50,183 bases of DNA, taken from positions 1 through 50,183 of IMG/VR virus record IMGVR_UViG_3300009085_000039; one strand, given 5' to 3'. A program made the position numbers and the translations under genes. The DNA comes from a virus. Shown here in pieces: positions 1 through 50,183 of the stretch. The number at the start of each line of letters is the position of its first letter. The first letter of the stretch is position 1. A model generated the notes under the pieces. The model was not told the origin of the DNA. It saw only the letters and a program-made list of their open reading frames with translations, and searched no databases.

Positions 1-53
1 ATAGGTTTATAATTTAATTAACCGGAGGGTCCATACCCCCAAAGGAGGACATC

Positions 54-767
54 ATGGGATCGCCTAAGAGTTTTGAGAAAATTACCACTCTAACTTCAGT
101 CACGACTTTAAGTTCAGCGGTTTACAATCCATCTCAGTTTTATTCAACCAATCTGACCAACGGGGCACTTACGTCTGGAACGTCATGGACAGGTGCGAAT
201 GACTTTGCCTCAACAGGGAATAAAGCTGTTTATACTCATAGTTCAGGGGCAGGAACATATACCCAGGCTGTGACGTCTTTAGCCCGTACCGGAAGATCGG
301 AACAGAAGTACAGGTTTATTTACACCGTATCAAGCCCTTCTGGAACCGCACCAACAGTTTCCGTTTCAACGGCTTTTGCGGGAGTTGCGGCGGCTCTTAT
401 TGGGCTTAGTGCGGCAGGGACATATCAAATCGATTTCGTTTCAGCGGCAAATCCAGCGGCGTTTGTCCTTTCGGGAACATCCACCACAACGGGTGCTGCT
501 TCGCTTGACGATCTTGAACTGTACGAGTTTGTTCAATCAAGTGACATCATGCAGGTAAAGAGGGCAGTTATTTCGGTTGAAACTGCATCGGTCAATTTCA
601 CCATAGACGGTTCTATGCCCACCGTTTCTTCGGGGACGTATCAGGGACATCTTCTTGATGCAGGTGATGTTCTCACGTTGAATGAGATTGATGAGATCCG
701 AAAATTCAGGTGTATCAATTCCGTAGCGTCGAATGGTGCCGTTCTTAAAGTCACCTATTCGTTCTAA
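54..767 (+). CDS. Putative virion surface protein, unknown family
   Basis: A 237-residue protein rich in Ser, Thr, Ala and Gly, without a signal peptide or membrane segment. Alternating polar and small hydrophobic residues suggest an all-beta protein. The centre (about residues 35-155) resembles a carbohydrate-binding jelly roll in composition, ending in a SLDDLELYEF-like strand, but no family is recognised. A strong ribosome-binding site (AAAGGAGG) precedes the ATG, and an 11-base gap leads to the next gene. It opens the fibre-like block that follows the internal virion genes if the map is circular. Role inferred from position. Confidence 0.6.
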   Translation: MGSPKSFEKITTLTSVTTLSSAVYNPSQFYSTNLTNGALTSGTSWTGANDFASTGNKAVYTHSSGAGTYTQAVTSLARTGRSEQKYRFIYTVSSPSGTAPTVSVSTAFAGVAAALIGLSAAGTYQIDFVSAANPAAFVLSGTSTTTGAASLDDLELYEFVQSSDIMQVKRAVISVETASVNFTIDGSMPTVSSGTYQGHLLDAGDVLTLNEIDEIRKFRCINSVASNGAVLKVTYSF

Positions 768-778
768 GGAGGTCTGAC

Positions 779-2995
779 ATGAATATCAAACGAGACAACT
801 TTTCAAAGGTGTTTTCAGCGGTAAGACCTACGGAAGCAGATGCGGGATATACTGTTCCTACGTTATGGATTGATACCGCTGCGGATCAGGCATACATTCT
901 TACGGATGTCACCAGCGGTGTGGCTACATGGAAGAACGTAACCGGAGCTTCGACAACGCTTGATGCACAGAACTCTGTTCTTTCGATAGCGACAGCTTCA
1001 AGTGCACCCCCCACGGAAACAACGGGTAACAGGTATCTTTTAAGTTCTACCGGGACACCTCATGCGAATTGGGACGGGGCGTTAAACAACGACATAGTAG
1101 AGTTTGACGGTGCTTATTGGGTCGCCACGACACCTACAGAGGGCATGATAGTAGAGGTAGAAGACGTAAACACCATTTATCTCTATATTACGTCTTGGAC
1201 TGCATGGCAGAATCAGGCATTAACTACGACATCCTCTCCGACGTTTGTTAATATCACCGCGTCGGGGAATACCCCACTTAATCTTACCGGTACGGCGGTC
1301 ACGAAGGGTGTCAACTTTGCCAACGCAACCGTAGATATGAGCGATGCTGACAATACCATGCTGTCTTACGGGACATGGAATGATGAAGTAGACGTTGGGG
1401 CGCATACAGCGCATTTTGTTCCCTGGCAGGTGCATATGCACTCAACATCCGCTTCTGCCTTTGACATTGCCGCCATGAGGCTCAGGGTTGACACGGACGG
1501 GGACAACACAGGTGCGGCGTTACAGGTGCTTCAGCTTCGGTCCTCTATCATCAACGATACCGCTTCAATAGGTACAATGGGCGCAGGACTAAGTATTGAC
1601 GCAGCGTGTAATGTCGATACGGGGGAAGTGGTGGTTGGTGGCTTCTCGATTGCCGGTGCATACAAACCAACTACTGGCGCACCGAATAAGGTTACTGTTT
1701 TACAGGCTTGTAACTGGAATACTTATGCCGGGACTTCTGTCAACTACCTCATTGATGCGTATCAGAATGGCGCAGGGAATACCGTTGACGCTTTACTTAG
1801 AGGAAATGTCATTGCGGGTACGGCGACGGTCGGTGCGGAAATTGCAAATACTTCTGGAACACTAACAACGGGTTTGAAGTTTACAGGAACGATTGGGACG
1901 GACATAAGCCTCCAAAATGGAGAGACAATCAGCAACACAGTAAATGGGGCAATAGCATTAGGTGGTGCTACGAGTATGAAAGGCCCCGCAGCCGTAACCT
2001 CTTTCGCGGGTACGGTAACAGCAGCGGCCTCTACTTCCGTGACATTCTCAAGCGCGGCGGATGCTATCCTTTGCGGGTATAACGCCACTAACCCTGTCTT
2101 GGGTGCAACGCTGATCTCCAATGCCCTTACAAGATATATCGTAAGCTGGACGAACGCCACGACAGCGGTGGTTGATAGCTCAGTAACATGGGCGGGTACG
2201 GTGATTACGAGTTGCCAGTTGCCGATTGCTACGTTTGTGGATTCGAGCGGAGGAGTTGCTGGATGGATTTCGGCTGGCAGAAATATGGTTATATTTGCTC
2301 CTGGTTATTCCGATACGGCTGGGTTGGCTACTATATTGAAATTTGGGAGGCCGGATAAAGCGGACGGCCAGTTTCAATATCGACTTGATAATACTCGTGG
2401 CGACTTATGTTTAGATGGTTTTAGTGGTGGGAATTGGGTCGAGGTGATTCGGTGGGCGGTCACTGCTCGTAATGTTATTATCGGTGGCGTTGTTCCAGGC
2501 ACCTCCGCAGTTAAGATGCTCTACATGGGTTCTGGAACTGATGCCTCAGATTCCCCCGCAGATGCGGCAGGTATTGTGGTTAAAGACAAAGGTGCGGTTG
2601 CTGGAAAAGCCGCTTTCCATATGCGTGACGAAGCAGGGAACAACGGGCCGGTAGCGTTTGGGAACCTTGTCATCACAAGCCACGGGGCAACTGAATCAGC
2701 TACGGCAGATACGATGTATGGTAATGCTCACCTTGTTACGGGCAATTATGTCGTCAGCCTCCCCACGGCAACAGTCGGGTATAACACAACCTTTATGGCT
2801 ACTACTGCGGCGGCTTTCTCCCTCGATTTACTTACTGGAACGGATGTGTTTTACCTTGATGGGGTCGCGCTTACTGCCGGTTACAAAGTTACGTCTGACG
2901 CATCAATAAGAGCCGAAGTCCAAGTGAGATGCCTTGTTACAGGTTTCTATGAAGTAACAACTGTGAATGGTAGCTTCATCGACGGAGGTGCTTAA
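779..2995 (+). CDS. Large beta-rich fibre-like virion protein
   Basis: A 738-residue protein of low-complexity beta character (Thr, Ala, Gly, Val, Asp), as seen in phage tail fibres, tailspikes and head fibres. Residues 1-60 (TLWIDTAADQAYILTDV) resemble the short beta domains found at fibre N-termini. The remainder shows repeated glycine-rich strands. No catalytic motif is recognised. The start has AAGGAGG eight bases upstream, and the stop overlaps the next start (TAATG), so the two genes are probably translationally coupled. Receptor binding is an inference. Confidence 0.65.
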   Translation: MNIKRDNFSKVFSAVRPTEADAGYTVPTLWIDTAADQAYILTDVTSGVATWKNVTGASTTLDAQNSVLSIATASSAPPTETTGNRYLLSSTGTPHANWDGALNNDIVEFDGAYWVATTPTEGMIVEVEDVNTIYLYITSWTAWQNQALTTTSSPTFVNITASGNTPLNLTGTAVTKGVNFANATVDMSDADNTMLSYGTWNDEVDVGAHTAHFVPWQVHMHSTSASAFDIAAMRLRVDTDGDNTGAALQVLQLRSSIINDTASIGTMGAGLSIDAACNVDTGEVVVGGFSIAGAYKPTTGAPNKVTVLQACNWNTYAGTSVNYLIDAYQNGAGNTVDALLRGNVIAGTATVGAEIANTSGTLTTGLKFTGTIGTDISLQNGETISNTVNGAIALGGATSMKGPAAVTSFAGTVTAAASTSVTFSSAADAILCGYNATNPVLGATLISNALTRYIVSWTNATTAVVDSSVTWAGTVITSCQLPIATFVDSSGGVAGWISAGRNMVIFAPGYSDTAGLATILKFGRPDKADGQFQYRLDNTRGDLCLDGFSGGNWVEVIRWAVTARNVIIGGVVPGTSAVKMLYMGSGTDASDSPADAAGIVVKDKGAVAGKAAFHMRDEAGNNGPVAFGNLVITSHGATESATADTMYGNAHLVTGNYVVSLPTATVGYNTTFMATTAAAFSLDLLTGTDVFYLDGVALTAGYKVTSDASIRAEVQVRCLVTGFYEVTTVNGSFIDGGA

Positions 2996-4440
2996 TGAAA
3001 GCCTCTACTAAACGTAAATCAGTCGCCTCCGGTACAGTCACCAGCGGCATGAAGATAAGCGCGACAGATGGTGTTGCCTTCGTTGATTTCACAGCCGCGA
3101 CGTATCTCCCGAACAGCGATTCTACGCCTTTGCCGAACTATCTCGGCCACCTCCTGAGAATCTACGACAGCTCAAACAGGTGGATAGAGGGGTATATCAA
3201 GGCGGCGGGGAGTGCGGAGACGTTTGAAGATGTTATTGGAGGAACAAATCCAGCCTTATTAAACGGTGATTTCGAATCCGCCGAACCTCCTGGAGTCGTG
3301 TGGAGTCGTGGAACTGGATGGGTGATTACTGGTGGGGTGGCTGTCGCGACTGCCGTTGCCGCAAATGTAAGTTTATATCAAAGCCTTACAGGTCTTACCC
3401 CTAATTATCTGTATAAGGCAAGTGCAGATTTTGTTGTTACTACGGGAACAGTGGCGCATAGGTTTGATGCGGTAAATGGGCCAACTATATCTACATCAGG
3501 CACATATTCGCACTACAGAACCATCCAAAACTCAAACATTGACCCTCTGGTTAGGGCATTGACAGAATTTACCGGAACAGTAAATAATTACAGTTGGAGA
3601 AAAGTCCTCACCCCCAGTTCCACCGGCTGCACCATCTCCAACACAAAGGGCGGCTCTGTGATGAACTGGAAGAGCAAGAACGCATCCTTCAACTACAATG
3701 ATTCCAGCTATTCATACCGAATCTACAAGGACAAGGCGGCGGTTGTCGTGGCTACTGACACCATCGCGGCAGGTGCGGCCAAATTAGATACCACCACAGC
3801 AAATGCCTTCTACGGCGGTGCGGTTGATCTCTCAGCCTACCAGACAGGAAAGCATATCCTTGCTCTCTACAACACGACAGGCGGTTACGGGGCTATTGCG
3901 TGGATAAGCGCGGAAGCACCGGCGGGGGAGACACTGGGAGGCGACCTTGTCACTGACCCGTTATTTAATGATGACGGTGCTTGGGCAAAAGAGGAAGCGG
4001 CTTGGACAGTAGATACAACGAATCATTGGGCTGTTGCAACTCTTGTTCGTAATAATTACTGGATAAAAAATACTCTATCTTCGGCTTCAACAGTTGGGAG
4101 TTTATATAAAATCGCCGGAGAATGTCTAACACTTACGAGTTCCACTTGGAATCTTGCCTTTTCTGGATCAACTTCTTTGCCAACTGTTTATTCAAGTACT
4201 GGCGTAAAAACGATATATCTTACCTCCGACCAAATAGGTACAACCGCTGGTTTTTCTGGTAGAAATGACAATACTTCTGGAACATTTGATAATTTCCATG
4301 TGTATAAATTTACCGCCCCCGTCGCCACAGGCGCGCTCCTTCTCTCTACTCGCGGAGGCTCAAGGGGATGGATAAGTAAACACGCATCGTTCGATCCGAA
4401 TTTAGAAATGACCTACAAGATTTACTATGTGGGAGATTGA
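2995..4440 (+). CDS. Fibre-like virion protein, beta-rich
   Basis: A 481-residue protein. Two segments, about residues 75-200 and 315-440, share one layout: an ALLNGDF or DPLFND-like opening, a GW/AW core and a SWRKV or FDNFHVYKF-like end. This suggests an internal duplication of a carbohydrate-binding-like jelly roll. Repeats of the type 'GGSxMNWKSKNASF' and 'GGSRGWISKHASF' end both halves. The similarity to the 54-767 product suggests all three proteins assemble in one fibre complex. Start chosen by TAATG coupling and GGAGG upstream. No enzyme motif seen. Confidence 0.6.
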   Translation: MKASTKRKSVASGTVTSGMKISATDGVAFVDFTAATYLPNSDSTPLPNYLGHLLRIYDSSNRWIEGYIKAAGSAETFEDVIGGTNPALLNGDFESAEPPGVVWSRGTGWVITGGVAVATAVAANVSLYQSLTGLTPNYLYKASADFVVTTGTVAHRFDAVNGPTISTSGTYSHYRTIQNSNIDPLVRALTEFTGTVNNYSWRKVLTPSSTGCTISNTKGGSVMNWKSKNASFNYNDSSYSYRIYKDKAAVVVATDTIAAGAAKLDTTTANAFYGGAVDLSAYQTGKHILALYNTTGGYGAIAWISAEAPAGETLGGDLVTDPLFNDDGAWAKEEAAWTVDTTNHWAVATLVRNNYWIKNTLSSASTVGSLYKIAGECLTLTSSTWNLAFSGSTSLPTVYSSTGVKTIYLTSDQIGTTAGFSGRNDNTSGTFDNFHVYKFTAPVATGALLLSTRGGSRGWISKHASFDPNLEMTYKIYYVGD

Positions 4441-4442
4441 GC

Positions 4443-4763
4443 ATGAAACTCCTTGCCTGGCTTATAATCTTACTTATGTCTGGATGTGGCTACCCTCATT
4501 CGTTTCATCACAAGTATGTCCTTCCCGCTGGTACGGAGATCCATATAGTAAGTGACCGATCACTCTACGACGTAAAGGAAAGAATAGACAGGGATGGCTA
4601 TGTTCACATTCCTTCTTCTTGCACCCCTCGTATATGGGTAACAGGCTACCAGCGCAGAGATGGAAAGATCAGCGTGGATAAGCCTTGGGTACTTGGGCAT
4701 GAGATAGAGGAAGTGCTGAAGTATTGTACAGATGGGACTTACTACTTACCGGAGCATAATTAA
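4443..4763 (+). CDS. Small lipoprotein
   Basis: A 106-residue protein with a hydrophobic N-terminus followed by a lipobox (LMSGC, Cys15), so it is predicted to be exported and lipid-anchored. The rest has several Cys and Tyr residues and no recognised domain. The ATG at 4443 is preferred because GGGAG lies eight bases before it. Candidate roles are an outer-membrane spanin-like lysis factor or a superinfection-exclusion lipoprotein, but nothing seen discriminates between them. Its position inside the fibre block, away from the endolysin, weakens the spanin idea. Confidence 0.6.
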   Translation: MKLLAWLIILLMSGCGYPHSFHHKYVLPAGTEIHIVSDRSLYDVKERIDRDGYVHIPSSCTPRIWVTGYQRRDGKISVDKPWVLGHEIEEVLKYCTDGTYYLPEHN

Positions 4764-6689
4764 ATGGACATACCTTTAATTAACACAAAACTTGCAGGGA
4801 TAGATCAGCTGGTGTCAGAGATCAGAACCCTGGTAAATGAGGTGCCAGTACCTCCCGATCCTCCTGAGCCTCCGCTCCCTGGTGATGATGCGATCATAAG
4901 CCGTATGGTGGGTACGTCCCTTCTTACGATCCGGGGAGCTAGCAAGTACGCAGGGGCGATTGATTTTCTCATCTGGAACGGCAAGGAGTTTGTATCCCGA
5001 ACCTGCACAGGTGATTTGCTCCAGACTGCCCTGGCTTGTAATGACTTGGCTGAGAGATACAATCCCACCGAGGCGGGCAATAGGTCTGGTGAGCCAAGTA
5101 AGCTAATCTCCATGACAGCCAATGGTAACGTGCTGAATACCAAGTGCCAGATGGCGTTCTACCTCAGCCCTGGTGAAGTATCAAATCCCAATGGGGAAGG
5201 CCCACAGACTCTACCTGCTGTAAACACGACGGAGCTGAGCGACTACATCCTTACAAAGAAAGTCACGATAGGCCATGCTTCATCTGACCACGTGATCGAG
5301 TTCCTATTAAACATCCATATCCCTGAACCCTGCAATACCATCATTGAGGCATTGACTGGATACATGCCAGCGGAGTTTAGCTCATTCTATACTTACAACC
5401 ATTCAACTCGTGAGCTATACCCTATCTCTGAGGGGCCAGGCGAGCAACAGTATCCACTTGTCTTTGCTTCCGGTGACACTCACGCGATGGGCTGTTACTG
5501 CCCTGACTTACCTATTCAGAATCAGTATAAGTATCTCGGCTATGGTAGATCCGCTCCACCGTGGGTCGCTGATGGCATGGTCAAATGGAACATGGTCTTT
5601 CGCATGAATGGATTGACTCCCGGAGACTATGCCTTCCGATGCTATGTAATGGTCGGCACGCTCGAGAACGTGCGGGTCTCGATGGTCCAGCTTCACAACT
5701 ACTTTGGCGGGGTAACTCCTACTCCTCCTACGCCTCCTCCTGGGGATGAAATCAAAGACTTCAACCGACTTCCTGAGTGCGACAACCCAAGTGCAATCTA
5801 TTTCAGCGCGGGTAATGTTAACGGTGATATGCACGTCGGAGAGTATGGCTACCAGAACGGGAGAACGAAATCATCCCTCTGGAAATATCCTCACAGCTTT
5901 GTCCGAGACTTCGATTGCGAAGCTATCTTTGATTTGTGTATGCATAAGGGGATCAATCTTCTTGCGCTGGAACGCGGCGGGTGGGGATCAGAAATAGACA
6001 GGGGTATGATCTATCGTCTATCGGGAAACTCATGGATAGAGACTTATAGACATCCCTCTCTGGCATCTGCTCTCAAGATGAAATCGTGTGCCGATGGGTA
6101 CGTCTATGCGACACTCGGTGAATCTTCGGTCCGCTCGCTCGATGGTATAACATGGGGAGTTTACAACGACACGCCTGGATACTGTCAATGGGATGTCACG
6201 GATTCAGGGGCAGATATATGGATCGCCGGAGCGTACGGGGGTGACTACGGCCCAGGGTGTCATCCGGTAGTCTGGAAAAACAGAAGCATGGTGTGGGATT
6301 CGCTACAAGAAGATGCAGGTTTTCTCGGCATTGCGGCTTTTAACGGGAACATATTTTTGGCTCAGGCAAACCCGGCGCAGATTATTCGATTCTCCGATAA
6401 GAAGGTCGTGTTGAATCGCCCAGGACAGGCCAAGTTCACCAAGTTAGTCATAGATGAGTTTGCGAAAACCCTCTACGCAATTACCTGTGTGCCGGACAGC
6501 GCAGCTTCAGGCGCAGAGGTCTGGTCAACAAAGGATGGTAATGCATGGAAGCAGATGCCAGGGCCGTATTCAGTGCCACATCTATTCAATGCCTACTATA
6601 ATCCATCGACAAAAGAGATATGGCTTACTGGCGGGAAATGGTCGCAAAGGTCAGGTGGGTACGGTAGAATATATAAGAGTGTTCGATAG
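4764..6689 (+). CDS. Two-part fibre/propeller-like virion protein
   Basis: A 641-residue protein with two proline-rich linkers, around residues 27-38 (VPVPPDPPEPPLP) and 318-327 (TPTPPTPPPG). They divide it into a short N-terminal helix likely used for attachment, a central beta domain and a C-terminal domain. The C-terminal domain (about 335-641) has repeated strands with W, G and D (SLDGITWGVY, STKDGNAWKQM, IWLTGGKWSQ), typical of sialidase-like or kelch-like beta-propellers. The AUG follows the previous stop directly. Receptor binding is inferred; no glycosidase Asp-box catalytic set was confirmed. Confidence 0.6.
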   Translation: MDIPLINTKLAGIDQLVSEIRTLVNEVPVPPDPPEPPLPGDDAIISRMVGTSLLTIRGASKYAGAIDFLIWNGKEFVSRTCTGDLLQTALACNDLAERYNPTEAGNRSGEPSKLISMTANGNVLNTKCQMAFYLSPGEVSNPNGEGPQTLPAVNTTELSDYILTKKVTIGHASSDHVIEFLLNIHIPEPCNTIIEALTGYMPAEFSSFYTYNHSTRELYPISEGPGEQQYPLVFASGDTHAMGCYCPDLPIQNQYKYLGYGRSAPPWVADGMVKWNMVFRMNGLTPGDYAFRCYVMVGTLENVRVSMVQLHNYFGGVTPTPPTPPPGDEIKDFNRLPECDNPSAIYFSAGNVNGDMHVGEYGYQNGRTKSSLWKYPHSFVRDFDCEAIFDLCMHKGINLLALERGGWGSEIDRGMIYRLSGNSWIETYRHPSLASALKMKSCADGYVYATLGESSVRSLDGITWGVYNDTPGYCQWDVTDSGADIWIAGAYGGDYGPGCHPVVWKNRSMVWDSLQEDAGFLGIAAFNGNIFLAQANPAQIIRFSDKKVVLNRPGQAKFTKLVIDEFAKTLYAITCVPDSAASGAEVWSTKDGNAWKQMPGPYSVPHLFNAYYNPSTKEIWLTGGKWSQRSGGYGRIYKSVR

Positions 6690-6709
6690 GATAAGGGGGC
6701 CACAAATGT

Positions 6710-6934
6710 ATGGATTTCGCTTCTCTTGCTCAGCAATACGGGACACCTGCGTTGGTAGTTGCCATCATCGGATTTGTGGTCTCTCACTTTCTGTCTGGCT
6801 ATTCGAATCACAAAAAAGATGTCTACCGGAAGATTGAGGAGCGTGTGAAAGACGGAATTTGCAAAGAACGACGAGAGGCAATCGACAAACAGATCAACGA
6901 GCACAAGCAGGATGGGAACCATGAACGGATATAA
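6710..6934 (+). CDS. Small membrane protein, holin candidate
   Basis: A 74-residue protein with one membrane segment (about residues 11-29, PALVVAIIGFVVSHFL), then a strongly charged helical tail rich in Lys, Glu and Arg. One hydrophobic segment plus a charged C-terminus fits class III-like holins or Rz/i-spanin-like proteins. It sits upstream of the endolysin gene. It overlaps the next gene by 14 bases. Lysis role inferred from size, topology and position. Confidence 0.5.
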   Translation: MDFASLAQQYGTPALVVAIIGFVVSHFLSGYSNHKKDVYRKIEERVKDGICKERREAIDKQINEHKQDGNHERI

Positions 6935-7454
6935 GAAATCAATACTTGCCGCGATAATCGTACTTGCCTTGCTTGTGGCAGGCGCATGGGTTGATAGGTG
7001 GTACTGGGAACACTGGCCTATGGTTCCTCTCGTTCTACACGGCGATAAGATAAAGATCACTAACGCCAACCGTGAAGTTTGCCAGGGGAGTATGCTGCTG
7101 TATGCAATAGAGGGCGAAAAATTAATGGAATACACCGGGGCCGTGGTGAAGCGACAGCTTATTAATTCCTACGTGATAACCTACCCGGCTTCGCAGCCAC
7201 CTACAAAACCGATGGGGCATATTGATGTAGGTGGACACCTGCATGTCCCGAAGATGGCAGAGGTTGGTGACTGGTACATGCGATGGGAAGTCATAGTTCC
7301 GCTTGGCCCGGAGAAGTACGGGAGAAAATTCAGCATAGCAAAGAACAGTGAGCCGTTCTGGGTTGTGGACTGCGATAATGACAAAGGTGAAAAGGGTGAT
7401 CGTGGCCCGAAGGGAGACAAGGGTGAACCCGGCAAAGGTTTCTGGGGGAAGTAA
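6921..7454 (+). CDS. Membrane-anchored protein with collagen-like tail
   Basis: About 177 residues. An N-terminal signal anchor (around residues 6-23) is followed by a soluble domain of about 125 residues and then a C-terminal Gly-X-Y run (GEKGDRGPKGDKGEPGKG) of collagen type. The second in-frame ATG, at 6921, is preferred because GGATGGG lies just upstream. Collagen-like repeats are known in phage fibre proteins, but joining one to a signal anchor next to lysis genes is uncommon. Function unknown. Confidence 0.6.
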   Translation: MNGYKKSILAAIIVLALLVAGAWVDRWYWEHWPMVPLVLHGDKIKITNANREVCQGSMLLYAIEGEKLMEYTGAVVKRQLINSYVITYPASQPPTKPMGHIDVGGHLHVPKMAEVGDWYMRWEVIVPLGPEKYGRKFSIAKNSEPFWVVDCDNDKGEKGDRGPKGDKGEPGKGFWGK

Positions 7455-7526
7455 ATGACCATCATCCGTTTTATTCTTATCGACTGGTGGGTGTGGCTGA
7501 TTGTTCTGGCGATGAATTGCAGGTGA
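7455..7526 (+). CDS. 23-residue membrane micropeptide (possible)
   Basis: A short ORF encoding MTIIRFILIDWWVWLIVLA plus four more residues (23 in total), almost entirely hydrophobic with three Trp. It starts one base after the upstream stop, with GGGGGAAG upstream as a possible ribosome-binding site. It ends four bases before the endolysin start. Size, hydrophobicity and place between a membrane protein and the endolysin suggest a lysis accessory peptide, but there is no homology evidence. Confidence 0.4.
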   Translation: MTIIRFILIDWWVWLIVLAMNCR

Positions 7527-7529
7527 GGC

Positions 7530-7835
7530 ATGAATACCCTTAGAGTTAAAAGAGCATTGTTCACTTCTCTTGTTCCGATACTGATTAACGAGATGATTTC
7601 AGCAGGGTATATCCCTCTGATTGGAAAAGACGGTCTGAAGCATAGGCCGGGGAGTCTGCACTATGAAGGTTTAGCCGTGGACATCGACCTGTTCAAAGGC
7701 GATGAGTACCAGGATAAGACGGAGCAGCATCAAGTGTTCGGAGAAATGTGGGAGAAGTTACATCCTGATTGTAGGTGGGGTGGAAGATTCAGCGACGGAA
7801 ATCACTACAGCGTAACATACTTAAACAAGGCTTGA
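7530..7835 (+). CDS. Endolysin, M15-family peptidase
   Basis: A 101-residue zinc peptidase of the M15 (VanY / L-Ala-D-Glu endopeptidase) type, which cuts peptidoglycan stem peptides at the end of infection. Visible metal-binding motifs are SLHYEGLAVDID (His44, Asp51) and GGRFSDGNHYS (His92), with a Trp-containing WGGRF core. It is short for the family and has no separate wall-binding domain or signal peptide, so it would need a holin. Holin candidates lie on both sides. Identification is by motif and is fairly secure. Confidence 0.85.
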   Translation: MNTLRVKRALFTSLVPILINEMISAGYIPLIGKDGLKHRPGSLHYEGLAVDIDLFKGDEYQDKTEQHQVFGEMWEKLHPDCRWGGRFSDGNHYSVTYLNKA

Positions 7836-7836
7836 T

Positions 7837-8436
7837 ATGACTCGCATACTCACAGGGCTTCAGACGGATCATCTCGACAATGAAAGATGGGTAAGAATAA
7901 CATCCCCCTTTGTCTGCGAGCTGGATTGTCTAAGAGAGGCAGGGTTACAGTCAAGAGTGACCGTACAGGCTGGTTTTATCCAGGACTTTGAGAGTATCCC
8001 TATCGTCAGAGGTCGGAATAAGCGCGGTGGGACGATACACGATTATCTATCTTGTCATGACTCTATTCCGGTTGTCACTAAGCAGCTCGCGGCGGAAGCA
8101 TATTGGGAGATGAACGTATATACGGATAGCATAGACCACAGTAGAAACTATCCCGTTATGGTCGCAGATTGGGCGCGGAGGTGGAGCAAGTGGGCCGTGG
8201 TCAGAGTATGGCCTGGATACTTCCACAAGAGAAGCATCTATGCGACCTGCAAGGAATTGACTGGATTAGAGGGCGATCCCTACATCACTATTGAGAAGCT
8301 GAAGGCGTTGATCGTCAAGACAAAAGAGGTATCCGCTGACCTAAAAGAAGTAGACGCTGATACGAAAGAAATGGTCAAGGAAACTGATCATGTTACCGAA
8401 GGGTTGAAGGATGCGATAGAGGAGAAGAAGGCATGA
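7837..8436 (+). CDS. DUF1353-like phage protein with helical C-terminal tail
   Basis: A 199-residue protein. The N-terminal 110 residues match the DUF1353 pattern: FIQDFESIP followed by a Gly/Arg turn and GGTIHDYLSC. This phage family is often found beside lysis genes; its role is not established. Residues 150-199 form a Lys/Glu/Asp-rich helix with repeated KEVxADxKE units, probably a coiled coil that is an addition to the usual domain. AAGG precedes the ATG. It overlaps the next gene by four bases. Confidence 0.65.
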   Translation: MTRILTGLQTDHLDNERWVRITSPFVCELDCLREAGLQSRVTVQAGFIQDFESIPIVRGRNKRGGTIHDYLSCHDSIPVVTKQLAAEAYWEMNVYTDSIDHSRNYPVMVADWARRWSKWAVVRVWPGYFHKRSIYATCKELTGLEGDPYITIEKLKALIVKTKEVSADLKEVDADTKEMVKETDHVTEGLKDAIEEKKA

Positions 8437-8630
8437 AAGACATCATCTGCAACGACAAGTTTCTGGTGACCTTTGCCGTGACGATCCTTGGAGTAGGAGC
8501 CTATGGGTGGAGCATCACGACAGGGGTTTCGGCAGAAAACATAATTACCGCTATCGTGTCGGGACTTTTCGGCATGGCTGCTGGAAGATCAATGACAAGA
8601 AACGACGACAAACCCCAAGGGAAGAAATAA
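8433..8630 (+). CDS. Two-segment membrane protein, holin candidate
   Basis: A 65-residue protein with two hydrophobic stretches, about residues 11-27 and 34-50 (NIITAIVSGLFGMAAG), and a charged Lys-rich C-terminus. This is a class II holin-like layout. It is the last gene of the late plus-strand operon, coupled to the DUF1353-like gene by an ATGA overlap, 0.6 kb after the endolysin. This is the best holin candidate by topology; the 6710 gene is the alternative. Confidence 0.55.
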   Translation: MKDIICNDKFLVTFAVTILGVGAYGWSITTGVSAENIITAIVSGLFGMAAGRSMTRNDDKPQGKK

Positions 8631-8693
8631 AGTCACGGGGAGGTATTCACCAGACTAACTTCCTCTCGACCGAGAGCGGGGCAGAAAAAACAC

Positions 8694-8721
8694 TTGACAA
8701 ATGATTTTATTTCCATAGAAT
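8694..8721 (+). promoter_or_regulatory. Sigma70-type promoter
   Basis: TTGACA (8694-8699) and TAGAAT (8716-8721) are separated by 16 bases. Transcription would start near 8728 and run into the stretch that holds the plus ORF and hairpins described for 8728-8866. It lies after the late operon end, where no read-through is needed, so it marks an independent transcript. Confidence 0.65.
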
Positions 8722-8727
8722 AGAGTC

Positions 8728-8866
8728 AACTTAAATCAAAGGAGAATGGCATGAGGCTGGTAACCTCGATAAAAACATCATCAGATTTTCCATTCGTGCA
8801 GGCCACCAACCTGCCCTTTGATAAGCAGCCCCATCGGATTCGTTCTGGTGGGGTTTCTTATTTCCT
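8728..8866 (+). ncRNA. Candidate small RNA with three hairpins
   Basis: Downstream of the 8694-8721 promoter, three stem-loops follow in order: GAGG/CCTC (8753-8767), GCAGG/CCTGC (8798-8814) and CCCCA/TGGGG (8829-8853). The last is followed by TTTCTTATTTC, like an intrinsic terminator. That would give a transcript of about 135 bases. A ribosome-binding site and ATG (8751) lie at its 5' end, so a leader peptide or attenuated mRNA is an equal alternative. Stems are short, so confidence is low. Confidence 0.3.
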
Positions 8867-9137
8867 ACCGCACAGAAATTCAAAGCTAATAGCCCTGCCA
8901 ATGAATGTGCGGAAAGTGTTGACCTTCAGTGATACGCAAGTGCGGGATGGGATTTTGAATTTTGCGTTGAAGGTTCCCGTGAGGATACCAAACCAACCAA
9001 CGGAGAGAGACACCCATATCACCCCCTCCGCGTCGATAGGCTCCCCACGGGAATATAGTGCCATAAGTACAAATCATCCCTATCAAAAATCTGGTGAAAA
9101 AGCAAAGGGCTACTCTGTGTCTCTGCTCGTCCTTTAG
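8751..9137 (+). CDS. Hypothetical protein (doubtful)
   Basis: An open frame of 128 codons with a good ribosome-binding site (AAAGGAG, six bases before ATG) behind a consensus promoter. No family is recognised and the composition (many Pro, Ser, Thr) is not distinctive. A terminator-like hairpin lies inside the frame, at 8829-8859. Two well-spaced minus-strand micro-ORFs lie opposite its 3' half. Either this gene or the minus-strand pair could be real; the sequence alone does not decide. Confidence 0.35.
   Translation: MRLVTSIKTSSDFPFVQATNLPFDKQPHRIRSGGVSYFLPHRNSKLIALPMNVRKVLTFSDTQVRDGILNFALKVPVRIPNQPTERDTHITPSASIGSPREYSAISTNHPYQKSGEKAKGYSVSLLVL
8886..9017 (-). CDS. 43-residue hypothetical protein (possible)
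   Basis: A minus-strand ORF starting at 9017 with GGAGGGGG four bases upstream and one base after the stop of the preceding micro-ORF, so coupled translation is plausible. The product is rich in Trp, His and Arg (MGVSLRWLVWYPHGN at the start). No domain is recognised. It would extend the early minus operon past 9236. It lies antisense to the 8751-9137 frame. Confidence 0.35.
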   Translation of the reverse strand: MGVSLRWLVWYPHGNLQRKIQNPIPHLRITEGQHFPHIHWQGY

Positions 9138-9165
9138 GGTTCTGATCTGTACGAAAGCTACGCAT
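9019..9165 (-). CDS. 48-residue hypothetical protein (possible)
   Basis: A minus-strand ORF starting at 9165 with TTAGGAGAGAAA directly before the ATG, a strong ribosome-binding site. It ends one base before the 43-residue ORF. The product has a charged N-terminus and an aromatic centre (DDLYLWHYIPVG). It lies about 70 bases after the end of the 9236-9673 gene in the same transcription direction. Not recognised; competes with the plus ORF 8751-9137. Confidence 0.4.
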   Translation of the reverse strand: MRSFRTDQNPKGRAETQSSPLLFHQIFDRDDLYLWHYIPVGSLSTRRG

Positions 9166-9235
9166 TTTCTCTCCTAAGACCTGTGAAACCAGTGAGGGGG
9201 GTGGTGTCTCTTAAATCTAATCTCTGGTGCCTTGC

Positions 9236-9673
9236 CTATTTTAGATAGTCTATAAATCGTGTTCCCCACATCTTTGACGGCTTATATCCTAATTGTTTAC
9301 ATAGATCAGCCATTGCTTCAAGATATGTATTCCCAAACCCTGCTGGGGATACCTGCAAATCAACAAAATCTTTATGCTTAGCGGTTTTCTTATCGCCATC
9401 TACGTCAAGTAATAAGCCAACTCGTTCTGCGTATTCTTTCGCATCCTCGTCATCGCATCCCCATTTATTTGCAAGTTCTAATATCCTTTCCTTTCTCGCC
9501 CCTGCCGCCAAACCCTCAATGCATATCGACCATGCATCTAATCTATTATCCGGGTCGCATGGCCAAAGCCCTACAGCAAATGGAGACTCGCGTATATCTG
9601 CCGCCGTTTCACCGAGTTCACGTTTGTAAATCATTTCCCCGTTGGTGTGTAGATAATACCATCCTTGTAACAT
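9236..9673 (-). CDS. Conserved-type phage hypothetical protein
   Basis: A 145-residue protein. Its N-terminus (GWYYLHTNGEMIYKRE, then AADIRESPFAVGLWP) has the look of a small phage domain that recurs in early operons. The C-terminal half, with its FVDLQVSPAGFGNT stretch, is helical. No catalytic residues are recognised. The ATG at 9673 is preferred over an in-frame GTG at 9676, with AAAAGGAGGAAGTG upstream. Flanked at both ends by the repeated GGTGCCTTGCC element. Function unknown. Confidence 0.65.
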   Translation of the reverse strand: MLQGWYYLHTNGEMIYKRELGETAADIRESPFAVGLWPCDPDNRLDAWSICIEGLAAGARKERILELANKWGCDDEDAKEYAERVGLLLDVDGDKKTAKHKDFVDLQVSPAGFGNTYLEAMADLCKQLGYKPSKMWGTRFIDYLK

Positions 9674-9704
9674 CACTTCCTCCTTTTAATAGTTGGTGCC
9701 TTGC

Positions 9705-9962
9705 CTAAAAGAAAACATCATCGCCATGACCTATTTTGGGATTATACTCTGTCATTACTGGTTCATCTTTCATAAACAGCGGCACAACGACACTTCCATC
9801 AGGAAGATGACTATGCGCCTGCATAAGCCTTGCAATTCTATTCAACATAGAAACCTCTGATTGAAGTCTTTTGATTTGAGTTCGTAAGCGTTCAGATTTC
9901 TCTATCTCGTTACACTCACTCCAATATTTATCTCTTGCGATTTTCATCTCATTAGTTTCCAT
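9705..9962 (-). CDS. Small coiled-coil protein
   Basis: An 85-residue protein. Residues 5-45 are charged and helical with a heptad-like pattern (RLRTQIKRLQSEVSMLNRIA), followed by a Pro/Val-rich tail. The start context (AAGGAGGAAGTGATG) is almost identical to that of the downstream 9673 gene, as if the control region had been duplicated. Unknown function. Confidence 0.6.
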   Translation of the reverse strand: METNEMKIARDKYWSECNEIEKSERLRTQIKRLQSEVSMLNRIARLMQAHSHLPDGSVVVPLFMKDEPVMTEYNPKIGHGDDVFF

Positions 9963-10021
9963 CACTTCCTCCTTAGTTTTATTATTGGTGCCTTCCCTCC
10001 GAACGCGCCAAGAAAGAACGC

Positions 10022-10078
10022 CTAAATCAACGCAATCAGGAGCAGGTAGAGCGAAGGCCAGAATAAAAGGTGGATCAT
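10022..10078 (-). CDS. 18-residue hydrophobic micropeptide (possible)
   Basis: A minus-strand ORF encoding MIHLLFWPSLYLLLIALI, wholly hydrophobic, between the 10081-10287 and 9705-9962 genes. GGAG lies about ten bases before the ATG, a weak spacing. The 118-base gap holds nothing else apparent besides the GGTGCC element. Other micropeptides of this type occur in the window, which lends slight support. Confidence 0.3.
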   Translation of the reverse strand: MIHLLFWPSLYLLLIALI

Positions 10079-10080
10079 GT

Positions 10081-10287
10081 CTAAACGTCTCCGATTTTCT
10101 TGACTGCTTCTTTATTCAAATATCTGATTATCTCATTCACCGACCATCCATTTGGCCCCATAGGAATATGCTTTCTTGTATTATTTACCCAATCTCGTAA
10201 ATCCATATACGCTCCTGGGCAATGGATATGTTCTCCATTAAGATCCCACCCAGCCAAAGGGTAGCTTTCTATATGTTGCAGATTCAT
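10081..10287 (-). CDS. Hypothetical protein
   Basis: A 68-residue protein with a clear ribosome-binding site (GGAGGCGAA before ATG). Acidic and aromatic residues dominate the first half (GWDLNGEHIHCPGAYMDL). The second half is a Lys-rich helix. No family is recognised. Member of the long minus-strand early operon. Confidence 0.55.
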   Translation of the reverse strand: MNLQHIESYPLAGWDLNGEHIHCPGAYMDLRDWVNNTRKHIPMGPNGWSVNEIIRYLNKEAVKKIGDV

Positions 10288-10318
10288 TTCGCCTCCAATG
10301 TCTTTAATAGCCAGGGGA

Positions 10319-10534
10319 TCATGGTCTGGTCTCCTCCTTAATCATATCGTTTATTATCCTTCTCGTTCGCTCAAAGCAGTAATCAAGAACTGACATAGCA
10401 TCTGAGTTGTGGAGTTCTTCTACGTTATGATATTCTTTTCCTTTGTACTTTACGGTAACGTTTAACTGTTTACGGCCTGGGTAGCAGTATTGCGGTTCAA
10501 TTCTCACTTCAATAGAATCGAGTTCGTTGCTCAT
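10319..10534 (-). CDS. Hypothetical protein
   Basis: A 71-residue protein predicted to have three beta strands (IEVRIEPQYC, KQLNVTVKYKG, EYHNVEEL) followed by one helix. It is coupled to its upstream neighbour by an ATGA overlap at 10531-10534. No motif is recognised. Confidence 0.6.
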   Translation of the reverse strand: MSNELDSIEVRIEPQYCYPGRKQLNVTVKYKGKEYHNVEELHNSDAMSVLDYCFERTRRIINDMIKEETRP

Positions 10535-10881
10535 TTCTTCACCTCCAAAAACTCAGCCACCAGCCAGCTAAACCTATCCGGTCGCTCGACCAGAAACCAA
10601 TAAGCAAAGTGCTTCATTTCTTTATCTGGATTAAACTTACTTGCGGCAAAAAGTAAAAACTCATTCCACTCCCCCATCTCCATCAGCTTCTCCGCAAGTG
10701 CCTGACGGTCATCGGGGGCGTCGAAGGGGCGGTTTTCTATACAGGATATATAATACCAGTTACCGCAGGAACATATTTTATGCCCGTCCACGCCATCCTC
10801 TTGTCTTTTAAGCTCATGCCAGCACTCACCTATAAACTCAGTGAGCATCTTCTTTCGTGCTTCGGTCAGGGTGTAGTTCAT
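10531..10881 (-). CDS. Phage hypothetical protein with CxC motif
   Basis: A 116-residue protein. It has an N-terminal helix (LTEFIGECWHEL), a short Cys pair (ICSCGNWYYISC) and a DDRQALAEKLMEMGEWNEFL segment. This order resembles small phage ABA-sandwich-type proteins, whose role is unknown. Cys and His could bind a metal. Overlaps both neighbours by four bases. Confidence 0.6.
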   Translation of the reverse strand: MNYTLTEARKKMLTEFIGECWHELKRQEDGVDGHKICSCGNWYYISCIENRPFDAPDDRQALAEKLMEMGEWNEFLLFAASKFNPDKEMKHFAYWFLVERPDRFSWLVAEFLEVKK

Positions 10882-11261
10882 GACTTTATCTCCTTCCTCA
10901 CCCAGATAAGTAAATCTATCAGAGCATCTGTGGGGTTGGGACTACCCTTCCTATTAAAAGGAAGATTGATTCCTGTCTCGTAATCCACGTAAAAAGCGTG
11001 CGTAAAATTTATGTTCTTATCCATTTGTAATTCATAAAGTCCTTTTTCTTTTGTCCGAAAAGTCCCCGGCAGCTCCCTCCATACCTCAGCCATGCTAGGG
11101 GCGGGGACCTGCTCCACATGATTCATACCACGAAAGTATAAGTTCCACTCTCTTCGGTCTGGATATTCATAGGGCCTCCAATAGGCTTCCGTTTCCAGCA
11201 CAATCCCTGCATCTATCAGCCTCTTGCTGGCTTCAAGGCTCGCATAGTTTAATGGGTTCAT
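10878..11261 (-). CDS. Phage hypothetical protein
   Basis: A 127-residue protein with an N-terminal helix LEASKRLIDAGIVLETEAYW and a conserved-looking PAPSMAEVWRELP segment, a pattern that recurs in phage early proteins of unknown role. The ATG at 11261 is preferred. GGAGG lies nine bases before it, and it overlaps the upstream stop as ATGA. An in-frame ATG at 11276 falls on the ribosome-binding site itself. Confidence 0.65.
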   Translation of the reverse strand: MNPLNYASLEASKRLIDAGIVLETEAYWRPYEYPDRREWNLYFRGMNHVEQVPAPSMAEVWRELPGTFRTKEKGLYELQMDKNINFTHAFYVDYETGINLPFNRKGSPNPTDALIDLLIWVRKEIKS

Positions 11262-11566
11262 GGCTTCTGCCTCCAATCATAAGTCTCAAAAGTTTGTTTA
11301 TCGGCCAGCCTAGACTGATCCCAGAAGGCGCGGAGTTTGGCAAGTTCATCCTTGAGCGCGGCGATCTCCTTATCCTTCTCTATCGTCAGGGAATAGAGCC
11401 TTGCTGTCTCGGTCTGAAGGTCTGCAATCCGGCGGTCCTTCTCCTCAAGGGCGGCAAGGTAGTCGGGGTAGAGGACAATGTCCCCATCTACATCTTCTTT
11501 GAATCCTGTATCAAAAACACCGGGGCTAATTTCCTTTAAGGCTGTGAAGCTGTATCTCTGTATCAT
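11258..11566 (-). CDS. Coiled-coil phage protein
   Basis: About 102 residues from the ATG at 11566, behind GGGGGGAT. The N-terminus (MIQRYSFTALKEISPG) and the DGDIVLYPDYLAALEEKD segment lead into a long heptad-rich coiled coil (about residues 45-90). This layout is common in phage hypothetical proteins. The start at 11566 avoids overlap with the upstream gene. Confidence 0.65.
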   Translation of the reverse strand: MIQRYSFTALKEISPGVFDTGFKEDVDGDIVLYPDYLAALEEKDRRIADLQTETARLYSLTIEKDKEIAALKDELAKLRAFWDQSRLADKQTFETYDWRQKP

Positions 11567-11582
11567 ATCCCCCCCTGTTGGC

Positions 11583-11837
11583 TCATATCTCTGTTCTCCC
11601 CTCAATATATATAAATGTAGAACCACATGCACTACATTGCAATTTTCCTACATCATTCAAAGAAATAGCCTGCATAGCCTGGATAACGGCATCAATCATT
11701 TCTAATGATACTTGTTCACTCCAGATCTTTTCTGCGGTACGCTGTACTTTTTGCATAAATTCATAATCATATGACCAGTTTGCCTTTTTATCTGGTTCTT
11801 TCGCAGTAGGAACGCTCAGTATTAATCTCTGCATCAT
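11583..11837 (-). CDS. Hypothetical protein with terminal CxxC
   Basis: An 84-residue protein. The middle is helical (residues 25-62) and the C-terminus contains LQCSACGSTFIYIEG, half of a zinc ribbon. CAAGGAGGGGGT precedes two adjacent ATG codons (11837 and 11834); the second has better spacing. A single CxxC could bind metal as a dimer. Unknown function. Confidence 0.6.
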   Translation of the reverse strand: MMQRLILSVPTAKEPDKKANWSYDYEFMQKVQRTAEKIWSEQVSLEMIDAVIQAMQAISLNDVGKLQCSACGSTFIYIEGRTEI

Positions 11838-11855
11838 ACCCCCTCCTTGTGGCGG

Positions 11856-12077
11856 TTAAGCCTTTGCCCTCTTCTTTTCCACCCCGTTAATCTCCTGAAA
11901 CGCATCCTTAAATTCTCCCCGGACTTTGTGGATATACCACAGTATCCACTTGCCGACCTTCAGTAAAACCCAAGTCATACCGCCGATTGAAAGCAGGAAT
12001 ATCCCTAAGATCGCTATTGCACCGCCAAGAGTCCAGGCGGCTTGGCTTAGTCCGGTTAAGATTAGGTTTGAGTCCAT
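11856..12077 (-). CDS. Small membrane protein
   Basis: A 73-residue protein with two close hydrophobic segments (about residues 12-33 and 36-46) and a basic, helical cytoplasmic tail ending in KKRAKA. The ATG at 12077 is favoured, eight bases after AAGGAGG; an in-frame TTG precedes it. It heads a run of three small membrane proteins (11856-12406). Confidence 0.6.
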   Translation of the reverse strand: MDSNLILTGLSQAAWTLGGAIAILGIFLLSIGGMTWVLLKVGKWILWYIHKVRGEFKDAFQEINGVEKKRAKA

Positions 12078-12098
12078 CAACGTACCCTCCTTGTGACG

Positions 12099-12236
12099 TT
12101 AATTCTTATGTGACATCCGTAACCCGCTTAAAATCAAAACAATCAATAAAGCAAACCACGGATGCCCCTGGATGACTAAATATGTGATAGAAGCAATCCC
12201 AAAGACTATGATAAGCGCAAATGCGATATGAATCAC
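12099..12236 (-). CDS. 45-residue membrane protein
   Basis: A GTG-started ORF with GGAGGGTGAG upstream. It overlaps the preceding gene's stop as GTGA, which indicates coupled translation. The product has two hydrophobic stretches (AFALIIVFGIASITYLVI and FALLIVLILSG) around a short polar loop. It fills most of an otherwise unexplained gap. Unknown role, possibly host-membrane remodelling or exclusion. Confidence 0.5.
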   Translation of the reverse strand: MIHIAFALIIVFGIASITYLVIQGHPWFALLIVLILSGLRMSHKN

Positions 12237-12406
12237 CTCACCCTCCTAAACCACGGCGTAACCGTGTGCGCTGTCTTGCGTTCCCATCTGTTACTCCACC
12301 AAAGCCAGAGAAGGCCGATAGCATGAACAAGCAGCAGCCCAAGGACCAGGACGGCAAGGAACAGACAGATAAACAATATCATGTCGATGTTGGTCAAAGT
12401 TTCCAT
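12233..12406 (-). CDS. 57-residue membrane protein
   Basis: An ORF with TTGGAGGTTAAATA before the ATG, overlapping the nuclease stop (TAATG). The product has one long hydrophobic segment (about residues 9-37, ending GLLWLWW) and a basic tail (FRRVR). Coupled to the downstream 45-residue gene. Unknown function. Confidence 0.5.
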   Translation of the reverse strand: METLTNIDMILFICLFLAVLVLGLLLVHAIGLLWLWWSNRWERKTAHTVTPWFRRVR

Positions 12407-13278
12407 TATTTAACCTCCAAAGTCTTATAGAACGGACACCATGTATTTACGGAGCAGTAGTTTAGGCATTTAGTATTCTCACCGGGACGGAGTTCGACAT
12501 AGTGTGTTTTTGCCGTTCTTTTTTCTTCTAAGTCGGCTCTATCAATAGCTTCTTCATTGGTATCAAAAACCCTTACCGCTTTCTCGACACCTTGCTTCTT
12601 AACCGCATACTTTGTGGGTTTCTCCCATCGCTCAGTTGGCGTACACCAATATTCTACCGGAATTTCTACTGAGGATTGTCCACAAGCGATTTTCTCCGCA
12701 TTTAGGTGTAGGGATACCCTTTCGGAAATAAACGCCTCGCAGGTCGATTTATCCCAAGGTTTATAGGAAATCTGCTTGAAGGGTATTTCGGGATAATCAC
12801 CGGAGCTTCGTTTACGTTCCATCTTATTCCAATCTCTAAGAATGAGCCAATTTGCCAGCCCCGAAACGGGCTTTCCAAGCGATTGGACAAGGTATCCATA
12901 AATTTGAAGCTGTTGCTCCCATTCGCTTTTATCTGCGGCGAATATAACTGACCATACGGAAGTGAATTTGAAATCAATCACTTCTCCGTTGAAGTAATCC
13001 ACAACTCCAACGAGAGTTGCATCCCCGAATGGTTTTTCTATCTTTATTTCTGATACAAGGAAATTGATTTCAAGAGTCTTGTGCCCCATCTTCCCAAGCA
13101 AAGACCACAGATTTTCACTGACATCCTCTTCTATTTCGTGACCGTGTTGCATCGAAAGGATGCGTCTTAAAGGGCTGTCTATCAGTGCCGTAACTGAGAT
13201 TCTACCCGGAACAACCGGACGGCGTTCAACGGTAAGTGCCTTGACTAAAGGTTGGGGCAAATCATAGACGTTAGACAC
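12406..13278 (-). CDS. PD-(D/E)XK nuclease, RecB/Cas4-like
   Basis: A predicted exonuclease or recombination nuclease of 290 residues. Visible motifs are GVVDYFNGEVIDFK (Asp94, Asp102, Lys104), the catalytic core, and QLQIY (Gln123, Tyr127), the RecB-type QxxxY motif. Three C-terminal Cys (CLNYCSVNTWC) recall the iron-sulfur site of Cas4-like enzymes. The GTG at 13278 is chosen over an upstream GTG because AAGGAG lies seven bases before it and only eight bases then overlap the preceding ORF. It lies in the same operon as the SSB-like gene, suggesting recombination or DNA-end processing. Confidence 0.75.
   Translation of the reverse strand: MSNVYDLPQPLVKALTVERRPVVPGRISVTALIDSPLRRILSMQHGHEIEEDVSENLWSLLGKMGHKTLEINFLVSEIKIEKPFGDATLVGVVDYFNGEVIDFKFTSVWSVIFAADKSEWEQQLQIYGYLVQSLGKPVSGLANWLILRDWNKMERKRSSGDYPEIPFKQISYKPWDKSTCEAFISERVSLHLNAEKIACGQSSVEIPVEYWCTPTERWEKPTKYAVKKQGVEKAVRVFDTNEEAIDRADLEEKRTAKTHYVELRPGENTKCLNYCSVNTWCPFYKTLEVK
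12872..12889 (+). repeat. Dispersed palindrome, copy 1
   Basis: TTTCCAAGCGATTGGACA, within the PD-(D/E)XK nuclease gene, which is transcribed from the other strand. One arm base differs from the consensus. In the mRNA the loop reads TCGC rather than a GNRA sequence. Confidence 0.65.
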
Positions 13279-13414
13279 TAGCCTTCTCCTTCCTTCTACC
13301 CTTCGGCGGATTTCTTGAGATATGCATAGATCCATAACAGAGTGCCTCACAGACCGCCAGAAAGAACCATTCCTTTTTCAATAGATACCTCACGATAGAT
13401 ACGATCAGCTTCAT
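13271..13414 (-). CDS. 47-residue basic membrane-associated protein
   Basis: An ORF with AAAGGAGCAAAAC before its ATG, overlapping the upstream stop as ATGA and the nuclease start by eight bases. The product has a hydrophobic N-terminal helix (LIVSIVRYLLKKEWFFLAV) and a strongly basic tail (PPKGRRKEKASV). Unknown role. Confidence 0.5.
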   Translation of the reverse strand: MKLIVSIVRYLLKKEWFFLAVCEALCYGSMHISRNPPKGRRKEKASV

Positions 13415-13620
13415 GTTTTGCTCCTTTCCCTAAATGACTTTACAATCTCAAGATCGTTAAGATAGTCTAAAGTAGGTTCATCTACTACGAGAACGTGTGC
13501 CTCAAATGAATCTATTGGGATTTTAAGCCCAATATCTTGGACACTGGCATACATCCTTACAAAGAAAGTGGTGTCGCCGCGCGAAATATCTCTAACAATA
13601 TGACAGACTGCTGTTGGCAT
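13411..13620 (-). CDS. Hypothetical protein
   Basis: A 69-residue protein with mixed alpha/beta character (FFVRMYASVQDIG, then AHVLVVDEPTLDYL). AAAGGGAAG precedes the ATG. Its start overlaps the upstream stop by one base and its stop overlaps the next start. No family is recognised. Confidence 0.55.
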   Translation of the reverse strand: MPTAVCHIVRDISRGDTTFFVRMYASVQDIGLKIPIDSFEAHVLVVDEPTLDYLNDLEIVKSFRERSKT

Positions 13621-13829
13621 TATTTCTTCCCTTTCTTTACCTTCTTGAAATTATTTTTTGTGGGTTTAGTTTTATCTTCTCCAACTACAGTAAGTAAAGA
13701 TTCTATTTTAATATTTTGCCCGATGAAAAGTGCGGTAAGATTCAATAGCCCTTCCGCTACTATCTTTACCGCTTCAATAGCATTTTCATCCCATTTCGTA
13801 CCTATGAACTGACAGTTTTTAATATTCAT
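13620..13829 (-). CDS. Hypothetical protein with basic tail
   Basis: A 69-residue protein. The N-terminal 50 residues are amphipathic; the C-terminus is very basic (FKKVKKGKK), so nucleic-acid contact is possible. The ATG at 13829 is preferred: GGGAGG lies nine bases upstream, and it overlaps the previous gene's stop. Confidence 0.55.
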   Translation of the reverse strand: MNIKNCQFIGTKWDENAIEAVKIVAEGLLNLTALFIGQNIKIESLLTVVGEDKTKPTKNNFKKVKKGKK

Positions 13830-14017
13830 TTCTTGGCCTCCCATAAATCGCAGACACCTGATTTTTCAATTTGCTTATGGCCGACTTGACAGATAAAGAC
13901 CTTGACTTTACATCGACAAGTAAGTGATTCGTGGTCAACCTTCTCTCGGATCGAATCAAGGAAGTTGCAGTTGCCGCACTCTTTCTCGTGGTGTTGAACG
14001 GTGTAATTTCGACTCAT
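13826..14017 (-). CDS. Cys-rich zinc-binding protein
   Basis: A 63-residue protein with six cysteines (CGNC, then CRC, FIC, GVC) and several His, arranged like a small treble-clef or zinc ribbon. No enzyme motif is present. Overlaps both neighbours by four bases. Possibly a regulator or host-protein binder; unknown. Confidence 0.6.
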   Translation of the reverse strand: MSRNYTVQHHEKECGNCNFLDSIREKVDHESLTCRCKVKVFICQVGHKQIEKSGVCDLWEAKK

Positions 14018-14241
14018 AAAATACTCCTGTTCTCATACAGCCAGTTAATTCTCTTATGGTATTCTAAATTCCAACGTGCCGTCCATGCCAATCGTTCCTT
14101 CTCTGTCCCGCCGCGAAACTTCTTGCCGACAAGTTTATTCGCGTGTTGTTCGGCTTCCTGAATGAAGCTGTCACGGGTAGCGATATAATCAAGGTCGGGA
14201 TGACACCATTGTTCAAGAGAGTAATCAGTAAGGTTTGGCAT
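14014..14241 (-). CDS. Hypothetical protein
   Basis: A 75-residue helical protein with many Trp, Glu and Arg (AWTARWNLEYHKRINWLYEN). No recognised family. The ATG lies two bases after the stop of the 55-residue upstream gene. Confidence 0.55.
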   Translation of the reverse strand: MPNLTDYSLEQWCHPDLDYIATRDSFIQEAEQHANKLVGKKFRGGTEKERLAWTARWNLEYHKRINWLYENRSIL

Positions 14242-14242
14242 A

Positions 14243-14410
14243 TTAACTCCCTATTTCTTTGAAAAACGTGATGGTAATACCGGCGATTTCTATTTCTCTA
14301 ACTATGTTAGTGAATGGTAAAGGTGGTATCTCTTTTAGCTCAATATCCTTCGGTTGGCACATATGTACTGAAATATAGATTTTCTCAGTGGCTCGGATAG
14401 ATATGTCCAT
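14243..14410 (-). CDS. 55-residue hypothetical protein
   Basis: An ORF with TAGGAGGGTGAT before the ATG, filling the space between the SSB-like gene and the 14014 gene. The product is beta-rich (ISIRATEKIYISVHM, then IEIAGITITFF). No family is recognised. The strong ribosome-binding site and tight packing support it. Confidence 0.55.
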   Translation of the reverse strand: MDISIRATEKIYISVHMCQPKDIELKEIPPLPFTNIVREIEIAGITITFFKEIGS

Positions 14411-14419
14411 ATCACCCTC

Positions 14420-15022
14420 CTAGAACGGAACGTCTGTTTCTACTGGTGGTTGTTCTTCCGGTTCTGTTTTTTCGGTATGTGCCGAAACCCATTCCGCTGA
14501 TTCGTGAATTTTATCAACAATCCATTTAGGAGTTGCTTCAGGTGGTTCACCGGATTCAATCGCGTAAATTACAGTAGGATTCTCCGATTCCATCTTCTGC
14601 ATACCCTTGTAAAGCGGAAGAATAGCGGAGATGTTAGCATAGGTCTTACCGTCCTTTGAGGTATGAAGCACCTGAATCATTCCATTGACACCGATCAGTT
14701 TGGAGATGTCAAAGCCTTGAAGTTCCTCGGCAGTAAAAGCCCTCCCACGCCATGATTCAAGATATTTACGAAGGTTCGCACGATCACCTAAACTAACGGT
14801 GAATGTTTTACTGACGACTCTCGGAAGTGATAGCGTCTGACCGTCTTTCTGTATTTCAATCCGTTCTGAAGGAATTTCAAAGATGATAAGACATTGATGC
14901 GCCGCCTTATCAAAAGTCTTGTTGTACTGAGTGCCTAAATCGTAAATCGCGTAACAGACCCCTTGATGAACACCGGCAGGAACAGGGTCAAATCCTTTTT
15001 CTTCTCTGGCTGTCAAACCCAT
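14420..15022 (-). CDS. Putative single-stranded DNA-binding protein
   Basis: A 200-residue protein. The N-terminal 150 residues are beta-rich and could form an OB fold (GVCYAIYDLGTQYNK, then KTFTVSL). The C-terminus is an acidic, Pro-rich linker ending in ETDVPF, closely like the DDDIPF tip by which bacterial SSB proteins recruit partners. The ATG at 15022, behind AAAGGAGAAACAAA, is preferred over one 18 bases upstream. First gene of the early minus operon, after a 266-base leader. The assignment rests on the tail motif and context. Confidence 0.6.
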   Translation of the reverse strand: MGLTAREEKGFDPVPAGVHQGVCYAIYDLGTQYNKTFDKAAHQCLIIFEIPSERIEIQKDGQTLSLPRVVSKTFTVSLGDRANLRKYLESWRGRAFTAEELQGFDISKLIGVNGMIQVLHTSKDGKTYANISAILPLYKGMQKMESENPTVIYAIESGEPPEATPKWIVDKIHESAEWVSAHTEKTEPEEQPPVETDVPF

Positions 15023-15288
15023 TTTGTTTCTCCTTTCCAATAAATTGGAGGTTAATTGTACGGCCCATCGGTTGATTCCATCCGCCTACAACACATTGTG
15101 AGTGCATCACGCCCTTGGAGGCTCACAACTTAGGCCGTATGTAAAAGATCCTCTTTCCTACTGCTCCGTGTTACCAGGATGCCCACTTCCGATTCCTCTT
15201 TCCCCGGCTCCCCGTCTGACTTGAAAGGCCATGTCGGGAGGGTTAAGAGGTTCTGATTCGGCGGGTCTTGGGAAAGAGCTTGTTCGTT
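15023..15288 (-). promoter_or_regulatory. Long structured 5' leader of the early minus operon
   Basis: No gene is seen here. The predicted transcript starts near 15288. Two nested 7-bp stems are visible: TACGGCC (15059-15065) with GGCCGTA (15133-15139), and inside it TTGTGAG (15096-15102) with CTCACAA (15122-15128). A further imperfect stem may pair bases around 15206-15220 with 15233-15242. This could be a regulatory leader, a processed small RNA or part of a replication origin. Confidence 0.5.
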
Positions 15289-15294
15289 GGGGGT

Positions 15295-15323
15295 AGTATT
15301 TCATACTTTTTATTCATTGTCAA
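15295..15323 (-). promoter_or_regulatory. Early minus-strand promoter
   Basis: On the minus strand TTGACA (plus positions 15318-15323) is followed after 17 bases by AATACT (15295-15300). It drives the operon 15022-9236. Its -35 box is the mirror of the divergent plus promoter's -35 box, the two separated by 13 bases, so one bound regulator could block both. Confidence 0.6.
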
Positions 15324-15336
15324 GTGAAAATAGATG

Positions 15337-15364
15337 TTGACATGTAAATATTTTTATGTATAAT
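15337..15364 (+). promoter_or_regulatory. Early plus-strand promoter
   Basis: TTGACA (15337-15342) and TATAAT (15359-15364), both consensus, are separated by 16 bases. The predicted start near 15371 makes the ATG at 15363 unusable and supports the regulator start at 15390. It drives the regulator and replication genes. CATTGTCAA and TTGACATG form an inverted repeat over both divergent -35 boxes, an operator candidate. Confidence 0.75.
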
Positions 15365-15389
15365 GGAATCAAAAAAGAAAGGAGGCACT

Positions 15390-15596
15390 ATGGAAAATAC
15401 AAATAATAAACCGGATACATCCCACAAAATCAAATCGTTGCTTGCTCTTAACGGTAAAAATATGGATACGCTTGCACCTCTTTTGGGTGTCCATGTCATC
15501 ACAATCTATAACCGTATGAAAAGCAATTCCTGGTCGGTTGATGATATAAATAAAATCGCCGCTCATCACAATATTGACCCTAAAGACCTTATCTGA
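15390..15596 (+). CDS. Cro/CI-like HTH regulator (first copy)
   Basis: A 68-residue protein with a helix-turn-helix (about residues 14-64): GKNMDTLAPLLGVHVITIYN, then SWSVDDINKIAAHHNI. It probably binds the operators between the divergent promoters just upstream. AAAGGAGG lies five bases before the ATG. It is about 38% identical over 56 residues, counted by eye, to the 21315-21509 regulator. First gene of the replication operon, so likely an autorepressor. Confidence 0.7.
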   Translation: MENTNNKPDTSHKIKSLLALNGKNMDTLAPLLGVHVITIYNRMKSNSWSVDDINKIAAHHNIDPKDLI

Positions 15597-15605
15597 GGAT
15601 GCGCC

Positions 15606-16301
15606 ATGTATAGAGGCTACGTTAAACTCTGGCGCAAATCCCTTGACGCCGGATGGTTATCAAACCATAAATTATGGACGTTTTGGTGTTGGTGTCTAAT
15701 GAAAGCATCCTATAAAGAAATGGACATGAGGGTTGGCTATCAAGAAGTTCATTTAATGCCTGGTGATTTTATCTTTGGATTGAACAAGGCATCCTCCGAA
15801 CTACGGATTTCAGTGCAATCCATAAGAACGATCATCACCGCACTCATTTCTACACAAAATATAACAGTCAAACCAACAAACAAGTTTTCTATTATTTCAA
15901 TAAATAATTGGGATACTTATCAGGCTGACGACAAAGACATCAACACTCAAATTAACACGCAACTAACAAACAACCAACAAACAACTAACACTCAACTAAC
16001 AACAAACAAGAATGAAAAGAATGTAAAGAATAAAACATATACCGATGAGTTTTTGAAATTCTATGCCGTGTATCCAAAAAAGGTAGGTAAAGATTTTGCA
16101 TGGAAGGCATGGTTATCCAAAAATGGGACAAGGCCACCTACGGACGTAATTATTTCTGCTATTGAACGGCTAAAAGTTACTGAACAATGGATTAAGAATA
16201 ACGGTCAATATATTCCCAATCCGGCAACATGGTTGAATCGTGGTGGGTGGGATGATGATTACAGTTTATTTAATGGTGATCCATTCAAAGGAGCATTATG
16301 A
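15606..16301 (+). CDS. Replication initiator / replisome organiser
   Basis: A 231-residue protein of the phage O / DnaD-like class. The N-terminal 100 residues resemble a winged-helix DNA-binding domain (ASSELRISVQSIRTIITALI). A Gln/Asn/Thr-rich linker (about 115-140) is encoded by tandem 11-bp repeats. The C-terminus has the pattern FYAVYPKKVGKDFAWKAW followed by IPNPATWLNRGGW, typical of phage initiator or helicase-loader proteins. It overlaps the primase-helicase gene by four bases, which fits a two-gene replication unit. Confidence 0.75.
   Translation: MYRGYVKLWRKSLDAGWLSNHKLWTFWCWCLMKASYKEMDMRVGYQEVHLMPGDFIFGLNKASSELRISVQSIRTIITALISTQNITVKPTNKFSIISINNWDTYQADDKDINTQINTQLTNNQQTTNTQLTTNKNEKNVKNKTYTDEFLKFYAVYPKKVGKDFAWKAWLSKNGTRPPTDVIISAIERLKVTEQWIKNNGQYIPNPATWLNRGGWDDDYSLFNGDPFKGAL
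15960..16003 (+). repeat. Four tandem 11-bp iterons, candidate origin
   Basis: The units are CAACTAACAAA (15960), CAACCAACAAA (15971), CAACTAACACT (15982) and CAACTAACAAC (15993), exactly 11 bases apart. A degenerate unit precedes them at 15949. An AT-rich stretch lies about 50-80 bases upstream (15880-15912). Iterons inside the initiator gene are the usual origin layout in lambdoid and lactococcal phages. Three units span 33 bases, so the protein linker frame is preserved. Confidence 0.6.
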
Positions 16302-17938
16302 CAGTACGAGATTATTTAATCAAAAAGAGTATTGAGTTTAAGATGCGTGGCGATGAAGCGGTAGCGAATTGCCCGTTTTGTTTCGATACGGAAAAGAAGT
16401 TTGCAATCAATGTTAAAAGTGGCGCGTTCAAATGTCTGCATGAAAACTCTTGCGGAGTTTCAGGATCATTTTGGGATTTCCAGAAGAGAATGGGTGATGA
16501 ACCTAAAAGGATAGGAGATAATGTCCATTTTGTTGGAAAGCGAAAATCATATAAAAAAGTAACGGTTACGGTGGCGAAAATAACAAATCCTGTGACGGAG
16601 TATCTTGAAAAGACCCGTGGGTTTTCAAAAGGGACAATAGAATATTTCAATATTGGGGCAAAGGGAACGGATACGGTAGAGATACCGTTCTATAAAAATG
16701 GTGTCCTTGTTAATATAAAGTACCGAAGCATAAAAGATAAACATAACATGTGGCAAGAAAAAGAAGCAGAGCAGGTTTTATTAAATAGGGATAATGTGGA
16801 AGGTGACACGCTTATTATTTGTGAAGGAGAGTATGACTGTATGGCTCTCCATCAGTACGGAATCAAAGCTGTTACGTCCATACCTTCAGGGGCGGGAAAT
16901 TTCGATTGGGTGGAAAACGAATGGGATTATATAGATAAATTTAGACAGATAGTTATTTGCTTTGATGATGATCCAGCAGGTGAAACAAAAGCGAGAGAGC
17001 TTGTCGCAAAGATAGGTAGCTGGAAATGCAAGGGGGTTATCTTCCCGTTCAAGGACGCAAACGAATGTCTAATCAATAATGTTTCAAAGGAAGCAATGGT
17101 TGAATGTATTGAATCGGCTCATGATTTTTCACCGGCAATGCTTTCTACCCCGTCGGCGTTTGCGGATGAAATAAAAGAAGTATTCAGTAATCCAGACAAA
17201 CTTAACGGAACTAAAACAGCATGGCCTAAACTGACAAAACTACTTGGTGGTTGGAGGAACGAAGAACTAACTGTATGGACAGGAAGAAGTGGAGCAGGCA
17301 AGTCAACTATATTAAATCAAGTTGTTCTGTGCCTTGCCGGAGAGGGTATAAATTCGTGCATTGCTTCTCTTGAAATGCCGCCTAAGAGTTACCTTAGATG
17401 GGCTTGTGTCCAGTTACTTGGTAATTGGAATCCATCTTCGGAGGCGGTTGATAGAGCGTTGGCGTTTATGGATAGCCGGTTGTATATCGTAAACACACAT
17501 GAGGAGATAAAAGAGACTGAATTATTCGACATTTTTGAGTATGCGGCACGAAAGCATAATTGTCGGCACATGGTTATTGATAGTCTTGTTAGGGTAGTTC
17601 TTGAATCGAAGGAAGAGCTTGAGGCGCAGAAAAACTTTGTGTCAAAATTGGTGTCATTCTGCAAGAAATTCAGTTGTCACGTTCATTTAGTCGCTCACCC
17701 ACGGAAGGGAATGAAAGATTCAGATAAACCGGATAAATCAGATGTAAAGGGTAATAGCGCGATAACCGATCTTGCTCATAACGTGATTTCGATTTGGAGG
17801 CCAGAAGAAGAATCATTTAAGGACGATCCATTGGGTGACGTCTTGTTGCAAGTATTGAAAAATAGAGAACTTGGGACAACAGGTAAGATAAGGATGAAGT
17901 TCGACAAGATGACAAAAAAGTTTAGTGATGGAGGATAA
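16298..17938 (+). CDS. Primase-helicase
   Basis: A 546-residue fusion that unwinds DNA and primes replication. In order: a zinc finger (CPFC at 25-28, Cys46, Cys52), a Toprim primase domain (CEGEYD near 176, CFDDDPAG near 221) and a RecA-fold DnaB-type helicase with Walker A GRSGAGKST near 329 and a MVIDSLVR Walker B near 428. This is the T7 gp4-like order. No DNA polymerase gene is seen, so the phage probably uses the host polymerase. Start has AAAGGAG upstream. Confidence 0.9.
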   Translation: MTVRDYLIKKSIEFKMRGDEAVANCPFCFDTEKKFAINVKSGAFKCLHENSCGVSGSFWDFQKRMGDEPKRIGDNVHFVGKRKSYKKVTVTVAKITNPVTEYLEKTRGFSKGTIEYFNIGAKGTDTVEIPFYKNGVLVNIKYRSIKDKHNMWQEKEAEQVLLNRDNVEGDTLIICEGEYDCMALHQYGIKAVTSIPSGAGNFDWVENEWDYIDKFRQIVICFDDDPAGETKARELVAKIGSWKCKGVIFPFKDANECLINNVSKEAMVECIESAHDFSPAMLSTPSAFADEIKEVFSNPDKLNGTKTAWPKLTKLLGGWRNEELTVWTGRSGAGKSTILNQVVLCLAGEGINSCIASLEMPPKSYLRWACVQLLGNWNPSSEAVDRALAFMDSRLYIVNTHEEIKETELFDIFEYAARKHNCRHMVIDSLVRVVLESKEELEAQKNFVSKLVSFCKKFSCHVHLVAHPRKGMKDSDKPDKSDVKGNSAITDLAHNVISIWRPEEESFKDDPLGDVLLQVLKNRELGTTGKIRMKFDKMTKKFSDGG

Positions 17939-17939
17939 A

Positions 17940-18338
17940 ATGGAATTAACAACCGAAGAATGGGAAGCTATAGCAGAAGCAAGGATAGCGATATGTGAGG
18001 AAAGGGAAATGTCGCTTGAGATAGATGCGCTCCTTATAGAAAAAGATGATCTTTCCAAGCGATTGGAAAAGGCGAATGAAGAAATAGTTAAGTGGAGGAA
18101 GTTACTGCGGGATTTAATAGAATCACTTGAGGCGGTTCATGACGATCCCGAATATCAAACGGTATGGACTTTGTATCAATCTCATATACCAACCGGATAT
18201 AGAGGGCGTAAATACACAAAGGAATTTGATGCGGCAAAGGAAGCATTAGGACCCAACAAAGAATTAAACGACCCTGAATTTCGGAGAGATTATGAGCAGT
18301 GGTTGGATGATTTGGAGGTGAAGTATGCGATTCCTTAG
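17940..18338 (+). CDS. Coiled-coil hypothetical protein
   Basis: A 132-residue protein. Residues 1-65 are an acidic coiled coil (LLIEKDDLSKRLEKANEEI). The rest is a mixed domain with no recognised family. The ATG at 17940 is preferred, behind GGAGGATAAA and just after the primase-helicase stop. The codons for LSKRLEK contain one copy of the dispersed palindrome (18052-18069). Confidence 0.6.
   Translation: MELTTEEWEAIAEARIAICEEREMSLEIDALLIEKDDLSKRLEKANEEIVKWRKLLRDLIESLEAVHDDPEYQTVWTLYQSHIPTGYRGRKYTKEFDAAKEALGPNKELNDPEFRRDYEQWLDDLEVKYAIP
18052..18069 (+). repeat. Dispersed palindrome, copy 2
   Basis: TTTCCAAGCGATTGGAAA, inside the 17940-18338 coiled-coil gene and on its sense strand. Seven-base arms flank GCGA, a GNRA-type loop if folded as RNA. 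It encodes part of LSKRLEK. Confidence 0.75.
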
Positions 18339-18528
18339 AAGTAAAAAGCAGAGAGCCATTAAAAAGAGGTTCAAAAAGACAGGGATACTTCCCGCAATCC
18401 CAATTGGTAAGAAGGATGGGCTTTACTGGTATAAATGCGTTATCCCAAAAGGAGTAGATGTCCCTATATTTTTTTCTGGATACACCCCTATGAAATACAT
18501 TCAGGAGGTTAAGTATGCGCGACCCTAA
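18325..18528 (+). CDS. Small basic hypothetical protein
   Basis: A 67-residue protein with a strongly basic N-terminus (RSKKQRAIKKRFKK), then a beta-rich part (YWYKCVIPKGVDVPIFF). GGAGGTGAAGT precedes the ATG. It overlaps the previous gene by 14 bases and the next frame by 14. No family is recognised. Confidence 0.55.
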   Translation: MRFLRSKKQRAIKKRFKKTGILPAIPIGKKDGLYWYKCVIPKGVDVPIFFSGYTPMKYIQEVKYARP

Positions 18529-18681
18529 CGAACCTTCAGCTTCAGATTGCGGGCACCATACAACGAATTGGACATCATCGACGAGAACGGCGAAGAGATA
18601 ACCATCTGTGATTGCACATCTTGCCGCCGCAGAAGGACGAGGGAACAGAAGGAAGAATATCTGATTGATAGGGAGGATTGA
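18515..18681 (+). pseudogene. Frameshifted small Cys/Arg-rich ORF
   Basis: The ATG at 18515, behind AGGAGGTTAAGT, opens a frame that stops after 28 codons. A -1 shift near 18530 gives a much more protein-like frame to 18681 (LRAPYNELDIIDENGEEITI, then CDCTSC and a charged tail), ending at the next gene's start. The clean continuation suggests a real gene of about 55 codons with one base lost, a sequencing error, or a programmed shift. A TTG at 18547 is an alternative start. Confidence 0.4.
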
Positions 18682-18683
18682 TG

Positions 18684-19172
18684 ATGGAACTGGCAAAGAG
18701 CCTTGATTTTTACGAGAAGCAGATAAAAAGCGGTGTTCGGGCGGGGTTACTGGGCGCGATTCATATCGGTATTGCACTTAAGAGGATTAAAGACGATAAC
18801 TTATGGGTGACAAGCGGGTCAAGGAACTTTGAGAAATACGTTTCTTCATCTCACGGCTTCTCCAAGAGTACCACCTATAACATGATCTCAGTAGCGGAAA
18901 AATTCGGCAAACATATCCTTGAAGATCCCTCTTTACAGTCCATCGAGCCGACGAGACTTATCCGGTTACTACCGTTTGTTGATGATTCCAACCCGTTGGA
19001 CTTGCTACATCAAGCGGCACAGATACCGGACGCACAGGGTTTCGACAATCAACTCCGAAACTTAGGCGGCAAGACCGGGACAGACGACCCGCACGAACAT
19101 GCATGGGAGTCAATCAATATCGAACAATGCTCCATCTGTAAACTCAGAAGGAAGGTGAAAGATGTCATCTAA
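18684..19172 (+). CDS. HTH protein, DUF3102/ParB-like
   Basis: A 162-residue protein. Residues 20-95 follow the pattern of plasmid/phage helix-turn-helix proteins: an IGIALKRIKDDNLW helix, FEKYVSSSHGFSKSTTYNMI, then a helix with AEKFGK. The C-terminus has a Cys pair (CSICKLR) and His, possibly a zinc site. DUF3102 and ParB-type domains bind DNA. GGGAGG is best spaced for 18684. It overlaps the HNH gene by 11 bases. It is a candidate binder of the dispersed palindromes, but that is speculation. Confidence 0.5.
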   Translation: MELAKSLDFYEKQIKSGVRAGLLGAIHIGIALKRIKDDNLWVTSGSRNFEKYVSSSHGFSKSTTYNMISVAEKFGKHILEDPSLQSIEPTRLIRLLPFVDDSNPLDLLHQAAQIPDAQGFDNQLRNLGGKTGTDDPHEHAWESINIEQCSICKLRRKVKDVI

Positions 19173-19626
19173 TAGGTCTAAATCGACATCTAAGCCACTT
19201 AAAAAGAAAAAGGCGGTAGGAGATACCAAGAAACACAGAAAGCGAATAGAAGGCGAATTAGACCGCCTTTGGGCGCAAATAGTCAAGGCTCGGTGGAACA
19301 ACAAATGTGGTTGGCCTGGGTGTCAATACAAAGAAGCACTGGCAAGTCACCATTTTTATCATAAAGCACACGGCCTTCGGGCAAGGTGGAATCTTGATAA
19401 TGGTATAGTACTTGACTTCTATCATCATATCCAGGTCGTCCATCGGAGAGGAGATACCGAACCGATAAGGGATGCCATCATTGAACATATCGGGCAGGAC
19501 AGGTTTGAGCAATTAAAGATCGACGTAAGAGGGATATGGAAACCATCTATTGAAGAACTTGAGTGTCTGAGGGATGATTTTCAGGGAATACTTGACGAAA
19601 TTACGGTAAAGGAGACAGGGATATGA
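19162..19626 (+). CDS. HNH/NinG-like nuclease
   Basis: A 154-residue protein with a basic N-terminus, a zinc-binding pair (Cys49, Cys54) and an HNH-type core: SHHFYHKAHGLRARWNLDNG with LDFYHH (His63-64, Asn80, His88-89). This matches small phage HNH or NinG-type recombination proteins, which may cut junctions or nick DNA. Its place after replication genes fits a recombination role. Confidence 0.65.
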   Translation: MSSNRSKSTSKPLKKKKAVGDTKKHRKRIEGELDRLWAQIVKARWNNKCGWPGCQYKEALASHHFYHKAHGLRARWNLDNGIVLDFYHHIQVVHRRGDTEPIRDAIIEHIGQDRFEQLKIDVRGIWKPSIEELECLRDDFQGILDEITVKETGI

Positions 19627-19763
19627 CAGGGATAGTTTGTAAGAAATGTGGGAAGAAGGATTGTAGGGAGTTTCTTATCTTAGGCGGATGGGTTACTTTC
19701 GTGTGTCCAGGTTGTGCGTTTAGTTGGACGGAGCCGGTGAATTTGCAGGAGGTTAAGATTTGA
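19623..19763 (+). CDS. 46-residue zinc-ribbon protein
   Basis: An ORF overlapping the HNH gene as ATGA. The product begins MTGIVCKKCGKKDC and has a second pair, CPGC, so it would bind one zinc ion as a ribbon. Last gene of the replication operon, followed after about 195 bases by a convergent terminator. Role unknown. Confidence 0.55.
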   Translation: MTGIVCKKCGKKDCREFLILGGWVTFVCPGCAFSWTEPVNLQEVKI

Positions 19764-19954
19764 ACGCAATCCCCTTTCTTTTTCTCTTGACCTGCCCTTA
19801 GCAAGAGAACCAGTGGGTCCCGATGTCAAGATCGGGGAGGGTAGAAAGCCGGTAACTACCGTGAAAGCCCCTTGACCCCCTCTGGATTTTGCACGTTCTT
19901 GATCTTCCCTAAGGCGGGGCGGACAAGTCGGTTAACACCTTTCCCCCTTTTAAA

Positions 19955-20083
19955 TACAAAAGCCCCCGAATCATATAGACTCCGAGGGCTTTTTATTCTA
20001 TCAGCGGTTGTGAGGCAGACATGATTTATATCAAGAACTGCGCCGCCGATATTTTGGTTACGGGTAATCATATCAAACCTCAC
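19955..20083 (-). ncRNA. Candidate structured small RNA
   Basis: A consensus promoter (20090-20118) predicts transcription starting at about 20083, exactly at the base of a long stem. It pairs GTGAGG with CCTCAC (20078-20083/20010-20015), ATGATT with AATCAT (20066-20071/20021-20026) and ATATC with GATAT (20048-20052/20028-20032). It would end at the 19958-19994 terminator, giving about 130 bases. An in-frame reading exists but runs through the terminator, so a coding role is less likely. Target unknown. Confidence 0.55.
19958..19994. terminator. Bidirectional intrinsic terminator
   Basis: AAAAGCCC (19958-19965) pairs with GGGCTTTT across a loop, followed by TTTTT on the plus strand and by TTTTGTATTT on the minus strand. 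It separates the plus replication operon from the minus small RNA and the DUF932 operon. Of the surrounding gap (19764-20155), 19764-19950 holds no gene; a small stem CCGAT/ATCGG near 19818 is the only structure seen. Confidence 0.75.
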
Positions 20084-20089
20084 GATTCC

Positions 20090-20118
20090 CCTATAACCGA
20101 AAATCAGGTTTTTGTCAA
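20090..20118 (-). promoter_or_regulatory. Promoter of the candidate small RNA
   Basis: On the minus strand TTGACA (plus 20113-20118) is followed after 17 bases by TATAGG (20090-20095). It lies downstream of the DUF932 gene in the same direction, so it defines a separate transcript. Confidence 0.7.
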
Positions 20119-20139
20119 TACCCTATTTTATCACCCCCT

Positions 20140-20157
20140 TTTCCAATTTCTTGGACT
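20140..20157 (-). repeat. Dispersed palindrome, copy 3 (GAAA centre)
   Basis: The minus-strand sequence is AGTCCAAGAAATTGGAAA. It overlaps the stop of the DUF932 gene. Sixteen bases are identical to the plus-strand copy at 23913-23928, so the two copies are inverted and bracket the DUF932-to-amidotransferase module. As RNA from the DUF932 transcript it forms a stem with a GAAA loop. Confidence 0.75.
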
Positions 20158-21175
20158 ACGCTGCGATTTGGTTCCATTCTTTCTCTGTTAGGTCGATTAT
20201 TCTTCCACCGATGGATTCATATTCAATCGCTCTGTCGTAATCCTCAGTGTTGTTCGCCATTGCGGTTACGGAGTTGGCAAGCCCCCATTGAGATAGGTCC
20301 CCGCCATTGACGAGGTTCTTCAAGATCGAGTCCTTAGCCGATACCGGCATGGAGTACCGTTTAGTGACGTCTTCGATGACTGCGACCAGAGGCTTCTCTT
20401 TGATCTTGTTTTCGGCGGTAAGTTGAAGTCTGGACATGGTTTTATCCCAAGCCACTTCAGACAAGGTTTCCCTTACCGTATCCCTGATCTTAAGTAGAAA
20501 TGCGTGGTTATCGGCATTTCGTGTATCAGCGGCGAAGTAGTCTTGGTCGATTTGCTTCCCTATATGGTATTTTCTCATGGCGGTATCTCTAATCATCCCG
20601 TTAAGGCATACCAACCTATAGATGAGGGGAGAGATATTTACCGATCCAAGGCCCACTTCTGAGTTGGAGATGATAAGACCTGATTGAACCACGTCGCCTT
20701 TTTTTACTTCACCTTGAAGTTTAGGGAAAACGACTTGAAGGTACATGCGTTTTTCAGTCACTTCCGCCGAAAGGACTTGAATATCAGGATACTCAAGAAC
20801 AACCGGAAGCGCGGTTTCAAGGATGAGGTCGTTATCAAGGGGTCTGTACCTGTCCGAAAGAAAGGCCCTTGCTTTTGAACCTACAGTCCTTACCATTCGG
20901 CTATCGGTGGCTCGGGCAAGCCATGTGTTGACGTTGTTTTCCCATAAAGCGGGTGTTTGGGTTTTCATCCGGTCATAATAAGCCTTTGGGATGTCGAGCT
21001 TTTCCGCCATTTGCTCATGGAAGATAGGGTTGATGTCATAAGCGTTTTGTCCATCGAACTCCAATTTCCCACCTGCTACGAACATATGGTCTGAGGGAAC
21101 GATGAAATCCTTACGTTGGTTTGCGGAGTTTTGTACCGCTTCCGCGAGTTTCATGATGCTGATTCCTTTGTTCAT
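20156..21175 (-). CDS. DUF932-family phage/plasmid protein
   Basis: A 339-residue protein of the DUF932 type found on phages and plasmids; its function is not established. Recognisable stretches are FIVPSDHMFV, SDRYRPLDND near residue 110, a LGSVNISPLIYRLVCLNG core and an RYSMPVSAKDSIL segment. The ATG at 21175, with AAAGGAGATCGAT upstream, is chosen; the open frame extends 103 codons further up through the promoter region, but that part is not protein-like. Divergent from the second Cro-like regulator, so likely repressed by it. Confidence 0.75.
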   Translation of the reverse strand: MNKGISIMKLAEAVQNSANQRKDFIVPSDHMFVAGGKLEFDGQNAYDINPIFHEQMAEKLDIPKAYYDRMKTQTPALWENNVNTWLARATDSRMVRTVGSKARAFLSDRYRPLDNDLILETALPVVLEYPDIQVLSAEVTEKRMYLQVVFPKLQGEVKKGDVVQSGLIISNSEVGLGSVNISPLIYRLVCLNGMIRDTAMRKYHIGKQIDQDYFAADTRNADNHAFLLKIRDTVRETLSEVAWDKTMSRLQLTAENKIKEKPLVAVIEDVTKRYSMPVSAKDSILKNLVNGGDLSQWGLANSVTAMANNTEDYDRAIEYESIGGRIIDLTEKEWNQIAA

Positions 21176-21206
21176 ATCGATCTCCTTTCTGTTTAGGGTT
21201 GACTCC

Positions 21207-21235
21207 ACAATAACACAAACCCCTTCAATAGTCAA
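21207..21235 (-). promoter_or_regulatory. Promoter of the DUF932 gene
   Basis: On the minus strand TTGACT (plus 21230-21235) is followed after 17 bases by TATTGT (21207-21212). Its -35 box lies in one arm of an inverted repeat TCAAGAA (21232-21238) / TTCTTGA (21260-21266) that also covers the -35 box of the divergent plus promoter. Confidence 0.6.
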
Positions 21236-21262
21236 GAATAATTCACACCAAGTATAAACTTC

Positions 21263-21291
21263 TTGACAATACCACCACAAAGAGATATAAG
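21263..21291 (+). promoter_or_regulatory. Promoter of the second Cro-like regulator
   Basis: TTGACA (21263-21268), 17-base spacer, TATAAG (21286-21291). Transcription would start near 21298, before the ribosome-binding site AAAGGAGG. The inverted repeat spanning both -35 boxes is the likely operator. Confidence 0.7.
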
Positions 21292-21314
21292 AACCCCAAA
21301 GGAGGATACCGCCG

Positions 21315-21509
21315 ATGGAAGAGATGACGACATCAATGAAAATAAGAGGGTTACTGGCATCAAGAGGATGGACGCAAACAAATCTTTCCGAATACCTGGA
21401 CTGCACCAGGGAAACTATTTCCAATCGTTTACGGGCAGATAATTGGAGCGTGAAGGATTTGAAGCGGATCGCGGAGTGCTTCAACGAGGATGTTTCCAGG
21501 CTTCTGTAA
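21315..21509 (+). CDS. Cro/CI-like HTH regulator (second copy)
   Basis: A 64-residue protein that is nearly all helix-turn-helix: GWTQTNLSEYLDCTRETISN, then NWSVKDLKRIAECFN. It is a paralogue of the 15390-15596 product (21 of 56 aligned residues identical by eye). It lies beside a divergent promoter pair in the same arrangement as the first copy. It probably controls the DUF932 gene and itself; terminators follow before the amidoligase operon. Confidence 0.7.
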   Translation: MEEMTTSMKIRGLLASRGWTQTNLSEYLDCTRETISNRLRADNWSVKDLKRIAECFNEDVSRLL

Positions 21510-21605
21510 CTGAATCAGAATCGATCTAAATTTTAACCTTTTTTATATTGGGGTACGATGGGCTGAGTAACGCCTTTCGTGCAACATTCGGATTCGTGCG
21601 CTTTG

Positions 21606-21631
21606 CGACCAAAAAAACGAGGGTCGTTTTT
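21606..21631 (+). terminator. Possible intrinsic terminator
   Basis: CGACC (21606-21610) pairs with GGTCG (21622-21626), followed by TTTTTC. The stem is short. It would end the second regulator's transcript. Confidence 0.45.
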
Positions 21632-21701
21632 CTTCGGGTGTGTTTTTCTTCTCTGTTAGTTATCTTAACACAAAAGGCCAAAAATTGCAAGCGGTGTTTC
21701 T

Positions 21702-21741
21702 GAGGTTCTGACCTTTGGAAAGGTTGTGACCTCTTCTTTTT
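21702..21741 (+). terminator. Intrinsic terminator
   Basis: A two-part stem pairs GAGGT (21702-21706) with ACCTC (21729-21733) and ACCTTT (21711-21716) with AAAGGT (21719-21724), followed by TTCTTTTTAT. It isolates the regulator from the amidoligase operon. The rest of the 21510-21786 gap holds no gene. Confidence 0.65.
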
Positions 21742-21786
21742 ATATCCTCTCAGTAAAATATATTTCATTTTGTGTGAAGATATTTC

Positions 21787-21815
21787 TTGACATTGTGAAA
21801 AGACATCTTTATATA
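21787..21815 (+). promoter_or_regulatory. Promoter of the amidoligase operon
   Basis: TTGACA (21787-21792), 17-base spacer, TATATA (21810-21815). The transcript would begin near 21822 and carry the 23-residue peptide, amidoligase and amidotransferase genes. No inverted repeat like those at the other two control regions was noticed here. Confidence 0.75.
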
Positions 21816-21837
21816 TGTATCGAAAGGGGGTCTTGAT

Positions 21838-21909
21838 ATGATTGAAAAAGTGATTTTCACCTATTTGGCGGCGTTGGTGGTTTTAATGTTTCTTGTCTAT
21901 TTTATTTAA
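21838..21909 (+). CDS. 23-residue membrane micropeptide
   Basis: The first ORF behind the promoter, with AAAGGGGG eight bases before ATG. The product (MIEKVIFTYLAALVVLMFL plus four residues) is a single membrane helix. It ends 11 bases before the amidoligase start. It could be a membrane anchor or target for the modifying enzymes, a toxin-like peptide, or a leader; nothing decides. Confidence 0.5.
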   Translation: MIEKVIFTYLAALVVLMFLVYFI

Positions 21910-21920
21910 GGGGGTGAATT

Positions 21921-23177
21921 ATGGAAGCAATTCAGCAAGTCCAAAAGTCGTTAGATTTGAAAGAAGAGTGTTCGCAGTGTGGCAAGTGGGTTGTGGGTTT
22001 AACAGATACTTCGACGGGTCCGGTGTGTGATGAATGTCTTGAAGATTTTTTTCTGTGTGTTGATTGCGAGGAATATAAACCGGATGGCGAGCTGACAAGT
22101 ACAGTCAATGGACCGGTGTGTGATGAGTGTTGTGATAATTATATTTGTTGTGATTCGTGCGGTGAATGGGTCTTAAATGATGACGCTGTGTTGTGTGACG
22201 ATTCGGTTTACTGCGAGTCATGCGGCGATGAAAATACATTTTGCTGTGCGGATTGTGGTGAAAGGAATGCAAATAATGCTGCGGTTAATACTGCTGGTGG
22301 TGATTCGATTTGTGAAAGGTGTTACGAAAATAATTATTTCTGTTGTGAAAACTGTCAAGAGGTTTTCCATAATGACAATTTAATGTCTACTGACTTTGCA
22401 TATTATTGTGAACGGTGTTATCCGGGAAATGATGATAATGGGGTAATACATGATTACCACCATAAGCCTAATCCGGTTTTCCATCATATGCCAAAGGAAA
22501 AAGATAAGTTATACATCGGAGTTGAACTTGAAACGGAAGGGGATTGTGATTGTGCGGAGGGGTGTCTTGAATGGTCGGACGGTGAGGATCGATATTGGTT
22601 GGAACACGATAGCAGTCTGGATCGTGGGTTTGAGCTGGTAACGCATCCATGCACGTTGGCCTATCATATGGAAAGGTTTCCGTGGGTTTCCGTATGTGAT
22701 TACCTGAAGGATAATAGATTCAAGTCGCATAATACCGAGACTTGTGGGTTACATATACATATAAGCAAAAGACCTCTGTCTCCAGCGGATCAAATCAAGA
22801 TTGGTTTATTTATGGGGTTCAATGCGGAAAAAATAAAGATTTTGGGGCGGCGGGATTACAATACCTATTGCAAGCGGAAATATATCGATAAAAAGATCAA
22901 TGCTGATTGTTCTCCTGATCGGTACGAGGCGGTTAATTTCACTAACTATAAGACTATAGAATTTCGGTTTTTCCGTGGGTCTATTAAAGCGGATACGATC
23001 AAAGCGGCAATTCAATTTTGTCATGCGCTCGTGGGATATTGTAAGCAAAACGGGTTTCCGACATTGGTAAGACCATGTTGGAATGAATTTGTGGCCTATG
23101 TCAAGGGGATAAAGGAATATAAACTTCTCTATACCTATCTACTGCATAAGAATATCGGGGGTGAATCATGTGTATAA
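21921..23177 (+). CDS. Zinc-finger amidoligase (COOH-NH2 ligase)
   Basis: A 418-residue protein in two parts. Residues 17-166 carry about eleven CxxC pairs (e.g. CSQC, CDEC, CVDC, CCDSC) in LIM-like zinc repeats, probably for binding a protein or nucleic acid. Residues 195-385 match the glutamine-synthetase-like amidoligase family: YIGVELETE (198-206), HDSSLD (229-234), FELVTHP (237-243), CGLHIHIS (275-282), EFRFFRG (347-353). The family is predicted to form ATP-dependent amide bonds on peptides or proteins. It overlaps the glutamine amidotransferase gene, its usual partner. Confidence 0.8.
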   Translation: MEAIQQVQKSLDLKEECSQCGKWVVGLTDTSTGPVCDECLEDFFLCVDCEEYKPDGELTSTVNGPVCDECCDNYICCDSCGEWVLNDDAVLCDDSVYCESCGDENTFCCADCGERNANNAAVNTAGGDSICERCYENNYFCCENCQEVFHNDNLMSTDFAYYCERCYPGNDDNGVIHDYHHKPNPVFHHMPKEKDKLYIGVELETEGDCDCAEGCLEWSDGEDRYWLEHDSSLDRGFELVTHPCTLAYHMERFPWVSVCDYLKDNRFKSHNTETCGLHIHISKRPLSPADQIKIGLFMGFNAEKIKILGRRDYNTYCKRKYIDKKINADCSPDRYEAVNFTNYKTIEFRFFRGSIKADTIKAAIQFCHALVGYCKQNGFPTLVRPCWNEFVAYVKGIKEYKLLYTYLLHKNIGGESCV

Positions 23178-23908
23178 TCGTCATTAAGCCTGCGGGTGCC
23201 AAGTTTCCGTCAAAGTCGATTCTAAAGGAATGTTTTGATAATAATCCTGACGGGGCGGGGTTCATGTTCCCATATCGGGGCAAGGTGGAAATATTCAAGG
23301 GATATATGAGATTCAAGAAGTTTTATCGTGCGTTGAATGTATTTGACCAAGATATATCCTTCCCGGTGATTTATCATTTTAGAATAGCTACCACGGGCAA
23401 GGTAAATGCCGATAATACTCATCCATTTCCCATTAGCAAGGTTTCAACCGATCTATGCCAATGGTATAGTGTTACGGATTTGGCTGTATGTCATAACGGT
23501 ATCCTGCCGATTAAACCATATAAAAGCCTGTCGGATACGCAAACATTTATTCTTGATATGCTTGCAGGGCTAAAAAAGGATATCATAAACAAACGTCCTG
23601 CGGTGATGGAATTGATAGAACTGGCGGTTCGGGGGTCAAGGTTGGCGTTTATGACCGGTACGGGTGAAGTGATAAAATTCGGGTCCGGTTGGATCGAAGA
23701 CCAAGGGCTAATCTATAGTAACGATGGGTATAAGCCGTCAGTTTATGAGAAGTATTGCGGTCATACGTATCCGATTGGGATCGAGTATGGTGATGGAGGT
23801 GATTATTTTTGTGAACACTGCGGCGGCAAGCTGTATCAGTGGGGTCAGGACCTATATTGTAACGAGTGCGACAACCTGGGCAACATAAACAGGCAAGGGA
23901 TGGTATAG
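23168..23908 (+). CDS. Class II glutamine amidotransferase with zinc ribbon
   Basis: A 246-residue Ntn-hydrolase. MCIIV places the catalytic Cys at position 2, exposed when Met1 is removed. HFRIATTGKV and the VCHNGIL motif (near residue 114) are typical of GATase II, which releases ammonia from glutamine. The C-terminus (about 205-238) adds a zinc ribbon, CEHCGGK with CNEC, matching the zinc-rich partner. The ten-base overlap with the amidoligase gene implies a joint complex in which ammonia may be passed on. Confidence 0.8.
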   Translation: MCIIVIKPAGAKFPSKSILKECFDNNPDGAGFMFPYRGKVEIFKGYMRFKKFYRALNVFDQDISFPVIYHFRIATTGKVNADNTHPFPISKVSTDLCQWYSVTDLAVCHNGILPIKPYKSLSDTQTFILDMLAGLKKDIINKRPAVMELIELAVRGSRLAFMTGTGEVIKFGSGWIEDQGLIYSNDGYKPSVYEKYCGHTYPIGIEYGDGGDYFCEHCGGKLYQWGQDLYCNECDNLGNINRQGMV

Positions 23909-23910
23909 GT

Positions 23911-23928
23911 TTTCCAAGAAATTGGAAA
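23911..23928 (+). repeat. Dispersed palindrome, copy 4 (GAAA centre)
   Basis: TTTCCAAGAAATTGGAAA begins two bases after the amidotransferase stop codon and just before a terminator. The arms are perfect and the centre is a GAAA tetraloop in RNA. Inverted partner of the copy at 20140-20157. Confidence 0.8.
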
Positions 23929-23932
23929 GAGG

Positions 23933-23962
23933 CGGCGGGGCAAGGAATGACCGCCGTTTTTT
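23933..23962 (+). terminator. Intrinsic terminator of the amidoligase operon
   Basis: CGGCGG (23933-23938) pairs with CCGCCG (23951-23956), followed by TTTTTTATT. It lies just after the GAAA-centred palindrome at 23911-23928, so the transcript would end with two successive hairpins. Confidence 0.75.
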
Positions 23963-23993
23963 ATTGCCTAAAATTCCGCCGCTAAAAAAGGTA

Positions 23994-24022
23994 TTGACAT
24001 TCAATTAATATAGGTTTATACG
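23994..24022 (+). promoter_or_regulatory. Promoter for the packaging/structural genes
   Basis: TTGACA (23994-23999), 17-base spacer, TATACG (24017-24022). Transcription would start near 24029 and lead into the terminase region. This could be a main late promoter. Confidence 0.65.
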
Positions 24023-24048
24023 ATCTTCAAATGGGGGGCCGCAAAGTT

Positions 24049-24333
24049 ATGCCATTACCATTGTCAAGATCACCTATAAGTCAAGCTATCAATACAGCAA
24101 TCCAGAAACTATCAAGAGCTAATACAAGGGGTGATATGGGGGCTGTAGTGAGTGCTCCGCAACATCCAACACCTGTGGTACGCTCATCGTACCAGTTGGA
24201 TAAATGTGCGGATATAAACCATATCCACCTGCCGATGCTTCAGGATGGCGTCTCTATTGGCTCGATATCAAGGGATGCTGTTATGGGGGTATTTATGGGG
24301 GTATGTCAATCAATGGTGGATTATAATGCTTAA
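24049..24333 (+). CDS. Hypothetical protein, first gene of the packaging operon
   Basis: About 94 residues (MPLPLSRSPISQAINTAIQK at the start), no recognised domain. The ATG at 24049 is preferred over one at 24031: the earlier one lies at the predicted transcription start and has no ribosome-binding site, while GGGGGG lies ten bases before 24049. It overlaps the next gene by eight bases. Confidence 0.5.
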   Translation: MPLPLSRSPISQAINTAIQKLSRANTRGDMGAVVSAPQHPTPVVRSSYQLDKCADINHIHLPMLQDGVSIGSISRDAVMGVFMGVCQSMVDYNA

Positions 24334-24517
24334 TGATAATACTATACTATATGTTCTGTGTGATGGATGCAACCTCTGCCATGATTCATATGTGATTCAT
24401 TCGGCAGGGGGGGGAGGGGAGCCGGTGACGAAGGTGGTGGCTGGTGGTATGGATTCCTTACCTGCAACTCACAAGGGTTGGTGGGAAAACGGGTTTATGG
24501 ATAGTGAGTGGTCATGA
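24326..24517 (+). CDS. Small hypothetical protein with CxxC
   Basis: A 63-residue protein with LCDGCNLCHDSYVIHS near the N-terminus, a possible metal site, and a Gly-rich middle. Start at 24326 inside the previous gene's end; stop overlaps the next start as ATGA. No family is recognised. Confidence 0.5.
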   Translation: MLNDNTILYVLCDGCNLCHDSYVIHSAGGGGEPVTKVVAGGMDSLPATHKGWWENGFMDSEWS

Positions 24518-24861
24518 AATGTTTAGTTTGTGGGGTTGAGTTTGTTGCGGAGCGAAAGACGGCGAAGTATTGTTCTGAGCTTTGCAAGAAGAGGTTTCGG
24601 AGGGGAGTTAGCGGGACAGAAGGTTCCTTAGCGGGACAAGATGACCTTAGCGGGACAGATGAAGTTGGGAGTCCTGCGGAGGTGGTTGATGTGGTCAAGG
24701 ACTTGAAATTGGATTTGCACAAAGACCTTGGGTGCTATTCATGGACGGAGAATGGGATATTTATTCGTTCCGACATAACGATAGATCAGGTTCAGAACAT
24801 AGCTCGATTAGTTGCGGCGAAGCATGGTAGGGAGGTTGATTTTAATGAGTGCCGAGGTTAA
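24514..24861 (+). CDS. Zinc-finger protein upstream of terminase
   Basis: A 115-residue protein. Residues 3-28 form a zinc finger (CLVCGVEF, then KYCSELCKKRFR) as in small phage and plasmid DNA-binding proteins. An acidic linker is encoded by the repeated TTAGCGGGACA sequence. The C-terminal 60 residues are mixed alpha/beta. It overlaps the small terminase candidate by 17 bases. It may help recognise DNA for packaging; inference only. Confidence 0.55.
   Translation: MKCLVCGVEFVAERKTAKYCSELCKKRFRRGVSGTEGSLAGQDDLSGTDEVGSPAEVVDVVKDLKLDLHKDLGCYSWTENGIFIRSDITIDQVQNIARLVAAKHGREVDFNECRG
24608..24657 (+). repeat. Three TTAGCGGGACA repeats, candidate packaging site
   Basis: TTAGCGGGACA occurs at 24608-24618, 24628-24638 and 24647-24657, spaced 20 and 19 bases. 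Because the spacings are not multiples of three, the copies are read in different frames. Conservation therefore appears to be at the DNA level. Direct repeats just before terminase genes are typical of pac or cosB-like sites. Confidence 0.6.
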
Positions 24862-25396
24862 GAAACCTTTGCCAATGCACAGCCCGGAGGCGATAAAGAA
24901 GCGGGTAGCGACTTTGCATAAGCAGCATAGGGTGAGGGACATGGCGATAGTGAAGAAGCGGATAGAGGGGAAGTCTAACAGGACGATAGCGAAGGAGATT
25001 ACGAGGGAGTTTGCGCCGATAACTCATCAGCGTGTGGATTATATATTGAGTCGAGATGATATAAAGCCTATCATGGAGAAGCAGTATTTGAAGATCATGG
25101 GTGTTGTCCCGGAGGTTACGGACAGGATTATTGCGAAGTCGAGGGCATTAGATGAGAATTTGGATGACAAGATCAACCAGCCGATTTGTTGGGAGGCGAA
25201 CAAACTATTGGCACAGACGGCGGGTATTTTGATTGCGCCGAACCAGACGAATATTCAGAACACGTTTATCACCCAAAATAACAACATAGTCCCTCCGGTG
25301 ATACAGGATCTCATGAAAAAGTATTTCGGGGACATTATTGATATTAAGCCTTTGGACATGAAGGAGATTGAAGATGCCGCTGACGCCCAAGGGTAA
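24845..25396 (+). CDS. Putative small terminase subunit
   Basis: A 183-residue protein. An N-terminal helix-turn-helix (VKKRIEGKSNRTIAKEI, then THQRVDYILSRDDIK) would bind the packaging site. A central helical region and an Asn-rich segment (NQTNIQNTFITQNNN) precede an acidic C-terminal tail. Size, order and place 0.7 kb before the large terminase fit TerS. Start behind GGGAGG; the frame extends 11 codons further upstream. Confidence 0.6.
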   Translation: MSAEVKKPLPMHSPEAIKKRVATLHKQHRVRDMAIVKKRIEGKSNRTIAKEITREFAPITHQRVDYILSRDDIKPIMEKQYLKIMGVVPEVTDRIIAKSRALDENLDDKINQPICWEANKLLAQTAGILIAPNQTNIQNTFITQNNNIVPPVIQDLMKKYFGDIIDIKPLDMKEIEDAADAQG

Positions 25397-25508
25397 GAAG
25401 ATCATGAAGTCGATGAAGAAGACCTATAAAACCACTAAGAAGACGGAGGAGGTGTTTTACTCTTCTGTTAATAAGGGTAAGATAAAGGGAGTCCACAAAA
25501 AGAAATAG
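25374..25508 (+). CDS. 44-residue basic protein between the terminase genes
   Basis: An ORF starting inside the small terminase's end, behind AAGGAGATTGAAG. The product starts MPLTPKGKKIMKSMKKTY, is extremely Lys-rich and ends in KIKGVHKKK. This short MPLTPKGKKIM...FY.S...KGKIKG pattern recurs in phages next to packaging and head genes; role unknown. Confidence 0.7.
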   Translation: MPLTPKGKKIMKSMKKTYKTTKKTEEVFYSSVNKGKIKGVHKKK

Positions 25509-25517
25509 GAGTCTCTG

Positions 25518-26105
25518 ATGCGATTCATTCTGAAAGGAACGGCGAGGGATGGGCATGGGCAGATAATTTCAAGTGCCACGGTGAGTGTTTATTTGGCGGG
25601 GACCACGACGGTTGCTTCGGTGTATGCGGCATCTGCCGGTGGGACTGCGGTGAACTCAGTCACTTCTGGAACGGACGGTTCGTTCACGTTATATGTTGAT
25701 GATTCGGATTACTATCAATCTCAGAAGTTCAAGGTGACGGTATCTAAAACCGGATACACGAGTAAGACTTACGATGATGTGGTCATTTTCGCTCTGGGAC
25801 AGGCGACGGTGAAGACTGCTTTGCCTTCGGATGGTGCCGGGGAGAACGGTGATTTTGCCATCGTTGAGACAACGGACAACCATCAGTTCGCGTGGCAAGC
25901 CGGGGATGTATGGTACACCAGCGGCAGGGCGGAGATTCTTGCTGCGGTTCCTTCTGCGGGTACGGGGACTAACGGGGAGATAAGGATCATCGAAGCAACC
26001 GGCCTTCATGCGATAGCATGGAAAGCCGGGGGTGCGTGGTATGTGTCCATAGGAGGCACGACAGAAGGTTCTGCCGGTAATTACTCTTGGGAGTCGAGTC
26101 TGTGA
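25518..26105 (+). CDS. Beta-sandwich virion protein, possible decoration
   Basis: A 195-residue protein. Residues 1-95 resemble a carboxypeptidase-regulatory or Ig-like sandwich (ISSATVSVYLAGTTTVA, then TVSKTGYTSKTYDDVVI). Residues 100-185 hold two repeats of the type GENGDFAIVETTDNHQFAWQ and TNGEIRIIEATGLHAIAW. Such modules appear on fibres and capsid decorations. It overlaps the terminase start as GTGA. Confidence 0.55.
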   Translation: MRFILKGTARDGHGQIISSATVSVYLAGTTTVASVYAASAGGTAVNSVTSGTDGSFTLYVDDSDYYQSQKFKVTVSKTGYTSKTYDDVVIFALGQATVKTALPSDGAGENGDFAIVETTDNHQFAWQAGDVWYTSGRAEILAAVPSAGTGTNGEIRIIEATGLHAIAWKAGGAWYVSIGGTTEGSAGNYSWESSL

Positions 26106-28636
26106 CCGAGATTGAAGGCATAGCGGGTTGGGAGGGGATGTTTTCGTACAAGCCCACTCAGGTATTGAAGTGGCTTTTAACGAGTCCCTGTAAGATCACC
26201 TGCATATTTTCCGGCAACCAATTTGGAAAAAATGAATGTTTATCAGCACTTACGTTAATAGATACTCCTGAAGGGAAATTCACAATGGAGTATTTATATA
26301 ATAGAAGGATGCCATTTGAAGTTTATTCTTGGGATGGGGACAAAATCGTTAAAGCAAAAGCATCAAAACCTTTTAAGAAAAGTGGTGGTAAACGCTTATG
26401 TTATAAAATTACAATGGCTAATGGTCAGTGGGTAGAGGCATCTTCTGAGCATCGTGTTTTAACAACTTCTGGTGATTATATTTCTGTCGGCACCTTATAC
26501 GATTTTTTTCGCGGTTCTCCTCAGGAGAAAGTTTACGAGAAATATTATAAGATTGCTGACGAACCCTCCCATCGGGAGTCCATTTTGGGATTTTTCCCTT
26601 CAATTCAGTTCGAAGATGTTCTGCATTACTTGAAAAGAGTATTAGGTTTTCTAGGTTGTTGTTTTCACGATTTCCATCTAAATGGTGGACAACCTCTTGG
26701 GGGAGGAGGTAGCGAGACAGTTTTCTTTCGATTATTAAACGATGTTCGGCAACATATTTACCGCCATGTACTGCAAAAGGATGTTCTGGATAGTAAATAT
26801 GCCAGTATCCAGAAATTAGTATGCGGCCTCCTTTCCATCCTGTGTGTTTATCACCGGAACGTGGTCCGGTTCTTTGAGTCTTTATTGCCAGTTTTTTGCA
26901 TAGGTACTCTATCGTATACAGGGGTACATCAAAATATTCAGCGACTTCCCATTGTCTCAAACCTTCTTTCTCAATCATATAGATTAGTTTCTGATGATCG
27001 ACTTTTCCCGAAGATTTCATACGCTCCTCCTTTAATATTTGATGGTAATAAAGTTATTAGCATCGAAATGGTTGCAAGTCAAGAAGTATATGATATGACC
27101 GTTGAAAAATATCACAACTATCTTGCGGGTGGTTTAATTCACCATAATTCAGTTGCGATGGATCAAATCTTCTCTATCTTGGGAACGCACCCTAACGTGA
27201 ACAAACGTGTAAGGCCCGAAGACACCATCAGGACGTTCAGGTTTGCCTCTCAGACCCTCCCCGGGGAGAAGGAAGAGGATGAAGTCAAGAACACCCAATA
27301 CCCCGCGTTCAAACGAAGGCTACCGGCTAATCTTATCGAGAAAGAGATCACGCAGAGAAAACCAACCTTAACGGTGAAGACTCCTGATGGCGGGAACGTA
27401 CAGATAGAATTTGTGAGTTTCCAACAGGATGTTCAATCCGGTGCCGGTGTCCAGAGGAAGCGGATATGGATAGATGAGGAATGTACAAGGGATTTCTACG
27501 AAGAGCAGATCCCGAGGCTTCTTGCGGCGGATGGGGATATTGTGTTCACCTTTACTCCTGTCCCCGGCGCGATAGGTTGGGAGTTTGACGAACTCTACGA
27601 ACGGGCGAAGATCATCTACCGGACCCCTGCGGTACGACAGCGGATTAAAGAACGCTACGGAGAGGACTACCCCGAATGTCAGATAACCAAAAGCAAAGAT
27701 GACATCTGCGTTATCATGGCGGCTACGGATGACAACCCTGTTTACGAAGAGGTGGCACGGAAGCGAAGCCTTCATACCGGGATAAAGATCACGGCGAAAG
27801 AATACATCGATTCCATGTTCAATATGTATGACGATGAGGACGTTATCGATGCTCGAAGATATGGGTTGTTCAGACAGCTTTCCGGCAAGATCCACAAGTC
27901 GTTTTGCGCGACACATATATTAAAGGAAGAGGTTTACTTCCCCGAAGGCATTCCAACCGAGTGGAAACACTATCGTGGGATCGACTATCATCAGTCTAAC
28001 CCTTGGGCGTGTGTATGGCTCTCTTTAAGCCCTCAGGACGAGATATTTGTATGGGACGACTACGCCCCCTCCCCCCAAAGGATGATAACCTACGACATAG
28101 CAGAGAACATCGCCCGAAGGAGCCATGACTTCAGATATGTGTTTAACATGATTGACCCGAACGCTTCCAATAGGCAGCCGAATACGAATTTAACCACCAT
28201 AGACGACCTGAATAGAGCCTTTATGGACTTCCGAACCAGGGGACTATGTAATGGGGGTCACTGGCAAGCATGGGATACCCACGGTGGTCGCGGCAGGGAA
28301 GAACTGACTAAAAGACTGATAAATTCCGTAAAAGTGGGCAAGCCGTTCAATAATAAGGTAGTTTCAGAGGGTCGTGCGGTATATCTCCCGACAATTTGGT
28401 TCACCCAGAACTGTAAAAACACGATTGAAAGTCTGAAAAATTGGCGTTTGGAACAGTGGTCTTCACGGGAATCTCTTTCAAAAAACGATCCAAGGGAAAA
28501 GACGCAGATGAGGTGGTCGCATTTTCCTATTTGTATAGAATGTATGCTCAAGTCGCCCCTTCTGTCCCTTGCCAAATGGGGGAATCTGGATGGGACACCG
28601 TTGAGGCCGAAACTTTATGCTTCAGGAAGGAATTAA
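26102..28636 (+). CDS. terL: Large terminase subunit (TerL) with intein
   Basis: An 844-residue precursor that starts at GTG 26102. It is the ATP-driven motor and nuclease for DNA packaging. The Walker A loop GNQFGKN (residues 38-44) is followed by Glu45, then a 304-residue intein, then Ser350. Removing it restores GNQFGKNE-SVAMDQIF and gives a 540-residue TerL. Downstream are Walker B (RIWIDEE, near 455), a coupling motif (FTFTPVPG) and acidic nuclease residues in GIDYHQSNPW and FNMIDPNAS. Packaging would need splicing. The gene shares bases 26418-27020 with an antisense nuclease gene. Confidence 0.9.
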   Translation: MTEIEGIAGWEGMFSYKPTQVLKWLLTSPCKITCIFSGNQFGKNECLSALTLIDTPEGKFTMEYLYNRRMPFEVYSWDGDKIVKAKASKPFKKSGGKRLCYKITMANGQWVEASSEHRVLTTSGDYISVGTLYDFFRGSPQEKVYEKYYKIADEPSHRESILGFFPSIQFEDVLHYLKRVLGFLGCCFHDFHLNGGQPLGGGGSETVFFRLLNDVRQHIYRHVLQKDVLDSKYASIQKLVCGLLSILCVYHRNVVRFFESLLPVFCIGTLSYTGVHQNIQRLPIVSNLLSQSYRLVSDDRLFPKISYAPPLIFDGNKVISIEMVASQEVYDMTVEKYHNYLAGGLIHHNSVAMDQIFSILGTHPNVNKRVRPEDTIRTFRFASQTLPGEKEEDEVKNTQYPAFKRRLPANLIEKEITQRKPTLTVKTPDGGNVQIEFVSFQQDVQSGAGVQRKRIWIDEECTRDFYEEQIPRLLAADGDIVFTFTPVPGAIGWEFDELYERAKIIYRTPAVRQRIKERYGEDYPECQITKSKDDICVIMAATDDNPVYEEVARKRSLHTGIKITAKEYIDSMFNMYDDEDVIDARRYGLFRQLSGKIHKSFCATHILKEEVYFPEGIPTEWKHYRGIDYHQSNPWACVWLSLSPQDEIFVWDDYAPSPQRMITYDIAENIARRSHDFRYVFNMIDPNASNRQPNTNLTTIDDLNRAFMDFRTRGLCNGGHWQAWDTHGGRGREELTKRLINSVKVGKPFNNKVVSEGRAVYLPTIWFTQNCKNTIESLKNWRLEQWSSRESLSKNDPREKTQMRWSHFPICIECMLKSPLLSLAKWGNLDGTPLRPKLYASGRN
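26237..27148 (+). mobile_element. Intein in the TerL Walker A loop
   Basis: The 304-residue insert begins with Cys (block A, CLSALTLIDTPEGKFTM) and has block B (VEASSEHRVLTTSGDYISVG, about precursor residues 108-128). It ends with block F/G, EVYDMTVEKYHNYLAGGLIHHN, abbreviated here: YDMTVE, then HHN before Ser. Cys1, penultimate His, final Asn and +1 Ser are all present, so it should splice. No LAGLIDADG or HNH motif is visible in the plus-strand frame between blocks B and F; that place is occupied by the reverse-strand HNH gene. Confidence 0.88.
26418..27020 (-). CDS. HNH homing endonuclease encoded antisense within the intein
   Basis: A 200-residue protein on the strand opposite terL. AAAGGAGGAGCGT precedes the ATG, a strong ribosome-binding site that argues against a chance frame. 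An N-terminal helix-turn-helix (WEVAEYFDVPLYTIEYLCKK, 24-43) would bind DNA. The nuclease core follows: AEHRLIIERKL (His93), VVHHLDGNRENNNLENL (His112-113, Asn119-122) and AEHL (His135), as in HNH_3 homing enzymes. The C-terminus is basic. Its last codons lie antisense to intein block B. It probably mobilises the intein. No minus-strand promoter was identified close upstream. Confidence 0.88.
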   Translation of the reverse strand: MKSSGKVDHQKLIYMIEKEGLRQWEVAEYFDVPLYTIEYLCKKLAIKTQRTGPRSGDKHTGWKGGRILISGYWHIYYPEHPFAVHGGKYVAEHRLIIERKLSRYLLPQEVVHHLDGNRENNNLENLILFSSNAEHLRTELKGKIPKWTPDGRVRQQSYNISRKLSPEENREKNRIRCRQKYNHQKLLKHDAQKMPLPTDH

Positions 28637-28639
28637 AAC

Positions 28640-28786
28640 ATGCTTTATGCGTTCCATTGTAAGGAATGTAAGAAGGTTTACGAGGTGATTCTACCCTTGA
28701 AACAGTACGATAAGAAGGTGAAATGCCCGTATTGCAAGAAAAGATTGAATAAAATCATCACTCCGGTCTTATTTAAGGTGAAATGA
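28640..28786 (+). CDS. 48-residue zinc-ribbon protein
   Basis: An ORF just after terL, with AGGAAGG upstream. The product has CKECKKVY and CPYCKKR, a complete four-Cys ribbon of the FmdB/transcription-factor type. Its stop overlaps the portal start. Role unknown; small zinc ribbons recur in this genome. Confidence 0.6.
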   Translation: MLYAFHCKECKKVYEVILPLKQYDKKVKCPYCKKRLNKIITPVLFKVK

Positions 28787-30687
28787 TGGCAAAAAGACGG
28801 CTTAAAGAGGCAGATTTGGTGTTGGCGAACAACATTTACGACCAATACGACATTGCCAAAAGGGATCAACAGGATTCGGATGAAGAATTTGCCGGGATAA
28901 TGGACATGATTGAGTGCAAACGGTCTGAAAAGGACTATGAGTGGATGTCCGATGTCTTCATCCCGGAGTTTCCATCTATTCACTTGACTGAAGCATCCCA
29001 ATGGGCAAACCAGTATTTCCAGAGTCGTGATTTCGTTGAGGTGTACCTAAGCGATGCCTCCGAAATTGGTGAATTTAGGGCAAAAGCCGCCAAAGATTAC
29101 ATCAACACCATGCTCAATGTGAAGGAACTCTATCACTACCCTAAGTACATAAGGGCAAGGGGGATAAATTCAATCCGTGGACAGGTTGTTGCGGTATGCA
29201 GTTGGAAACAGAGGCTTATAGAGAAGAACGAGCCTTCGGAAGAGATGGCATTAACAGGGTACGATGCCAATTCCGCCCCGGTTTACGACATGGTACAGAA
29301 GCAGAACACGGTTTCTCATCCGGTTGAGGACAGGTTTGAGTATGAGGTAATCGACCCGAGGAACCTGTTTTCGGATAACAAATACGCCTATTCGATACAG
29401 GAAAAGGAATGGGTTATCATTAGGAGTGAGATGACCTATGACGAACTGTATTCCAAGCGATTGGAAAACGGGTACATCAATCTCGACAAGGTGAAAAAGT
29501 GGAAAACGGTTTATAAAACTGATACCGCAAAGGACACCGAGAATGAAGAGAACGAAAGCAAACTTACCGAGCCGCATTTTGATGTTCTTGAACGATTCGG
29601 GAAGACTTGGGCGGTTGTTGAAGACCGTGACGAATATGGAAACCCGAGAACGATTCATAACGGGTACAAAGAGGACGGGTCTGTAAAGGAATCTGCGGAA
29701 CTTGTCGAGGCGATTGTCACGGTGGCTTGCTACAATAGCGATAGAGTCCTGATAAGGCTTCAGGCAACACCGTTTATCACCTCCAAGGGTATTCCCTATA
29801 GACCCCTTATAAGAGGGTTATGCTACGTCCATCCGACCAAGGATGTCGGCATGAGCGACGGTAAGTACGGCAGGGAACTTCAAATTTTAATAAACGACAT
29901 GATAAACATGGGTATCGACAGGTCTAAACTCTCCATGCTGCCTACTTTGAAGGTCCGGAGACTTGCTTGGGAAGACAACGATTCCATCTATTTTGAGCCG
30001 GAACACGCTATGATAGTCGAGAACAAGGACGACATCGAGGAGTTCAGGATCGATGGGAATATTCAATCTTCAATGGACATCATCTCATTGGCGATAAATA
30101 AGATGCAACAGGTCGAAGCGGTGTACCCCACGACAATGGGAAACACGCCAGGGAAAGTGGAAACCGCAACGGCAATCTCCGGCGCGGAGAACCGGGGGAA
30201 CTTGAGGGCAAACTACAAATCCCTTACCTTTGAACATACTTTTCTTTCGGAGTTTTACTGGATGATGCTTCAAATGGGCTACCAGTTCATGCACCCCGAA
30301 ACCGCCACCGAGATCATGGGTGACAATGCACAATATTTCGATCCCGACCAGAACTACAGCTATACCCCTGTGACGAGCAATATCGAGGTGGAATACTCAA
30401 AGGCGAAGAAACTGCAAGCCTTCGACTCTATGTTGAGCCGTTTGGTTGGGCTTCAGAACCCCGCCATCGTCCCGATCATTGCGGCGATTGTGTCACGGCA
30501 ATTCGAACTCCTGGGTGATGAGTACCAGAAATACTCTAAACTTGTTGAAGTGTTGGCTAAGACACCCAATACCCCTGAAGCCGGAGGAGGGAATAAAAAT
30601 CAACCCAACGGTAAAGAAGCAATGCCTCCTCAGAATCAGGAAGGATTGCCCATGAGTGGCATGGAACAAGAGGTTAGAGGAATATGA
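28786..30687 (+). CDS. Portal protein
   Basis: A 633-residue protein in the position of the head-vertex portal, the dodecameric ring through which DNA passes. Features that fit are the acidic N-terminus, a long beta-rich middle, a LLNDMINMGIDRSKL-like stem helix (here ILINDMINMGID, near 370), LSMLPTLKVRR and a helical C-terminal part followed by a Pro/Asn/Gln-rich tail. The length suits podoviruses. The second of two adjacent ATGs (28786) is better spaced from AAGGTG. Contains one copy of the dispersed palindrome. Confidence 0.8.
   Translation: MAKRRLKEADLVLANNIYDQYDIAKRDQQDSDEEFAGIMDMIECKRSEKDYEWMSDVFIPEFPSIHLTEASQWANQYFQSRDFVEVYLSDASEIGEFRAKAAKDYINTMLNVKELYHYPKYIRARGINSIRGQVVAVCSWKQRLIEKNEPSEEMALTGYDANSAPVYDMVQKQNTVSHPVEDRFEYEVIDPRNLFSDNKYAYSIQEKEWVIIRSEMTYDELYSKRLENGYINLDKVKKWKTVYKTDTAKDTENEENESKLTEPHFDVLERFGKTWAVVEDRDEYGNPRTIHNGYKEDGSVKESAELVEAIVTVACYNSDRVLIRLQATPFITSKGIPYRPLIRGLCYVHPTKDVGMSDGKYGRELQILINDMINMGIDRSKLSMLPTLKVRRLAWEDNDSIYFEPEHAMIVENKDDIEEFRIDGNIQSSMDIISLAINKMQQVEAVYPTTMGNTPGKVETATAISGAENRGNLRANYKSLTFEHTFLSEFYWMMLQMGYQFMHPETATEIMGDNAQYFDPDQNYSYTPVTSNIEVEYSKAKKLQAFDSMLSRLVGLQNPAIVPIIAAIVSRQFELLGDEYQKYSKLVEVLAKTPNTPEAGGGNKNQPNGKEAMPPQNQEGLPMSGMEQEVRGI
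29450..29467 (+). repeat. Dispersed palindrome, copy 5
   Basis: ATTCCAAGCGATTGGAAA, inside the portal gene on the sense strand, encoding part of YSKRLEN. Six-base perfect arms with the same GCGA centre as copy 2. Confidence 0.7.
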
Positions 30688-30995
30688 AAGACATACAGAC
30701 ATATTTGGAACGGATTAAAAAGCGTAGTGCTCACAGTCTTCAGGTATTTGAGAACAACCTTGATTTTGTGCTTGCCATAAAAACCCCTATCGGGCAGATG
30801 CTCTTAAAAGACTTGGTTGATCGGCATGAGATTCAGTTTAATAAAATCGCCTCTTTGGATGCCACTTATGCCGACAAACAGACGTATCTATACTTAAAAG
30901 GAATGATTGAAACATGGGTGGCTCGCATTGCGAGCTATGAAAATAACGTGAGTGATTATAAGAGTTCCGCCCCAAAAGCCGAACAGAAAGGATGA
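30684..30995 (+). CDS. Small helical protein between portal and scaffold
   Basis: A 103-residue, mostly helical protein (SAHSLQVFENNLDFVLAI, then LLKDLVDRHEIQFNKI) with a Lys-rich tail. It overlaps the portal stop as ATGA. No recognised family; likely a head-assembly accessory by position. Confidence 0.55.
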   Translation: MKDIQTYLERIKKRSAHSLQVFENNLDFVLAIKTPIGQMLLKDLVDRHEIQFNKIASLDATYADKQTYLYLKGMIETWVARIASYENNVSDYKSSAPKAEQKG

Positions 30996-30997
30996 GT

Positions 30998-31696
30998 ATG
31001 GAAAACGAAGAACTGGCCCAGGAAACTCCCGCCCCCGAAGAGGCAAGCGAAGTCCCTGCGCCCGAACCCGAGGTTGAGCCTGATGAACCCATAGACAACA
31101 GGGAGAGGTCAAGGCTCGGAAGACGCTTCACGCAGTTGGAGTCTGAACTTCGATCAACCAAAGAGACACTGGCAAGAATGGAACAGATGTTGGCTTCGCC
31201 CCAATCGCTTCCTTCGGCCCCTCTTGACGACGAGTATGATTCCGACAAGATCCTTACCGTAGGAGAACTTGAGAAGTACGAACGGGCAAAACAGGAAAAG
31301 AGAGATCGGCAACAGAGTGTGTATCGAAGCCAGTATGTTCAGACCATAAAAAGTCTGTCCACTGACCCTGATCTTCATGCTGAAATTGAGAAGGAAATGC
31401 TGACCAATATTTCTGAATATCCTACTCATACGAATCATCAGAATCCGGTACACGATGCGAAGGTGAATTATCGACTTGCCCGAGCAGCCGTGATCGAAAA
31501 GAAGTATGCCGTTCCGAAACCCAATGTGCGTGGAGGCGTAAATGCACCAACGGGTGTGACTGCCACCACAAGGACGGCGACACCTCCAAGGAAGATTGTC
31601 AAACTCGATGAGGCGACAGCCAAATTCGCAAAGGCAATGGGACTTGATGAGGAGTCTGAATTTGTCCAGCAGTCTGTAACAAGGAGTGATCTTTGA
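30998..31696 (+). CDS. Putative scaffolding protein
   Basis: A 232-residue acidic protein. The N-terminus is very rich in Glu and Pro (TPAPEEASEVPAPEPEVEP). A coiled coil (FTQLESELRSTKETLARMEQ, about 47-66) and another helical part follow, with a basic Thr-rich C-terminus. This composition and the place between portal and capsid genes are typical of scaffolds. The ATG at 30998 is favoured because AAAGG lies immediately before the ATG at 30992. Confidence 0.6.
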   Translation: MENEELAQETPAPEEASEVPAPEPEVEPDEPIDNRERSRLGRRFTQLESELRSTKETLARMEQMLASPQSLPSAPLDDEYDSDKILTVGELEKYERAKQEKRDRQQSVYRSQYVQTIKSLSTDPDLHAEIEKEMLTNISEYPTHTNHQNPVHDAKVNYRLARAAVIEKKYAVPKPNVRGGVNAPTGVTATTRTATPPRKIVKLDEATAKFAKAMGLDEESEFVQQSVTRSDL

Positions 31697-32064
31697 ACAG
31701 TAGGTACATAAGGACTCATCGCACACGACTTCCGAAGCACCGGCAATCCACACGTTTGCCTGGTTCGTTTGAGGACCGGAACAAGTGGATACGGTGTTGG
31801 AATTGCGGATTCGTGATTAACAAGGATCGTCTGACTAAATCAGATCAAATGGCATCCTCCATAACGGATTATCCATTAGAAAACACAGAGGTCAGGGGAT
31901 CTGGCGATGAATTAAACATAATTTTGTCACAAGACGAATTAGACACGGTAGGGACGATGATACAGAACGGGCTTGATGGTGATCCTGTCACGGATTATTA
32001 CACTCCGAGGATTTGCAAACCATTGAAAGGCTGCCCATTGTGCGGAGTCGTCAACCTGCCTTGA
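31693..32064 (+). CDS. Zinc-ribbon head-region protein
   Basis: A 123-residue protein starting at TTG 31693, with AAGGAG seven bases upstream and a TTGA overlap with the previous stop. The N-terminus is basic. CWNCGF (near 35-40) and CPLCG (near 114-118) form a split zinc ribbon around an acidic middle. Function unknown. Confidence 0.55.
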   Translation: MNSRYIRTHRTRLPKHRQSTRLPGSFEDRNKWIRCWNCGFVINKDRLTKSDQMASSITDYPLENTEVRGSGDELNIILSQDELDTVGTMIQNGLDGDPVTDYYTPRICKPLKGCPLCGVVNLP

Positions 32065-32077
32065 GGAGGATAAGATC

Positions 32078-32923
32078 ATGGGAATGGGATTTTCAATCGT
32101 TTATTCTCCGCATAAGCCAATTTGGGTTCCAGTGGACACCACGGACACCCTTTATCACGGTCAGTTGGTTTATTACGGTCTTCGGACACCTGCTAACACA
32201 GGTGGAGTAAAGGCGTTGATCGCTGCAAGCGGGATGGGGGATGTCAGTAAGTTCCAGCCCCCGTTCGGCATTGTGGTTGGCGACAACAATGCAACTCCCG
32301 TATATGCGACTGTGAGCACGGCGAATGTGAAACTTCCGTATATCACCGGAGTGGATACGGCGGCGGCACAGATAGCCCGTGATTGGCGCGGTGCGGAAGG
32401 GATGTACTCAAAGGGTGACCCTCAACCGCTGGTTCAGGTAGCGCGGATTACTGCCGAAACCATCATCAGAGGGTATTTCAGAAACAGCGCAACCGTTGGG
32501 ACGACATGTATCACCACGTTGTCTCCGACGGCGGTTGCGACCACGGCGATGACTTTTGCAACCTTCGGGATGACTACGGTGGCTCAGAACGCGACTACCT
32601 ATTGCGTGACAGGGGCAAATGCTGGTCTGTATAGAGTTGCTGCAAGTGCAAGTGCAACTGCTTACACATACACCCGTGAATGGCCCTACACCCCCGCGAC
32701 GACGGATACGTTCAAGACCGTCAATGTGCGTCAGGGTCTTTGCCGTATGAACGTGGACACGACCTACGGGCTTTGGATCAATAACGTGGATGCGTTGACT
32801 TCGAATTGTTATTTAGCCAACGTGCTTAAACTGGATCTCTCTGGCGGTGCCGGTGAGGAATATTGTGACTTCTCGTTTGCTCACGATATGTTCTCGGCAG
32901 CTGCTCAGGGCAGAACGACATAA
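32078..32923 (+). CDS. Capsid-associated structural protein
   Basis: A 281-residue beta-rich protein directly before the major capsid gene, with GAGGAGGATAAG upstream. It starts with the short domain IWVPVDTTDTLYHGQLVYY, as seen in phage capsid decoration or DUF2190-like proteins, and has a Thr/Ala-rich middle. Probably a decoration or head-stabilising protein; not firmly recognised. Confidence 0.55.
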   Translation: MGMGFSIVYSPHKPIWVPVDTTDTLYHGQLVYYGLRTPANTGGVKALIAASGMGDVSKFQPPFGIVVGDNNATPVYATVSTANVKLPYITGVDTAAAQIARDWRGAEGMYSKGDPQPLVQVARITAETIIRGYFRNSATVGTTCITTLSPTAVATTAMTFATFGMTTVAQNATTYCVTGANAGLYRVAASASATAYTYTREWPYTPATTDTFKTVNVRQGLCRMNVDTTYGLWINNVDALTSNCYLANVLKLDLSGGAGEEYCDFSFAHDMFSAAAQGRTT

Positions 32924-32935
32924 GGAGGTAGTATC

Positions 32936-33880
32936 ATGGGAAATCCATTGACCAGTTCACAGTTTATCCGCCTTCTGGACGACAGACTCCGCAAGGTGGA
33001 AGTGGATTCCTTCAAGGAGCTGCCTTCTATGATTGACCGCCTGTTCGGGGTCATCAAGTCGGACAAAGCCTGGGAGGAGTTCTATGGGATAGGTGCGGTG
33101 CCTGACATCCCGGCGTTCAATGGAGCGTTGGAATATCTGAGTGTCGCCCCTCAATATTACACCAGGATCGAACCCAAGGAATATGCGGGTGCGATTGTTA
33201 TCGAGAGAAAACTTATTGACGACGAACGCTACGGGGTCATCAAGAGCCGCCAGCAGGGACTTGTCGATTCTCTCATCCGTGTTCGTGAGAAGTTGGGCGC
33301 ACAGGCGTTCGGATACGCCTTCTCGTCTGCTTTCACGTTCCAGACCAGTGAAGAAGGAGTTTCACTTTGCTCCTCTTCGCATACCACTAAGAGTGGTGCG
33401 GCAACGACTACCGGATTCGACAATGCCGGTACGACTGCAATCAGTAAAACCTCTATCGCGGCGACACGGATTATCATGCGGCAGTTTAGAAACGAAACGG
33501 GATCTCGTATCGTTATCGAACCAGATACCCTGATCGTTCCCGACAACCTCTATGATACTGCGTGTGAAGCGGTAGGATCGAACTTTGTAGGTGCAAGTTC
33601 CCAGATGGACCCCGACAGCGGGAATATCGGTAAGATCAATACCCAGTACAACAGATGGAAGGTTATCGCCTATCCTCGTCTTGACGACTACGACACCAAC
33701 AACTGGTTCATGGTCGATTCCAAAAAGATGAAGGACTATCTGCTCTGGGTTGATCGGCTGGCACCGGACATCGAAACCACCAAAGATTTCGAAACGAAAA
33801 TGTTCAAGCAAAGTATCTATTCCCGTTTCGGGTACGGATTTACCGAATGGAGATGGATCTACGGAATGGAAGTAAGTTAG
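32936..33880 (+). CDS. Major capsid protein (HK97-like, probable)
   Basis: A 314-residue protein with the strongest ribosome-binding site of the head region (AAGGAGG). The N-terminus (RKVEVDSFKELPSMIDRLFG) and a central EYAGAIVIERKLIDDERYG segment resemble Mu gpT-like major capsid proteins. IVPDNLYDTACEAV and FMVDSKKMKDYLLWVDR are further typical patches of the P-domain and A-domain. Position after scaffold and decoration genes agrees. No long delta domain is needed when a separate scaffold exists. Confidence 0.75.
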   Translation: MGNPLTSSQFIRLLDDRLRKVEVDSFKELPSMIDRLFGVIKSDKAWEEFYGIGAVPDIPAFNGALEYLSVAPQYYTRIEPKEYAGAIVIERKLIDDERYGVIKSRQQGLVDSLIRVREKLGAQAFGYAFSSAFTFQTSEEGVSLCSSSHTTKSGAATTTGFDNAGTTAISKTSIAATRIIMRQFRNETGSRIVIEPDTLIVPDNLYDTACEAVGSNFVGASSQMDPDSGNIGKINTQYNRWKVIAYPRLDDYDTNNWFMVDSKKMKDYLLWVDRLAPDIETTKDFETKMFKQSIYSRFGYGFTEWRWIYGMEVS

Positions 33881-33902
33881 TAGTAACGGTAACTTAGGCT
33901 CT

Positions 33903-33931
33903 TTGACAATTTAGGAGTTGAGGCTTAATAT
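33903..33931 (+). promoter_or_regulatory. Promoter after the capsid gene
   Basis: TTGACA (33903-33908), 17-base spacer, TAATAT (33926-33931). The -10 box lies in the loop of an inverted repeat GTTGAGG (33917-33923) / CCTCAAC (33941-33947), an operator-like layout. It would give extra expression of the downstream connector and fibre genes. Confidence 0.55.
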
Positions 33932-33961
33932 GAACAAAGTCCTCAACAAAACCAATCGGTA

Positions 33962-33977
33962 GGGGGCTTCGGCCCCC
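33962..33977 (+). other. GC-rich hairpin with TTCG loop
   Basis: GGGGGC (33962-33967) pairs with GCCCCC (33972-33977) around TTCG; outer bases CGG/CCG extend the stem. No T-run follows, so it is more likely an mRNA-stabilising or processing hairpin, or a weak terminator behind the capsid gene. The remaining leader up to 34055 holds two smaller stems and no gene. Confidence 0.6.
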
Positions 33978-34055
33978 GCCGAATAATCGTGCAAGGGTCC
34001 GTTAGAGTCGGATCGGCAGCCCTTCGGGGGTGTTACATACAGAGGAGGATTAGAA

Positions 34056-35072
34056 ATGGGATATACGAATTTTCCAAACGGGGTGACAAGTTTCGGCCTT
34101 CCGGTCTTGGGTCAGGCTGGATGCGGGGAGATTTTTCATTTGGTGACCAACAAGACAACCGATACATATTATGGGTTGCTCAGTGACCGTAAGGTTTCTG
34201 AGGATACTATCTTTACCACTCTCGCAACCGCATATGCGGCAATGACGACAAATCAAAACGATACGCTTTATGTGTATCCAGGCGATCACGTCCAAACCGC
34301 AAGTCTTACATGGGCAAAAGATGCGACGAATATCATTGGTGTGGGAAGCATAAACCAGAGATTCCAACCTTCAACCCTAACTACAGGTGGGGTCAGGATT
34401 TCCTGTACCACGGCAGCAGTTGATTCCATCATCGATTTTACCGGAAACTACGTCAGTCTATATAATATTGGCACGTTCAATAGTGCGGCAAGCACATCGA
34501 ACAAATGCGATATTAAGATTTCCGGTAAGAACTTCTTTGCGGATTACTGTTCGTTCCGTGGTGGAAATAGTTCCACGCAGACCGCAAACGCGACGGCTGG
34601 TATCCCGATTTGGGTTGCCTCCTCCGTTGCCGGCGGCGGAAATGCCATGTGGATTAGAAACTCCGTTATCGGGAGTGCCGGGAATGCAGATAGAACGAAA
34701 GGGCCAGGATGTATCTATTTTGAGGGTGGCGCGGCGGCAGGGTTCAATCCTGTTATCGAAAATTGTCTCCTTTCAACGAGGGCATCCGCAAGCACGAATC
34801 AATGCTGCTTGGTTCTCCTTGAGGCGAACTACTCCGTTGACCGTGAGCTTCTGTTTAAGGGTTGCAACTTCTACAACTTTGTCGAGAACCTTGCTTCGCT
34901 TGTTGACTATGCGATTCAGGACGAGTGCGCCACGACCCACATGATTACGATTGATTCACGATGTACCGCAACGGGTATTGATTACTGGTCGAATGCGCCG
35001 ACGTATTGTTTCGTGTGTGCGCCAGCTTCGGATGGTCATGGCGGAATCGGAACTGCAAGCCATACGACCTAG
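34056..35072 (+). CDS. Beta-helix virion protein
   Basis: A 338-residue protein with repeated short strands and Asn/Gly turns (IIDFTGNYVSLYNIGTFNS, FFADYCSFRGGN, MWIRNSVIGSAGN). They are spaced about 20-30 residues apart, as in right-handed beta-helices of the pectate-lyase type. Such proteins appear as head fibres or tailspikes. AGAGGAGGATTAGAA precedes the ATG. No active-site motif is recognised. Its position after the capsid gene favours a head fibre. Confidence 0.6.
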   Translation: MGYTNFPNGVTSFGLPVLGQAGCGEIFHLVTNKTTDTYYGLLSDRKVSEDTIFTTLATAYAAMTTNQNDTLYVYPGDHVQTASLTWAKDATNIIGVGSINQRFQPSTLTTGGVRISCTTAAVDSIIDFTGNYVSLYNIGTFNSAASTSNKCDIKISGKNFFADYCSFRGGNSSTQTANATAGIPIWVASSVAGGGNAMWIRNSVIGSAGNADRTKGPGCIYFEGGAAAGFNPVIENCLLSTRASASTNQCCLVLLEANYSVDRELLFKGCNFYNFVENLASLVDYAIQDECATTHMITIDSRCTATGIDYWSNAPTYCFVCAPASDGHGGIGTASHTT

Positions 35073-35083
35073 TGAGGTGAATT

Positions 35084-35230
35084 ATGCCAAAACCGAGTGG
35101 CGGGAAGGATGTTTACGGTATCTGTCCTCAGTGCAACGGGACAGGAAAGAGGAAAACAGGCACAGGGGAAGAGGAATGTCCCCGGTGTGCCGGAGCGGGA
35201 TACGTCATTATCGGTTATGTGGAAAAGTAA
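35084..35230 (+). CDS. 48-residue DnaJ-type zinc-finger protein
   Basis: An ORF with GAGGTGAATT upstream. CPQCNGTGK and CPRCAGAG are two CxxCxGxG motifs, as in the DnaJ zinc-binding region, so it should bind zinc. It may assist capsid protein folding or bind a host chaperone, but that is inference. Confidence 0.6.
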   Translation: MPKPSGGKDVYGICPQCNGTGKRKTGTGEEECPRCAGAGYVIIGYVEK

Positions 35231-35231
35231 C

Positions 35232-35259
35232 CCCGCCGGGGAGGCGGGTAAACCTCCCC
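35232..35259 (+). other. Two mutually exclusive hairpins
   Basis: CCCGCC (35232-35237) can pair with GGCGGG (35243-35248). Alternatively GGGGAGG (35238-35244) can pair with CCTCCCC (35253-35259), followed by ACTTTTAAGG. The two cannot form together. It may be a terminator/antiterminator-like switch or just a GC-rich spacer. Confidence 0.4.
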
Positions 35260-35279
35260 ACTTTTAAGGAGCAAAAGAG

Positions 35280-35414
35280 ATGATTTGTAAATGGTGTGGT
35301 GAGAACGATGTCCAATCCGGAGAGGCGTGTGCCTTTTGCGGAACTCTTTTCGGAGAGGACAAACCGAAAATAACGGAAGTCAAGAAGCCAGCCCCTAAGA
35401 AGAAAGGCAAGTAA
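35280..35414 (+). CDS. 44-residue zinc-ribbon protein
   Basis: An ORF with AAGGAGCAAAAG before ATG. The product has CKWCG and CAFCG in a ribbon of about 20 residues, then a basic tail (KKPAPKKKGK). The stop is followed directly by the methyltransferase GTG. Role unknown. Confidence 0.6.
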   Translation: MICKWCGENDVQSGEACAFCGTLFGEDKPKITEVKKPAPKKKGK

Positions 35415-35969
35415 GTGGGGAGAGTCGGCGGTCATTGTAATATGACTAACATCGACCAGGGTGTGTTTGATTACATCCAGAAGCTCTTTGACATAGATAC
35501 AATGGTTGATGTCGGGTGTGGTCCAGGGGGGATGGTGTATATCGCAAAATGCCACGGTGTCCATGCAGTAGGGGTCGATGGAGACTCTAATGTAAATGCG
35601 GATATAACCCATAACTTCGATGACGGACCTCTTGATATTGGCCCGTTTGATTTAGCGTGGTCGGTGGAGTTTCTTGAGCATATTGAGGAACAATACTTAG
35701 TCAACGTCTTCTCTTTGTTTAAGAACTGCAAGTATGTCTTTTGCACTCACAACCCGAAACCGGGACCGTGGCACTTCAACTGCCAACCAAACGAGTATTG
35801 GATAGATGTATTTACTAAAAACGGATTCAGTTACGACAGGTCAATATCGGAACAGATTAAAGTCCACAGCACCATGCAGAGGGAGTTTGTTAAAAACAGC
35901 GGGGAGTTTTACATAAATGAAGGTTTCGATCATCGGCAAAGGGCGTGGTTGGGAGGAAGCCCCATATGA
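35415..35969 (+). CDS. SAM-dependent methyltransferase
   Basis: A 184-residue class I methyltransferase. Motif I is VDVGCGPGG (31-39), motif II GVDGDSN and motif IV FDLAWSVEFLEHI, all binding S-adenosylmethionine. The short C-terminal half has no target-recognition domain typical of DNA methyltransferases, so the substrate may be a small molecule, sugar or protein. GTG start with AAAGG upstream; an ATG at 35442 is an alternative. It overlaps the next gene by 53 bases, suggesting a joint pathway. Confidence 0.75.
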   Translation: MGRVGGHCNMTNIDQGVFDYIQKLFDIDTMVDVGCGPGGMVYIAKCHGVHAVGVDGDSNVNADITHNFDDGPLDIGPFDLAWSVEFLEHIEEQYLVNVFSLFKNCKYVFCTHNPKPGPWHFNCQPNEYWIDVFTKNGFSYDRSISEQIKVHSTMQREFVKNSGEFYINEGFDHRQRAWLGGSPI

Positions 35970-36426
35970 TTCAAGGACTTGGGGGATCACACAGTTAAAT
36001 CTCCGTCGTCCGGTGAATCGGGTCATTGATATGAATGACTACATGCTTTGGGGACCAGAGGAAGCTATGGAAGCGGCTCAATCCCGTATGCTTGCTGAGG
36101 TCTATGGGACAGAATATATCGATAGGGATTCATACCCATTAGAAGGTGTGATTGATAAATTCAAAACAGATTACTTTTCCAATTCCGTGGACTACGCGAT
36201 AGCCCTTGCGCTTTATGAAGGATATGATGAGATTCATCTTTACGGTGTGAACATGGAAACCAATTCTGAGTACGCATTTGAAAAAGCCGGGGTTGATTTC
36301 TGGTGTGGATATGCCCTTGGGTTAAAAGCCCAAGTGATAGTGCATGGTATGTTTTCGACTATCATGCGAACTAAGGACGGACTATTATACGGGTACGGGA
36401 GTCCCCAGAGAGAGAGGAGAATATGA
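35917..36426 (+). CDS. Rossmann-like phage protein, possible glycan enzyme
   Basis: A 169-residue protein. SIIGKGRGWEEAP at the N-terminus resembles a nucleotide-binding turn, followed by VNRVIDMND. The DEIHLYGVNMETNSEYAFEK segment and a Gly-rich helix recall DUF115/sialyltransferase-like Rossmann proteins found in phages. Paired with a methyltransferase, it might modify a sugar on a virion protein or the host surface. Assignment is tentative. Confidence 0.45.
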   Translation: MKVSIIGKGRGWEEAPYDSRTWGITQLNLRRPVNRVIDMNDYMLWGPEEAMEAAQSRMLAEVYGTEYIDRDSYPLEGVIDKFKTDYFSNSVDYAIALALYEGYDEIHLYGVNMETNSEYAFEKAGVDFWCGYALGLKAQVIVHGMFSTIMRTKDGLLYGYGSPQRERRI

Positions 36427-36962
36427 CGGCACAGTTTTTTTCAGAGGCGGATATGACCACTAAAGAAGGCATAAAGAAAGTCTCTTCGGAATATCCGGCG
36501 TGGTATTACACGACTATGGTTGAAGACTTGAAAGACGATGTTCGGCGGGAAGAGTTTCAGCTTGAAAGCGGGGTTATCCCCGCCGACAGAATCCCACAGA
36601 TCAGGGATAAGGTCAAAAGACTCAAAAGCAAACTTGAGGAAATCGAAAATAGCGTTCCGAAGCTGAATGAAGTTGAAGAGGCTAAACTTTTGAAGGTTCG
36701 AAAGGATCTGGGTAAAGAGATCACCAATCTCATGTTTACCCGTTCGCAGATGCAGAAAGGCTTGGCGGATAGCCATACAGAAGCCCGACGAATGACGGAA
36801 CCGTGCATCACCGTTACTCCCGAAGTCGCGGAGGTAGCAAAATCGTGCAACATCACTATAAACAAAGGCAAACTGTCTCGGAACCAAGCAGAAAAGATAT
36901 GGAAGATCACCGGAAGGTATTTTAATGACATCTCAAATAGCGAAAGTCTCCGCAAGGATTAA
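36423..36962 (+). CDS. Coiled-coil structural-region protein
   Basis: A 179-residue protein with a long coiled coil (about residues 35-90, e.g. DKVKRLKSKLEEIENSV) and a second helical part. GAGAGGAGAAT precedes the ATG, which overlaps the previous stop. Unknown; possibly an assembly or head-completion factor by position. Confidence 0.55.
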   Translation: MTAQFFSEADMTTKEGIKKVSSEYPAWYYTTMVEDLKDDVRREEFQLESGVIPADRIPQIRDKVKRLKSKLEEIENSVPKLNEVEEAKLLKVRKDLGKEITNLMFTRSQMQKGLADSHTEARRMTEPCITVTPEVAEVAKSCNITINKGKLSRNQAEKIWKITGRYFNDISNSESLRKD

Positions 36963-36971
36963 GGTGACGTT

Positions 36972-37898
36972 ATGATCGGGATCGATTATATAAACAGATT
37001 GGCGCAGATTCTTAACGATGCACACCCAAGTGGGTATTTCCTCGACAAGAAAACCAGTTTCGATTTTATCTATGAAGCGGCGAAGAATTTTGCATCCGAT
37101 ACCCGATCACTCCATTCCACTCAGACCATAACCACGGTGGACGGGACTGCTAAGTACGCTCTTAACCCGAATTTCCTCAGAGTCTTGACGGAGGATTCGG
37201 ATGGGAAGGAAACGATACCATATAATAATGGAACCGATACGTCGTGGCTTTCATTTGAACAATATCCAACGATTGTTTACGAAGACCTTGATGAAGCAAC
37301 GCCTTACAGGTTTTCCATCACCGATAGACCAAAAGCGACTCAGTTGACCGGAACCGCGACATCGAGTTCGACCAATTCAGGTGGTGAAACCACACTAACG
37401 GATACCACGGCGGCATTCACCACTGTTCCTACCGGGTCTGCGGTATATAATACAACCTCAAGCTATGTCGGGTATGTGCTTTCGGTCACCTCTGGGACTG
37501 CCGTTAAAACCGCTATGTTTGACCTCTCAGCGGTTCAGAGCGCATATGCGAACTGGACATCCACAAATGCCTATATCGTTCAACCAGCGGCTCAGTATGA
37601 CCTTGTGTTAGACCCTACTCCTGATACTTCGGGTCATACGATAGCACTTGAGTATGTCTGTTCTCCTGATCCGGTTTATACCGATTACGGGAGTTACGGG
37701 TTTGCCTCGGGGTTTGAGGAGGCAATTCTGAAGTATGCCGCATGGCTCTATAAATACCGTGATGTCCAGCCTAAGTTTGGGGATATGCTTTACATGGCAT
37801 ACGATGGTCAGATGCGGAAGGCTCGGAGCAACAACAGGGCTATAAAGGGGATGAAAAGAGTTAGGGCGAATTTCATATCTTCTAAGCCGTGGAGATAA
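36972..37898 (+). CDS. Head-tail adaptor-like protein
   Basis: A 308-residue protein. The helical N-terminus (YINRLAQILNDAHPSGYFL, then FIYEAAKNFA) and the C-terminus (FEEAILKYAAWLYKYRD, then FGDMLYMAYDGQMRKAR) match phage adaptors of the P22 gp4 / DUF6682-like type. A Thr/Ser-rich beta insertion lies between them (about 120-195). Adaptors form the ring below the portal. Position after the capsid genes agrees. Confidence 0.65.
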   Translation: MIGIDYINRLAQILNDAHPSGYFLDKKTSFDFIYEAAKNFASDTRSLHSTQTITTVDGTAKYALNPNFLRVLTEDSDGKETIPYNNGTDTSWLSFEQYPTIVYEDLDEATPYRFSITDRPKATQLTGTATSSSTNSGGETTLTDTTAAFTTVPTGSAVYNTTSSYVGYVLSVTSGTAVKTAMFDLSAVQSAYANWTSTNAYIVQPAAQYDLVLDPTPDTSGHTIALEYVCSPDPVYTDYGSYGFASGFEEAILKYAAWLYKYRDVQPKFGDMLYMAYDGQMRKARSNNRAIKGMKRVRANFISSKPWR

Positions 37899-37899
37899 A

Positions 37900-40158
37900 A
37901 TGGCTCGCAAAAAAGTAGAACCGAAGAAAAGTATCGCAGACATGGCACCTATCCCGATGAGGGGCGGGTGTAACACCTATCTCCCGGCGATAACCTTGCC
38001 ATCGGGTGCGTTTTCCATGATTCAGAATATGAGGGCAACGCATCCTGGGTTTAAGGCTCGGGCAGGGACGTTAAAACTTCATTCAACAGCTCATTCAGCA
38101 ACTAAGACGCTTTCGCTTTACCACTTCAGTAAAGGTAAAAGGTCGGAGAACCATTTCCTGGCGCAGTTTTCGGACGACGATTTATATCAAGCCACTACTC
38201 AACCTCCTGGTGTTACCACAGGTGTTTTCGGGACTTTGATGCACACCGGAACTGCGTCTTCGTACCCTGCGGCGTATTCTAATATAGATGATACGCTATT
38301 GTATTCCAACGGGGTGGATCAGCATCAACTCTATCCCGGTGATGCGAACCCGATCAAGAGTTTTGTCGTCTATCAGTCTGCGAATGCACTACCATTGATC
38401 CCCTCCATCGGGAAGGACTATACCAACGAAGTCTTGGATTCAAGCACGACGAGTTATGCCGATATTTCCGCGCTTGAAACTAACGTCAACGATTCGGTTC
38501 TTATCTGTTGCTCCTGTGTTCCGTCGAAGTTGAATATCACAATGATTGCGACGGCGTTAAATACTAACACCTCTGTTCTTTCGGTGGAATATTACAAGGA
38601 TAGTTGGGCATCCGTAACGGCTCTTTCGGATGGAACCGCTTCGGGTGGGAAGACGTTTGCACAAAGCGGGACGATTTCATGGACGGCTCCCACGGATATG
38701 ACACAGGGATATATGTTCGGGGTAACGGGTTTCTGGTTGAGGTTGACCGTTTCATTGACGCTTAGTGCCACGGTAAGAATTGCCCAAGTAACTTATGGTG
38801 GTGTGTTCCAATCGCTTCAAAACGTATGGGACGGTGAAAGTCTGGTCGCAATTGAGGCAAGGTTTTATATCCATGCAAGCGCAGCGTATTTTACCTATTA
38901 TGGGTCATCGATCGACATTTCAAGCATGGTTGCCACGGATGATGCGATTTATTTCAATTCACTTGATTTAATCAGTGCGTTTTATATCGACAGCACTTCT
39001 GCCCCTTCGGTGACGGCAAGCGTGACTCCACATTTGTATTACTACACCGGATCGGCATGGACAGAGGTAAGCGGTCTTGTGGACAATACAGCAGGGTTTA
39101 CTAAACCTGGATGGGTGACGTTCACAAAAACTGCCGCACAAAAGACCATGTTTCAGACATCCTATTATTCATACTGGTGGAAGATAACTGTAACGGGTGG
39201 CAATATCTCAGCCGATACGCGGATAGGGATTTATACCATGCCCTACTATGACATAAACGACATCTGCACCACTGGGAGGGTGAATTGTGCATGGAAGAAC
39301 AGGGCGGTTTACGGAACCAATAGGGATCAGTATCTTTTGGTTTCGGCACTCCATCAGCCGATGGTTCTCAACGGAAGTGATTCTGCGGTGATTGACCCAG
39401 GTGATGGCAGGGCGAACATTCCTATTTGCGCGAAACAGTTCAAAAACGAACTCATGGTATGGCAAGAGGAGAAGGGAACAGAAGGCGGATGTTTTACGCT
39501 CTTTGAAGGCTATAGCCCTGAAACCTTCGGTAAGTTGGTTCTATCAACCAAACTTGGCGCGATGAACTCCAAAAGCGCAGTCGTTGTCGAGGGTGTTGCG
39601 GTAAGCACCGAAACGGGCGTTGAGATCCGCACAGTGGTTTATGTCCTTAGTCACTACGGAGTTTATGTTTCGGATGGAAGGTATTGCACTATTATTTCAG
39701 ACGACATAAGGGACAGGTTTGATACCACAAACGCAAATTGTATTAGAAGAGGTTACGAATCGGATATGTGGATTGCCTATGATTCGACCTACAATGTCCT
39801 GAAACTTGGTTTGGTGTGCGGAACCGGAACGGTGCCGAATGTGTTTCCAGTGTACGACATTACTGACAGTTCATGGATGTTCGATTATGGTCAGAATATA
39901 TCAAGTTTCTGTGAAGTCGAAGCCGGTAGCGGTACTGCTCCTGTTCTCCAATGTGGGGGTGGTAGTGCGGATGGTTTAGTGCATCTCCTGAACAGCGGCA
40001 CAACTGATAACGGGACTGCGATAGATTCTTATGTCACAATAGAACTCGATGGTGCTGGTATGGTCATGAATGCAAGGGAACTCATTCTCTCCAAGACCGG
40101 GGACGTGACCATAACGCCCTACCAGGACGGAACAGCTCAGACCGCAAAGGTGATTTGA
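37900..40158 (+). CDS. Large tail/hub protein, podovirus type
   Basis: A 752-residue beta-rich protein. Its N-terminus (MRGGCNTYLPAITLPSGAFS followed by MIQNMRATHPGFKARAG) is typical of podovirus tail or DNA-stabilisation proteins that follow the adaptor gene. The remainder contains WxxDSWASVTAL-like sandwiches and a C-terminal propeller-like part. It probably forms the tail hub or nozzle. The TGATG junction couples it to the next gene. Confidence 0.65.
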   Translation: MARKKVEPKKSIADMAPIPMRGGCNTYLPAITLPSGAFSMIQNMRATHPGFKARAGTLKLHSTAHSATKTLSLYHFSKGKRSENHFLAQFSDDDLYQATTQPPGVTTGVFGTLMHTGTASSYPAAYSNIDDTLLYSNGVDQHQLYPGDANPIKSFVVYQSANALPLIPSIGKDYTNEVLDSSTTSYADISALETNVNDSVLICCSCVPSKLNITMIATALNTNTSVLSVEYYKDSWASVTALSDGTASGGKTFAQSGTISWTAPTDMTQGYMFGVTGFWLRLTVSLTLSATVRIAQVTYGGVFQSLQNVWDGESLVAIEARFYIHASAAYFTYYGSSIDISSMVATDDAIYFNSLDLISAFYIDSTSAPSVTASVTPHLYYYTGSAWTEVSGLVDNTAGFTKPGWVTFTKTAAQKTMFQTSYYSYWWKITVTGGNISADTRIGIYTMPYYDINDICTTGRVNCAWKNRAVYGTNRDQYLLVSALHQPMVLNGSDSAVIDPGDGRANIPICAKQFKNELMVWQEEKGTEGGCFTLFEGYSPETFGKLVLSTKLGAMNSKSAVVVEGVAVSTETGVEIRTVVYVLSHYGVYVSDGRYCTIISDDIRDRFDTTNANCIRRGYESDMWIAYDSTYNVLKLGLVCGTGTVPNVFPVYDITDSSWMFDYGQNISSFCEVEAGSGTAPVLQCGGGSADGLVHLLNSGTTDNGTAIDSYVTIELDGAGMVMNARELILSKTGDVTITPYQDGTAQTAKVI

Positions 40159-40376
40159 TGGATAGGGTAAGGATGAGTCTGAATATCACAGGAAAGCACG
40201 GATCGCTTAAGCTCGCGGGTAGCGATCTGAGTGAACTGGTCGTGTTAAAAAATGATGCGGTTGAGATAACGCCTTATGTCCCTTTGAATGTCATTGGGGA
40301 ACACATTGGGATTAAAATGGCAGGGTCGAGATTGGATTACGTTTGTTTCAATATAGAACCAATGGCGGCAAGATGA
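40158..40376 (+). CDS. Small beta protein with internal repeat
   Basis: A 72-residue protein with two similar halves: LNITGKHGSLKLAGSDL and LNVIGEHIGIKMAGSRL. This suggests a duplicated beta hairpin. The ATG at 40158 overlaps the hub stop; the stop overlaps the next start. Probably a minor virion component. Confidence 0.55.
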   Translation: MDRVRMSLNITGKHGSLKLAGSDLSELVVLKNDAVEITPYVPLNVIGEHIGIKMAGSRLDYVCFNIEPMAAR

Positions 40377-41656
40377 AAGAGTATTTCAGAAAACCACATA
40401 TTGCCAAAAGCTACGTTGATATGTTCGAAAGAACATCTGAAAAACAGATGCAGTCTGAAAGTGTATATAAACATTCCGAGTTTAAGAAGCCATACAACTC
40501 TGATAGTTATGACGATATGGAGCAGATGGTTCAGCCCACGTTCAACTTTGGTGGAATTGCGCCTCCTAAATGGGACTATCCGCCTGACGAGAAGAAAATA
40601 TTTAGATGGAAAATCATAAGGACACTCAAGGAGAAGATAAAAGATTTTTATCATCGGGAAACAACGGGAGAACTAAAAATTACGGGAGAACTAAAAATTA
40701 CGGGAGAACTAAAAATTATTGATGGGCCGATTGGTGAAATCTCTCCCAGGACTTTTGCAGCTGGTGGTACGGGTCCAACAAAGAAGGAAAGAACTTGTGC
40801 TGATTACTGGCGTGAGTTGTTTGGGAATTGGACAGGGGGTGTAGTTGATAGCGATGGGATGAGATTGATAAACAAATACGCTATGGTGTGTCCCGTTATA
40901 TTTGAACCACCCTATGACTGTTGCAAAGACGCAAAGATGTCCGATCAGAATGGGTTTGAAAGGAAAGCTGGATGCACTTATACCTGGACGAAGAAACTTG
41001 TATCAAAATCAGGAAGCACTTGTACTTATCTTGTTGAGGTATGGACTATATGGCAGAACGAACCATGCTTCAGTAAAACCATAACGGCAGTTTGCGGGTC
41101 CGTAACTGCGGTCAATAATCAATTATATTATAGAACTGTACTATGTGGCGGTACTGAATCGATAGGTTATGTGTCCCTTCAAATGGCGGTGGATGAAATT
41201 CAGTCCTTCACAATAGTAGATGAACAGGTTGGAGCATCATACGATTGGGTAATCACTTCAGGGGGTGGATCAATAACAGGTGACGGAGTATATACAGCAC
41301 CTTCTTACAATGTGGATTGTTTACAAAACCCGACGATAGCATTGAAATGTGGTGGGAACATTATGGCAACCATAAGCCTTGCGGTGAATGGTCCTTATTA
41401 TGCAACGTCTTTAGCATCAGAAGTATGTTGTCAGCCGGTGTCACCGCTGCAAGATTATAACTGTCTTAACTACCAGAAGTGTAACGGAACATATCAAAAC
41501 GCCACTGACGCTCAATGTCTCTCGGCTTGCGGAGCCAATTCTGGTACACTTGCGTATAACCCCTGCGGTTGGCCCACGCCTGGGGGGAGTTATACTACCG
41601 ATCTAAGGACAGCGGATATGAAAACAGCATGGTGTTGTGTTACTTCGTTGTTATAG
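40373..41656 (+). CDS. Cys-rich virion/adhesin-like protein
   Basis: A 427-residue protein. The N-terminal 130 residues are basic and end in three exact TGELKI repeats. The rest has about 25 Cys and many Gly, Thr and Tyr, an unusual amount for an intracellular virion protein. A segment near 275-330 (VITSGGGSITGDGVYTAP) resembles Ig-like folds of bacterial surface proteins. It may be a disulfide-stabilised tail-tip or receptor-binding protein. ATG at 40373 by overlap with the preceding stop. Confidence 0.5.
   Translation: MKEYFRKPHIAKSYVDMFERTSEKQMQSESVYKHSEFKKPYNSDSYDDMEQMVQPTFNFGGIAPPKWDYPPDEKKIFRWKIIRTLKEKIKDFYHRETTGELKITGELKITGELKIIDGPIGEISPRTFAAGGTGPTKKERTCADYWRELFGNWTGGVVDSDGMRLINKYAMVCPVIFEPPYDCCKDAKMSDQNGFERKAGCTYTWTKKLVSKSGSTCTYLVEVWTIWQNEPCFSKTITAVCGSVTAVNNQLYYRTVLCGGTESIGYVSLQMAVDEIQSFTIVDEQVGASYDWVITSGGGSITGDGVYTAPSYNVDCLQNPTIALKCGGNIMATISLAVNGPYYATSLASEVCCQPVSPLQDYNCLNYQKCNGTYQNATDAQCLSACGANSGTLAYNPCGWPTPGGSYTTDLRTADMKTAWCCVTSLL
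40664..40717 (+). repeat. Three perfect 18-bp tandem repeats
   Basis: ACGGGAGAACTAAAAATT repeats at 40664-40681, 40682-40699 and 40700-40717 without a mismatch, encoding TGELKI three times. Perfect identity suggests recent expansion by slippage; the unit number may vary between isolates. Confidence 0.85.
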
Positions 41657-41663
41657 GAAAGTT

Positions 41664-42053
41664 ATGAAAGAGCTTACCAAAGAACAGTTATATGACAGGG
41701 TGATGGCGGTTCAAAGGGCGAAGGCTATCTTTATAGAGTCCGGGTTGACGAACAATATTACTAAAGCCTTTGAAGCGTACCAAGAGATATTTGCGGAGAG
41801 AGAACGGGAGATATTTCTATCATCCCAAGTCCACGGGAACAGAGAAAAGACTGTTCTGGATAAATATGAACGTATTAGATGCCCGGATTGTGATTCAGAT
41901 ATGATGTTTAGGCAAGTTCCTACAAACCCAGAGGGGATAAAAGTGCAACTTGTTTGCAGTAACGGCGAATGCGATACGGTGCTTAATTCGGAGAACGATT
42001 TACTGTGGTGGATGCAGAACATGAGGGTGAAAGATGGACCTGTCGCAACTTAA
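41664..42053 (+). CDS. Zinc-ribbon helical protein
   Basis: A 129-residue protein with a helical N-terminal 75 residues and a zinc ribbon (CPDCDSDMMFRQ, then CSNGEC). The ATG at 41664, behind AGGAAAGTT, is favoured over one nine codons upstream inside the previous gene. It overlaps the next gene by 20 bases. Unknown role. Confidence 0.55.
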   Translation: MKELTKEQLYDRVMAVQRAKAIFIESGLTNNITKAFEAYQEIFAEREREIFLSSQVHGNREKTVLDKYERIRCPDCDSDMMFRQVPTNPEGIKVQLVCSNGECDTVLNSENDLLWWMQNMRVKDGPVAT

Positions 42054-42252
42054 AAAGTCATCTAAGAAGGATGATGTACCAGGAACTGTGGAAGCGTATC
42101 TTGAAGAGTTATGCCCCGTTCCTAATTGCGGGAAAAAGTTGAAATTGATGAAACCATGCTGCACCAGCAGGTTCTTTACGAAGGAATGTAAATGTGGATA
42201 TAAAGCTACTGTCAATCATTATGTTGGGGATAGCCGCCGAAGCACTGGTTGA
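42034..42252 (+). CDS. Small zinc-binding protein
   Basis: A 72-residue protein with six Cys (CPVPNCGKK, CCTSRFF, CKCGYK), suggesting a compact zinc fold similar to the preceding gene's C-terminus. It overlaps the DUF1360-like gene by 59 bases. Unknown. Confidence 0.5.
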   Translation: MDLSQLKKSSKKDDVPGTVEAYLEELCPVPNCGKKLKLMKPCCTSRFFTKECKCGYKATVNHYVGDSRRSTG

Positions 42253-42535
42253 GTTGATTAAGAAGGCTGGCCCATTACAGGGAGCAAGAAGATGGATTAT
42301 CTGCAAGACACCGTTTCTTTACAGCAGAGAGATGGAAACACATTTGCTGCAATGCCCATATTGTATCAGCTTATGGCTTGGGATTTTGGCGGCGATAGGA
42401 TATTTATTTATGGAATCAGTGGTGGTTCAGTTTATTGTGGTTGGACTTGTTTTGCACAGATTGAGCAATTATATTCATATCTTATGGAGTATAACGAAGG
42501 ATAGGCAGATGGACATTCGTATAAGGAGGGGTTGA
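42194..42535 (+). CDS. DUF1360-like membrane protein
   Basis: About 113 residues from GTG 42194, or 104 from ATG 42221. Two hydrophobic segments surround the motif LLQCPYCISLWLGILAA, the signature of DUF1360 phage and bacterial membrane proteins. Role unknown. AAGGAATGTAAAT before the GTG supports the longer form, despite the large overlap with the upstream gene. Confidence 0.6.
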   Translation: MDIKLLSIIMLGIAAEALVELIKKAGPLQGARRWIICKTPFLYSREMETHLLQCPYCISLWLGILAAIGYLFMESVVVQFIVVGLVLHRLSNYIHILWSITKDRQMDIRIRRG

Positions 42536-42536
42536 G

Positions 42537-43685
42537 ATGCCTTACGATGCTGAGGGACAATATTATGAAGGGGCGCAGGTTAGTTCTTCCGATTTTCAGC
42601 CTGTGAGTGCGTTCTATCAGGATGATGATTATTGGTCGGGGAATGATAAAAATACGCCTATGAGTGCCTTTGGGCAAGAAAATGACTTGTTTGGAAGCCA
42701 ACCTGCTCTTGGCCCATCTGTCAATGATAATTTATCTCTTAAATATGGAAGAGAGTATGAAGGCATAGGACAACCATATTGGAACGGGAACGCATGGACG
42801 CTCGGTTCAAGCGGTGGGACGACAAATAAAGCCATTACTCCAAAAGTGAGTTCATCCAGTGGCACAAGTTCATCTAACCGAACTCCGGTATCTTCTGGTC
42901 CAAGTAGGGTTTCATCCATGCCTGATTCAAGGTTCGCAACAACCCCAGCCATAGCTACCGTGGTAAGACCTCAATCGGCATTACAACCTGTCATTCCTCC
43001 TGCCATTGATCGGTTTGTTTCCATTCCTCAATCTATGTATCAGATGACAACCACCTTTCCTGAGACAAGTAATGTAATCAAGGATACATGGGGAAGAACG
43101 GTTACGGCCCCTCAGACTCAAATCACAACGGGGGAGACTACAAGCACAACTCATAAAGTGCCTACAATGGCATTGCCTCAATATCAAGAGACACCGGCTT
43201 TGGTAGCCCCTCCCCGTAACGCTATGAGAGAGAGGATGCTTGCACAAGAAGAAGCGTCTTTGGGAGTGGGTGAATGGCGGCAGTCACTTAAATCAGGATT
43301 GAATAAGATCATGTCCGAGGGGAATTTCGCTGCAAGAGGGGCGCAGATGCGTGAACTGTTCTCCGGTGCTGGTAAAGCCCTTGGGAGGATACTGCAATCC
43401 GCAAGTTCGGCGGCGAGGAAACAGTATAACGAGGAGTATGCAACAGCGGTTTCTTTTGCGGTTGAGAATTATCGTGGTCAACTCCAACAGAGGCTTTCAA
43501 AGTATTCTCAGGACATTCAGATGTACCTTGGTACAATGGAGAATCAGACTACGCAATCATCGAATCAGAGTGTGTTCACTTCGGGTGGCGGCACGACAAC
43601 CACGGGTGGGACAACAGTAACCGAAAATAAAAGTGGTGGCGGCCAACTGACCGAAAAAAGCACAACAAGACCCGCAGGGTATTAG
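42537..43685 (+). CDS. Putative internal virion protein A
   Basis: A 382-residue protein. The N-terminal 230 residues are disordered and rich in Ser, Thr and Pro. Residues 235-345 are helical and Ala/Gln-rich (MREL-FSGAGKALGRILQSAS), and the tail is Gly/Thr-rich. Such disordered-helical proteins are ejected with DNA in podoviruses. AAGGAGGGGTTGAG precedes the ATG. Function inferred from position before the 1565-residue protein. Confidence 0.5.
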   Translation: MPYDAEGQYYEGAQVSSSDFQPVSAFYQDDDYWSGNDKNTPMSAFGQENDLFGSQPALGPSVNDNLSLKYGREYEGIGQPYWNGNAWTLGSSGGTTNKAITPKVSSSSGTSSSNRTPVSSGPSRVSSMPDSRFATTPAIATVVRPQSALQPVIPPAIDRFVSIPQSMYQMTTTFPETSNVIKDTWGRTVTAPQTQITTGETTSTTHKVPTMALPQYQETPALVAPPRNAMRERMLAQEEASLGVGEWRQSLKSGLNKIMSEGNFAARGAQMRELFSGAGKALGRILQSASSAARKQYNEEYATAVSFAVENYRGQLQQRLSKYSQDIQMYLGTMENQTTQSSNQSVFTSGGGTTTTGGTTVTENKSGGGQLTEKSTTRPAGY

Positions 43686-43694
43686 GAGGTTATC

Positions 43695-45458
43695 ATGGGT
43701 GAATGGCAAGCAGAAGACACGGCAACTGATTATCCACGAGGCCCATACCCGACTGACCTCATTGTTTCGGAAGACAGCCAAAGCCTCATAAAACGGGATC
43801 TAACCGATGAACCGAATCCTGAGAAATTCACATTCACTCCTGATATGGGGCCAGTGGATTTGCGGGTTAATTATGGGCTTAACCAACCCGCTATCAATAG
43901 TCAGATCCCTGGATCAGCACTTGGTACGACAGAAGTTGTGGGTTACGACAATAGGACAGCCATAAGAAAAGGTGGTCAAGAGACATGGACGACTCCCGAA
44001 GGGAATGAGGTCACGGAAGACTATTACAAAACGGGCGGGAAATACGGTAAAGCAGATGATCCTCATAAGGATTCGGATGTCATCTATTACCCCGATGAGA
44101 TCCATACCAAGAAACCTGACGGGACTTGGGATGTCACCGCACGACCTCAGCCGCCCAAGAAAGACCCTGTCTTGGACCAGATAGACAAGTTATCAAATAC
44201 ATCACCGGAAGATGTGGTGAGAACCGCAGAACGGAAGTTTGGTGTTTCTTTAACTCAATCTCCCAAAGAACAAGCTATGGCAAGAGTGAGCCAAAGCGAT
44301 TCCATTGCATTTAAGGATATGTTCGGGGTTGATATTAGCAGGGCTACACCTGCAATGTCGGCAATGTTCAGAGATAAACGAAAATCAGAATTGGCAAGTT
44401 TTACTAAGCATTACGAACAACAGGCGGCACAAGCGGCACAGTATATTAAACAAAATTCACCCGAGGAGCTTCTGAAACTCAAGAAGTCTTATCTGGAAGT
44501 TAAAAAACTGGAAGAGGATTTGAAAAATAGAACCCCGAAACAAGAACCGAAACGCATGAAATCCTACTATAATGCCGAAGGGAAATATGTGGGCGAGTTT
44601 AACGTCAATGACCCGAACTTGGGGAAACTGATTGAGGAGAAAGGTCTTACCCCTGACAAACCTGCGAAACCGGCAAACGAAGATTCCTTAATCAAAGGAG
44701 CTATAAGTCAAATAGATGCCCATATCGCTAAGAATTATACGCCTGAGATCAAGGCAGAAAGAGCATTGATAAATCTCATTGCAACAGGGAAGGGAGTTGA
44801 TAGCAAAGGGAAACCCTACAAGGATGAGGCGGCGAAGTCTAATGCGATTCAAATCCATATGAAGCGGATTGAAGACATGGAACAAAAAAGGGATCAGGCA
44901 CTTGCGACGAAAGCATTGATCCAGAACAAAGAACTACATCCTTCTCAGGTGGTTTGGGGCGGGAATAAGGAATCCGCTCCTACGGATTCAGCAAAAGAAT
45001 CCGAGTTTGATCCAGAGGGAACGGGATACGATTACGAAACGGCAAAAATGTCTGGTCTAAAACCTGACGCATCCGGGCATTGGCCGTCGAGAGATCCTCT
45101 TACCGGACAGATATTGAAAGGCAAAAAACATGAAACATTTTCTAAAACGGAAGAGGGGGAAAAAGTAGCTGGACACACAATAATCAAAGCATCAAATGGA
45201 AGGTATTACTCCTATACAAAGGATAAGTTACCAACAACCACTACCGTTCCGTCTACAATGCCAGCTGCGGCTCCAAAGAACATAGGCACACCGAATAAAC
45301 CTGTGGTTCCACCTGTTACAGTGCCTCCGATGGTGAATCAGCAGACTCTTGTGGATGAAGCAAACAAGGCTATTCAGGGTGGTGCTAATCCCGATTTGGT
45401 TATGAAACGTCTGAAAGAAAAGTACGGCATCGAGGTAAAAATGCGAGAGGTAAAATAA
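43695..45458 (+). CDS. Putative internal virion protein B
   Basis: A 587-residue hydrophilic protein with helical, Lys/Glu-rich segments (YLEVKKLEEDLKNRTPKQE) and disordered Pro-rich linkers. The C-terminus ends with a small helical domain (ANPDLVMKRLKEKYGIEV). No transglycosylase motif is seen. TAGGAGGTTATC precedes the ATG; the stop overlaps the next start (TAATG). Likely an ejection protein by context. Confidence 0.55.
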   Translation: MGEWQAEDTATDYPRGPYPTDLIVSEDSQSLIKRDLTDEPNPEKFTFTPDMGPVDLRVNYGLNQPAINSQIPGSALGTTEVVGYDNRTAIRKGGQETWTTPEGNEVTEDYYKTGGKYGKADDPHKDSDVIYYPDEIHTKKPDGTWDVTARPQPPKKDPVLDQIDKLSNTSPEDVVRTAERKFGVSLTQSPKEQAMARVSQSDSIAFKDMFGVDISRATPAMSAMFRDKRKSELASFTKHYEQQAAQAAQYIKQNSPEELLKLKKSYLEVKKLEEDLKNRTPKQEPKRMKSYYNAEGKYVGEFNVNDPNLGKLIEEKGLTPDKPAKPANEDSLIKGAISQIDAHIAKNYTPEIKAERALINLIATGKGVDSKGKPYKDEAAKSNAIQIHMKRIEDMEQKRDQALATKALIQNKELHPSQVVWGGNKESAPTDSAKESEFDPEGTGYDYETAKMSGLKPDASGHWPSRDPLTGQILKGKKHETFSKTEEGEKVAGHTIIKASNGRYYSYTKDKLPTTTTVPSTMPAAAPKNIGTPNKPVVPPVTVPPMVNQQTLVDEANKAIQGGANPDLVMKRLKEKYGIEVKMREVK

Positions 45459-48400
45459 TGGGTGCGTTTGATGATTTGATCCCATCTTCCGAATCCGCTT
45501 CCGGCGCATTTACTGACTTGATCCCAAGTTCTGAGGGGATAGCTGGATCATTCGATGATCTCATTCCCAAACCCAAAGAAGAGGGTATCGTTGATACCGC
45601 TTTAAGATATGGTGAGAACGCTATGGACTTCTCAAAAGAAGTGGGGAAGACCATAGCGGATGTCCCGGTGCAGTTGGTTACGATGCCAGCGGCTTGGATG
45701 GGCGGGGTAGCAACAGAAGCAATAACCAAAGCAATCACTGGTGATCCAGAAAAAACAGCAGAATATAAAGATATTGTATCTCGCGGTCTATCAGTAGAGC
45801 CTATGAGCAAGGTCGGGAAGTATGTCATGGAAAAGGCAGAACCAGTTTTCCAAGGCGTATCTAACTTTGCAACCGAAGTTACCGAACCGATAAGACGTGA
45901 CCCCCTGCTTGGTGGTTCTCATTCGCCTGTACCTGAATTGGCAAAGGCGGCAGTTGAATTGTATCTCTTTAAGAAGGCCGGTGATGTTGGCAAGAAAGGC
46001 GCAAAAGCCATTGACCTTCGGGGTATGAAAGAAGGTCTTGATGTTACCCGTCCAACGGAACTTGAGATAGTCCGTCCCGAGTCCGGTCAGATACCCCTTG
46101 AAAGGCCTAAAATCGTCCTTGAAGCGAAAGAACCTGTTAAACCCGTACCGGAAGCCATTAAAGAGGAGATCGTTCCTCTTGATGCCACTACACCCCCTCT
46201 GGAAGTCAAAGAAGAGGTAGTTTCCGAAGTTTCTCCGAAGCGTCCTGTATGGGACATGCACCGATCAGAGGTAAATGAAAACGCACCCGCGACACTCAGA
46301 AAGACCGACGAAGGGAAATTCTATCTTGAGAAAGAAGATGGGACGCTGGTTCAGAACCCCAAAACAAAAAACGCTTTATTCGATAACGGGGATTACGCCT
46401 TTGACGAGTATTACAAGCAGGAACTTAACGGCGCATTGAAACGGGGTGAACCTGTTCGTGCGGATATTTACGAAGAGATTTCATGGCTGAAAGAACAGGA
46501 AGTCGAAACACCTGTGTCTAAACGCAGCCCTCAGAATATCGTCACAAGGATTAACGTGCCAGACGACATGGGGAATTACGGGATTAACCTTGGGAAATCC
46601 TATAACCCAACAGAGTTAAGAGAGTTCCCTGACCTCAATAGGACGATAAACCAAAAGAACGGATTGCACCCTGACGAATGGGCGACCATACTCAATTCCG
46701 AAGGCTATAAAACCAGAACCGGAGAACCTTGGACGGCAGATACCTTGATCGAGTCGCTTAAAACAGGTGAGGGAAGGGACTTACTAAATCCAGAGAAGGC
46801 CGATGTCTTAACCGAACGAAAATTCAAAACTCAGGAACAGGAGGCTATTGAAAGAGGTATCGAAGCAGAAAATCAAGGAGTGCCGTTTGATGTTCCTGGT
46901 GAAAAGCCAAGGGGTTTGGCTAAAAGTATTGAAGATGCGGCTCTTGAAAAAGCGTTGATACAAGAACGAGGTGACTTGGGGAAACTTCCTACTTATGGTG
47001 AACGGAACATGCAAGAGATTCACCAGATAGTTAAGGAGTTTGTTGACTTAAACAGAGAGAAAGCATTTAAGATAGTTGAAACCGGGAGAGATGCACCGGA
47101 AGGACTGTACCCTGAAGATATATTTACGGGGTTAAGGGTAAAAGCAGAACTTGAAGGCGATGTCCCTACTCTTCAAAGGTTATTGGAATCACCGTTAGTT
47201 ACGGAAGGGACAACGATGGGGCAAAGGATACAAGCCCTTGACTCTGGTGAACGAACTCCTTTTGGTGACATGAAAGATATTGCGAATACGAGGGCTAATA
47301 GGGTTGAAAAGACCACCGGGAAGAAACCATCACCTCAAGTTGTCTTGGAGGCGCAGAAGCGTTTAGACCTTGCCGAAAAAGCCCTTGAGAGAGTTGAGAA
47401 TAAAAAAGCACTTCAAGCGTTCAACGAAACCCATGCGGCACTGACCAACCCTAAAACACCGATTGATAGAAAACCTACCGTGTACGGGGCTAAGAACAAA
47501 CTCGTCACGAAGGATATGTATGATTTAATAAGGAAGGAGTTAAAAGAGAGTTTCAGGGGGACTAAATTAAGCATGGGTCCGGACCTTGATCTTGCGGTAA
47601 AGGCAGGTCTTTATCATCTTGAAGCGGGTGCAAGGGAGTTTAAGGCATGGTCTGAGAGGATGGTTGCGGATGCCGGGGAGAAGATAAGGCCGTTCCTTGA
47701 CGACCTTTGGAAAAGGACTAAAGCTGATTTCCATAAACTTTCGATAGACGATTTGAAGGGTAAGATTTCCAATCGATTGGAAAAGGGTAAAGACCTGTCC
47801 GAACTTAGTCCCTATGTCAATGCGATTGCAAAACAATTCATCGAGGAGGGTGTAAGGCGCAAGGGAGAACTTGTAAAGTCAGTCCATAAGGTTCTCAAAG
47901 AAGTTATGCCCGAAGTCACTCCGAGAGAAACGATGGACGCTATTTCGGGGTATGGACAATGGCGCAAGTTAAAGCATACCGAAGTTCTTGATACTCTCAG
48001 GGAGATGAAAGCAGAACTCCAAGACGTTGCCAAACTGGTTGACTTGAAAAAGAAAGGCACATTCAGCCTCACAGGACACGAAAGACAAGCAAAGACAGAT
48101 GCTCAGAGGATACTTGAAAAGAAAGTAAACGAATACAAAAAGAAATACGGGCTACAGGATGTCAATCGGGAGTCACTTAACAAATCGGCACTTCAAGCGA
48201 TTAAGACCAGACTTGAGAATGAGATAAAAGACCTCAACACCCAGATTGAAACCGGAAAGAAGATAATCAAGAATAAAACCCAAGTGAATTGGGATAAGGA
48301 AGCACTTGATCTAAAAGCTAAACGTGATGAACGAAAAGCAGTCTTTGATGAATTATTCGGCAAGCCTCAAATTACCGATGCACAGAAAATAGACCGAGCC

Positions 48401-50155
48401 ATAAAAGTCACCGAAAAATGGATTGTGGAATACCAGCGCAAGATTGAAGCCGGTGACATCACCCCTATAAACAAGAGAGAGGTGTTACATTCAACCAAAC
48501 TCGATGCCCTGAGATTGGAACGTGAGAAATTAAAGGATAGGTTACAGGAACTCCGCAACCTGAAGAATCCGAAGAAAACACCCGAAGAGATTACGCTTCA
48601 GAGATTGAAGACACGGTTGGAGAACGAAACCAAAAGATACAACGAAAAGATGAAGAATCTTGATTTTGAGGTTAACCCCAAGAAACCAACTGAGTTGGAC
48701 ATTAAAGGACAGATACTTAAAAAAGAACGGGATAGGGCAAAAAGAGACTTTGACAATGCTTCCAACGCTTCTGTAAATAAAGATGAGATGGAGAACATCT
48801 TGAAGATGTCCAAAGAGATCACCGAAGCAGAGAAGCGTGATCTTGCTAAGTATGGGAAGGATGGACAATGGGCAGAATATGGTTCTGCTAAACGAGCCTA
48901 CGATAAATACGTTCAAGCTCTTAAAGAGGGGGATAGAACATTCACAAAAGAAATAACGGATAGGATACAAAGGGCAAAAACAGAATATAAGGAAAATCCG
49001 TCTTTGGCTACTCTTAATATCCTTAAAGACATAGGGCATGAGATAGCAGATAACTCTGTAGCAATGGCGGCATCTTTCGATTTAAGTTTTGTGGGTCGGC
49101 AGGGCTTTTTTACTGCTTTAACACATCCATCGGCATGGCTTAAAGGGTTTAAGGTGATGATGCACTCTTTTGTCAAAGAGTTTGGTGTAAATGGTGCTAT
49201 GGATGCTTATCTGTCTAACGTATTCAGCAGACCGAATTATCGTAATGGGCTTTACCAAAAGGCGGGTGTTCTGTCGATGACGGAAGAAGTTTACCCTACT
49301 TCTCGTCCAGGGAAAATTCCGGTTATTGGAAAAGTATTCAACGCAAGTCAAGCGGCGTTTCAAACTGCTGGAATTGAAATGCGAACAAGGGCAATGGACA
49401 TTATAGCTGAAATCCAAAAACAGAATAAAATAGACCCATTTGGTAAGGATCAGGCGGAATCAGTAGGGACTTTAATAAATAGTCTTACTTATAGAGGGAA
49501 ATGGGGGGAACGGGGTGTTGCTCCATCCATAAAACTATTGCTGTGGGCACCGAATATTATCAAGGGACAATGGGATATATTAACGGCCCATACGGGCGGG
49601 GCAGGGCTTAGAACATCGTTTGCTCGTCAACAGGCAAGAATGAATCTTTATAAAATAACAGGTGAAATGGTAGCGTTTGCTACGATAGCAAATATGTTAA
49701 GCCCTGGTAGTGCCGAGATAAATCCGACAAGCAGTGCATTTGGGACTGTAAAGGTAGGGGATGAGCATATCGACTACACGGCAGGGGCAAGAACACCCAT
49801 TATCGCATTTGCAAAATTTATTACGGGTAAAGAAAAGAACATAACAACAGGGATGACAAAAGACCTTGAATGGGGTTTTGGAAAGAGAAAAAGATTAAAT
49901 ATTCCTATAGATTTTGCCTTGTCTAAATTCAATCCCGTTGCCGGTGTTGTGAGAGATTGGGCAAGGGATGAGTTTTACGGAGGAGAAAAATTCAGTTGGT
50001 TAGGAGGTTTCTATCGGGCATATACACCTATCCTTGGTCAACAAACGGCACAATCTGCCGAACAGGGGATGACTCCATCAAGAGTATTGGGGATAGGCTT
50101 AGAAGGATTCGGCGTTGGGACACCACAAATAGGGACACCTTGGATACGGAGATAA
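45458..50155 (+). CDS. Giant internal virion / large polyvalent protein
   Basis: A 1565-residue protein. The N-terminus has three copies of a short motif: GAFDDLIPSS, GAFTDLIPSS and GSFDDLIPK (residues 2-39). Long Lys/Glu-rich coiled coils fill about 800-1190. The C-terminal 370 residues are helical and partly hydrophobic (FDLSFVGRQGFFTALTHPSAW, split as FDLSFVGRQG and FFTALTHPSAW), as in LPD38-like domains of large polyvalent phage proteins. Podoviruses inject such proteins to extend a channel across the cell envelope. No peptidase or transglycosylase motif was identified. Confidence 0.65.
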   Translation: MGAFDDLIPSSESASGAFTDLIPSSEGIAGSFDDLIPKPKEEGIVDTALRYGENAMDFSKEVGKTIADVPVQLVTMPAAWMGGVATEAITKAITGDPEKTAEYKDIVSRGLSVEPMSKVGKYVMEKAEPVFQGVSNFATEVTEPIRRDPLLGGSHSPVPELAKAAVELYLFKKAGDVGKKGAKAIDLRGMKEGLDVTRPTELEIVRPESGQIPLERPKIVLEAKEPVKPVPEAIKEEIVPLDATTPPLEVKEEVVSEVSPKRPVWDMHRSEVNENAPATLRKTDEGKFYLEKEDGTLVQNPKTKNALFDNGDYAFDEYYKQELNGALKRGEPVRADIYEEISWLKEQEVETPVSKRSPQNIVTRINVPDDMGNYGINLGKSYNPTELREFPDLNRTINQKNGLHPDEWATILNSEGYKTRTGEPWTADTLIESLKTGEGRDLLNPEKADVLTERKFKTQEQEAIERGIEAENQGVPFDVPGEKPRGLAKSIEDAALEKALIQERGDLGKLPTYGERNMQEIHQIVKEFVDLNREKAFKIVETGRDAPEGLYPEDIFTGLRVKAELEGDVPTLQRLLESPLVTEGTTMGQRIQALDSGERTPFGDMKDIANTRANRVEKTTGKKPSPQVVLEAQKRLDLAEKALERVENKKALQAFNETHAALTNPKTPIDRKPTVYGAKNKLVTKDMYDLIRKELKESFRGTKLSMGPDLDLAVKAGLYHLEAGAREFKAWSERMVADAGEKIRPFLDDLWKRTKADFHKLSIDDLKGKISNRLEKGKDLSELSPYVNAIAKQFIEEGVRRKGELVKSVHKVLKEVMPEVTPRETMDAISGYGQWRKLKHTEVLDTLREMKAELQDVAKLVDLKKKGTFSLTGHERQAKTDAQRILEKKVNEYKKKYGLQDVNRESLNKSALQAIKTRLENEIKDLNTQIETGKKIIKNKTQVNWDKEALDLKAKRDERKAVFDELFGKPQITDAQKIDRAIKVTEKWIVEYQRKIEAGDITPINKREVLHSTKLDALRLEREKLKDRLQELRNLKNPKKTPEEITLQRLKTRLENETKRYNEKMKNLDFEVNPKKPTELDIKGQILKKERDRAKRDFDNASNASVNKDEMENILKMSKEITEAEKRDLAKYGKDGQWAEYGSAKRAYDKYVQALKEGDRTFTKEITDRIQRAKTEYKENPSLATLNILKDIGHEIADNSVAMAASFDLSFVGRQGFFTALTHPSAWLKGFKVMMHSFVKEFGVNGAMDAYLSNVFSRPNYRNGLYQKAGVLSMTEEVYPTSRPGKIPVIGKVFNASQAAFQTAGIEMRTRAMDIIAEIQKQNKIDPFGKDQAESVGTLINSLTYRGKWGERGVAPSIKLLLWAPNIIKGQWDILTAHTGGAGLRTSFARQQARMNLYKITGEMVAFATIANMLSPGSAEINPTSSAFGTVKVGDEHIDYTAGARTPIIAFAKFITGKEKNITTGMTKDLEWGFGKRKRLNIPIDFALSKFNPVAGVVRDWARDEFYGGEKFSWLGGFYRAYTPILGQQTAQSAEQGMTPSRVLGIGLEGFGVGTPQIGTPWIRR
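47766..47783 (+). repeat. Dispersed palindrome, copy 6 (perfect)
   Basis: TTTCCAATCGATTGGAAA, a perfect 18-bp palindrome inside the 1565-residue internal virion gene, encoding part of ISNRLEK. The centre is TCGA, so the GNRA feature is lost while full DNA symmetry is gained. Confidence 0.75.
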
Positions 50156-50183
50156 AAAGGGGGCTTGTAAAAGCAAATAATAG
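50156..50183 (+). other. Window end, likely continuous with its start
   Basis: The last 28 bases after the final stop hold no gene. If joined to bases 1-53, they form an 81-base spacer with TATAAT (8-13) but no convincing -35 box, followed by the ribosome-binding site of the 54-767 gene. No direct terminal repeat is visible within the given bases. Confidence 0.4.

Follow-up and report, generated by a model that had tools for sequence, protein, structure and literature searches.

Short phage RNAs that carry a promoter and a terminator of their own include lambda OOP RNA, sar and c4, which lie on the strand opposite a neighbouring early or replication block (PMC12197685). The trans-acting small RNAs VpdS of VP882 and PreS of lambda are likewise short phage transcripts from outside coding genes, and both are bound by Hfq (PMC12197685). 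In arfA and brfA, which are 72-codon genes, a terminator-type stem-loop precedes the stop codon and gives rise to a non-stop message (PMC8012679). Small RNAs derived from 3′ untranslated regions (UTRs), such as CisR, are structured and lie in the interval from a stop codon to a terminator (PMC13250501).

Here we describe a candidate of this kind in a 50,183-base IMG/VR virus record, analysed over its full length and referred to below as the window. Judged by sequence, the candidate RNA has its own promoter and terminator, as phage small regulatory RNAs do, and would add a member to this known class. It resembles OOP RNA, sar and c4 in being short and in lying on the strand opposite a replication block; unlike OOP-type antisense RNAs, however, it overlaps no coding target beyond the vicinity of the shared terminator, and no target or sequence match was found for it. 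As proposed, it would share with VpdS and PreS a position outside coding genes, whereas its U tail is interrupted (TTTTGT) and poor for Hfq. A 71-codon frame that begins within the candidate (20071–19856) has the layout of arfA and brfA, with their frames of about 71–72 codons, in that an intrinsic terminator lies in frame before the stop codon, which could be chance. In contrast to those genes, the terminator comes much earlier (codons 27–38, with active BrfA at ~62 aa), and a search of the window with the ArfA profile (PF03889) returned nothing at E ≤ 10. Placed after a stop codon and before a terminator, the structured region recalls CisR, from which the present locus differs by a phage-class promoter inside the 3′ region.

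Results

Genomic setting

The window bears the hallmarks of a phage, encoding an intein-containing terminase, head proteins, a DnaD-like loader, a primase-helicase and an exonuclease, together with an SU10-type portal match that falls under the curated cut-off. The candidate locus lies between a plus-strand replication block and a single, convergent minus-strand gene for a DUF932 protein; it is on the same strand as the latter and downstream of it (Table 1). The plus-strand genes end 190 nt from the candidate RNA, and the terminase and portal genes are 6–9 kb away. Between the two convergent units, a hairpin with T tracts on both strands accounts for the terminator that the initial annotation had placed about 130 bases after the start. 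Its minus orientation, at −19.1 kcal/mol, is one of the window's strongest terminators and ends about 129 nt from the predicted start. The plus-strand sequence of 19764–19995 showed no unusual structure (z about 0).

Two other regions deserve mention in their own right. The terminase gene (26087–28636) contains an intein (Pfam Intein_splicing); an 86%-identical relative (L004) needs about 300 codons fewer for the same terminase protein and so lacks the intein. A 23-aa open reading frame at 21838–21909, nearly all hydrophobic (MIEKVIFTYLAALVVLMFLVYFI) and with its own promoter, directly precedes an amidoligase-like gene; the segment 21921–23908 encodes an Amidoligase_2 protein and then a class-II glutamine amidotransferase-like protein (weak match).

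Table 1. Features at and around the candidate RNA locus (window coordinates)
Feature	Position	Strand	Basis or remark
-35 hexamer TTGACA	20118-20113	-	Sequence; one of four TTGACA-N17-TATA sites
-10 hexamer TATAGG, without final T	20095-20090	-	Sequence; matrix score 9.9
Predicted transcription start, G after C	20083	-	Inferred from spacing; seventh base after -10
Outer stem, 5′ arm GTGAGGT	20083-20077	-	Pair probability 0.93-0.96; includes Shine-Dalgarno-like GAGGT (core match)
Outer stem, 3′ arm GCCTCAC	20016-20010	-	Fold
Second helix, 5′ arm GATATGATT	20074-20066	-	Pair probability up to 0.96; includes ATG of 71-codon frame
Second helix, 3′ arm AATCATGTC	20026-20018	-	Fold
Inner helix ATATC / GATAT	20052-20048 / 20032-20028	-	Weak
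9-bp helix, loop strand TATCGGCGG	20051-20043	-	Strongest single helix of the body
9-bp helix, 3′ strand CCGCTGATA	20007-19999	-	Dominates for 5′ ends at 20090 or further upstream
Intrinsic terminator AAAAGCCCTCGG...CGGGGGCTTTTGT	19993-19958	both	Bidirectional; T tracts on both strands; between convergent units
71-codon frame, candidate small protein	19856..20071	-	ATG at 20071; Shine-Dalgarno GAGGT-N5; open through terminator
Palindrome TTCCAANNNNTTGGAA, copy	20141..20156	both	Between DUF932 stop codon and promoter
DUF932 protein gene, 339 aa	20156..21175	-	Pfam PF06067, phrog_1362; upstream co-directional gene
46-aa gene with CxxC pairs	19623..19763	+	Last of convergent replication block; stop at 19763
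NinG-like gene	19162-19626	+	Precedes 46-aa gene; near end of replication block

Promoter class and predicted start

The initial annotation had proposed a minus-strand promoter, TTGACA-17-TATAGG, starting transcription on the first base of a stem. Both hexamers are present with a 17-nt spacer, and the spacing places the predicted +1 on the first G of GTGAGG, where the stem begins. Taken by itself the site is mediocre, ranking 50 of 100,286 positions under an approximate sigma-70 matrix. A simple promoter scan does not list it; its -10 hexamer misses the conserved final T.

The window contains four copies of the pattern TTGACA-N17-TATA, a class that we spotted post hoc (20118 on the minus strand; 21263, 21787 and 23994 on the plus strand), against 0.13 expected, and none of 300 simulated genomes reached four. 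All four sites are intergenic, though intergenic sequence makes up 11.5% of the window, and the three others directly precede genes, which start at 21315 (helix-turn-helix, HTH), 21838 (the 23-aa peptide) and about 24049. Since the four -10 hexamers read TATAGG, TATAAG, TATATA and TATACG, the absent final T is a property of this phage promoter class. The excess over expectation, the intergenic placement of every member and the position of three of them before genes together indicate that the promoter at 20118 is probably genuine.

A predicted stem that depends on the 5′ end

Every chance figure in this section refers to a locus that was chosen out of 50 kb for its striking look. The minimum-energy fold of 20083–19948 in ViennaRNA is a nested stem, with the arms GTGAGG/CCTCAC, ATGATT/AATCAT and ATATC/GATAT where they had first been marked. 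The three helices are nested as described, and the two outer ones are firmly predicted (~0.95 paired); the third, ATATC/GATAT, is weak, at about 0.4. A further helix of 9 bp, absent from the initial annotation, joins the stem's loop to the segment just ahead of the terminator (TATCGGCGG/CCGCTGATA). Judging from its position, it could coexist with the nested stem as a pseudoknot, or it may be the rival of the stem in longer RNAs.

The full transcript folds more stably than its shuffled versions (z = −4.6, 0 of 1,000 shuffles), to which the terminator contributes largely. Without the terminator, the 90-nt body is moderately stable (z = −2.1, 29 of 1,000 shuffles) and falls in the top 4% of windows under a composition model; the 76-nt stem by itself, cut at its own ends, gives z = −3.2 (6 of 1,000). 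Among 1,500 shuffles, 1 equalled the summed strength of the three strongest helices in the body between promoter and terminator, as did 0.7% of the window's 90-mers with matched GC content.

The predicted stem responds sharply to the position of the 5′ end. Its probability is 0.84–0.95 for RNAs that begin at 20083–20088, 0.52 at 20089 and ≤0.04 from 20090 upstream, and it is 0.05 at 20082. A 5′ end closed in the same way, defined as the first 7 nt pairing with nt 56–90 at a probability >0.9, is found at 29 of 4,356 window positions (0.67%). The start predicted from the promoter thus lies inside the narrow range where the stem forms, and this agreement, a single-sequence argument, supports the picture of a short RNA.

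A translation start inside the stem

The stem also contains GAGGT-N5-ATG, which the initial annotation had missed when it proposed a small regulatory RNA and which turns a small mRNA into a serious competitor. The promoter would then serve a small protein whose start at 20071 is masked, with the stem hiding both the Shine–Dalgarno sequence and the ATG (about 97% paired in the short RNA). Because the 71-codon frame stays open through the terminator, an RNA that ends at this terminator would form a non-stop message; the normal product would be a message of about 40 codons following the arfA/brfA logic, or the 71-aa protein would be made only upon terminator read-through.

Several features fit such an mRNA. 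GAGGT-N5-ATG has the form of the phage's own gene starts, although about 6% of non-gene ATGs carry such a Shine–Dalgarno sequence by chance. The leader is short: the ATG follows the -10 hexamer by 18 nt, where the remaining members of the promoter class have 22, 23 and about 26 nt. The start also has TTGATATGATT in common with that of the 23-aa frame at 21838, where it stands similarly far downstream of the promoter. Of the six frames, frame 0 has the highest score over the 71 codons, comparable to that of the 64-aa HTH gene. Against this, the codon score of the part before the terminator is lower than that of 95% of gene segments, no relatives or family of the protein were found, structure prediction gave no confident fold (pLDDT 44), the ArfA search was negative, and a strong terminator at codons 27–38 of 71 would be oddly placed. 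We regard a masked small-protein mRNA as unlikely, while taking it seriously.

A combination of both functions is far less probable still. In such a dual mini-gene, the 130-nt RNA would be a start-site-dependent switch as well as a non-stop message, and translation would open the stem and let the polymerase pass the in-frame terminator, yielding the 71-aa protein and an RNA antisense to the convergent replication block.

On the plus strand, the 3′ arm of the stem (20010–20026) reads GTGAGG-N5-ATGATT, and the inverted repeat resembles two facing translation starts. The corresponding plus-strand frame (20021–20191, 56 codons, GTGAGG-N5-ATG) was rejected, having a weak coding score and no relatives.

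A possible 3′ UTR of the DUF932 message

The same region could instead be the 3′ UTR of the DUF932 gene. Its message, from a promoter near 21235, would run 200 nt past the stop codon to the shared terminator; the promoter-like site and the stem would be incidental, and the long RNA would either fold differently or be trimmed to a 3′-UTR-derived RNA. The gene is on the same strand, no terminator was found between 20156 and 19993, and its promoter candidate is strong (rank 8 with the approximate sigma-70 matrix). RNAs beginning at 20155 or 20120 have a nested-stem probability of 0 and form two other hairpins, and the helices across the entire 162-nt spacer are unexceptional, at about 0.1 of shuffles. 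What speaks against this origin is that the TTGACA-N17-TATA class occurs far above chance and has one of its sites here, and that the stem forms only with 5′ ends at the predicted start. Moreover, no such region lies downstream of the gene in the two DUF932 relatives inspected (L021 and Faecalibacterium phage Roos), both distant. On this evidence a DUF932 3′ UTR is also a serious reading, if a rather doubtful one.

A dispersed palindrome

Just upstream of the promoter lies a copy of the palindrome TTCCAAN4TTGGAA (TTCCAANNNNTTGGAA), the commonest in the window among palindromes with any 6-base half-site and a gap of 0–12. Allowing one mismatch in the 16 bp, it has nine sites against 0.24 expected (12873, 15035, 18053, 18986, 20141, 23912, 27951, 29451 and 47767). 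Most of these are intragenic; at 20141 and 23912, the site closely follows a stop codon, with a TTGACA-N17-TATA promoter lying downstream of it. The set reads like stoperator- or partition-type sites, but is palindromic. In a related phage (G003, about 80–84% identical locally), the palindrome is absent at the positions homologous to 27951 and 29451 and from the whole record, and the difference at 29451 alters portal residues, so that these relatives differ by gain or loss of the site set.

This strongly enriched element raises the question of whether the locus acts as DNA, with the inverted repeats and the 20141 palindrome as binding sites of a repressor, partition or recombination protein and the RNA fold as a by-product. 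The arms of the stem, however, are not repeated elsewhere in the window, and the palindrome is mostly found within genes and apart from the stem; we consider a DNA-level role very improbable.

Searches for relatives and targets

At the gathering threshold, Rfam had no matches in the window, and at a permissive threshold weak ones only, such as His_leader, driven by the terminator. DNA similarity searches against phages and plasmids returned short matches, of which those to Klebsiella lay at the terminator. Scans of IMG/VR with the stem sequence, a gapped stem pattern and the neighbouring proteins yielded nothing usable, and a single-sequence covariance model run over related loci matched only itself. 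Relatives in the structural module, among them G003 (73% DNA identity over 6 kb), share no convincing sequence with the candidate locus; another relative (G005) retains the NinG-like gene, followed by different genes. The missing homologs are weak evidence, because the neighbouring genes themselves have nearly no relatives: the DUF932 protein has one at ~41% in GTDB and others at ~39% in gut phages, and the NinG-like gene matches a single related contig. A search for antisense targets inside the phage gave none better than about 5% of shuffles, uncorrected.

Discussion

We read the locus most readily, with a confidence of 0.45, as encoding an independent phage small RNA whose 5′ end closes in a hairpin and which is most likely regulatory. 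The promoter family and the match between start and stem favour an independent short structured transcript, as the initial annotation had envisaged. A small RNA is also favoured by the low codon bias before the terminator and by the lack of a protein relative or a confident protein fold. It is weakened by the -10 hexamer without its last T, by the failure to find a homolog in phages, plasmids, IMG/VR and Rfam and hence any covariation, the standard proof of such a structure, by the moderate stability of the body, by the interrupted U tail, by the absence of a standout target and by a translation start of the usual type inside the stem. Taken together, a small RNA is plausible, with the small-protein mRNA and the DUF932 3′ UTR as serious competitors.

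From the elements present, the enrichment of the promoter family and the start-dependence of the predicted fold, we infer how such an RNA would be transcribed, fold in vivo and act. RNA polymerase would use a promoter belonging to the phage's TTGACA-N17-TATA class, initiate at 20083 and halt at the bidirectional terminator, which would also end the facing replication block. The product, about 130 nt long, would have its 5′ end closed as an interrupted hairpin of ~16 bp with a 40-nt loop, the middle of which could pair with the strand before the terminator in a 9-bp pseudoknot. The closed 5′ end and the terminator hairpin should stabilise the RNA, which would most likely be a regulatory small RNA acting by base pairing or protein binding; the buried Shine–Dalgarno sequence and AUG would be silent or conditionally used.

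More specific roles found no footing. The earlier suggestion of a packaging- or exclusion-related RNA has nothing in its favour, given the lack of an Rfam match, the 6–9 kb separating the locus from terminase and portal, and the lack of a significant antisense target. A packaging RNA of the phi29 pRNA type was rejected after an Rfam scan without a covariance match, and an HDV-like ribozyme, considered because the stem begins at +1, was rejected because inspection revealed no equivalent of P4 or J4/2 and Rfam gave no match.

Phage small RNAs are seldom annotated in metagenomic genomes. If real, the candidate at 20083 would be a concrete transcript open to testing, its start, fold and end all defined, and the phage's own promoter class would help to separate likely small transcription units from chance hairpins. 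Should the locus prove to be a masked non-stop mini-mRNA, it would represent an unusual phage gene design; as a 3′ UTR, it would be ordinary.
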